From: a virus | DNA: 29,470 bases | Strand: one strand, 5' to 3' | Virus record (IMG/VR): IMGVR_UViG_3300032523_000761 | Location: 1-29,470 of that record | Part shown: positions 1 to 29,470 of the stretch, piece after piece | Numbering within the stretch: position 1 is the first letter of the stretch | Layout: every line of letters begins with the position of its first letter | Notes under the pieces: generated by a model | Database searches by the model: none | Told to the model about the DNA's origin: nothing | What the model saw: only the letters and a program-made list of their open reading frames with translations | Position numbers and translations under genes: made by a program

Positions 1-198
1 ATCGACGAGCTCCTCGCCGCTGCGGGCGACGCCGTCCGCGAGCAGCTCAAGCACCGCCGCCCGCGCGGCTGCCGAGTCGAAGGCGGCGACCCGCGCGGCC
101 TTGGCCGTGCAGGCCTCCGCGGCCGCCTGGCCTGCCGACCGATCGCGGGCGGCCGCGAAGATCGGCAGATCATTGATAGCGTCCATGCTTGTTTTCAT
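1..198 (-). CDS. Unknown protein, N-terminal 66 residues, cut by window edge
   Basis: The frame opens at an ATG at 198 and runs off the left edge, so only the N-terminus is visible. It begins MKTSMDAINDLPIFAAARDR, is alanine-rich and helical, and then reads LELLADGVARSGEELVD, which looks like the first helices of a winged-helix DNA-binding domain. That domain reading is an inference from a short stretch. The stop of the gene at 201-419 lies two bases upstream of this start, so the two are probably translated together as the end of the leftward early operon. The function is unknown. Confidence 0.6.
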   Translation of the reverse strand, partial: MKTSMDAINDLPIFAAARDRSAGQAAAEACTAKAARVAAFDSAAARAAVLELLADGVARSGEELVD

Positions 199-200
199 GC

Positions 201-419
201 TCAGTCCCCCGTCCATCGCTGGTAGATGCCGCCGTCGTCCTGGATCTCCGCGTCGGCCGTCGTCTGCACTCGCCCCAGGGCATAGAGCAGCGTCTCCGCG
301 ACCTGATACCCCAGGACCTCGTCGACGGCCTGGCGACGCTCCACGAGGAGCCCCATGAGCCAGTCGAGCGACGAGGCCGACATCGGCATCGTGTTGGCGT
401 AGCCTTCCATCCCTGGCAT
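201..419 (-). CDS. Unknown 72-aa early protein
   Basis: A 72-codon frame in the early operon that starts at ATG 419 and ends at a TGA just before the next start. It is mostly helical and acidic (motifs such as SLDWLMGLLVERRQAVDEVLG), with no cysteine pairs, membrane segment or nuclease motif. I do not recognise a family. Support for it as a real gene comes from its fit in the tightly packed operon and from matching orientation; the overlapping + strand frames are GC-rich shadows. Confidence 0.6.
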   Translation of the reverse strand: MPGMEGYANTMPMSASSLDWLMGLLVERRQAVDEVLGYQVAETLLYALGRVQTTADAEIQDDGGIYQRWTGD

Positions 420-489
420 TGTTCGTCCCTCCGTGTGTTGGCCCCGTGTCGTGGGGCGTTCCGCCGTGCGCCCGGGAGCGGCCGGGCGA

Positions 490-1050
490 TCATGCCATAA
501 CCCCCGACGCGATAGCGGTCAGCACCGTGAGGAGCCAGAGGAACGGAATGTCATCCCCCGGCATCCGCGACGACGCGTCGACCTGTTGTGTCGCCGTTCT
601 CTTGACCGGGGCCCTCGAGCTCGGCGGCGCGACGGCCCGCTCGACCTGCGGCTTCGCCGTGGCTGTCTCGACGACCGGATCGGCCGGCAGGAACTGGGCC
701 ACGTTGACGAACGTCCGGCCGTTGCCGGCCTTGTGGTAGATCCTGGCTCGAACGCGACGGCCGACGAGGTCGGTGATCTCGCCGGCGGCCCACTCTTCGC
801 GTGTCATGCCGACGACCTGCCGGAGCGACGATAGGATCCGCCGGCCCCAGTCGACCGCCTTCGGCGTGTTGGCAAACACCCAGCCGAACCGCTTGTCGTC
901 GTGGGCGAGTCGGAGCTCGACCTTGTCGCCGTGGTCGATCACTTCCTTGATCTGGAAGGCGTGGTCGCCCTCCGGCACCAGCTCGCGTTCCGGCGGCCGC
1001 GAGTCGTCACGAACGACGCCGACCGTATCTTCATCAAGTCCCCAGTCCAT
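490..1050 (-). CDS. SSB-like phage protein (DUF669-type) with DDIPF motif and hydrophobic C-tail
   Basis: A 186-aa protein starting at ATG 1050 behind a strong AAGGAGG site. Residues about 25-122 resemble the phage DUF669/single-strand-binding-like group: a beta-rich core (HAFQIKEVIDHGDKVELRLA), a helix near 75-95, then VGRRVRARIYHKAGNGRTFVNVAQFLP. Residues 123-160 form a low-complexity Pro/Ala linker, and 166-170 read DDIPF, the tip that bacterial SSB uses to recruit partners. Unusually, about 16 residues follow it, mostly hydrophobic (LWLLTVLTAIASGVMA), like a membrane helix or a buried strand. The neighbouring Sak4-like ATPase supports a role in phage recombination or replication. The family call is moderate; the motif and tail are read directly. 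Confidence 0.65.
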   Translation of the reverse strand: MDWGLDEDTVGVVRDDSRPPERELVPEGDHAFQIKEVIDHGDKVELRLAHDDKRFGWVFANTPKAVDWGRRILSSLRQVVGMTREEWAAGEITDLVGRRVRARIYHKAGNGRTFVNVAQFLPADPVVETATAKPQVERAVAPPSSRAPVKRTATQQVDASSRMPGDDIPFLWLLTVLTAIASGVMA

Positions 1051-1303
1051 CGCGGTCCTCCTTTTCCTGTGCCATCGCGGTCGCGTACTCGACGACCGCC
1101 ACCAAATGATCCCGCCCGTAGTGGAGATGGCCGTAGTGGCGTCCCTCTGGCGTCGTCAGGTGTGCTAGTGCCTTCCGGATCTCGTATCGCGTCATTCGAT
1201 ACCCTGCGACCTGCGACGCGTCGACCAGGTCCGAGCAGCGGAACCAGTCACGGTCGTGGTCTGACCGTAGACCCGAATACGTCAGATATTCCAGACCGCT
1301 CAT
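1034..1303 (-). CDS. Unknown 89-aa early protein
   Basis: Begins at ATG 1303 in an ATGA overlap with the stop of the Sak4-like gene and overlaps the start of the SSB-like gene by 17 bases. It reads MSGLEYLTYSGLRSDHDRDW at the N-terminus, then RCSDLVDASQVAGYRMTRYEIRKALAHLTTPEGRHYGHLHYG. The pattern of two short helices followed by a hairpin would fit a small winged-helix fold, but this is an inference. A longer same-frame reading upstream to 1570 is Arg-rich shadow sequence inside the ATPase gene. No function is assigned. Confidence 0.6.
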   Translation of the reverse strand: MSGLEYLTYSGLRSDHDRDWFRCSDLVDASQVAGYRMTRYEIRKALAHLTTPEGRHYGHLHYGRDHLVAVVEYATAMAQEKEDRDGLGT

Positions 1304-2241
1304 GTCGCGGCCTCGGCCTTCGGCTCGATCTCGTCGTGACGGGCGTCGAGCTGGTCGGTGAGATCGCTCCAGTCGTCGGTCGAGATCTGGTCCGTCGAGA
1401 GCAGCTCGTCGAGGCGATTCGCGATCTTCACGAGCGTCCGGACGTTCGCGGCCGACCGGATGTAGTCGGCGATCTGGTCCCGTAGTGGCTGGCCGGCGGG
1501 AGTGGAGACCACGGCCTCGACCGCGACCGCGACGGCCGGCTCGATCCGCTGCTCGCCGCTGTTGAGCCATTCCGCGAGCTGCCGGCCGAGGTCCTCGCCG
1601 GCCTCGCGGATCACCGCGTCCTTTAAGAACGCGGCCCGGGTCTTCGTCACGACCAGGTCGTGGTCCTGGGTCACGTCGCCGACGACCGTGAACTCGTACT
1701 CGAGGCCGTCCCGCTGGATCGGCTGGAGACCGATTTTCCGGACCGTGTTTCGGCCGTCGACCTTTTCGACGACGTACTCGACCTTGCTCCTGAGTGTGCA
1801 GATGATGTGCAGAGGAGCCCCGAGGATCGCGTCGACGAGCGAGTTATGCCTGGGAGTGGCGTCCCTCCATGCCGAGAAGTTCCCGCCGCCCTGGTTCCGT
1901 TTGCCCTGGGTGTCGACGAACTCCAGGATGCCGCCCTTCCCGGCCCAGGCGTGAGACAGCGAGTCGATCACCAGCGTGGCGTAGCCGCCGTCGACCGCCG
2001 CCCTAATCGCCTCGATGAACCGCTCGACCCCGTAGGTGTCGAGCTCGATCACGTCGAACGCGAGCCCACGCTCGCCGGCGTACAGGCTCGCCGAGCCTCG
2101 CTCCGTGTCGACGACCGCCACGCGGCCGCCCAGACCCGCGGCGATCCGTAGCGCTGTCATCGTCTTGCCACTGCCGGACGGTCCGACCAGCCCGAGCCTC
2201 AGCTTCGCACTCGCCTTTGTTGCTCTCTTGAATCCACTCAT
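1300..2241 (-). CDS. Sak4-like RecA-fold P-loop ATPase (phage single-strand annealing/recombination)
   Basis: A 313-aa protein whose start is set at ATG 2241 by an AGGAGGT site eight to ten bases upstream; the longer frame to 2337 lacks such a site. Walker A is GPSGSGKT (about 20-27) and a Walker B-like strand is ATLVIDS (about 88-94), followed by SHAWAGKGG. This order and spacing match the AAA_24/Sak4 group of phage RecA-fold ATPases, which help the phage SSB-like protein in recombination. The SSB-like gene lies one gene downstream, a common pairing. The C-terminal third (Glu/Ala-rich after about 215) is less conserved-looking and may bind partners. The TGA overlaps the next ATG. Confidence 0.88.
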   Translation of the reverse strand: MSGFKRATKASAKLRLGLVGPSGSGKTMTALRIAAGLGGRVAVVDTERGSASLYAGERGLAFDVIELDTYGVERFIEAIRAAVDGGYATLVIDSLSHAWAGKGGILEFVDTQGKRNQGGGNFSAWRDATPRHNSLVDAILGAPLHIICTLRSKVEYVVEKVDGRNTVRKIGLQPIQRDGLEYEFTVVGDVTQDHDLVVTKTRAAFLKDAVIREAGEDLGRQLAEWLNSGEQRIEPAVAVAVEAVVSTPAGQPLRDQIADYIRSAANVRTLVKIANRLDELLSTDQISTDDWSDLTDQLDARHDEIEPKAEAAT

Positions 2242-2504
2242 TTCGAGTACCTCCTCACGGTGTCGATATCGATCAATCCCGTCTCGCGGAACACCCGGAG
2301 AAGGGCCTCGCGGTCCGGCTCCGCCGGCCGCGAGCACTCAGAAAACTCCTTGCCGCCGGCATCCATCCGGCATCCATTCCGGCCGCTCTCCGAGCGACCA
2401 GTCGCGTCCATGCTGTTCGCGTAGAACAGCCCGACGATGGACAGGCCGACGCCCCCGAGGGCGACTACCATCACCGCACCGACAAAAATCGAGGCCGAGA
2501 TCAT
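2238..2504 (-). CDS. Small single-pass membrane protein
   Basis: An 88-aa frame starting at ATG 2504, which overlaps the previous stop as ATGA; GTG 2510 is an alternative. Residues about 1-28 (ISASIFVGAVMVVALGGVGL and onward) are a clear N-terminal membrane segment. The rest is polar, with two cysteines and a charged helix near the end (REALLRVFRETGLIDIDTVRRYSK). The end overlaps the Sak4-like ATG. Small membrane proteins in early operons can act in superinfection control or anchoring, but nothing in this sequence identifies the role. Confidence 0.6.
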   Translation of the reverse strand: MISASIFVGAVMVVALGGVGLSIVGLFYANSMDATGRSESGRNGCRMDAGGKEFSECSRPAEPDREALLRVFRETGLIDIDTVRRYSK

Positions 2505-2761
2505 CGCCACACCTCCCCGGACTCGTCGGCCAGGTAGGGCCTGGCAGCCTCAAGGGCCGCCCTGGCCCTTAACTTCACAAGGGAACTCACTTCGCAGCCG
2601 CATAGGTCGACCTCGGCGAGCAGGTCGTCGAGAGCCCGGATCGGACGCCAGGCCGCGACCGCCAGGTGACGGGCGAGCCTCGCTCCCCGCGCGATCGGAT
2701 GGTTCCGGTCGTGGAGGTTCCGGTGAAGGGCCGTATCGTTTCGCGAGATCATGCGGGTCAT
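2501..2761 (-). CDS. Unknown 86-aa early protein
   Basis: Starts at ATG 2761 in an ATGA overlap with the upstream gene; a second ATG three codons in is possible. The sequence is helical and Arg/Leu/Ala-rich (IARGARLARHLAVAAWRPIRALDDLLAEVDLCGCEV). There is no signal peptide and no recognised motif. The longer same-frame reading up to 2899 is very Arg/Pro-rich and overlaps a better gene, so the short form is preferred. Function unknown. Confidence 0.6.
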   Translation of the reverse strand: MTRMISRNDTALHRNLHDRNHPIARGARLARHLAVAAWRPIRALDDLLAEVDLCGCEVSSLVKLRARAALEAARPYLADESGEVWR

Positions 2762-3018
2762 AGCGGCATGACCTCCGCCGGCGTGACGGCCACCAGATCG
2801 CCGTCGTGGTCGACGAGGTAGACCCGGCCGGCGATCTGGCGGATCGACCCGCTTGCGGTCCTCCCAGCCGGCCATTCCTCTCGCCGCCATGTCATCCACT
2901 CACCGACGTAGATCGTGCGTCCGTAGCAGTCGTCGAGAGACGGCCGAGCGTGTGGCTCGCCGTAGACCTCTCGCATCCCTGCCGCCGCGCCTGCGGCCTC
3001 TCGTTCGTGGGCATCCAT
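2758..3018 (-). CDS. Unknown 86-aa protein, first gene of the leftward early operon
   Basis: Start chosen at ATG 3018 because an AAGGAGA site sits just upstream; a longer reading to 3090 would run through the promoter and operator. The N-terminal half is Ala/Glu-rich (MDAHEREAAGAAAGMREVYGE) and the C-terminal half looks like a small beta barrel (RTIYVGEWMTWRREEW, then GSIRQIAGRVYLVDHDGDLVAVTP). The family is not recognised. As the first gene behind the operator-covered promoter, it should be among the earliest expressed phage genes. Confidence 0.65.
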   Translation of the reverse strand: MDAHEREAAGAAAGMREVYGEPHARPSLDDCYGRTIYVGEWMTWRREEWPAGRTASGSIRQIAGRVYLVDHDGDLVAVTPAEVMPL

Positions 3019-3030
3019 GCCGTGTCTCCT

Positions 3031-3042
3031 TGTGGTTAAAAC
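3031..3042 (+). promoter_or_regulatory. Half-site resembling the 22-bp operators
   Basis: TGTGGTTAAAAC matches the right half of the two 22-bp sites (TGTGGTTAGAAC and TGTGGCTAGAAC) with one or two differences. It lies in the 5' leader of the early operon, next to the ribosome binding site of the gene at 2758-3018. The left arm is not conserved, so this may be a weak auxiliary site or chance. Confidence 0.35.
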
Positions 3043-3055
3043 TAACGCGGAGGGT

Positions 3056-3077
3056 GTTCTAGTTATGTGGTTAGAAC
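3056..3077. promoter_or_regulatory. Operator-like 22-bp partial palindrome, site 1
   Basis: The site has outer arms GTTCTA and TAGAAC separated by ten bases. It matches the site at 3251-3272 at 17 of 22 positions. It covers the -10 box and spacer of the predicted leftward promoter, the position expected for a repressor binding site. It also overlaps the last codons of the 52-aa gene at 3071-3229. The protein that binds it is not known; the HTH protein at 3311-3541 or a repressor outside the window are candidates. Confidence 0.65.
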
Positions 3078-3084
3078 TTGTCAA
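3056..3084 (-). promoter_or_regulatory. Predicted sigma70-type promoter of the early operon
   Basis: On the - strand a perfect -35 hexamer TTGACA (3079-3084) is followed by a 17-base spacer and TAGAAC (3056-3061), which matches the TATAAT consensus at four of six bases. It points into the operon beginning at 3018. Operator site 1 covers its spacer and -10 box. The fit of spacing and position makes this the best promoter candidate in the window. Confidence 0.65.
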
Positions 3085-3229
3085 CCACAAAGAAACACGC
3101 TGTTTTCGAGGCGATCTCGCAGACGCTAAAAACAGCGCGATCCAGTGGCGAGTCGGTCCCCAGCTCCTGGCCGAGGCGTACTAGCACGAGAGCCTGAAGG
3201 GCCGAGTCCCAGTCGATCCGGATCTTCAC
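3071..3229 (-). CDS. Small 52-aa unknown protein with GTG start
   Basis: A frame of 52 codons starting at GTG 3229 behind a good AGGAGG site and ending in TAA at 3071-3073. It starts MKIRIDWDSALQALVLVRLG and ends in a hydrophobic strand (ACFFVVDKF). The strong ribosome site and the position between the HTH gene and the early promoter support it as a real gene. Its 3' end overlaps operator site 1 and the promoter, so transcription from upstream would run over the switch. No family is recognised. Confidence 0.55.
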   Translation of the reverse strand: MKIRIDWDSALQALVLVRLGQELGTDSPLDRAVFSVCEIASKTACFFVVDKF

Positions 3230-3250
3230 GGAAAAGCCTCCTGGTCTGTT

Positions 3251-3272
3251 GTTCTGGCGTTGTGGCTAGAAC
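3251..3272. promoter_or_regulatory. Operator-like 22-bp partial palindrome, site 2
   Basis: Arms GTTCT and AGAAC flank a twelve-base centre that contains TGTGGC. The site is closely related to site 1 at 3056-3077. It lies between the HTH gene stop and the ribosome site of the 52-aa gene, so a bound protein could control that gene. No convincing -35/-10 pair was seen next to it. Confidence 0.55.
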
Positions 3273-3310
3273 TCAGGACCGGAAAGAAGGCCGGGGACAG
3301 TTGAGCCGAA

Positions 3311-3541
3311 CTAGGCCGACTTCCTGTTTTTTCTGGGGCGTCCGGTGGAGGGGATCACCTTCGCCTTCTCGTCGACCTCCGCCTTGTCGTAGACCAGGGC
3401 TCGTCCGTGGACGTGGTCCGACCACAGATCCCCGGCGAGGGCGAGCTGGCGGATCCTTCCCATCGAGCAGCCAAAGACCTCGGCCGCCTCTTTCGTGTTG
3501 TAGAACTCTTGGCCCGGCTTTGGCTTGAATGACACGTCCAT
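3311..3541 (-). CDS. Excisionase/MerR-like HTH protein (Xis or small regulator)
   Basis: A 76-aa protein starting at ATG 3541, with a GGAGG just upstream. Residues about 13-60 fit the helix-turn-helix type 17/excisionase pattern: FYNTKEAAEVFGCSMGRIRQ (helix-turn-helix), then LALAGDLWSDHVHGRALVYDKAEVDEKA as the wing and a closing helix. The C-terminus is basic (PSTGRPRKNRKSA). Its place next to the candidate attP and the integrase suggests a recombination directionality factor; a transcription regulator acting on the nearby operators is the alternative. Confidence 0.75.
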   Translation of the reverse strand: MDVSFKPKPGQEFYNTKEAAEVFGCSMGRIRQLALAGDLWSDHVHGRALVYDKAEVDEKAKVIPSTGRPRKNRKSA

Positions 3542-3593
3542 GTCCTCCGGAGCGTATAGCCCAGACCGGCCGGATCAAGGGCCTTTCTGGACT

Positions 3594-3626
3594 CTGCCCA
3601 GTCACCGACTTACGGTGACTGGGCAG
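3594..3626. repeat. Perfect inverted repeat, 14-bp arms, beside the tRNA fragment
   Basis: The arms are CTGCCCAGTCACCG (3594-3607) and its exact complement (3613-3626), with a five-base loop. It begins a few bases beyond the 3' end of the tRNA fragment. Neither side has a T-run, so it is not a textbook terminator. It may be the natural hairpin that follows the host tRNA gene and travels with the att core, or a binding site for recombination proteins. Confidence 0.8.
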
Positions 3627-3630
3627 CGAA

Positions 3631-3694
3631 TACACCCCGCTGGGCTCGAACCAGCAACCTTCGGTTCCGTAGACCGATGCTCTGTCGAGCCCCA
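3631..3694 (-). other. tRNA-Arg(ACG) 3' fragment, candidate attP core
   Basis: Read on the - strand this folds as the 3' part of a tRNA. The anticodon stem TCGGT/ACCGA (3673-3677 and 3661-3665) encloses a loop with anticodon ACG. The variable region is AGGTT. The T-arm is GCTGG-TTCGAGC-CCAGC (3655-3639), and GGGGTGT plus A form the acceptor 3' strand and discriminator (3638-3631). The D-arm 3' strand GAGC is present, but no matching 5' acceptor strand or normal D-arm lies upstream, so the gene is incomplete. Tyrosine integrases often use tRNA 3' ends as target; the adjacent integrase and excisionase-like gene make this the likely attP core. Confidence 0.75.
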
Positions 3695-3821
3695 GTTGAG
3701 AGGACGAGCCGATTGTATCGGATCGCCGGGGCACTTGCGAAACTGCCGTCGGGATGGAGACTAACGCGAGCAAAAACTAGACGTGGGAAAGGACCCCTCG
3801 TTCTAGTGCCGGAGTTTCCCC

Positions 3822-4754
3822 GTGTTCAAAAAATCCGGACCCGAGACATTGGGGGCATACGCCCGCCTGGGGTATTCGCTGTTACACGACGTTCGTCCGT
3901 CGACGCTTCGCCAGTATGTGATCGCCGCTGACCTCGTCGAACGCTGGGCCGGTCGACCCGTCAGGCTCGACGAGATGGACGAGCGGAGCGTCTCGGAGTG
4001 GCTGCGGGATTACTCCGCGACGGTCGCCCCGGCGACCGTCAAGTCTAAGAAGGCCTCGATCCTCGCGCTCTGGCGGTCGGCGGCCGACGACGGCCTTGCG
4101 TCCGAGCCGGTCTCGCGAAGGATCCGCAAGACCAGGGTCCCGGAACGGCCGGTCGTTGCCTGGACGAAGTCGGAGGTCGAGCAGCTCATCGTCACCTGCC
4201 AGGGTCTCAAGCGAGGCCACCGCTGCGGCCTGCGGCGGGCGGAGTGGTTCGCCCTGGCCGTCCGGGTCGCGTGGGACTCTGGCCTCCGCTGGGGCGATCT
4301 GGTGGCGATCCCAGTGTCGGCGATCCGGCCGGACGGGTCCGCCTCGTGGACTCAGAGCAAGACCTCAAAGGTCATCAGCTTCTGTCTGTCGCCTTCCACG
4401 ATGGAGGCCCTGCGGTCGTCCCTGGAGGCCTGCCCGCGTCAGCTCGTGTGCCCGTGGCCGGCGAGTCACGAGACCTTCGGCGATCAGGTGGAGCGGCTGG
4501 TCGCGAGGTCCGGCATCCGCGAGGGGACCTGGAAATGGATCCGCCGGGCGTCCGGGACGGATGTCGAGCTTCAGTGTCGAGGGTCAGGGCACGAACACTT
4601 GGGCAACACGCGGGCCGTGTTCGACCACTCCTACGGTGATCGCTCGATCATCGGCCGCCAGGCCCCGTCGCCGCGAGAGCTGCTGGTGTGCGCGCTGGGA
4701 CGTATGTCAGCGGGAGGCCGGCTTGCCCGGTGCCGTACACCCCGGCCCGCGTAG
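3822..4754 (+). CDS. int: Tyrosine recombinase integrase
   Basis: The only + strand gene; 310 aa from GTG 3822, with GGAG about seven bases upstream. Residues about 20-105 form a SAM-like core-binding domain (SLLHDVRPSTLRQYVIAADL onward). The catalytic domain shows the first Arg in DSGLRWGDL, a Lys-bearing hairpin in TQSKTSKV, the second Arg in WIRRASGTDVE, a His in GHEHLGN and the Tyr in FDHSYGD. The HxxR histidine appears replaced (KWIRR). It should catalyse integration into the tRNA-Arg gene whose 3' end lies just upstream. The last 16 codons overlap convergently the nucleotide hydrolase gene. The C-terminus after the Tyr is about 45 residues, long for this family. Confidence 0.92.
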   Translation: MFKKSGPETLGAYARLGYSLLHDVRPSTLRQYVIAADLVERWAGRPVRLDEMDERSVSEWLRDYSATVAPATVKSKKASILALWRSAADDGLASEPVSRRIRKTRVPERPVVAWTKSEVEQLIVTCQGLKRGHRCGLRRAEWFALAVRVAWDSGLRWGDLVAIPVSAIRPDGSASWTQSKTSKVISFCLSPSTMEALRSSLEACPRQLVCPWPASHETFGDQVERLVARSGIREGTWKWIRRASGTDVELQCRGSGHEHLGNTRAVFDHSYGDRSIIGRQAPSPRELLVCALGRMSAGGRLARCRTPRPA

Positions 4755-5207
4755 CGTCCCCTCGTTCAGTTCCGGCCAAAGGGCCTCGGAGTGGATCGCC
4801 GCGAGTAAACCCCAGGCCGCGTGGGCAAGATGCTCCTCGGAGCGGTCGCCGGCCAGGTGGCGGTAGATGTGCCGGAGCGCGTGGTTCAAAAGATCCCCGA
4901 CCGGCATCCCGGCTTCCCAGTTGAAGTCGGAGTATTTCGCGGCCCCCTCGGCACACGTCCTGGCGACGGCCTCGAGGCCGATTGGTGAGATCAGATCGTA
5001 GCGGGTCGCCTCCGCGTCGCTCGACCTCACGGCCCCCGTCTCGAATCGAACCGTCCCGCCGTCCGTCGTCTTCATGTGTCGCTCCTTCAGTTCCCGGATC
5101 ATCGCCAGAGCGAACGAGGCTAGAGTCCCGCCCGTGCCAGTCCAGCAGTTTGCCGGACCGAGGCGGCGGCAGAGCTGCTCCGCGGCCTGGAGGTCGGCGT
5201 CGGTCAT
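4707..5207 (-). CDS. dATP/dGTP diphosphohydrolase-like protein (DUF5664 type) with N-terminal helical extension
   Basis: 166 aa from ATG 5207, which overlaps the previous stop as ATGA. Residues 45-145 match the phage dATP/dGTP diphosphohydrolase N-terminal domain family: ETGAVRSSD, CAEGAAKYSDFNWEAGMP, LLNHALRHIYRHLAGDRSEEHLAHAAWGLLA, with the Glu/His/Asp residues expected to bind metal. The family hydrolyses purine dNTPs or rebalances nucleotide pools during phage replication. The first 44 residues (MTDADLQAAEQLCRRLGPAN onward) look like a shortened copy of the Ea22-like phage N-terminal region. An internal ATG at 5075 with AAGGAG before it would give a 122-aa form covering just the enzyme domain, so two products are possible. 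Confidence 0.75.
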   Translation of the reverse strand: MTDADLQAAEQLCRRLGPANCWTGTGGTLASFALAMIRELKERHMKTTDGGTVRFETGAVRSSDAEATRYDLISPIGLEAVARTCAEGAAKYSDFNWEAGMPVGDLLNHALRHIYRHLAGDRSEEHLAHAAWGLLAAIHSEALWPELNEGTLRGPGCTAPGKPASR

Positions 5208-5488
5208 GTGATCCGATACCGGAGCGACCACAGGATCCGGGCGAGATCCCGGCCAGCGCCCGAGACGGTCTCCTCGGCCAGGTCTGGGAAGAGCTGGTGG
5301 ATCGCCTCGTGGATCTCCGTCTCCAGCCGGGCCCGGCCGCGGAGCCGATCGTCGATCAATACCTTCCGCTTGAGGTCGGGCCGCCGCTCGTCCGGCGTGA
5401 TGCTCCAGCCCACGGCCCGGCCCCGGAGGCGGGCGTACCTCCACAGGACGCAAAGGCCGCGGATGGTGAAGTGATGATCGAGGCTCAC
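5204..5488 (-). CDS. Small HExxH putative zinc metallopeptidase
   Basis: 94 aa starting at GTG 5488, overlapping the previous stop as GTGA. Residues 1-56 are basic beta/helical (SLDHHFTIRGLCVLWRYARL onward); residues 60-64 read HEAIH, an HExxH zinc-binding motif inside a helix, followed by FPDLAEETV with possible third-ligand glutamates at 72-73 and then RDLARILWSLRY. Small proteins of this form occur in phage genomes next to metabolic genes; substrates are not known to me. No signal peptide, so it should act in the cytoplasm. The zinc-peptidase reading rests on the motif alone. Confidence 0.6.
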   Translation of the reverse strand: MSLDHHFTIRGLCVLWRYARLRGRAVGWSITPDERRPDLKRKVLIDDRLRGRARLETEIHEAIHQLFPDLAEETVSGAGRDLARILWSLRYRIT

Positions 5489-6675
5489 GCGAGGCTCCCG
5501 ATCTGGAGTCGCGGGCCGGCGACGTGCATGGCCCGCAGCCCGCCGGCAGGATCGTAGATGAAGAGCTCCATGGCCCGGCGACTGCCCACGAACCCCGAGG
5601 CCGAGTGCCAGTCGTCCGCAGGCCCGAGGCTCGGAGCGATTCGCACGAGGACCCCGTCGATCGTCTCGATCGGCCGGGACCATTCCGCCGACTGGTGGTG
5701 AAGGTGCCCGGTGTGAACCTCGCGATACGGACAGTCGGCCCACGCTGCCGCGGCTTCGTGTGCCATGAGCTGCGGTAGGCGCTTCTTTGCCCGGTGCCCA
5801 TGGACGAAGCCCAGGAGATTCCCTCCGCTGCGGAGGTATTTCCGGGGCGTGTAGGTCTCGTCGACCGACACGCGTTTCGACTTTCTGTAGCGTTCCAGAA
5901 TCACTCGGTGAAATGCCCAGGTCAGCGTCTCGTCGTGGTTGCCGTTGACGACGAGCGTGTCGGTCGCGGCGACCGTGGAGGCCGCGTCGATCACGCTCAC
6001 CAGCGCGTCCGTCCCGACGTGGATCATCTTCTGGATCCGGCCGTCCCGTTCGAGCGGTGTCCCCGAGGTCGTCGTCCCGCTCGGGGTGTCATAGTGGAAC
6101 AGGTCGCCCAGGCCGGCGACGGTGATCCGTCCGAGGGCGTAGGCGCTCGCCGCCTGGAGCAGCTCCTCGGCCGCGTCGCGGACGAGCTGGGCCGCGATGT
6201 GGAGATCGTAGTCGGCTTCCCCCGTGCTCTTCGCCCAGGCGTATTTCCCGAAGTGACAGTCAGCGACGACGAGCACCGCCCAGGGCCGGTCCCTGCGGGC
6301 GCCCGCCGTCCGCGAATCGCGAACGCGGAGTTTGCCTGACGCTCCGGCTATCATCGCGGCGACGAGTTCACCGACCTTTGGGCCGGCCCGAGGCTTCAGC
6401 CGCACGAAGACGCGAAATAGCTCTGTGACAACCGGTCGACCGTTGGAGCGGTCGACCGACATTCCCTCCCACTTCGTCGCCTCCGACGCGGCGACCTCGT
6501 AGCGTTCTAGATCGGCCTCGATGTGGGCGAGCAGGTCGTCGACCGTGCGGATCGTCCGAGAGACGCTGCGGGCCTCAAGGGCGTCGCCGTCGGTCTTTCG
6601 CGTGACGTGTTCGGCCTGCTCCGGGGGCGTCGGCAGATTGCCGGCGACCTCGGCCCTCAGTGTGCGTCGAGCCAT
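5485..6675 (-). CDS. Phage metallophosphoesterase (calcineurin-like)
   Basis: 396 aa from ATG 6675. The metal-binding set of the calcineurin-like phosphoesterase fold is complete: ADCHFGK (Asp139, His141), GLGDLF (Asp191), NGNHDE (Asn246, His247), VHGH (292-294) and HTGHLHH (321-327). Residues 1-130 are an extra helical region rich in charged residues, probably a DNA- or partner-binding part. Related phage enzymes cut phosphodiester or phosphomonoester bonds in nucleic acids or nucleotides; the substrate here is unknown. It lies upstream in transcription of the HExxH and nucleotide hydrolase genes with a GTGA overlap, suggesting a DNA-metabolism cassette. Confidence 0.88.
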   Translation of the reverse strand: MARRTLRAEVAGNLPTPPEQAEHVTRKTDGDALEARSVSRTIRTVDDLLAHIEADLERYEVAASEATKWEGMSVDRSNGRPVVTELFRVFVRLKPRAGPKVGELVAAMIAGASGKLRVRDSRTAGARRDRPWAVLVVADCHFGKYAWAKSTGEADYDLHIAAQLVRDAAEELLQAASAYALGRITVAGLGDLFHYDTPSGTTTSGTPLERDGRIQKMIHVGTDALVSVIDAASTVAATDTLVVNGNHDETLTWAFHRVILERYRKSKRVSVDETYTPRKYLRSGGNLLGFVHGHRAKKRLPQLMAHEAAAAWADCPYREVHTGHLHHQSAEWSRPIETIDGVLVRIAPSLGPADDWHSASGFVGSRRAMELFIYDPAGGLRAMHVAGPRLQIGSLA

Positions 6676-6917
6676 CGGACCACCGTGTGTGAGGAGCCGG
6701 GCAAGTCGCGGGCGGCGAGGCTCTTAGCGATCGCCATCCCCAGGCCTGTTTTGGTGACGCTCGGGCCAAACTTCCCAGAGACCCAGTCGGCCCTAATCGC
6801 GGAGAGCTCGGCCCGAACCTCGGCCGGCAGGCACTGCTCCCAGCGGAGTCGCGAGCGTGCCGGGAGATAGGAGCGGACCTGTTCGAGCAACGATCCTGGA
6901 GGCGGGGGCTTCGACAT
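6657..6917 (-). CDS. Unknown 86-aa protein, possibly DNA-binding
   Basis: Starts at ATG 6917 behind GGAGG. It is helical throughout: SLLEQVRSYLPARSRLRWEQ, LPAEVRAELSAIRADWVSG, then TKTGLGMAIAKSLAARDLPGSSHTVVRWLDAH, whose last two helices look like a helix-turn-helix. It overlaps the metallophosphoesterase start by 19 bases, so the two are likely coupled. I cannot assign it to a named family; a DNA-binding partner of the phosphoesterase is a reasonable guess. Confidence 0.65.
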   Translation of the reverse strand: MSKPPPPGSLLEQVRSYLPARSRLRWEQCLPAEVRAELSAIRADWVSGKFGPSVTKTGLGMAIAKSLAARDLPGSSHTVVRWLDAH

Positions 6918-6972
6918 CGGGCCTCCGTGCTAGGGGGCGGCCCTCCGTGGCCGTACTAGTCAGGCTACGCGA

Positions 6973-7308
6973 TCAGGCGGGCGGATCAATCTCCGGCTGG
7001 GCCGTCGATCCGGGCGACATTCCCAGCCAGGCCCCCGCGGCATTCAAGGTCGCCTGTCTGCCGTCGCACCCACAGGGGCGGCCGACGACGGCCTCGACCC
7101 TCTCCTTCGTGATGCCGATGGCGGAGAGGGCGTTGGCGACGTAGTCGCCGAGGCCGAGAGGCTTATGAGTCGCAGGATAGGCCGGATGCGTTTCGTCGAC
7201 AATGACATGATCTCCCTCGTCCGCGACGATACATGCCGTTATATCCTTCCAATCGTGCCTACGCTCGATGCAGCGAGCCTTTAGGTGTGATCTCGGGCAC
7301 TGAATCAT
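6973..7308 (-). CDS. Unknown 111-aa protein with C-terminal cysteine motif
   Basis: Starts at ATG 7308, which overlaps the TGA of the AT-rich gene by four bases. It begins with MIQCPRSHLKARCIERRHDW, has a strand-rich middle (DEGDHVIVDETHPAYPATHK), a helix with YVANALSAIGITKERVE, and ends with a GRPCGCDGRQATLNAAGAWLG segment. Cys residues at 4, 13 and in CGC could bind a metal or form a small helical knuckle; similar CxCxxR endings occur on small phage proteins near tail genes. Function unknown. Confidence 0.65.
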   Translation of the reverse strand: MIQCPRSHLKARCIERRHDWKDITACIVADEGDHVIVDETHPAYPATHKPLGLGDYVANALSAIGITKERVEAVVGRPCGCDGRQATLNAAGAWLGMSPGSTAQPEIDPPA

Positions 7309-7994
7309 GGGAGCGCGTTCGTTTCGATAGTAGCATGAAAGTTTCCATTAAAGCCCCATCGATAAAAATCTGCGCACCCAGCGGCACCAAGACATCCAGA
7401 CGATTCGGCCTTCGCGCAAAAAACTTGCGAAGAAGAGTACCCTTGTATTGTGCTAGAAAGACTAAGGCTGCCGCATGTAGTGTTTGGAGAGTTGGCTGAT
7501 GTAACCGCTGCGGTCGATGGTGCGAACGCTATAGGAGATTGCGTCGCGTAGGCGGAAGTGAGGTCCGCGAATCCGGTATTTTGTTGACATCCCATTCCAG
7601 TGTCAGGAAATAGAAAAAAACCACCCCCGCATTGAGCGATAAGCTTGTAAAAATACTGAACAGTTCCGCCGCTTGGTGAAGTCATTACGGGAGACGAACC
7701 CTTCCACGTCATCGAGTATGCAGTAGAGCTATCAAAAGCAAGCGTAGCTGTTATTGCATTGAAATGGCTTGACCACGCCGAAGATCCTGGACCTGATGGA
7801 TAATTAGGAAAATCTGGGGTTATGCAGTGAGCGCAGCCACCCATAGCTACGCCAAAAAATCCGGAAAAATAAAAGTTTAAAAACGTGATGTTTATTACTT
7901 TATTTTTAAGGGCTGTATACTGCTCAAAGTCAGTGCATCCACAGTCCGGAACGGGAGGCGCTGGGCAGCACGCACACCCTGGCAGTAGCACCAT
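7305..7994 (-). CDS. AT-rich, cysteine-rich protein, candidate tail-tip or acquired cargo
   Basis: 229 aa from ATG 7994 (TGATG overlap with the previous gene, GGAG about eight bases upstream). The base composition is visibly more AT-rich than all neighbours, and the protein is rich in Ser, Thr, Gly, Phe and has 13 cysteines, five of them in the first 20 residues (CACC, CGC). The start MVLLPGC resembles a degenerate lipobox but has no basic n-region. The middle (TYAFDSSTAYSMTWKGSS-like segments) looks beta-rich. It is the last gene of the tail operon, where receptor-binding or moron genes often sit. Recent transfer from a lower-GC source is likely; its function is unknown. Confidence 0.6.
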   Translation of the reverse strand: MVLLPGCACCPAPPVPDCGCTDFEQYTALKNKVINITFLNFYFSGFFGVAMGGCAHCITPDFPNYPSGPGSSAWSSHFNAITATLAFDSSTAYSMTWKGSSPVMTSPSGGTVQYFYKLIAQCGGGFFLFPDTGMGCQQNTGFADLTSAYATQSPIAFAPSTAAVTSANSPNTTCGSLSLSSTIQGYSSSQVFCAKAESSGCLGAAGCADFYRWGFNGNFHATIETNALP

Positions 7995-8338
7995 CACGAG
8001 CACTCCGCGGCGATGAGGTAATAGGACCCGTTCGCGCCCTTGGCGAGCATCACCCACTTTCCGGTCGCGACGGCGGCGAACTTGTTCACGCAGTTTGCCA
8101 GCGTGGCCCCGCTAGTCTGCGTCTCGCTCGGCGGTGTGCCGTTCTCCCAGAGATTGATCGTGGCGAGCGTCCCCTTCGCCCAGGCGGCCGAGGTCTTCCC
8201 GAGCCGCACAGGCTCGCCGTCGTCGGAGACCTGCCGGAACTTCACCGGCGACATATTCCGATTGCCGGCCTCGTGGGCCTTCGTCGCCGCGATCACGCGG
8301 CGGGCGCCGTCTTCTGTGAATGTTACTGGCTTCGTCAT
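7994..8338 (-). CDS. Small tail-operon protein, unknown
   Basis: 114 aa from ATG 8338 in an ATGA overlap with the upstream gene. It opens with MTKPVTFTEDGARRVIAATK, then has a conserved-looking core ESGNRNMSPVKFRQVSDDGE-like region and a beta-rich end (LATINLWENGTPP, GKWVMLAKGANGSYYLIAAEC). Such short proteins are found after tail genes in siphoviruses and are probably virion components. I recognise the layout but no named family. Confidence 0.65.
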   Translation of the reverse strand: MTKPVTFTEDGARRVIAATKAHEAGNRNMSPVKFRQVSDDGEPVRLGKTSAAWAKGTLATINLWENGTPPSETQTSGATLANCVNKFAAVATGKWVMLAKGANGSYYLIAAECS

Positions 8339-9225
8339 GTCAGGAGAGAGGGGCTCCCGAAGCCTGTCGTGAAGTTTGCCGTCGCGTAGATCTCCACGCC
8401 GGCCCCGGCATTGATCACGGACGGCTTCACGCCGTCGCTCTTCTTCGTGCCGTTGGAGTTGAGCGCGACCGGCTGCTTCACGGCCTTCCCGTCGGAGCCG
8501 ACGATCGCCTTCCGGGAGCCGCTTACGAGCTCCATGAAACCCACGTCCCACGGCATACACTTCCACGTCAGCGGTTCATATTTGAACTCCCAGGTCGCCT
8601 CGACGAAGTCGAGCTTTGCCGCGTCGGAGACCCCGTCGAGCTTTGAGATCGACACCTTCTTCGATGCGCGGAGATAACACTTCCACGTTTTCGCGGGCCC
8701 GCCAGCCCAGGTGTCGTCGTTCACCTTTCCCGGATAGGCAGCCGCCGCGACCGTGAACAGATTCTCCGTCGCATACGTTTTCCGCAGCGTCCATCCGAAC
8801 TCGTGCCGCTCGCGTTCGAGCCCTTCGAGCGGATCGCCGGCCGCGTTACAGATCGTCACGCCGTCCTTATCCACGAACAGAGGGACCGTCGTCGTCCCGC
8901 CGGCAAACTCCCAGAGGTTCCCGGGGATGCCGCTCCCGTCAGGGACTCGAGGAGGGATCGAGTATTTCACACCCAAAACCCAGACCATCCCCTCCTTACC
9001 CTCGGGCGCGAGATCGAACTCCAGGGCCTTCAGTGCAGCCATGTCGGGATGAGCAGCGCCCCACGTCAGGCCGGCGTTTAAGGCCATCTCGACCAGGATC
9101 TGATACTGGGACGTTGCGGGCGTATCGACGCGGATCCGCCACTTTAGCGCGGCCTGCATGCTCTCGCCGAACTTGCCCGAGAGCGTGGTCCCGTCGAGGA
9201 TCCGCTGGTAGTTGACGACTGCCAT
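8335..9225 (-). CDS. Tail-associated structural protein (downstream of tape measure)
   Basis: 296 aa, starting at ATG 9225, directly after the tape measure gene in transcription. It is beta-rich with many aromatic residues (WGAAHPDMAALKALEFDLAP, GVKYSIPPRVPDGSGIPGNLWEF, LDFVEATWEFKYEPLTWKCM). No membrane segment, enzyme motif or Gly-rich tail-fibre repeat is seen. The position matches the distal tail or baseplate hub genes of siphoviruses, which is the basis for the call; a sequence family was not recognised. Confidence 0.65.
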   Translation of the reverse strand: MAVVNYQRILDGTTLSGKFGESMQAALKWRIRVDTPATSQYQILVEMALNAGLTWGAAHPDMAALKALEFDLAPEGKEGMVWVLGVKYSIPPRVPDGSGIPGNLWEFAGGTTTVPLFVDKDGVTICNAAGDPLEGLERERHEFGWTLRKTYATENLFTVAAAAYPGKVNDDTWAGGPAKTWKCYLRASKKVSISKLDGVSDAAKLDFVEATWEFKYEPLTWKCMPWDVGFMELVSGSRKAIVGSDGKAVKQPVALNSNGTKKSDGVKPSVINAGAGVEIYATANFTTGFGSPSLLT

Positions 9226-9228
9226 GGC

Positions 9229-10746
9229 TCAAAACTCCGCGACAGCGAAGCCCTCGTCGGACGTGTTGGCGGCGATCTCCTCGAGGACCCCGAGCTGCTG
9301 CTGCTGCACATCACCAGCTCCGCCCCGCATGATCCGATACATTTCCGCGATCCCCTCGCTCGTGCGAGAGTCGATCCCCTTGATCGCCTGGGCCACGTCG
9401 ACGACTACAGTCTGTTGCAGCTCGACGGGCTTCTTAGACGCCACGTCGATGGTATTGGCCGAGGCCTCGGCCTTCGCGACCGACGCGTCGAGGGCCGTCA
9501 CGAGCGGCCCGGCTATCGCCTGGCCGACCGTGCCAGAACTCTCCCCGAAAGCCCGGTCGAATCCCGCGTTCATCTGCTCGACGTTCGCCGTGATGCCGTC
9601 ATTTATGGTCGCGTTAAACGCCTGAGCGCCAGCGACGACCGCGTCTATCGACGACGTGTCGAACCCCAGGTATTTCCCGATCGACTGGGCGATCGTCGCG
9701 AGACCCTTGAACACGCTCCCGAATCCGAGAATGATCATCCCGAGCCCGGCCTGGGCACCGTTGAACACGGCCGACAGGAACGCGGCTGTCCGATCCATGA
9801 AGTCGGCGACGCCGCCCCACTGCTCGCCGACGCTCGACAGGTACGAGAACACCGATCCGAAGTTAACGATGATGTAGTCGCCGATCCCGGCGAGGTAGCG
9901 GGCCCCAGCGAGGATTCCCTCGCCAATCGCCTGCCCGATATTCGCACCCCCAACCGAGCCGACGAAGTCTGTGAAAGTGTTCGCGATGGCCGTGATCGCT
10001 GGCGACAGGTACGCGACGACCTGCTGGACGACGCCGGCGATCGACTTTGAAACCATCGTGAACGAGTCGTTCATCGCCTCCACGTCCTGGCCCTGGGCGT
10101 TGGTCAGCACCAGGCCCAGACGCTCGGCCTGCTCGCGAGCAGCCGCGATCCCCTCGGCTCCGCCCGCGAACAGCGGAAGCAGCGAGGCCCCGGCCTTGCC
10201 AAAGAGTTGGACCGCAGCCGCGGCCCGCTCGGCCTCCGTCGGCAGTGCTGCGATCGACGAGGCGATCGCATCGAATCGGTCCGCCGCCGACATGCCGTTA
10301 AGCTGTTCGACCGACAGGCCGAGCCCGGCGAACGCGGCCTGTGCCGTCTTTGATCCGCCCGCCGCCTTCGCGAACGCGATCTCCGCCTTCTGCGACGCCT
10401 TGCCGACGTTCTCCATCGACACGCCGGCCAGGTCTGCCGCGAGCGACAGGCCCGCGAACTCTCCGTACGTGAATCCCAGGTTCGCCGCCATCTTGCTGGC
10501 GGAGTCGATCACGTCGGCCTGAGCCTGCCCGAAGGAGACGAGGCTTCGGACACTAGATGCCGCGGCCGACGCGACGGACGCGAAGAGCTGCGTCGCGTTG
10601 ATCGCGACGAGCGTCCGCATGCTCGACTCTAGAGACTTAGTCGAACTCTGGAGACCTGCAAACGAGCTCGAGGCGGCCCGCACCCCGGACGTGAGCCCGG
10701 AGGTCGAGGCCGTGAAAACGGCGGATACCTTTCCGATCGATGCCAT
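9229..10746 (-). CDS. Tail tape measure protein
   Basis: 505 aa from ATG 10746. The N-terminal third is long helical Ala/Ser-rich sequence (SVRSLVSFGQAQADVIDSAS, ADRFDAIASSIAALPTEAER, AAAVQLFGKAGASLLPLF), the typical TMP_1-like core. Residues about 290-370 hold hydrophobic segments (YIIVNFGSVFSYLSS, GLGMIILGFGSVFKGLATIA), common in tape measures that insert into the membrane at DNA entry. Tape measure length sets tail length; this one is short and predicts a tail of roughly 75 nm at the usual 1.5 angstrom per residue. It follows the two tail chaperone frames, as expected. Confidence 0.9.
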   Translation of the reverse strand: MASIGKVSAVFTASTSGLTSGVRAASSSFAGLQSSTKSLESSMRTLVAINATQLFASVASAAASSVRSLVSFGQAQADVIDSASKMAANLGFTYGEFAGLSLAADLAGVSMENVGKASQKAEIAFAKAAGGSKTAQAAFAGLGLSVEQLNGMSAADRFDAIASSIAALPTEAERAAAAVQLFGKAGASLLPLFAGGAEGIAAAREQAERLGLVLTNAQGQDVEAMNDSFTMVSKSIAGVVQQVVAYLSPAITAIANTFTDFVGSVGGANIGQAIGEGILAGARYLAGIGDYIIVNFGSVFSYLSSVGEQWGGVADFMDRTAAFLSAVFNGAQAGLGMIILGFGSVFKGLATIAQSIGKYLGFDTSSIDAVVAGAQAFNATINDGITANVEQMNAGFDRAFGESSGTVGQAIAGPLVTALDASVAKAEASANTIDVASKKPVELQQTVVVDVAQAIKGIDSRTSEGIAEMYRIMRGGAGDVQQQQLGVLEEIAANTSDEGFAVAEF

Positions 10747-10749
10747 GGT

Positions 10750-11070
10750 CTAGCGTCCTTGCTGATCGACGAATGCTTTGATCTTCGCGGCGATCTCGTC
10801 CTCGGTCATCTCGCGGTCGGGGTCATAACTTGGAAGGAACATCTCGACGAACGAGTCGCCCGGCTTCGCCCCCAGGGCAATAGCCGTGAACATGGTCGCC
10901 CGTGCCGTCCGGGCCCAGTCCTCGCCGAATGGCTCGACCTTGTAATACGCCATCCACCGATGAACCTGATCCAGCGTGATCTCGTGTTTCCATTGTTCGA
11001 CGCTTCCGATTTTTAAGTGTGCGGCCAGCCGGTACAGGAAACGATCCGTCAGTCCTGCCCGGCTGCGGAG
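10750..11070 (-). CDS. T-like tail assembly chaperone extension made by -1 frameshift
   Basis: This frame has its only good content as a continuation of the gene at 11049-11399: after a -1 slip at 11070-11076 it stays open for 106 codons to a TAG at 10750. The bridging part reads FLYRLAAHLKIGSVEQWKHE and ITLDQVHRWMAYYKVEPFGE, the hallmark of G-T type tail chaperone extensions (…MAYYRLEPFG). An ATG at 10953 lies inside it with no clear ribosome site. The fusion would be 216 aa. Together with the short form it should coat the tape measure during tail assembly. Confidence 0.85.
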   Translation of the reverse strand, partial: LRSRAGLTDRFLYRLAAHLKIGSVEQWKHEITLDQVHRWMAYYKVEPFGEDWARTARATMFTAIALGAKPGDSFVEMFLPSYDPDREMTEDEIAAKIKAFVDQQGR

Positions 11071-11399
11071 TTTTTTTCGAGCTCCTGGACGACCTGGTCG
11101 CCAGACTTCAGCACCGTTTCCCAGCAGCGGTTATAGATCCACATAACGCGCAGGTGTGCGAACTTCAGCACCTTCCCGGCCTCGATCCCGAGAGGCTTCC
11201 CGTCGGCATCGCACATGCACACCGTCAGCGTCCGGGCGATCAGGTCGGCCGGGGGCGTTTCGCCGCCGAGGTCCCGGTGAGCCTTCGCCAGTGAATGCCA
11301 TTCGGCGAACGACGGATAGCGAAGATGGACAGCGTCGTCGCTGCCTGGTGGAGTGACAGTGACCACGTCGGATTCGGACGGAAAACAGCTCATGTCCAT
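11049..11399 (-). CDS. G-like tail assembly chaperone
   Basis: 116 aa from ATG 11399 (ATG 11393 also possible). It has a beta-rich N-terminus (DVVTVTPPGSDDAVHLRYPS), then helices with FAEWHSLAKAHRDLGG, PADLIARTLTVCMCDADGKP and LKFAHLRVMWIYNRCWETVL. Placement between tube proteins and the tape measure is the standard position of lambda gpG-like chaperones. Codons 108-110 (GAA AAA AAC) carry a canonical slippery heptamer, after which 0-frame translation stops soon at 11049-11051. The overlap with the upstream gene is 10 bases. Confidence 0.85.
   Translation of the reverse strand: MDMSCFPSESDVVTVTPPGSDDAVHLRYPSFAEWHSLAKAHRDLGGETPPADLIARTLTVCMCDADGKPLGIEAGKVLKFAHLRVMWIYNRCWETVLKSGDQVVQELEKNSAAGQD
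11070..11076 (-). promoter_or_regulatory. Programmed -1 ribosomal frameshift site A AAA AAC
   Basis: On the - strand the heptamer A AAA AAC lies in the correct phase of the chaperone gene: (GA)A AAA AAC are codons 108-110. A -1 slip joins exactly the frame of 10750-11070, and the joined sequence has no stop for 106 codons. This heptamer is among the most efficient -1 sites in bacteria, and the same arrangement is a conserved feature of siphovirus tail chaperone genes. Confidence 0.88.
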
Positions 11400-11779
11400 G
11401 ATGCTCCTGAGAGTTTGAAAGTGGCCTTGCCGACGAGGAACTCGCCGACCTGCCCTGTCACGTCGAACGCCTCGAGGTAGGCCTCGCGCGAGAGCGACCC
11501 GCCGTCGAACGTGACAGCGACCGTGCCGCGGATTCCGATGTCAAGGTGGCTAAACGACGGGCAGCCGTATAGCGTGACTTCGACCGTCCCCGGATCAATA
11601 GCTACGCAATCGTATTGCTTGACGATTCGCGTCCCTATTCCGGAACCAAGGACGCTCGACGTGATGTTCGTCGACTCGACAAAGACGGCAGTCCCTGGAG
11701 CTGCTCGCCAGCCCGTCACGCGGCCGAGCGACGCGCCGTTAAAAGTACAGGTCGATCCCTGAGACGTTGGAGTTGGCAT
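11390..11779 (-). CDS. Tail tube-like protein (third of a tandem set)
   Basis: 129 aa from ATG 11779. It is nearly all beta strands: STCTFNGASLGRVTGWRAAP, FVESTNITSSVLGSG, PGTVEVTLYGCPS, GTVAVTFDGGSLSREAYLEA, then GEFLVGKATFKLSGASWT. The ending strand pattern is that of tail tube and tube-like proteins that form hexameric rings. It lies directly before the chaperone genes with a 10-base overlap, the usual spot for the tube protein. Whether this or one of the two next genes is the main tube protein cannot be decided here. Confidence 0.7.
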   Translation of the reverse strand: MPTPTSQGSTCTFNGASLGRVTGWRAAPGTAVFVESTNITSSVLGSGIGTRIVKQYDCVAIDPGTVEVTLYGCPSFSHLDIGIRGTVAVTFDGGSLSREAYLEAFDVTGQVGEFLVGKATFKLSGASWT

Positions 11780-11800
11780 GTGTTGCCCGCCTCCACGGGA

Positions 11801-12166
11801 TCAGGAGGCGAAGTCGCTCGTGTAGTTGGCCGTCCACTTCTTCAGCTCGCCGACCGTGTCGTCGCCGGTGGAGTCCATGCACTTACAAGTGAGGGTCTCG
11901 GCCGTGATCGTCGTGCCCTTCACGGGCTTCGTGGCCCCGAGGCCCTCGATCGTGACGGTGACGACCACGCCCGCTCCGCCGGCCTGGCCGTAGTCGGTCA
12001 GGCCGGACTCGTAGGCCCGCGTCCCGCCGGTAGCGATCGACAGCGTGGACGCGTCGAGCTGCGGAGTAACGTCGCTCTTTCGCGTCGCCTTTACGGTGAC
12101 CTTTGTCGCGCCAGAAACTCCGTATGACGCGAAGCCCTGGCTACTGGTGAATGTGGGATCGGGCAC
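11801..12166 (-). CDS. Tail tube-like protein (second of a tandem set)
   Basis: 121 aa from ATG 12166. Beta-rich, with TKVTVKATRKSDVTPQLDAS, GGAGVVVTVTIEGLGATKPV, TTITAETLTCKCMDSTGDD and an end (LKKWTANYTSDFAS) that recalls the end of the neighbour at 12179-12520 (YASWSAEFSFYPTS). A role as tube, tube-like or tail adaptor is inferred from fold pattern and place in the tail operon. The Cys pair CKC is unusual for the group. Confidence 0.65.
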   Translation of the reverse strand: MPDPTFTSSQGFASYGVSGATKVTVKATRKSDVTPQLDASTLSIATGGTRAYESGLTDYGQAGGAGVVVTVTIEGLGATKPVKGTTITAETLTCKCMDSTGDDTVGELKKWTANYTSDFAS

Positions 12167-12178
12167 GGATCGGGCTCC

Positions 12179-12520
12179 TTACGATGTCGGGTAGAACGAA
12201 AACTCTGCCGACCATGACGCGTACTTTCCGACCTCATAGTTCTTTTCGTAGCTCTCGCAGATCCAGCCGGTGACCGTGGCAGCGGCCGTGAGGGCGAGCG
12301 TGGTGTCGCTCTTCAGGTTGCCGGACACGGACACCGTCTTCGTGGCGGTCGCGGTTCCGGCCTCGATCAGGGGCGGGGCCGCATAGACTCGGGCCGCGTC
12401 GCCGAGGGCCGTCACGTCTTCCTTTGGCGTCGCTCCGGTTGTCTCGATTTCCTTGAGCGAAATCTGCTTCGCCCCGGAGGGAATCGTGGGTCCCGGGGTG
12501 GTCAGCGTGGAAATGGGCAT
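12179..12520 (-). CDS. Tail tube-like protein (first of a tandem set)
   Basis: 113 aa from ATG 12520, with GAGGAG upstream. It contains ISLKEIETTGATPKEDVTAL, then VSVSGNLKSDTTLALTAAAT, and ends VTGWICESYEKNYEVGKYAS, a pattern seen in phage tail tube proteins that end in a paired beta sheet. Three consecutive beta-rich genes of similar length and with related endings (11390-12520) suggest duplication and divergence, so one is probably the main tube and the others tail adaptor or minor tube proteins. Confidence 0.65.
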   Translation of the reverse strand: MPISTLTTPGPTIPSGAKQISLKEIETTGATPKEDVTALGDAARVYAAPPLIEAGTATATKTVSVSGNLKSDTTLALTAAATVTGWICESYEKNYEVGKYASWSAEFSFYPTS

Positions 12521-12571
12521 ACGGTCCGCTCCTCGTGGTGTGCTGGTCCGATTTTATGGAACACCGGCCGG

Positions 12572-12581
12572 GCCGAATCTC
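12572..12581 (-). promoter_or_regulatory. GAGATTC motif in the gap upstream of the tube-like gene
   Basis: On the - strand this reads GAGATTCGGC in the 62-base gap between the tail terminator gene and the tube-like gene, followed by CCGG and an AT-rich stretch. It matches the first seven bases of the motifs upstream of portal and capsid. It could be a weaker copy of the same element, or coincidence. Confidence 0.35.
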
Positions 12582-12582
12582 A

Positions 12583-13017
12583 CTACAAATCCGTGCCGGT
12601 CCAGCGGATCTCGACCGACAGCTCGACCGTATAGGTCGGGGTCTCGCGGCCTTCGAGGTAGTCCGGCTGGCTGTCACGCTCGTCGATGACCAGGCAATGC
12701 TCGATGACCGTGGTCACGTCCCCGTATACGGTCCCGGAGAACTTGTGAATCGCAGCGGTGATCTGGCCGGCGATCGTCCAGGCCTCGACGTAGTCGTCCG
12801 CGTAGATCGCCACCAGGAACCGGGCGACCGGGCTCACCTGGTCGGCAGACGGAGTGTCGTCGAACGTGTCCGCGAGGACCTGCTCGCGGCTGGTCGCCTC
12901 GCGGGCGTAGACCACGAACGGCGGGCCAGTGTTGCCGGTCATGCCGACCGGCCAGGCCGTCGAGCCCGTCGCCGCTTCGATCGCCTCTCTGAGCCAGACG
13001 TGAGGGGAGCCGGGCAT
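12583..13017 (-). CDS. Tail terminator/completion protein (DUF3168-like)
   Basis: 144 aa from ATG 13017. The pattern LREAIEAATGSTAWPVGM, TGPPFVVYAREATSREQVLA, then SPVARFLVAIYADDYVEAWTIAGQITAAIHKFSG, and closing strands TYTVELSVEIRWTG fits the phage tail completion family (DUF3168/gpU-like): an alpha/beta sandwich that caps the tail tube. It sits between the gp10-like and tube-like genes, exactly where the terminator is expected in HK97-like operons. Confidence 0.8.
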   Translation of the reverse strand: MPGSPHVWLREAIEAATGSTAWPVGMTGNTGPPFVVYAREATSREQVLADTFDDTPSADQVSPVARFLVAIYADDYVEAWTIAGQITAAIHKFSGTVYGDVTTVIEHCLVIDERDSQPDYLEGRETPTYTVELSVEIRWTGTDL

Positions 13018-13018
13018 G

Positions 13019-13543
13019 TCAGCCTCCGTATCCTGGGTTTTTGCCGGCCGACAGCTCTGCGGCGGCCTTCTCCAGGCCGACCGCCATCTCCTCGGCCAGC
13101 TTGTTCGCCGCCACCGGGCCGAACTCGGCCAGCGTCTTCTCCATCATGTTGTAGGCACGGACACCGCCGGCCGTGCCGAACTGAAGCCAGATCGCCTTCC
13201 GCGACTCGAAGCCCGGCTTGTAGCCGAGCACCCCGTAGACGAAGGAGTCAAACCCGCCGTTCTTTCCCGACTGCCCGGTCCTGACCGTGACGGCCCGACG
13301 AAGAGCGCCGGTCGACCGCTTCTTCTCGCCGGCCTTCCGGCGGCCTCGACGCGTGCTGAGTGGCGGGGTGTTCTTGCGCAGGATCGGGATGGCCGGCTTC
13401 ATCACCCGCCGCATCGCGGCCTCAAGGTGTTTCTTTGCGATGTGAATCGGAAGCGCCTTGTAGCGAGACATCAGTCCTTGGATGACCGTACTGGAGTCGA
13501 ACGTGTTCGGCTCGAACGAACTGTTCCACGAAACCGAGATCAT
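13019..13543 (-). CDS. HK97 gp10-like head-tail/tail assembly protein
   Basis: 174 aa from ATG 13543, overlapping the previous stop as ATGA. After a short N-terminal segment it has a long helix AKKHLEAAMRRVMKPAIPIL, a basic stretch with LSTRRGRRKAGEKKRSTGAL (typical of the family's RTGNLRRSI region), strands with FVYGVLGYKPGFESRKAIWLQ and FGTAG, and a C-terminal helix. These are the ordered features of HK97 gp10. The family works at the head-tail junction or tail completion. Confident from motif order and neighbours. Confidence 0.82.
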   Translation of the reverse strand: MISVSWNSSFEPNTFDSSTVIQGLMSRYKALPIHIAKKHLEAAMRRVMKPAIPILRKNTPPLSTRRGRRKAGEKKRSTGALRRAVTVRTGQSGKNGGFDSFVYGVLGYKPGFESRKAIWLQFGTAGGVRAYNMMEKTLAEFGPVAANKLAEEMAVGLEKAAAELSAGKNPGYGG

Positions 13544-13872
13544 GTGGCCTGCTCCTCGACGGACAGCTCAAGGTCCTCGCGGTTGCCATGCTCGACGACG
13601 GCCGAGATAAAGAGGAGCCGGTCGCCGCGGGCCGGCCAGCGGAGCCGCATGTCGCCAGCGACCCCGGCCCGATAGCGGGTGTAGACCGTCGCGGAGATCC
13701 CGCCGCCGACCTGCCCGCGTCGTGCCTGCTCGGAGTAGGTCGTCGCCTCGTAGGACCCGAGGATCGACGCCACGGTCTCCCAGGTCTCGACCGTGCCGCC
13801 TGCCGCGTTGCGGGTGCGGACGGGCCGCTCCAGGACGAAGAGCTCGCGATATCGTCCGGCGGGCTGCGGCAT
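13540..13872 (-). CDS. Head closure protein (gp16/SPP1-like, DUF head-tail joining)
   Basis: 110 aa from ATG 13872, which overlaps the previous TGA as TGATG; a longer reading to 13890 would begin inside the connector gene. The sequence YRELFVLERPVRTRNAAGGT, VETWETVASILGSYEATTYS and MRLRWPARGDRLLFISAVVE follows the head-tail joining family: RxxRxxxDxxGgxxxxWxxxxxxxAxxxP-like strands. It closes the head after packaging. Its place next to the gp6-like gene agrees. Confidence 0.8.
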   Translation of the reverse strand: MPQPAGRYRELFVLERPVRTRNAAGGTVETWETVASILGSYEATTYSEQARRGQVGGGISATVYTRYRAGVAGDMRLRWPARGDRLLFISAVVEHGNREDLELSVEEQAT

Positions 13873-14432
13873 CACCAGCCCCCGTTCCACGAGCTCGCGG
13901 CGAGCAGCGTCTCGAAGGCCTGGGGCAGCTCGCCGCCGCCGTCGGTGTTGAGCACCCCCCGGTTCTCGAACTGATGGTCGACATAGGCCAGGAGGGCCGA
14001 CCGGACCGTCGGCTCGATCACACCCCCGGGCACGACGCCGGCCCAGTAGGTCACGACGACCTTCGCGGCCGTTGCCGTGTCGAGCGTGAGAGTCGCCGGG
14101 AACGCGTCCTGGTCGATCTCATAGTCACCAGCCGACAGCGCGACTCCGTCGACCGTGATCGCGATCGTGTAGGTGGCCGAGACCAGAACAGGCGGGGCGG
14201 GAAGGTGCAGCACACTGCCGCCCTCCTGCCACGTCGCCCGATACTGTGTCGCGACGAGCGTCACGCTTAGGCGCCGCTCGATCAGCCGGCGGGCGGCGGC
14301 GATCGCGTCGAGAAGGAATCGATCGTGTTCGTCCTGGTCCGGCAGCATGCCGACCTGGGCCTTCGCCGCGGTGAGCGAGACGGGCTCGACGATCGGCCAC
14401 TGGAGAACGCGGATCGTGTGCGGCTTGCTCAT
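13872..14432 (-). CDS. Head-tail connector (gp6-like)
   Basis: 186 aa from ATG 14432; the longer frame to 14846 runs through the capsid gene and is rejected. PVSLTAAKAQVGMLPDQDEH and DRFLLDAIAAARRLIERRLS match the gp6-like head-tail connector family (N-terminal EPVTLAEAKxHLR-like motif followed by helices); strands then follow (VDGVALSAGDYEIDQDAFPA, VVVTYWAGVVPG) and a C-terminal helix LLAYVDHQFENRG. It forms the adaptor ring under the portal. It comes right after the capsid gene as usual. Confidence 0.85.
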   Translation of the reverse strand: MSKPHTIRVLQWPIVEPVSLTAAKAQVGMLPDQDEHDRFLLDAIAAARRLIERRLSVTLVATQYRATWQEGGSVLHLPAPPVLVSATYTIAITVDGVALSAGDYEIDQDAFPATLTLDTATAAKVVVTYWAGVVPGGVIEPTVRSALLAYVDHQFENRGVLNTDGGGELPQAFETLLAASSWNGGW

Positions 14433-14462
14433 CAGTCCTCCGAGGGTCCGAATAGGCAGAGA

Positions 14463-14492
14463 GCCGGGGCCGGCATCCCTGCCAGCCCCGGC
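14463..14492 (-). terminator. GC-rich hairpin between capsid and connector genes
   Basis: GCCGGGGC (14463-14470) pairs with GCCCCGGC (14485-14492); inside, GGCA and TGCC extend the stem across one mismatch, with a four-base loop. There is no following T-run on the - strand, so it would be a weak terminator or an RNA-stabilising hairpin that lowers expression downstream of the capsid gene. It is the only strong hairpin noticed in that 83-base gap. Confidence 0.5.
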
Positions 14493-14515
14493 CCCTGAGA
14501 GCAAAAAGCGATCGA

Positions 14516-15748
14516 TCAGGAGGTAGCCTTCGCCAGCCGACCGACGAACTCGGGGCCGTGATTCAGCACGCCGAGGCGGCTGGACCCGACGAAGAGCGTC
14601 TGTCGGCTGCGGACGAGCAGTTCCTTCGCGACCGTGATCTGGAGGCCTTCGGCAGCGAGACCGACCGCGGTCGACTTCGAGAAGTCGCCATAGAGGGCCA
14701 GCGTGGTCGCGGGCATACCCTTGGCGAGGTAGACAGGAGCACCGTACACCGTCGGGACTACTCGACCGCCGCCGACCGTCATGGTCGTCTGTTGAGCAGA
14801 CCAGAGCTTCATCAGGTCGATGTAGCCGGCCTTCGACGCAACCCACGCCCCGGTCCCCATGATCGTCTCGTCCACCTTACCGACCACGTCCGCGAGGTTC
14901 GCGGCGGTCGTCGAGGAGGCGAGAGCCACGGTGACGGTGTTGGGGTTGCTCGCGATCGCGGCGACCGCGGCCGGGAGCCCGACGATCGTCGGGCTCGACG
15001 AGTTGCCGGTGAGCCACTTCTGGTCATACCAGACAGCGAACCCGTAGGACATCCGGTCGACGAGCAGGCCAGCCACGTCGATCGGCGAGTCGGAGAGCAG
15101 CGAGTTTGAGATCGCCACCGAGCCGCCGGCCTCGTAGAGGGTCAGAGCCGGACCGCTGGTCGAGAGGTCCTGGTCGGTGAATGCCGTGTTCTCGGCGGCA
15201 TACGAGACCGTGAACTCGCCAGACTTCGGGAGGTTGATCGTCTGGCCCTTCGGCCGGAAGACGCTCGCGAGCTGGAGGGCCACCGACTGATACTGGAGGC
15301 GATTGATGATCGCATCATAGAGCTCGGTCACGACGTAGGAGTCACCGTAGCCGCTGACCGTTTCGCCCATGGCCCGCTTCTCGCCGGACGCCAGACGGAC
15401 CAGGAAGTCGCCGACATCGCCCGCGACCTTGGCCGAGCGGAACGCCCGGACCCCGGCCCGGATGTCGGAACGACTAAAATCCTCGGGGGCCGCGGGGGCC
15501 TCGACATCACGCCTCGGCTCACTGGCCGAAGTGTGGACGGCCCGCAGGGCTGCAAGCCGAGAATCGAGAGCGGTCTCCGACGCGGCATCCGTGGCGACTT
15601 CGTCGGCCCGCTTCATCGCGGTTGAGAGTCGCTCCTCGATGCTCGCCTTCTCGGTGTCGTCCTTCGGCTCGATGGCCCGGAGGTCCTCGATCTGCTTCGA
15701 CAGCGTGACGGATTCATCCTGAAGGCGGGCGAGCTTGGGCGACGGCAT
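14516..15748 (-). CDS. HK97-fold major capsid protein with N-terminal delta domain
   Basis: 410 aa from ATG 15748, with GAGG seven bases upstream. Residues 1-75 are a charged coiled coil (SVTLSKQIEDLRAIEPKDDT; ASIEERLSTAMKRADEVATD), the delta/scaffold domain normally removed by the prohead protease. The body holds HK97-fold signatures: SGYGDSYVVTELYDAIINRL, SVFRPKGQTINLPKSGEFTV, AFTDQDLSTSGPALTLYEAG, a P-domain helix with DRMSYGFAVWYDQKWLTGN, and PTVYGAPVYLAKGMPATTLA with ALYGDFSK at the C-terminus. It forms the icosahedral shell. Unlike most relatives it is not next to the protease gene; a ten-gene cassette intervenes. Confidence 0.93.
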   Translation of the reverse strand: MPSPKLARLQDESVTLSKQIEDLRAIEPKDDTEKASIEERLSTAMKRADEVATDAASETALDSRLAALRAVHTSASEPRRDVEAPAAPEDFSRSDIRAGVRAFRSAKVAGDVGDFLVRLASGEKRAMGETVSGYGDSYVVTELYDAIINRLQYQSVALQLASVFRPKGQTINLPKSGEFTVSYAAENTAFTDQDLSTSGPALTLYEAGGSVAISNSLLSDSPIDVAGLLVDRMSYGFAVWYDQKWLTGNSSSPTIVGLPAAVAAIASNPNTVTVALASSTTAANLADVVGKVDETIMGTGAWVASKAGYIDLMKLWSAQQTTMTVGGGRVVPTVYGAPVYLAKGMPATTLALYGDFSKSTAVGLAAEGLQITVAKELLVRSRQTLFVGSSRLGVLNHGPEFVGRLAKATS

Positions 15749-15809
15749 GGGAGGTCCTCGTATGTTCGTGTGGTGTCCTTACCGAACGTCACGATATGGC
15801 CGGCAGCCG

Positions 15810-15821
15810 CGGCAGAATCTC
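15810..15821 (-). promoter_or_regulatory. GAGATTCTGCCG motif upstream of the capsid gene
   Basis: This 12-base sequence on the - strand is identical to the one at 22627-22638 in front of portal. In both cases a GCCGG block follows eleven bases after GAGATTC. It lies about 60 bases upstream of the capsid start, after the hairpin at 15827-15843. A shared late-gene control element is possible. Confidence 0.4.
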
Positions 15822-15826
15822 GGGGG

Positions 15827-15843
15827 CGTCCTACCGTAGGACG
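15827..15843. repeat. 17-bp perfect palindrome upstream of capsid gene
   Basis: CGTCCTAC and GTAGGACG flank a single central base, immediately after the stop of the gene at 15845-16153. As RNA it would make a seven-base stem with a three-base loop, without a T-run. It may slow transcription, mark an RNA-processing point or bind a dimeric protein ahead of the capsid gene. Confidence 0.5.
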
Positions 15844-15844
15844 A

Positions 15845-16153
15845 TCAGAGACCCGTCGGCGCCGGGACCATCCGGCCGATCGCCTGCTGGATGTCGCGCT
15901 GTCCGGCCGCGATCTCCTGGAGCGTCTCCGCCTGGCGGCCTTGAATCTCGCCGAGCGACCGCAGGGTCTCCGATGTCTGCTGGAGAAACTGAGTGTGGCT
16001 CTCGACGATAGGGACGACGATCGTCGAATGGATCGCACAGCTCGCCTGCCAGCCCATGAACAGGATGAACGCGAGCATCCCGGCCGGGATGCCGATCATG
16101 TTTAGAAATCCACCCACAGGGCCGAGGGCCTCGACCAGTTCCGATCGCGTCAT
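15845..16153 (-). CDS. Membrane protein with coiled-coil tail (holin-like candidate)
   Basis: 102 aa from ATG 16153 in an ATGA overlap with the upstream gene. Residues about 13-38 are strongly hydrophobic (GGFLNMIGIPAGMLAFILFM), followed by a long amphipathic helix (VESHTQFLQQTSETLRSLGE; QGRQAETLQEIAAGQRDIQQ) likely to form a coiled coil. One membrane span plus a coil resembles some small phage lysis or spanin-like proteins, but no specific family is recognised. It pairs with the membrane protein at 16150-16470. Confidence 0.65.
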   Translation of the reverse strand: MTRSELVEALGPVGGFLNMIGIPAGMLAFILFMGWQASCAIHSTIVVPIVESHTQFLQQTSETLRSLGEIQGRQAETLQEIAAGQRDIQQAIGRMVPAPTGL

Positions 16154-16470
16154 TGATTCGGTTCCTCGTGGTGTTGTGTCCACCATCTCACGACCAGGAT
16201 CTGGACGATCGTCGAGATCGCCCACCACAGGATCAGCGACATGAACGCCATTCCGTTCCGGTCCTGGTAGGCCTGCTCGACGAGCTGACATGTACGGCGG
16301 CGGAGGTCTTCCTGGCCGGCGGCCGAGGCGGCGGCGGCGAACTGCTCCTGGGGCAGGGCCTCCATGGTCGTCCGGACGATCGCGTCGCACCGTTCGCGGC
16401 CGAGGAGCTTTCGCCGCACGGGCGGCAGCCTTGCCCAAACGGCGTCGCGGGCCTGGTCGAGGTCGGTCAC
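16150..16470 (-). CDS. C-terminally anchored membrane protein
   Basis: 106 aa with a GTG start at 16470, which overlaps the protease stop as GTGA. The first 75 residues are helical and charged (DQARDAVWARLPPVRRKLLG; CDAIVRTTMEALPQEQFAAA), and residues about 78-98 (MAFMSLILWWAISTIVQILV) are one membrane helix near the C-terminus. The tail WWTQHHEEPNQ is polar. It is translationally linked to the protease before it and to the next membrane protein, so it probably works with them. Role unknown. Confidence 0.65.
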   Translation of the reverse strand: MTDLDQARDAVWARLPPVRRKLLGRERCDAIVRTTMEALPQEQFAAAASAAGQEDLRRRTCQLVEQAYQDRNGMAFMSLILWWAISTIVQILVVRWWTQHHEEPNQ

Positions 16471-17243
16471 GGCTTGACCTCGCACACCGAGCAGGTGACC
16501 GCGGGGACCTTCCGGTCGGCCTCAGCCAGGAATAGGGCGAGACGCGTCGAGCAGGATCCGATCGTCCGCTTCCTGGCGGTGCCGAACAGCACGCCGGCGA
16601 GCTGGCCGTCGGCAGTGAAGATCGGGCCGCCGGAGTCGCCACTGCGGGCGGTCCCTTCCATCTCGACGAACTGGGCGGCGTGTTTCCTGGTCGGTGAGCC
16701 GTAGTCGGTGACGCGGCCGGTCTGCTCGCGGTACACGCCCGCAGGGCCGTAGCCGGCGATCGTCAGCGGGTCGCCGAGCCGCGGGGCCTGGATCGCGATC
16801 TCGACGGGATCGCCTTCGGGGCGGCCGACGAACAGGGCCGCGAGATCCCAGTCCTGGTCCCACGCGACGACGCGAGCCCGAGTGGTGGTGCCGTCGGGGA
16901 ACGACACGTCGACGGCCTGGAAGTTTCCGCGGACGACGTGCCATGCGGTGAGGACCAGGCCCGTCGTCCCGCTCGCCCGCACGAGGACTCCGGTGCCGAC
17001 CTCGAGCGACTGACCGACCCCGCAGACCACGCGGCAGACCGCCGGCCTGGGCTGGCCCGGGTTTCGCGTCACGGCTGCGGCAGCGGGGGCAGGCGGCGGG
17101 TCGGCCGTCGTCCCCGTGCCCTGGCATTGGGCGCACGGGAAGAAGAGCGGAACCGAGCCGACGAGCCGCGTGCCCTGACAGACACCGCATTCGGCGGCGA
17201 GAGAAGCACTAGCCAGGATCAGCGAGACGATCAGCGATCTCAT
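16467..17243 (-). CDS. Secreted trypsin-like serine protease with N-terminal CxxCxG zinc-ribbon-like segment
   Basis: 258 aa from ATG 17243. Residues 1-17 are a signal peptide (MRSLIVSLILASASLAA). Then C19-x2-C22-x-G and C37-x2-C40-x-G-x-G form half of a DnaJ-type zinc finger. A Pro/Ala linker (48-60) leads into a chymotrypsin-fold domain with catalytic His102 (TAWHVV), Asp133 (DQDWDLAAL) and Ser204 (ARSGDSGGPIF). The C-terminus has another CxxC (251-254). HtrA-like proteases have the same triad, but no PDZ domain is present. In a phage, an exported protease could process virion or envelope proteins, or aid lysis. The triad is certain by motif; the target is unknown. Confidence 0.88.
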   Translation of the reverse strand: MRSLIVSLILASASLAAECGVCQGTRLVGSVPLFFPCAQCQGTGTTADPPPAPAAAAVTRNPGQPRPAVCRVVCGVGQSLEVGTGVLVRASGTTGLVLTAWHVVRGNFQAVDVSFPDGTTTRARVVAWDQDWDLAALFVGRPEGDPVEIAIQAPRLGDPLTIAGYGPAGVYREQTGRVTDYGSPTRKHAAQFVEMEGTARSGDSGGPIFTADGQLAGVLFGTARKRTIGSCSTRLALFLAEADRKVPAVTCSVCEVKP

Positions 17244-17247
17244 GTGG

Positions 17248-18117
17248 TCACCCTGCGGGTTTGTCCCAGAAGTCGGGGATCGTGACGGTGGCGATCGCGA
17301 ACGAGCCTTTCCACGCGGAGCGTGCTGTCTTCTCGGAGTCATACCGGGTCACGTCATAGGAGTCCGGATAGGCCATGAGTCGTTTCTCGTTCATCCACCG
17401 AGCCCACGGCACGGCATGCCCACGGCGGCCCACGCTAACGACGAGCCCGGCCAGGACGCAGCACACGGCCTGCTCGTATGAGTCGGGGAAGATCACTTCC
17501 AGAGGGCGGTAGTGCTTCGCGGTCTCCTTCCAGCCGTCAGGGAAACGACTGACGGGGATCCATTTCCCGCCGCTTTGGTTGGAGTTGCCCTCGCCGCTTG
17601 TGCCCTGGAGCGTGTGCCGGAACCCGTAGTCGTGCGGCTGCATGGTGTCCGGAAGCATGCCGCGGCGGACCGCGATCTCCAGGACCTGGCGGACGTTCGC
17701 CCCGCCCCAGCGGTCGGGGTTCGCTTCACTGTAGACCGACAGCGGAGACATCCAGACAGACCCGTACTTCGCCGACTCAGCGTGCCGGCCTACGATCGGC
17801 CCGGCCGCGTATGTCACGCCTCGGGCCCGGTTGCGGGCGGCCTCGAAGTTTGCCCGAAGGGAGTGGCATGTGCATTCGTGGGTAGGGCTCTGGTTCGTGA
17901 ACCGGTCGATATAGTTCAGGCCCCACGAGTTGGCCGCGTCGTTCGCCTTGGCTCGCTCGACCCACTCGCCAGGCTCGACCCACAGAGACTCTGGGAACTC
18001 ACGGGCCGCGTTGCCGCACGCGTCGCTGAGAGCGTCGGTCGTGTCCTCGGCCGCCAGGTGGTCTGGGTAGCCGTCGTGCTCGTCGGGGAAAAAGTCGATC
18101 AGCTTAGGGTCGATCAT
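17248..18117 (-). CDS. Papain-like (C1-type) cysteine peptidase candidate
   Basis: 289 aa from ATG 18117. The sequence NQSPTHECTCHS places Gln76 six residues before Cys82, the same spacing as the oxyanion Gln and catalytic Cys of papain. MSPLSVYSEANPDRWGGANV followed by RQVLEIAVRRGMLPD is the usual second block, and GHAVPW gives the catalytic His234. The final Asn of the triad is not clear; an Asp in PDSYD may replace it. No signal peptide was found. It lies just upstream of the serine protease gene (stop five bases before its start). A cell-wall or protein hydrolase role is possible; the fold assignment is moderately firm. Confidence 0.65.
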   Translation of the reverse strand: MIDPKLIDFFPDEHDGYPDHLAAEDTTDALSDACGNAAREFPESLWVEPGEWVERAKANDAANSWGLNYIDRFTNQSPTHECTCHSLRANFEAARNRARGVTYAAGPIVGRHAESAKYGSVWMSPLSVYSEANPDRWGGANVRQVLEIAVRRGMLPDTMQPHDYGFRHTLQGTSGEGNSNQSGGKWIPVSRFPDGWKETAKHYRPLEVIFPDSYEQAVCCVLAGLVVSVGRRGHAVPWARWMNEKRLMAYPDSYDVTRYDSEKTARSAWKGSFAIATVTIPDFWDKPAG

Positions 18118-18491
18118 GGCACGGCCCCCGTGACAGCGTCGGAGCTGGCTGGGGCCTTGACGATCGACAGCACGGTCGAGCCCGACAGCACGACCAGAGC
18201 AGGCAGGCCGCGGGCCTTCGCTGCCGCTAGGGCCGGCAGGTACTGGTCCGGGATCTCGCCGTCGCCGTCCGTGGCGTCGGCCTCGAGGAGCGTCGCCACG
18301 ACACCGCGTTCCCGGTTGAGCAGATTAAGGCCGATCACGACGCCCGTCGGTACGGAGCTGGCGTCCTTTTCGTAGACGTAGACCGCGGCCGTCGCGGCCG
18401 GGGCCGTCACGACGGGGACTGTCCACGGGATCACCGGCAGCGGCCCAGACAGGAGCACCAGGCCGGCGGCGAGTAGGAAGAGCGTCCTCAC
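18114..18491 (-). CDS. Exported small protein with signal peptide
   Basis: 125 aa from ATG 18491, overlapping the previous stop. Residues 1-20 (MRTLFLLAAGLVLLSGPLPV) form a signal peptide. The mature part contains VYVYEKDASSVPTGVVIGLN, VVATLLEADATDGDGEIPDQ and AAAKARGLPALVVLSG, an alternation of strands and helices that could be a small alpha/beta (thioredoxin-like) fold without the CxxC pair. It overlaps the papain-like gene start by four bases. No enzymatic motif is seen; role in envelope or lysis functions is inferred from the cassette. Confidence 0.65.
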   Translation of the reverse strand: MRTLFLLAAGLVLLSGPLPVIPWTVPVVTAPAATAAVYVYEKDASSVPTGVVIGLNLLNRERGVVATLLEADATDGDGEIPDQYLPALAAAKARGLPALVVLSGSTVLSIVKAPASSDAVTGAVP

Positions 18492-18727
18492 GTCCGCGGC
18501 TCCTCGGGCTTCAGGAGCTCGGCATGTAGCTGGAGGGCAATAGCGACGGCCGGCGTCTTCCCCTGCCCTCGGAGCCGGGTCGCAAGGTCGCTCACGATCC
18601 GAACGTCGTCGGTCGGGATCGCCGTGCCGGCGGAGAAGACCCGCAGACCGCGAACCTTCTGGATGACGAGGTAGATCGAGTAGAGGACGAGGGCGATTCC
18701 CACGGCGTACTGAGCGTACTGGATCAC
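18488..18727 (-). CDS. Small single-pass membrane protein
   Basis: 79 aa with GTG 18727 as start (GTGA overlap). Residues about 5-22 (AQYAVGIALVLYSIYLVI) form one membrane helix, and the rest is helical and soluble (DDVRIVSDLATRLRGQGKTP; AVAIALQLHAELLKPEE). The longer frame to 18964 is Arg-rich shadow. A phage holin or membrane anchor is possible, but the sequence does not decide it. Confidence 0.6.
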   Translation of the reverse strand: MIQYAQYAVGIALVLYSIYLVIQKVRGLRVFSAGTAIPTDDVRIVSDLATRLRGQGKTPAVAIALQLHAELLKPEEPRT

Positions 18728-18999
18728 GATTCGGTCTCCTGGGCTTTGTCGTTCAGCGTGTCGGCGATCGCGAGCAGCTCGCGAACGAGGTCGGTGCCCT
18801 CGGGTGTCTTCAGGATGGCGGCGACGCGAGTCGCGACTCGGTCGTCGAAGTTGGTTTGCGTCTTCTCCGCGAGCCACTCCAGGAGATCGCCGATGATCAC
18901 GGACCGCTCTCCGGCGTCGAGCGTCGCAGTCATGCGGCGGCCGTACCCGATCAGCGGAGACCACTCATGGAGGAGCCTCACCTGCTCGATGATGTTCAT
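18724..18999 (-). CDS. Unknown 91-aa helical protein
   Basis: Starts at ATG 18999 (ATGA overlap with the previous gene). It reads MNIIEQVRLLHEWSPLIGYG, ERSVIIGDLLEWLAEKTQTN, then DLVRELLAIADTLNDKAQ; all helical, without signal peptide or membrane span. It is likely a cytosolic partner of the membrane proteins encoded on both sides. Family not recognised. Confidence 0.6.
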   Translation of the reverse strand: MNIIEQVRLLHEWSPLIGYGRRMTATLDAGERSVIIGDLLEWLAEKTQTNFDDRVATRVAAILKTPEGTDLVRELLAIADTLNDKAQETES

Positions 19000-19373
19000 T
19001 TCTTCCCTCGGAGAACCGAGAGAAACTGCTCGAGCACGCCGGCGGCGATCGCCAAGACGAGAGCCTTCACGGCAGGCCTGACCAGGATCCACAGCGGATA
19101 CATGGCGGTCGGGATCGCGTAGTCGGCCACAGCGTCGAACAGCCTCTCGACCGCCCCGAGGGCGACCTCTCGTTTCTGCGGTCCGGTGAGGCTCGACACG
19201 CCGTCCAGGATCGGGACGACGAGACGGAGCAGGCCCAGGAGCAGCTCGCCGAACTCGGACCACGTCAGGCCGTCGGCGGCCGCGACCTTCGCTGACGCGA
19301 TGTAGGTCGTGATCTTGTCGAGCAGGCCCGGCCGGTCGACGGCCTCGGTGATCGGTACGGTTGTGATGCTCAT
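18996..19373 (-). CDS. Membrane-associated protein (holin-like candidate)
   Basis: 125 aa from ATG 19373. Two hydrophobic regions are visible: FGELLLGLLRLVVPILDGVS (about 45-64) and a C-terminal one (WILVRPAVKALVLAIAAGVL, about 95-114). It ends with a positively charged tail (RGKK). Two hydrophobic helices and a basic tail are typical of class II holins, which open the membrane for lysis enzymes, but no family match can be shown. It follows the zinc-ribbon gene with a four-base overlap. Confidence 0.6.
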   Translation of the reverse strand: MSITTVPITEAVDRPGLLDKITTYIASAKVAAADGLTWSEFGELLLGLLRLVVPILDGVSSLTGPQKREVALGAVERLFDAVADYAIPTAMYPLWILVRPAVKALVLAIAAGVLEQFLSVLRGKK

Positions 19374-19525
19374 CGTGTTTTCCTTCTCCAGACCTGGGCG
19401 GCGGTGACAACTTGGCGGCGACGTTGACGGCAGTCCTGGCAGGTGACGTATCGAACCTGGCGGTCGCCGGCCCGCTTGCTCGACTCGACACGGCAGCGGC
19501 CGCCGCATGTCGTGCATACGTTCAT
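19370..19525 (-). CDS. Small zinc-ribbon protein (51 aa)
   Basis: 51 codons from ATG 19525 (ATGA overlap) to a TGA inside the next start. It contains MNVCTTCGGRCR and VTCQDCRQRRR, a two-CxxC pair like a zinc ribbon, followed by a basic stretch. The chain of start/stop overlaps on both sides argues that it is a real gene. It may bind nucleic acid or protein; its task in the phage is unknown. Confidence 0.6.
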   Translation of the reverse strand: MNVCTTCGGRCRVESSKRAGDRQVRYVTCQDCRQRRRQVVTAAQVWRRKTR

Positions 19526-20025
19526 GTCTTGGTTCCTACGAGGACCAGCTCATAGGTAGCGGGGGCCGTATTCGACGCCAGGCCGTAGGCGTAGACCTTG
19601 TCGACGACTGCTCCGACCCCGGACTCCACCGTCGAAACGCCGACACTCCACAGCAACACGCCGCCAGGATGAACCTCGGCCTCCCAGTAGGTGTCGCCGG
19701 CAGTGTTCGTAAGGCGGAAGTCGATGAACTGCGCCGTGCTTGTGTTTTTGAAATAGACCATCCGGACCTTGTCGATCGACGCGGTGTAGGTCGTGCCCGA
19801 CTGGGTCGGCACGGCCACGGACGTAAGAGTCGTGATGTCGCTTACGTTCGCCGCGACGCTGCCCGACTTGCGGAAATAGATGTTTGCCTGGCTCGCTCCG
19901 GTGCCGTCCGCGAAGGCTAAGTTTTCGAGCACGACAGACGCATCCGCGACAGCCCCGACGGTCTGGGTGTTTGTCAGGGCGAAGTCGATCCGGAGGAGCC
20001 CGGAAACTGTCAGCGATGAAGCCAT
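19522..20025 (-). CDS. Structural-type protein, possible decoration or capsid-associated protein
   Basis: 167 aa from ATG 20025. It is all beta (LRIDFALTNTQTVGAVADAS, SQANIYFRKSGSVAANVSDI, VRMVYFKNTSTAQFIDFRL, VHPGGVLLWSVGVSTVESGV), rich in Thr, Val and Ala, with no enzyme motif. It sits directly after the prohead protease in transcription, where HK97-like phages often encode a decoration or head-fibre protein. That role is inferred from place and composition. Confidence 0.6.
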   Translation of the reverse strand: MASSLTVSGLLRIDFALTNTQTVGAVADASVVLENLAFADGTGASQANIYFRKSGSVAANVSDITTLTSVAVPTQSGTTYTASIDKVRMVYFKNTSTAQFIDFRLTNTAGDTYWEAEVHPGGVLLWSVGVSTVESGVGAVVDKVYAYGLASNTAPATYELVLVGTKT

Positions 20026-20037
20026 AGCGCCCCCTGG

Positions 20038-21027
20038 TTATCCTGCGTGAATCCGCATCCTTGCGACGGCTGCGGCCGCCGCGGCCCGAGCCCCGAGGAG
20101 CGTCGAGACCTTGAACGATCGAGCGACATCGGCAGGCGACGGAGCCGCGACGATCCCCTCGGGGTAGTCGTCGACCCACACGTCGACCGTCAGGCCTGCA
20201 CGGGCGGCCGCGTCGCGCTTCTGGGTGTCGGCACCACAGAGGATCAGGTCGCCGACCTCGAGGTCCGCGAACGCCAGCCGCAGCTCCTGGCGGTTGGCGT
20301 CGTCGTCCTTGCGTCGCGAGATGCAGACGACTTGATGGCCGGCGGCCGTTGCCATGCCGACGAACGACCGCCATAGGCCTGGGGCCGCAGTGAACGTCCG
20401 GTCGTAGTCCAGCGAGATCAGCAGCCCGCGGCCCTCGGCCCTGTTCTGGAGTAGCCCTCGGGCTGCCTTCCAGGCCGACAGGGATCGGAGGCCGACGGAG
20501 CTGTTCGGGTAGGCCGCGTGCGTCACCGGCGACACGTCGAAGATCGCGGCCTCGGTGATCGTCCGCGTGACGTTGCCGGTCGGATCCTCGTCCCACTGCT
20601 CGCCGCGTGCATCCATGAGCGAAAACGCGAACGACGAGCCGAAGATGTACTTTTGCGAGATCAGGGGCACGACCTCGGCCGTCGTCGGCGTGCCGACCGG
20701 AGGCGTGGCCCGGAAGACGAGCCCCTTGTCGGTCTCCTGGATCTCTAGCGTTCCGTTGGTCGTCCGGCCGAGGACCTTTGAGTCGTCGTGGTTGTATTTG
20801 GCGACCACGTCGGCCAGGCCTCGCGGGTCGTTCGGCGAGCGGTCCAGGTACTTCCGGAACGCGCCCGGCATAAACCGCTCTTTGAACCCGCCCAGGTCGA
20901 CCGACCACTTATTCCATGGAGGGGCCATTCCGACGATCATGGGACGACCGTCGTCGCGGGTCTCGACGCGGAGCTCGATGTCGGGGTCGCCAGCCTGGGC
21001 GAGGTAACGGACTTCACGCTGGGCCAT
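20038..21027 (-). CDS. HK97-type prohead protease fused to a C-terminal HAD-like domain
   Basis: 329 aa from ATG 21027 (AGGAG upstream; longer frame to 21045 rejected). Residues about 20-185 match prohead protease: PMIVGMAPPWNKWS, His80 in KYNHDDSKVLGR, GTLEI, Ser131/132 in FGSSFAFSL, and FDVSPVTHAAYP with Asp164. The protease matures the capsid by removing the delta domain. Residues about 203-295 show HAD motifs in order: LDYDRTFT (Asp207, Asp209), CISRR (Ser237), QKRDAA (Lys270) and WVDDYPEGI (Asp286/287). A phosphohydrolase domain fused to a prohead protease is unusual. The frame is continuous, so no frameshift is needed. Overlaps the portal gene by 14 bases. Confidence 0.88.
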   Translation of the reverse strand: MAQREVRYLAQAGDPDIELRVETRDDGRPMIVGMAPPWNKWSVDLGGFKERFMPGAFRKYLDRSPNDPRGLADVVAKYNHDDSKVLGRTTNGTLEIQETDKGLVFRATPPVGTPTTAEVVPLISQKYIFGSSFAFSLMDARGEQWDEDPTGNVTRTITEAAIFDVSPVTHAAYPNSSVGLRSLSAWKAARGLLQNRAEGRGLLISLDYDRTFTAAPGLWRSFVGMATAAGHQVVCISRRKDDDANRQELRLAFADLEVGDLILCGADTQKRDAAARAGLTVDVWVDDYPEGIVAAPSPADVARSFKVSTLLGARAAAAAAVARMRIHAG

Positions 21028-22600
21028 CGTTTGACTCCTGGACAATCGGAGATTCCGACAGATCCGACACGAGCTTTCCGACGGTGAACTCCGTCGCCTC
21101 GCCGTTGATATGGACGCGGACGCTGGCGGCCGGCTGGTCTGCGGTTGCGGCGATCGCGAAGGGGGATCCCTCGACCCCGAGAGTCCCGGCCGTCATCAGG
21201 TGCTCGATCGTTCCCTCGCCGCCGTCGAAGTAGACGTACTGGCCGACGGTGAAGCCGCCGGCCTGGTCGACGCTCTCGCCGCCGCCCTCGTCGGGGACGG
21301 GATCCGCCGGCGCTTCCGTGCTGTCGGCGGCGGCAGCCGGCGCGACACTTGCCTGGGCGGCCGCAGCGTCGAGCGTCGAGAAACCAAGCTGGACGAACGT
21401 CTCGTTCGCCGCTGGCGTGTCGAGTAGGGGGAAATCCTCGCGGTCGCGGATCTCGTTCGGTGTGATCGCGCCCATGTTCCACAGGGACTGATACAGGGCA
21501 GCCCGGCCGGCGGTGTCGGCCCGCAGGACTCCGCGGGTGTCGAGCTTGCAGTACACGTCCTCGCCGTAGACCGGCTGGAGTGCCATGTCGATCGGCGACT
21601 CGATTCGCTTCGCCCACGGGAGCAGGCACCAAACTTGAGCGCTCAGGTGTTCCTGCTCGACGTTCGAGTATCGCGCCATCTTCGCGTCGCCAAGCAGCGT
21701 CGAGGGGACGCCCCAGTGTCGGCACACGTCGGGGAGGATCGCGTCCCGCAGCTCCTGGAACTGCGACGCCTCCATCGAGTTGGACTCGATCGGCTTCAGT
21801 CGCGTTTTCTTTGGCAGGACGGCGGCCTTACCGCGGTTGCTCGCGCCGCCGTAGACCTCCGCGAGCATGTTCCGCAGGGCGTCGACCGCCTCGTCGGGGA
21901 CCTTCTCGTCCGTCTCGAGGACCATGTCCGGTCGCGCGGAGTTGTCCCAGAACGCGGTCGCCGCGGTGTCGAGCCGTTGGGCCAGCCGGATGGAGGTCGC
22001 GCACATTTCCGAGGGCGCGTGCCCGACGATTCCGTTGTCTGAGATCCAGCGCCAGTGGAGCATCTGTTGTTGCGGGATCGGCTCCCAGACACCGCGATCG
22101 TTCCAGAACTGGTACGTCAGCGAGTAGTCGGAGTTTTGCTCCACCTTCACGCGGCTCGGGTGTAGCGGGATCAGACTCGACATCCAGCCGCGATCGCCGG
22201 ACAGGATCCTCGCGTAGCCGTTTCCATGGAGCGCGGTCCAGTAGGCCTGCAAGACGTAGAAGTCGAACGCGCTCTGCCAGCGATTCGGTCGCTTCCGGAG
22301 CGTGTAGGCGGCCGGGAGGTCGGCCTTCACTCGCCGCCCAGCTCCGTCCTCTCGCATGACCTGGAGAGGACATATCGCGACAGCCTGGGCGATCCATCGG
22401 CAGACGCCAAAGATCGAGGAAATGCGGGCGGCCGTCTCGGGCCCGACGTAGCTGGTCGAGATCGACCCGAGCGTGTTGGTCGTGCTCAGGCTCTCGGCCC
22501 GGAACGAGACGACGCGTGGGGCCGCGGCGGCCTTGGCCGGAGTCCGGCGACGGCTGCCGCGGCCTCCGGAGGCCGTCGGCTTTTTGGGCTGCTTGCGCAT
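21014..22600 (-). CDS. HK97-type portal protein with C-terminal extension
   Basis: 528 aa from ATG 22600, clearly longer than usual portals (about 400). The phage portal family signature is present: ARISSIFGVCRWIAQAVAIC, GNGYARILSGDRGWMSSLIP, LHWRWISDNGIVGHAP, SMEASQFQELRDAILPDVCR, HWGVPSTLLGD, YSNVEQEHLS and an end ITPNEIRDREDFPLL. Residues about 430-528 add a Pro/Ala linker and a beta-rich domain (FTVGQYVYFDGGEGTIEHLM, then TEFTVGKLVSDLSES) that resembles SH3/DUF2945-like modules. The portal ring is the DNA entry gate of the head. Upstream is the large terminase, downstream the protease. Confidence 0.92.
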   Translation of the reverse strand: MRKQPKKPTASGGRGSRRRTPAKAAAAPRVVSFRAESLSTTNTLGSISTSYVGPETAARISSIFGVCRWIAQAVAICPLQVMREDGAGRRVKADLPAAYTLRKRPNRWQSAFDFYVLQAYWTALHGNGYARILSGDRGWMSSLIPLHPSRVKVEQNSDYSLTYQFWNDRGVWEPIPQQQMLHWRWISDNGIVGHAPSEMCATSIRLAQRLDTAATAFWDNSARPDMVLETDEKVPDEAVDALRNMLAEVYGGASNRGKAAVLPKKTRLKPIESNSMEASQFQELRDAILPDVCRHWGVPSTLLGDAKMARYSNVEQEHLSAQVWCLLPWAKRIESPIDMALQPVYGEDVYCKLDTRGVLRADTAGRAALYQSLWNMGAITPNEIRDREDFPLLDTPAANETFVQLGFSTLDAAAAQASVAPAAAADSTEAPADPVPDEGGGESVDQAGGFTVGQYVYFDGGEGTIEHLMTAGTLGVEGSPFAIAATADQPAASVRVHINGEATEFTVGKLVSDLSESPIVQESNDGPA

Positions 22601-22626
22601 GCCTAGCAGTATCAGACCGGCCCCGC

Positions 22627-22638
22627 CGGCAGAATCTC
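22627..22638 (-). promoter_or_regulatory. GAGATTCTGCCG motif upstream of the portal gene
   Basis: Twelve bases on the - strand identical to those in front of the capsid gene (15810-15821), again with GCCGG eleven bases further on. It lies in the short gap between terminase stop and portal start. A late promoter element or processing site are options; no classical -35/-10 set was recognised. Confidence 0.4.
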
Positions 22639-22640
22639 TC

Positions 22641-24284
22641 CTAGATCATCCGGATCTTCCAGTCGTCGAGGCTCGACGTACCACCAGAGTCCTCGTCCGT
22701 CGAGGCCAGGGCCAGGGCGTTGACGAGCGCCGCGACCCCGTCGATCTTCTCCGTCGACTTCGCCTTGTCGGGCTTGATCGCCCCGGTCGGGTCCGTGTAG
22801 ACGCACACGTTGTTGGCGTTCCACTGGGCCACGGGGTTCGCGCCATGCCTGAGCCGCTTCTCGACGACCAGGGCCTCGAGGAGTTTACAGGGCGCGTTGA
22901 GGTACGAGGTCCGCTGCGGGATGTCTTTGGTCGTGATCCCCTCGCGCTGGAGCAGTGTCTCCAGCGCCCCTGCCTGCCACGGGTCGCAGCCGGCGGCCTT
23001 GATCTCGTGGGTCTGCCCGAATGCGATGATGTCGCGAGCGACGCACTCGTGATCCAGCCGGTGCCCGTCGGTCACGATCACCCAGCCGTCGCGGATCCAT
23101 GAATCATAAGGAATACCCTCGCGGACTCGGTCGGCCACGGTCTCGCGTGGGACCCAGTATCGCCACTCGACGGAATAGGACCCGTCGGATTCTTTGAACA
23201 CGAAGGCGGCCGCGGTCATGTCGAGGTTCGACGCCAGGTCGACGCCGACCCAGCAGGGCCGGCCCTCGGTCGGGTCGAGCGGCCCGGCGGAACACTTCGA
23301 CCAGTCGTCGCCGTGGAACCAGCGGGCGTCGGCAGCCTGCCAAACATTCAGGGAGTAGCGGAGAAACTTCGACATCTTCCGCGGGTCGGTCGTCGCGTCC
23401 TGGTAGTCGGCCGCGAACTCGTCTTCGGGGAACGCGACACCCATCGAAGGATTCGCTTTCCGCCAGACCTTCGGCGACGAGTAGTCGTCCTCGTCCTTCG
23501 CCGCGTAGATCAGGCCGTAGAACGTGGGGTTGGCCTTTGGATCGGCGAGAACGAGCTCGCAGTCCTGCCACCAGCGCCAGCCGATTCCGTTTCGATCCGA
23601 GCCTGCCGTCGAGATCGAGATCACCAGGCCGTTGGCCGTGCCGCGGGTCGCGTAGATCAACGCGTCGACCAGGTCCGGGGAGCGGAAACTATGGATCTCG
23701 TCGAGGATCACCGATCCATTCAATCCCTCGTTCCGCCACGAGTCGGAGGATAGGCAGCGGATCTCTTTCCCGGTCTCTCGGTTCCGGATGATGCTCCGCG
23801 AGTCGACGACCTCGAGGAGCTTCGAGAGCGTGGGCGAGGCGTCGACCGACTGCCGTACCATCCGGTACATGGTCCGGGCCTGGAGCCGGTCGTTCGCCGC
23901 GAGGAACACGTCCTGGGCCGGGGCGTGGCAGGTCGCCATGTACTGGGCGAGCTGCGACATCAGGCTCGACTTTCGATTCTTCTTCGGGACGAAGATCCCG
24001 GCCCGCCGGAATCGAAGGCGGCCGTCCGGTCGACGCCAGCCGAACAGCGGGCGGAGGACTCGCTCCTTCTGCCACTCGATCAACTCGACGTGCTTCGGAT
24101 CGCCGCCGCGCTCGTCGGGGTGGCGGCAGAGCTGCTCGATGAACTCGACCGGAGCCTGGGCCGCCTCCTCGTCCCACTTGTAGCCAGCGAGGTACTCGGG
24201 CCGCTTCCTCGGGTCGCGCTTCTCAGCCGCGGACCGAGAGCCGGGCGAGGATCGCGGTCTCCGGGTCGGAGTCTTCTTTGCCAT
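22641..24284 (-). CDS. terL: Terminase large subunit (HK97-type)
   Basis: 547 aa from ATG 24284. It has the ATPase motifs of Terminase_1: Walker A-like VPKKNRKSS (about 99-107), Walker B VILDE (192-196) and ISISTAGSDRNGIG as the coupling motif. The nuclease domain shows WVGVDLASNLDMTA (Asp349), CDPWQAGALE (Asp near 440) and EKIDGVAALVNALA near the end, the three acid positions expected. This is the motor that pumps DNA into the head and cuts it. It overlaps the small subunit gene by 62 bases. With an HNH gene nearby, cos-type packaging is likely. Confidence 0.95.
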   Translation of the reverse strand: MAKKTPTRRPRSSPGSRSAAEKRDPRKRPEYLAGYKWDEEAAQAPVEFIEQLCRHPDERGGDPKHVELIEWQKERVLRPLFGWRRPDGRLRFRRAGIFVPKKNRKSSLMSQLAQYMATCHAPAQDVFLAANDRLQARTMYRMVRQSVDASPTLSKLLEVVDSRSIIRNRETGKEIRCLSSDSWRNEGLNGSVILDEIHSFRSPDLVDALIYATRGTANGLVISISTAGSDRNGIGWRWWQDCELVLADPKANPTFYGLIYAAKDEDDYSSPKVWRKANPSMGVAFPEDEFAADYQDATTDPRKMSKFLRYSLNVWQAADARWFHGDDWSKCSAGPLDPTEGRPCWVGVDLASNLDMTAAAFVFKESDGSYSVEWRYWVPRETVADRVREGIPYDSWIRDGWVIVTDGHRLDHECVARDIIAFGQTHEIKAAGCDPWQAGALETLLQREGITTKDIPQRTSYLNAPCKLLEALVVEKRLRHGANPVAQWNANNVCVYTDPTGAIKPDKAKSTEKIDGVAALVNALALASTDEDSGGTSSLDDWKIRMI

Positions 24285-24702
24285 TCGTTGGGTCCTGCGG
24301 GATTCGGGCCGCGGAGGCTGCCGTCAGTCCGAAGTCGCGACACAGTGTGACGAAGTCCCTACGCGAGTCACGGAGCAGCTTCGCGACCGGGCTTGCGGCC
24401 TGGCCCTTCTCGGTCGCGGTGACGAAGCCCTCCGCGAGGACCAGGTCCTCGAGGTGCCGGATGTCGGCATGAAGCCGGCAGAGGATCGCGAACGAGTCGG
24501 CCTGCTCGGGGAGGAGCCGGCCGTCGGCGATCAGGATCGGCGCGACGCGGGCCCAGTAGGCGGCGGCCGCCGGGACGGCCGACACGCTGGCCGGGATGTC
24601 GACCTGGCCGGCAGGCGCGGACGGTTCTAGTCGGGCCCGCGTGTTGCGTCCCGCCTTCGATCGCCCGCTTTTCGGGTCAGGAACGGGGCCTCGACTGCCC
24701 AT
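24223..24702 (-). CDS. terS: Terminase small subunit, P27 family
   Basis: 159 aa from ATG 24702 behind a strong AAGGAGG. MGSRGPVPDPKSGRSKAGRN is the typical basic opening of phage P27-type small terminases (G-RG..P-P...). Next come AYWARVAPILIADGRLLPEQ, SFAILCRLHADIRHLEDLVL and KLLRDSRRDFVTLCRDFGLT, the conserved helices of TIGR01558, ending in a disordered tail. It recognises the packaging site and recruits the large subunit. Confidence 0.92.
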   Translation of the reverse strand: MGSRGPVPDPKSGRSKAGRNTRARLEPSAPAGQVDIPASVSAVPAAAAYWARVAPILIADGRLLPEQADSFAILCRLHADIRHLEDLVLAEGFVTATEKGQAASPVAKLLRDSRRDFVTLCRDFGLTAASAARIPQDPTNGKEDSDPETAILARLSVRG

Positions 24703-24804
24703 CCGGGCCTCCTTTTTTTTGAAACCCGACAGATATTCGCGCCGAGGAAGCTTGGGGTCTTCCGTCCTCTTTTGGCCTGCCGGCCGACCCCACCCCCTTT
24801 TCGA

Positions 24805-25101
24805 TCACAGTCGCCCCCGTCGCCGCTGCTCGGCCCTAGTCTTCGTTCCGTGGCACGACTGGCACCGGGTTTCGAGGTTCGCGTCATCGTCCGTGCCGCC
24901 CTCCTCGAGGGGCTGGACGTGGTCGACGTGGGCCGCCTGGCCGTAGACCACACGCGAGCAGTCACGACACACGAACGCGTCACGCCGGAGGATCCGCAAC
25001 CGTCGAGCCTTCCAGTCGGAGGTCCGATAGTGGGCGACCTCCTTCGTGACAGTCGTCCGCGCCATCGTGTGCGGCCGCCAGAGTTCGACACGGTCTGGCA
25101 T
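24805..25101 (-). CDS. HNH endonuclease
   Basis: 98 aa from ATG 25101; ATG 25065 is also possible. The core RRDAFVCRDCSR, AAHVDHVQPLEEGGTDDDAN and LETRCQSCHGTKTRAEQ holds the HNH set: CxxC, the His-Val-Asp-His pair, Asn of DDANLET, and the second CxxC with His. In HK97-like phages an HNH protein upstream of TerS cuts at cos together with the terminase. The position fits exactly. Confidence 0.9.
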   Translation of the reverse strand: MPDRVELWRPHTMARTTVTKEVAHYRTSDWKARRLRILRRDAFVCRDCSRVVYGQAAHVDHVQPLEEGGTDDDANLETRCQSCHGTKTRAEQRRRGRL

Positions 25102-25111
25102 GGCTGCCCTA

Positions 25112-25177
25112 GCTCACAGGGCTAGGAGACTCTTCAGGCTCTGGCTCTGGCTCTGGCTCTGGCTGCTCTGTACCCGT
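25112..25177 (-). repeat. GAGCCA hexamer repeat in frame behind two TAG codons
   Basis: The + strand shows GGCTCT/TGGCTC units about four times in a row at 25137-25162. Read on the - strand in the frame of the gene at 25184-25510, its TAG stop is followed by one codon, a second TAG, and then an open stretch with Glu-Pro repeated four times before the next TAG at 25109-25111. This looks like an eroded Glu-Pro tail of that gene. Confidence 0.6.
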
Positions 25178-25183
25178 CTAGGA

Positions 25184-25510
25184 CTAGAGATTGGTGACGG
25201 TTTCGGGCTCTGGTGCGGGCATCAGCGCCACCGCATCATCCCACGGGATTACCTCGACGGCCGCCATCATTTCCGGCGTGACATGAGCAAACAGCCCTTC
25301 GAGGAGCCCTCCAGACCCAACCTCGCTGAGAATGTCTCCGCATAGGCAGTAACGACCATCGGTCAGTTGCACCCCGTGGTGAACGTGCCGCGGATCGCCA
25401 AACTCTGCTTGCAGTTGATAGAGCGCCGCGGCGATTTCGTAAGGATACACGATAGCGAGCGTCCGCGCATCTTCGTAGGCGAGCGGTAGCGTTAGGTCGG
25501 CTAGTGTCAC
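25184..25510 (-). CDS. Unknown 108-aa protein, tail-fibre region
   Basis: Starts at ATG 25510, four bases overlapping the stop of the next upstream gene. It reads MTLADLTLPLAYEDARTLAI, helical with YEIAAALYQLQAEFGDPRHV, then HHGVQLTDGRYCLCGDILSE and a Pro-rich end with PAPEPE. The C-terminus is followed by two TAG stops and a Glu-Pro repeat in the same frame, hinting that a longer tail was lost. A chaperone or tail-fibre accessory is possible by position; no family recognised. Confidence 0.6.
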   Translation of the reverse strand: MTLADLTLPLAYEDARTLAIVYPYEIAAALYQLQAEFGDPRHVHHGVQLTDGRYCLCGDILSEVGSGGLLEGLFAHVTPEMMAAVEVIPWDDAVALMPAPEPETVTNL

Positions 25511-26406
25511 GACGTGCGCTCCATAGAAGTGTTGTAGGCGAGCATCGCGGTATAGAACGCGGAGACCTGCGCGGCTGTCATGGCGAGGCCGATGGAGTAG
25601 TGCCGGAGCGTTGTTCCTGCCTGATCGCCCGCCCTTACCCCGGCACTATTAAGAGCGAAGACAAACAATGTCAAAGAAGTTGTGGCGATCCCTTGAGTTA
25701 GAGTTGCGCTCGTGACCTCAAGCGACCCGTTTCGGTATAACTCCTGAGATACGCTTGAAGTCCTCTGGTTGAGAAGGAAAGCAGACGGGCGCGCACCTTG
25801 AACGCCAGAGGTTGCAATTACAGTGGTTGCTTTCCCTGCTCGGCCCGTTTCGTATGCGAGCGATGCGGATCGAGTGCTAGTCTGTAAACTAAAACGGTCT
25901 GTGGCCGCGTTGTGTGCGCCGAGAAAATACGGGTCTCGGTCAACTTGAGTGATTGGGCCATGCCACGCTGAAAAGTGCATCCCTTCCCACTGTGCCGCTG
26001 TCACCAAGGAGGTAGAAAATCCTGTGTCAAGGTGTTTTGTTGACGCGTTAGGCGCGTTGAGCCCGACGGACTCCACGTAGTTGCCCGAAATAAACGCACT
26101 AGCCTCGCCCGCGTTGTTATCCACCGTGCCGCCGTACTGAGTCCCGGTCAGGCTGCGCCCACGAAAAAGCGGAGTGATTGCGGCATTCAGCCCGTCTCCG
26201 CTAAAGACGTTCAACCGCAGGAACCGGTCGCGAATCCCGGCCGCGTCGATCGCGTAGCACAGGCGGCTTACTTTCGAGAGCGTGGCCGCCGAGACAATAT
26301 CGTCCTCTGCGTTGACGCGCTCCGCCCAATCCGCCGCATCCGCATGGATGGGCGACAGCCTGAGAGCAGAGACGCGGCGGATCGTGGAGGCGCGCGATAC
26401 GGTCAC
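25507..26406 (-). CDS. Tail fibre/receptor-binding protein with lectin-like (LamG/ConA-type) fold pattern
   Basis: 299 aa from ATG 26406. After an N-terminal helical region it is beta-rich (SFISGNYVESVGLNA-type segments; HFSAWHGPITQVDRDPYFLG; FSLQTSTRSASLAYETGRAG) and ends LRHYSIGLAMTAAQVSAFYT, a closing pattern I associate with concanavalin-like phage tail proteins. It lies among collagen-like and tail-fibre-type genes. A host-surface or sugar-binding role is inferred. Codon use appears less GC-rich than in the head genes. Confidence 0.6.
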   Translation of the reverse strand: MTVSRASTIRRVSALRLSPIHADAADWAERVNAEDDIVSAATLSKVSRLCYAIDAAGIRDRFLRLNVFSGDGLNAAITPLFRGRSLTGTQYGGTVDNNAGEASAFISGNYVESVGLNAPNASTKHLDTGFSTSLVTAAQWEGMHFSAWHGPITQVDRDPYFLGAHNAATDRFSLQTSTRSASLAYETGRAGKATTVIATSGVQGARPSAFLLNQRTSSVSQELYRNGSLEVTSATLTQGIATTSLTLFVFALNSAGVRAGDQAGTTLRHYSIGLAMTAAQVSAFYTAMLAYNTSMERTS

Positions 26407-26732
26407 GTCATCTCCGAGCCGAATAGGGAAAACGAAAGATCTGCGGACGATGTGTAGACTGTCACCACATCGGTGGTCGCCAGCGTGATGCCGATCGTTA
26501 GGAATGCGGAGTCGCTTGCGGTTAGCGAGGAGTCATAAACGAGATAGTGCCGCACTGCGAGCGTTGCCCCGGCGGGCCGAACAGCGACCCGGAACAACGC
26601 TGCAATCGCTCCCTGATTGCAGACGGACAGCGTGGAGGCGACCGCAGCCGTCGCGGCCGGGACGGTGTACAGCGTTGTTGCTGTAGCGGCGGCCGGGTTC
26701 AACTGGCCCAATACTTTGTAGGCAGACGGCAT
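26403..26732 (-). CDS. Small beta-sandwich tail protein
   Basis: 109 aa from ATG 26732. YKVLGQLNPAAATATTLYTV, STLSVCNQGAIAALFRVAVR, HYLVYDSSLTASDSAFLTIG and TSSADLSFSLFGSEM is a compact beta-sandwich sequence found in many phage tail or fibre accessory proteins. One-base overlap (TAATG) with the collagen-like gene before it. Likely a virion component that connects or decorates the fibres. Confidence 0.65.
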   Translation of the reverse strand: MPSAYKVLGQLNPAAATATTLYTVPAATAAVASTLSVCNQGAIAALFRVAVRPAGATLAVRHYLVYDSSLTASDSAFLTIGITLATTDVVTVYTSSADLSFSLFGSEMT

Positions 26733-27244
26733 TACAGGCCCCCGAAGAGGAACGGATGGATGAAGGACTCAACAGCCGACCGAGCGTTTACGGATAGGCG
26801 AGCGTCCGAGAGCGTCCCGCTGGTAATGTCTCCGGCAGCGTGTGTGTGTGAGACTGCGGCCCTGCCGGCGAGCGCGTTGTCGATCGACAGGAACACTTCT
26901 GGAAGCTGCTCATCGGCGGAGAAGAGCGAGGTCCCTAGATTGTCAACGAAAACGTCAATCGCGTTGTGCCCGTGCGACGCATTCGCCGCGCCGATGGCCC
27001 CCGGCGTGACGGCATCAGCGCCGCCCGTCGCGTGACTGGCTGCATGCGTCGAGGGTGCGAACGTAGACGGCAGGCCGGTGATCCCAGCCCAGGTCGTCGT
27101 CCCAGCCGCGCCGGTGGCTCCGGTCGCGCCGGTGGCCCCTGTTGGCCCAGTCGCGCCGGTGGGTCCCGTCGGCCCGGCGGGCCCGACTCCACCGGAGACC
27201 GTCGCGTTAACTGTCTGGTCCGTCGTGGTCACTGTAATGGGCAT
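26732..27244 (-). CDS. Collagen-like tail fibre protein
   Basis: 170 aa from ATG 27244. Residues 18-48 are Gly-X-Y repeats (GPAGPTGPTGATGPTGATGA and on), which form a collagen-like triple helix. Around 65-92 and 135-150 are HAASHATGGADAV and SHTHAAGDITSGTLSDARL, typical short phage-fibre motifs with His that may bind metal in trimeric fibres. The C-terminus is helical. It is likely a trimeric tail fibre that touches the host surface. Overlaps the previous gene by one base (TGATG). Confidence 0.8.
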   Translation of the reverse strand: MPITVTTTDQTVNATVSGGVGPAGPTGPTGATGPTGATGATGATGAAGTTTWAGITGLPSTFAPSTHAASHATGGADAVTPGAIGAANASHGHNAIDVFVDNLGTSLFSADEQLPEVFLSIDNALAGRAAVSHTHAAGDITSGTLSDARLSVNARSAVESFIHPFLFGGL

Positions 27245-27564
27245 CAGCGTCCGACCTCCATGATCCCCTCGAGGGCTGTCTGGGCGTTACCGGCGGCCGG
27301 AGTCCAGACCAGCCGCCAGAGGTAGGTCCCGGCCGCCACGTTCGCAGCGTTGGCGGCCGATAGCCCGACGTTGATCTGACCGGTCGCTAGGTTCACGGTC
27401 GTCACGCTCAGGGCCTGGACGGTCGCGTAGGTGACGGCCGAGACGATCTCGGCCGTGAACGTGTAGCCGGTGAGCGAGATCGAGAAGTCGAGAAGCTGGG
27501 AGATAGCCTGGCCCTGCTTCACGATCAGGTTCAGCGTGCCGGGTGTCGCGGATACGGTTGCCAT
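27244..27564 (-). CDS. Tail fibre/baseplate attachment protein (BppU-like N-domain)
   Basis: 106 aa from ATG 27564. ATPGTLNLIVKQGQAISQLL, DFSISLTGYTFTAEIVSAVT, INVGLSAANAANVAAGTYLW and LVWTPAAGNAQTALEGIMEV follow the small beta domain that anchors baseplate upper/fibre proteins in siphoviruses. The first gene of the fibre set in transcription order. Family level is inferred from strand pattern and motifs such as the ending LEGIMEVGR. Confidence 0.65.
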   Translation of the reverse strand: MATVSATPGTLNLIVKQGQAISQLLDFSISLTGYTFTAEIVSAVTYATVQALSVTTVNLATGQINVGLSAANAANVAAGTYLWRLVWTPAAGNAQTALEGIMEVGR

Positions 27565-27573
27565 GGTGAAAGC

Positions 27574-27918
27574 CTACGCGTCCGGTAGCGGGGCGAATCT
27601 CGGAGACCAGCGTCCCGCCTGCTCGTCCTCGCTCCACCGCTCCGCCCGCAGCTCGTCCGCGCGACGGTAGATCTCCTCCAGCGGGATGTCGACGAACTCC
27701 GGCTGGGGCGGATACTCGACACCAGGTCGCGGGCCGTGCTTCCCGGGTGGCAGGTCGGCGAGCTCGACATGGAGAGCCCGGTAGACCCGCTTGACGGGCA
27801 CACCCGCAGCGGCTGCGGCTTCGGCTCGGGTCGCGCCGCGGGCGATCGCCTTCCGGACGATCTTCTCCTCGGAGGTCGTCAAGACTCGCGGTCGCGTCTT
27901 CGGCCGGCGGCCGGTCAC
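27574..27918 (-). CDS. Helix-turn-helix protein (resolvase-type HTH)
   Basis: 114 aa with GTG start at 27918 (GTGA overlap with the RusA-like stop). TTSEEKIVRKAIARGATRAE and AAAAAGVPVKRVYRALHVEL form a homeodomain-like helix-turn-helix. The second half (FVDIPLEEIYRRADELRAER) is helical. Such small HTH proteins are common before tail and packaging genes and may control late genes. The end of the gene holds a GAGATTC sequence (27593-27601) close to the fibre gene start. Confidence 0.7.
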   Translation of the reverse strand: MTGRRPKTRPRVLTTSEEKIVRKAIARGATRAEAAAAAGVPVKRVYRALHVELADLPPGKHGPRPGVEYPPQPEFVDIPLEEIYRRADELRAERWSEDEQAGRWSPRFAPLPDA

Positions 27919-28358
27919 GGTGGCACACTCCGGATCGTGATCCCTGTTCTCGGCCCTTCCCCGGGGATCGCGTAACGCTTCAGGCACCGACCCTCGACGA
28001 CCTGGGTGTCGTCCTTCCAGACGGCCCCGGCCTTCGTGATCGCGTCCGCGACCCCCTTCGCGAGATTGTCCCAGTCGCCGCAGCCGTGCCCGGGCCAGCC
28101 CGGAGCGGTCGATCTCAGCTCCCCCGAGGCCTTGAAGTGTGAAGGCGGGCGGCCGAACACGCAGACGACCTCGAGGACGAACGCGGAGAAATCGTCCCGC
28201 GAGATCCTCCGTCGTGCCGCCTCGGCCTTCACGAGCAGGACGACGGCCTGCTTAAACGAGACGATCCCATTGTCGGGCGTGTAGTGCCGGCCGCCGCGGG
28301 TGCTTCGAGCCCGTGGCTGGGAAACGGCGTCGCCTGGTATTTCGACGGTGATCTCCAC
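27915..28358 (-). CDS. RusA-like Holliday junction resolvase
   Basis: 147 aa from GTG 28358, with GGAGG upstream. The family features are present: ITVEIPGDAVSQPRARSTRG, KQAVVLLVKAEAARRRI, VVCVFGRPPSHFKASGELRS, then GDWDNLAKGVADAITKAGAVWKDD with the catalytic Asp residues (WDN and DD), and TQVVEGRCLKRY. RusA resolves branched DNA before packaging. It starts the leftward block of tail fibre genes and is linked with the HTH gene. Confidence 0.9.
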   Translation of the reverse strand: MEITVEIPGDAVSQPRARSTRGGRHYTPDNGIVSFKQAVVLLVKAEAARRRISRDDFSAFVLEVVCVFGRPPSHFKASGELRSTAPGWPGHGCGDWDNLAKGVADAITKAGAVWKDDTQVVEGRCLKRYAIPGEGPRTGITIRSVPP

Positions 28359-28411
28359 GATCCGCCTCCATGCGGAGCGTTCACCGTAGGGGACCGGTTC
28401 CCCGAATCAAC

Positions 28412-28711
28412 TCACCGGGCCAGGTGAATATGGGTCCTGTGGGCCGCGAAAAAGGCCCAGTCGGCATCGTGCATAAAAACGACGACCGACAGCTCCGCTT
28501 GCTTGAATCCGTAGCGATCCATGAGCCGGTCGCGAAAGTCGGCGAGTAGGTCTGCACCCTTGCCGTTGAATCGAGTGAAGACCACGCGGATAAACGTGTG
28601 GTAGTCGTGGTAGTGGTCGACCCAGAGCTTCACTGGCACAGAGGCCCCGCCGCCGAAGACGGCGACGAACTCCTCCTGGAGTTGCGCGGTCGTGACTTGC
28701 AAACATGCCAT
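28412..28711 (-). CDS. Unknown 99-aa protein
   Basis: From ATG 28711 with GGAGAC upstream. MACLQVTTAQLQEEFVAVFG, ASVPVKLWVDHYHDYHTFIR, VVFTRFNGKGADLLADFRDR and ELSVVVFMHDADWAFFAAHR alternate helices and strands in an alpha/beta order. The His/Tyr-rich VDHYHDYH is striking but not a known metal site to me. No signal peptide or membrane span. Function unknown. Confidence 0.65.
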   Translation of the reverse strand: MACLQVTTAQLQEEFVAVFGGGASVPVKLWVDHYHDYHTFIRVVFTRFNGKGADLLADFRDRLMDRYGFKQAELSVVVFMHDADWAFFAAHRTHIHLAR

Positions 28712-28825
28712 GGTTCGTCTCCGTGGTCAGTCTACGGCTCGTCGGCTGCGGGCGGATTCTGTAGGCGGGCAGCGCTTTACGCTGCGGCATGCCCGTATAC
28801 CCCAGGTATATCGCCAGATACGGTT

Positions 28826-28879
28826 TTAAAGTCGCTCCAGAAGCCCCCGCAGCGTGCGTACCTCGATGTCGATCCTCAT
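28826..28879 (-). CDS. Very short coupled ORF (17 aa) with LRGLLERL motif
   Basis: ATG 28879 overlaps the stop of the gene at 28876-29412 as ATGA, and the frame MRIDIEVRTLRGLLERL ends in TAA. The end matches the repeated TLRSLLER motif of its neighbour. It may be a translated micro-peptide or the remnant of a further copy of that module. No further support could be found. Confidence 0.35.
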   Translation of the reverse strand: MRIDIEVRTLRGLLERL

Positions 28880-29412
28880 GCCATTCTCTCCAGTAGTCCT
28901 TCGAGAGTGCAAACAAGGAGAGCACAGTCCTTGTCATCGTCGTTTTGCTGGTAATCCCAGATCGCAGATTCAATCGCCTCTCGCTCCGCGTCGGCGAGCG
29001 TACACCCGTCCTGCTCGCTACCCTCGCGCGGTGTAGCGTGCGCAGCGGGTGTATCTTGCTGGCGCTCCAGCAGCGAGCGGAGCGTGGCAGCCCATGCCCA
29101 CGCCCCGCGCCCGTGTTCGGCTGCAATCGCACCGGCAATCGCCGCACGCTCCTCGTCGGTGAGCGTGGGCACCATTTTCCCGGCGTCGGGAATATGGTTA
29201 GTGAGCGTGGGATTAGCCGGTTTTTCACCGATAGCCCACGTTTCACCATGTAGTGAAAATCGCTCCAGCAGCGAGCGAAGCGTGGCGGCGTTGCGGTCTG
29301 ATTCGTCCGCCACGCCTTGGTCGCTGTCTCGCCACCGCTCAGCGTTTTCCGCCCAGTCGTTTGCCGCGCAGACAATCAACACAAGCTCATCGTCTGTAAT
29401 GTGAATAGTCAT
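28876..29412 (-). CDS. Protein of tandem helical LLER modules
   Basis: 178 aa from ATG 29412 with AGAGG upstream. Three related units are visible: residues 1-51 (ends NAATLRSLLERF), 83-117 (TLTDEERAAIAGAIAAEHGR onwards, ends ATLRSLLERQ), and 137-176 (CTLADAEREAIESAIWDYQQ onwards, ends CTLEGLLERM). Each unit is an acidic helical hairpin that ends in LLER. The 29-base stretches coding the first two ends (29261-29289 and 29063-29091) differ at only two positions, so the duplication looks recent or selected. Linkers are Pro/Asn-rich. It may be a spacer or protein-binding repeat; no enzyme motif is seen. Confidence 0.7.
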   Translation of the reverse strand: MTIHITDDELVLIVCAANDWAENAERWRDSDQGVADESDRNAATLRSLLERFSLHGETWAIGEKPANPTLTNHIPDAGKMVPTLTDEERAAIAGAIAAEHGRGAWAWAATLRSLLERQQDTPAAHATPREGSEQDGCTLADAEREAIESAIWDYQQNDDDKDCALLVCTLEGLLERMA

Positions 29413-29422
29413 TTTTGCCTCT

Positions 29423-29470
29423 TTAGACCCACTCGTCGTCGCCAAAGCCCGCCGCTCGTCGCTCCAGCAG
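29423..29470 (-). CDS. C-terminal end of a gene with the LLER motif, cut by window edge
   Basis: Fifteen codons and a TAA that run in from the right edge. They read LLERRAAGFGDDEWV, so the window edge cuts just before the same LLER ending. Only the tail is visible, but the frame and the motif match the next gene, suggesting another copy of the module family directly upstream. Confidence 0.45.
   Translation of the reverse strand: MLERRAAGFGDDEWV

Follow-up and report, generated by a model that had tools for sequence, protein, structure and literature searches.

A single open reading frame in an uncultivated virus of bacteria joins an HK97-type (S78) prohead protease to a HAD-like phosphatase domain and a conserved helical tail, and the same in-frame arrangement is found in many related viral sequences. 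Each half of this fusion is already known; what is new is their pairing in one chain. Phage head maturation is described in terms of assembly, proteolysis, packaging and expansion, a scheme from which phosphatase chemistry is absent. We favor, with moderate confidence, the interpretation that the fusion is a two-enzyme head-maturation protein, whose HAD phosphatase was acquired once, is maintained by purifying selection and acts inside the prohead.

Domain organization of the protease-HAD protein

The window, by which we mean the whole stretch of DNA analyzed, comprises the 29,470 bases of IMG/VR virus record IMGVR_UViG_3300032523_000761. Positions 20038-21027 of its minus strand form one unbroken coding sequence of 329 amino acids, in which the initial annotation had recognized both protease and HAD motifs; the translation agrees, with the protease residues H80, S131/S132 and DVSPVT (164-169) in the expected places and the HAD motifs LDYDRTFT (206-213), CISRR (235-239), QKRDAA (269-274) and WVDDYPEGI (284-292) in the expected order. 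The protein consists of a protease domain (residues 20-182; 20482-20970, all coordinates here on the minus strand), a linker that is mostly helical in the predicted model (residues 183-200; 20428-20481), a HAD-like capless phosphatase domain (residues 201-292; 20152-20427), a variable spacer (residues 293-303), and a conserved Ala/Arg-rich helical tail (residues 304-329, VSTLLGARAAAAAAVARMRIHAG; 20041-20118). The HAD domain does lie behind a short linker, as had been proposed, but the picture of a simple C-terminal addition does not hold, the domain being inserted ahead of the spacer and tail. Pfam and PHROG profile searches of the protein recovered S78, HAD and tail only, with no P-loop kinase domain.

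Across the fusion family as a whole, separate translation of the HAD domain from an internal start is conceivable: codons 170-207 contain a start codon and SD-like stretch in 42 of 115 distinct relatives, a count to which chance matches are likely to contribute in such GC-rich sequence. A codon check of the same interval in the window's own gene found no in-frame ATG, GTG or TTG.

Profile matches, conserved residues and gene context identify the N-terminal half as an HK97-type (S78) prohead protease. Two curated profiles match residues 20-182: Pfam Peptidase_S78 (PF04586; 1.6e-30, 106.9 bits, cut-off 21) and the NCBIfam equivalog model for the HK97 prohead protease (TIGR01543; 3.7e-19, score 69.3, cut-off 59), the latter being matched by all 23 scanned members of the fusion family. 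The catalytic residues H80 and S132 are each present in 89 of 89 distinct complete fusions. The gene setting is also of HK97 type, with small and large terminase subunits, portal and major capsid protein (MCP) co-directional, and the MCP gene not adjacent to the protease.

The head-gene cluster

The co-directional cluster, also on the minus strand, runs from the terminase small subunit (24223-24702; phrog_83, 1.9e-16) through the terminase large subunit (22641-24284; PF20441/PF03354), the portal (21014-22600; PF04860, 6.9e-76), whose 3' end overlaps the start of the protease-HAD gene by 14 nt, the protease-HAD gene itself, a set of small or uncharacterized genes, and a trypsin-like protease to the MCP (14516-15748; PF05065, 1.7e-23 over residues 139-393; phrog_10) and a head-tail adaptor. 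About 110 extra N-terminal residues precede the Phage_capsid match of the MCP, and are possibly an HK97-like scaffold (delta) domain. The region 14516-21027 departs from a portal-protease-MCP order, about 4.3 kb and several genes separating protease and MCP. The trypsin-like serine protease encoded within the cluster (16470-17342, minus strand; Trypsin_2, 9e-20) features paired CxxC motifs and a signal-like hydrophobic segment, and locus L082 has a similar gene downstream of its own fusion.

Sequence and predicted structure of the HAD domain

Residues 199-300 match, over the whole domain, the phage families PHROG 4256 (about 3e-17) and PHROG 4919 (about 2e-16), whose function is unnamed in PHROGs; neither Pfam nor NCBIfam offers a model that names the HAD part, weak and scattered HAD matches appearing in single relatives only. 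Motif I is D207-Y-D209-R-T211 (20395-20409), motif II is S237-R-R239 (20311-20319), motif III is K270 (20218-20220), and motif IV is D286-D287 (20167-20172), all on the minus strand. D207, D209, T211, R239, K270, W284, D286 and D287 are identical in all 89 distinct complete fusions, and position 237 is serine or threonine in every one. Among 46 divergent homologous domains, most of them standalone, only nine columns never vary, namely the aspartate pair and threonine of motif I, the arginine two residues after motif II, the motif III lysine, and the W, D, D and P of the motif IV stretch W-x-D-D-x-P. A chance motif match is ruled out, as precisely the catalytic columns are invariant. With this active-site signature intact, we infer that the domain is catalytically active.

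Median dN/dS over close pairs was lowest in the tail (0.24), followed by the HAD domain (0.32), the protease (0.45), the linker (0.57) and the spacer (0.65). Of these values only the order should be read, as the pairs are non-independent, recombination is present and dS is partly saturated. By this ordering the HAD domain is more conserved than the protease and is under purifying selection.

PDB sequence searches with the single HAD domain returned noise, and with a HAD profile gave no clear match, AphA appearing at 0.015 below a designed protein. The motifs FDVDGT, VSGR and AIDDR of T4 PseT (taken from the T4 genome) correspond to LDYDRT, ISRR and WVDDY of the fused domain. Alignment by hhalign to nine phage Pnkp phosphatases gave a local P of 8e-5 and a probability of 60, with motifs II-IV aligned; global alignment also placed motif I, at a probability of 26, and two unrelated profiles used as controls scored 0.2-0.3.

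The initial annotation had named structure prediction as the point on which the HAD assignment could fail. Folded alone (AlphaFold/AF2), the domain is predicted to form a capless, Rossmann-type HAD core with a pLDDT of about 97, and its best solved match is the 3'-phosphatase domain of T4 Pnkp (Z 10.6, 95 residues, rmsd 2.5), followed by bacterial Pnkp1 (Z 9.3), a small uncharacterized Corynebacterium glutamicum protein (9.0) and AphA (8.4). Many further HAD phosphatases match with Z in the range 7-10.6, including chain J of 8i8b from AcMNPV (Z 7.3), which we take to be the 38K protein of that virus. Foldseek searches of the PDB gave no match with E < 0.001 for either the full-length or the HAD-alone model, and with the full-length model were uninformative, the top ranks mixing folds. 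Because these E-values are not significant, the HAD assignment relies on Z-scores, fold and motifs together. Motif I, motifs II-IV in order and the predicted Rossmann core place the domain in the HAD superfamily; the evidence is enough for that assignment and insufficient for naming the domain Pnkp.

Distribution and origin of the fusion

A whole-protein scan of viral contigs yielded 80 loci, 56-100% identical, and a scan with the HAD domain found 238 relatives; the analysis retained the 80 best. The same C-terminal domain, for which the initial annotation had suggested searching protease homologs, is widely present. IMG/VR relatives yielded 244 ORFs with the protease domain, from overlapping loci and hence from fewer than 244 viruses; in 231 of them the HAD domain follows in frame, 12 break off where the contig stops, and L291 is the one genuine case of absence. 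Distinct complete fused proteins number 89 and come from many metagenomes. In a tblastn search of phage records no place covered 80% of the fusion, so that no cultured phage in the searched collection carries it, and a literature search for a protease-HAD fusion found none. One planctomycete MAG contig encodes the fusion (1 of 392 sampled Planctomycetota; S78 proteases occur in 44 of 384), making a planctomycete host a lead only, as this contig may be binned free phage.

A maximum-likelihood tree of the protease domain requires two label changes: two viral contigs without the HAD domain, L387 and L393, branch as sisters of the fused clade, and L291, which lacks it too, is nested within that clade at modest support. 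The simplest reading of this tree is one gain of the HAD domain in the protease clade and one loss in L291. At the C-termini of all three HAD-less proteins are Ala/Arg-rich helical tails similar to the one that follows the HAD domain, which makes it look as if the domain had been inserted between the protease and a tail of a pre-existing type, although the tails concerned are short, low-complexity sequences. We propose that the domain was acquired from the widespread phage HAD family described below.

The fusion has also been reshuffled. In four pairs of loci (L127/L078, L306/L275, L310/L274 and L064/L044) the HAD domain, and mostly also the portal core, is 93-100% identical, and most of the portal C-terminus and the protease are only about 45-65% identical, the breakpoint being the protease-HAD junction. 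L049 and L010 illustrate the reverse exchange, with protease sequences mostly 90-97% identical at the DNA level and HAD sequences 56-64% identical. In these comparisons breakpoints fall at domain junctions, and the protease-HAD junction appears to tolerate recombination. Between phages that are otherwise near-identical, the C-terminal 100-odd codons of the portal (21014-21370 in the window) have been swapped as a unit with the adjoining protease domain, hinting that portal tail and protease are co-adapted.

Standalone relatives of the HAD domain

The HAD family represented by PHROG 4256/4919 is widespread in phages, where it is usually encoded by a standalone gene, and the fusion gives this family its first setting. 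Most standalone relatives sit among replication, nucleotide, repair or small uncharacterized genes of other phages, and their loci showed no match to the window's head proteins. One phage contig carries two ORFs of the family side by side in tandem (L241:5899-6594).

The closest standalone relatives share 51-54% identity with the fused domains and belong to a separate lineage (L211, L229, L335-L342) in which the HAD gene lies directly behind a phrog_21 portal. Downstream of it follow a small ORF, a protein that combines an H...S pattern with a C-terminal half resembling a scaffold, and a major head protein (phrog_1005). From its position and its H...S...VDLVDEPAANP pattern, the H...S protein is a probable protease-scaffold. 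It gave no PHROG, Pfam or phage-record match, and hhalign returned a probability of 5, though the His and Ser columns align; the genes concerned (L211:3841-4755 and L229:5464-6363) may represent a divergent protease family.

A Foldseek search of predicted viral proteins (BFVD) with the HAD model matched entries annotated as XkdF or prohead protease (A0A6J7WLI9, A0A6J5N6Z6, A0A6J5NSI2, A0A6J7WEB6, A0A6J7WUA4, A0A6J5R419, A0A6J5NAI8 and A0A6J5S5M9); by these model matches, other protease families, including the XkdF type, may carry HAD-like domains. A PF14550 search in Planctomycetota found one XkdF protein, without a HAD domain.

Proposed role and alternative explanations

Prohead proteases act inside the prohead (PMC10052503), and HK97 proheads assemble from portal, protease and a capsid protein that bears a scaffold domain at its N-terminus (PMC10275583). 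We propose that the protease-HAD protein follows other prohead proteases into the prohead, perhaps by way of its Ala/Arg-rich tail, which would place the HAD domain inside the assembling head, where it would dephosphorylate a phosphorylated DNA end, a nucleotide or a phosphorylated head protein; it might also be released by self-cleavage. The nearest structures, like the neighbors of standalone relatives, suggest a DNA end or nucleotide; analogy with baculovirus 38K suggests a phosphorylated head protein.

Two observations count against a role in the head. The ancestral job of the HAD family need not concern capsids, because most standalone relatives lie among replication and nucleotide genes, in loci that gave no match to the window's head proteins, and the relative L291 manages without the domain. 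The HAD domain might then be an ordinary intracellular phosphatase of nucleotides or nucleic-acid ends, active in the cytoplasm and fused for co-expression only. The standalone homologs in kuraviruses, seunaviruses and pakpunaviruses, located near DNA polymerase, MazG-like pyrophosphatase and RNA ligase genes, fit such an enzyme, as do the closest structures, which are polynucleotide and nucleotide phosphatases. We nevertheless consider this rather unlikely, as a single ancestral fusion has survived in divergent proteases, one clean loss apart, and a close standalone relative has been placed independently in the head operon of another lineage.

The compact HAD domain is flanked by the two segments with the highest dN/dS of the protein (linker, 0.57; spacer, 0.65), and C-terminal propeptides of prohead proteases can self-cleave, as in SPN3US gp245 (PMC10052503), features that would suit a cargo enzyme that is freed in the head, stays in the virion and is delivered with the DNA to act, for example, on DNA ends, nucleotides or defence signals in the next host. 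Released propeptides are, however, generally expected to exit the head (PMC10052503), and no cleavage motif was identified in the fusion protein, so that we hold this to be improbable.

The position of the domain between protease and conserved tail, together with recombination breakpoints at domain junctions, would fit a catalytically dead spacer or a binding module for scaffold or portal; this we regard as very unlikely, since all catalytic HAD positions are invariant in the 89 fusions and 46 divergent homologs whereas most others vary. Finally, an assembly or sequencing artefact joining two genes through a lost stop or frameshift, which the initial annotation had raised against its own proposal, is ruled out for practical purposes because the in-frame fusion is seen again and again, in 89 distinct proteins encoded on independent contigs of many metagenomes and also on the planctomycete MAG contig.

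The interpretation of the fusion as a two-enzyme head-maturation protein can be extended. HAD phosphatases could be a working part of head assembly in tailed phages, comparable to baculovirus 38K and arisen at least twice, once as the S78 fusion and once as a separate gene in the L211/L229 lineage, with perhaps the XkdF type in addition; we put this broader idea forward only tentatively.

Comparison with known systems

The HAD-less relatives of the fusion are ordinary HK97-family prohead proteases (PF04586/TIGR01543), and the fusion shares with that family the protease domain, the conserved His and Ser, a position directly behind the portal and a C-terminal tail; it differs in its in-frame HAD domain and in an MCP gene that lies about 4.3 kb downstream, beyond several other genes. 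A C-terminal extension is also found in the prohead protease gp245 of SPN3US, whose propeptide of 64 residues is removed by self-cleavage (PMC10052503), but as far as we could find, no enzymatic domain has been reported for that propeptide.

On the phosphatase side, the PHROG 4256/4919 proteins of kuraviruses, vequintaviruses and pakpunaviruses, some of them annotated as HAD-like, class B acid phosphatase or 5'-nucleotidase, share the DxDxT, S/T-x-R, K and WxDDxP motifs at about 30-37% identity, but are standalone and mostly encoded outside head operons. The 3'-phosphatase of T4 Pnkp (PseT) is the best fold match and has the same order of DxDxT, S-x-R, K and DD; the fusion, however, lacks the P-loop kinase half and the longer stretch that follows motif I in T4, and the sequence similarity is weak.

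A functional parallel that we propose is 38K (Ac98/BCP) of baculoviruses, which forms part of the nucleocapsid; genome encapsidation depends on its HAD motifs (PMC5899202, PMC11654684). It too is a HAD-type viral phosphatase with DxD, S, K and DD, although only motif order and fold are shared with the fused domain; 38K is not fused to a protease, belongs to HAD subfamily IIIC and comes from an unrelated virus group. According to a 2024 baculovirus study, HAD phosphatases had not been implicated in virion formation elsewhere. The conserved pairing of protease and HAD domain suggests that phage particle assembly, too, uses a phosphatase, earlier reports having concerned insect viruses only, and, taken together with the close relative that a second lineage encodes among its head genes, raises a direct question: does head assembly or genome packaging depend on dephosphorylation in some phages?
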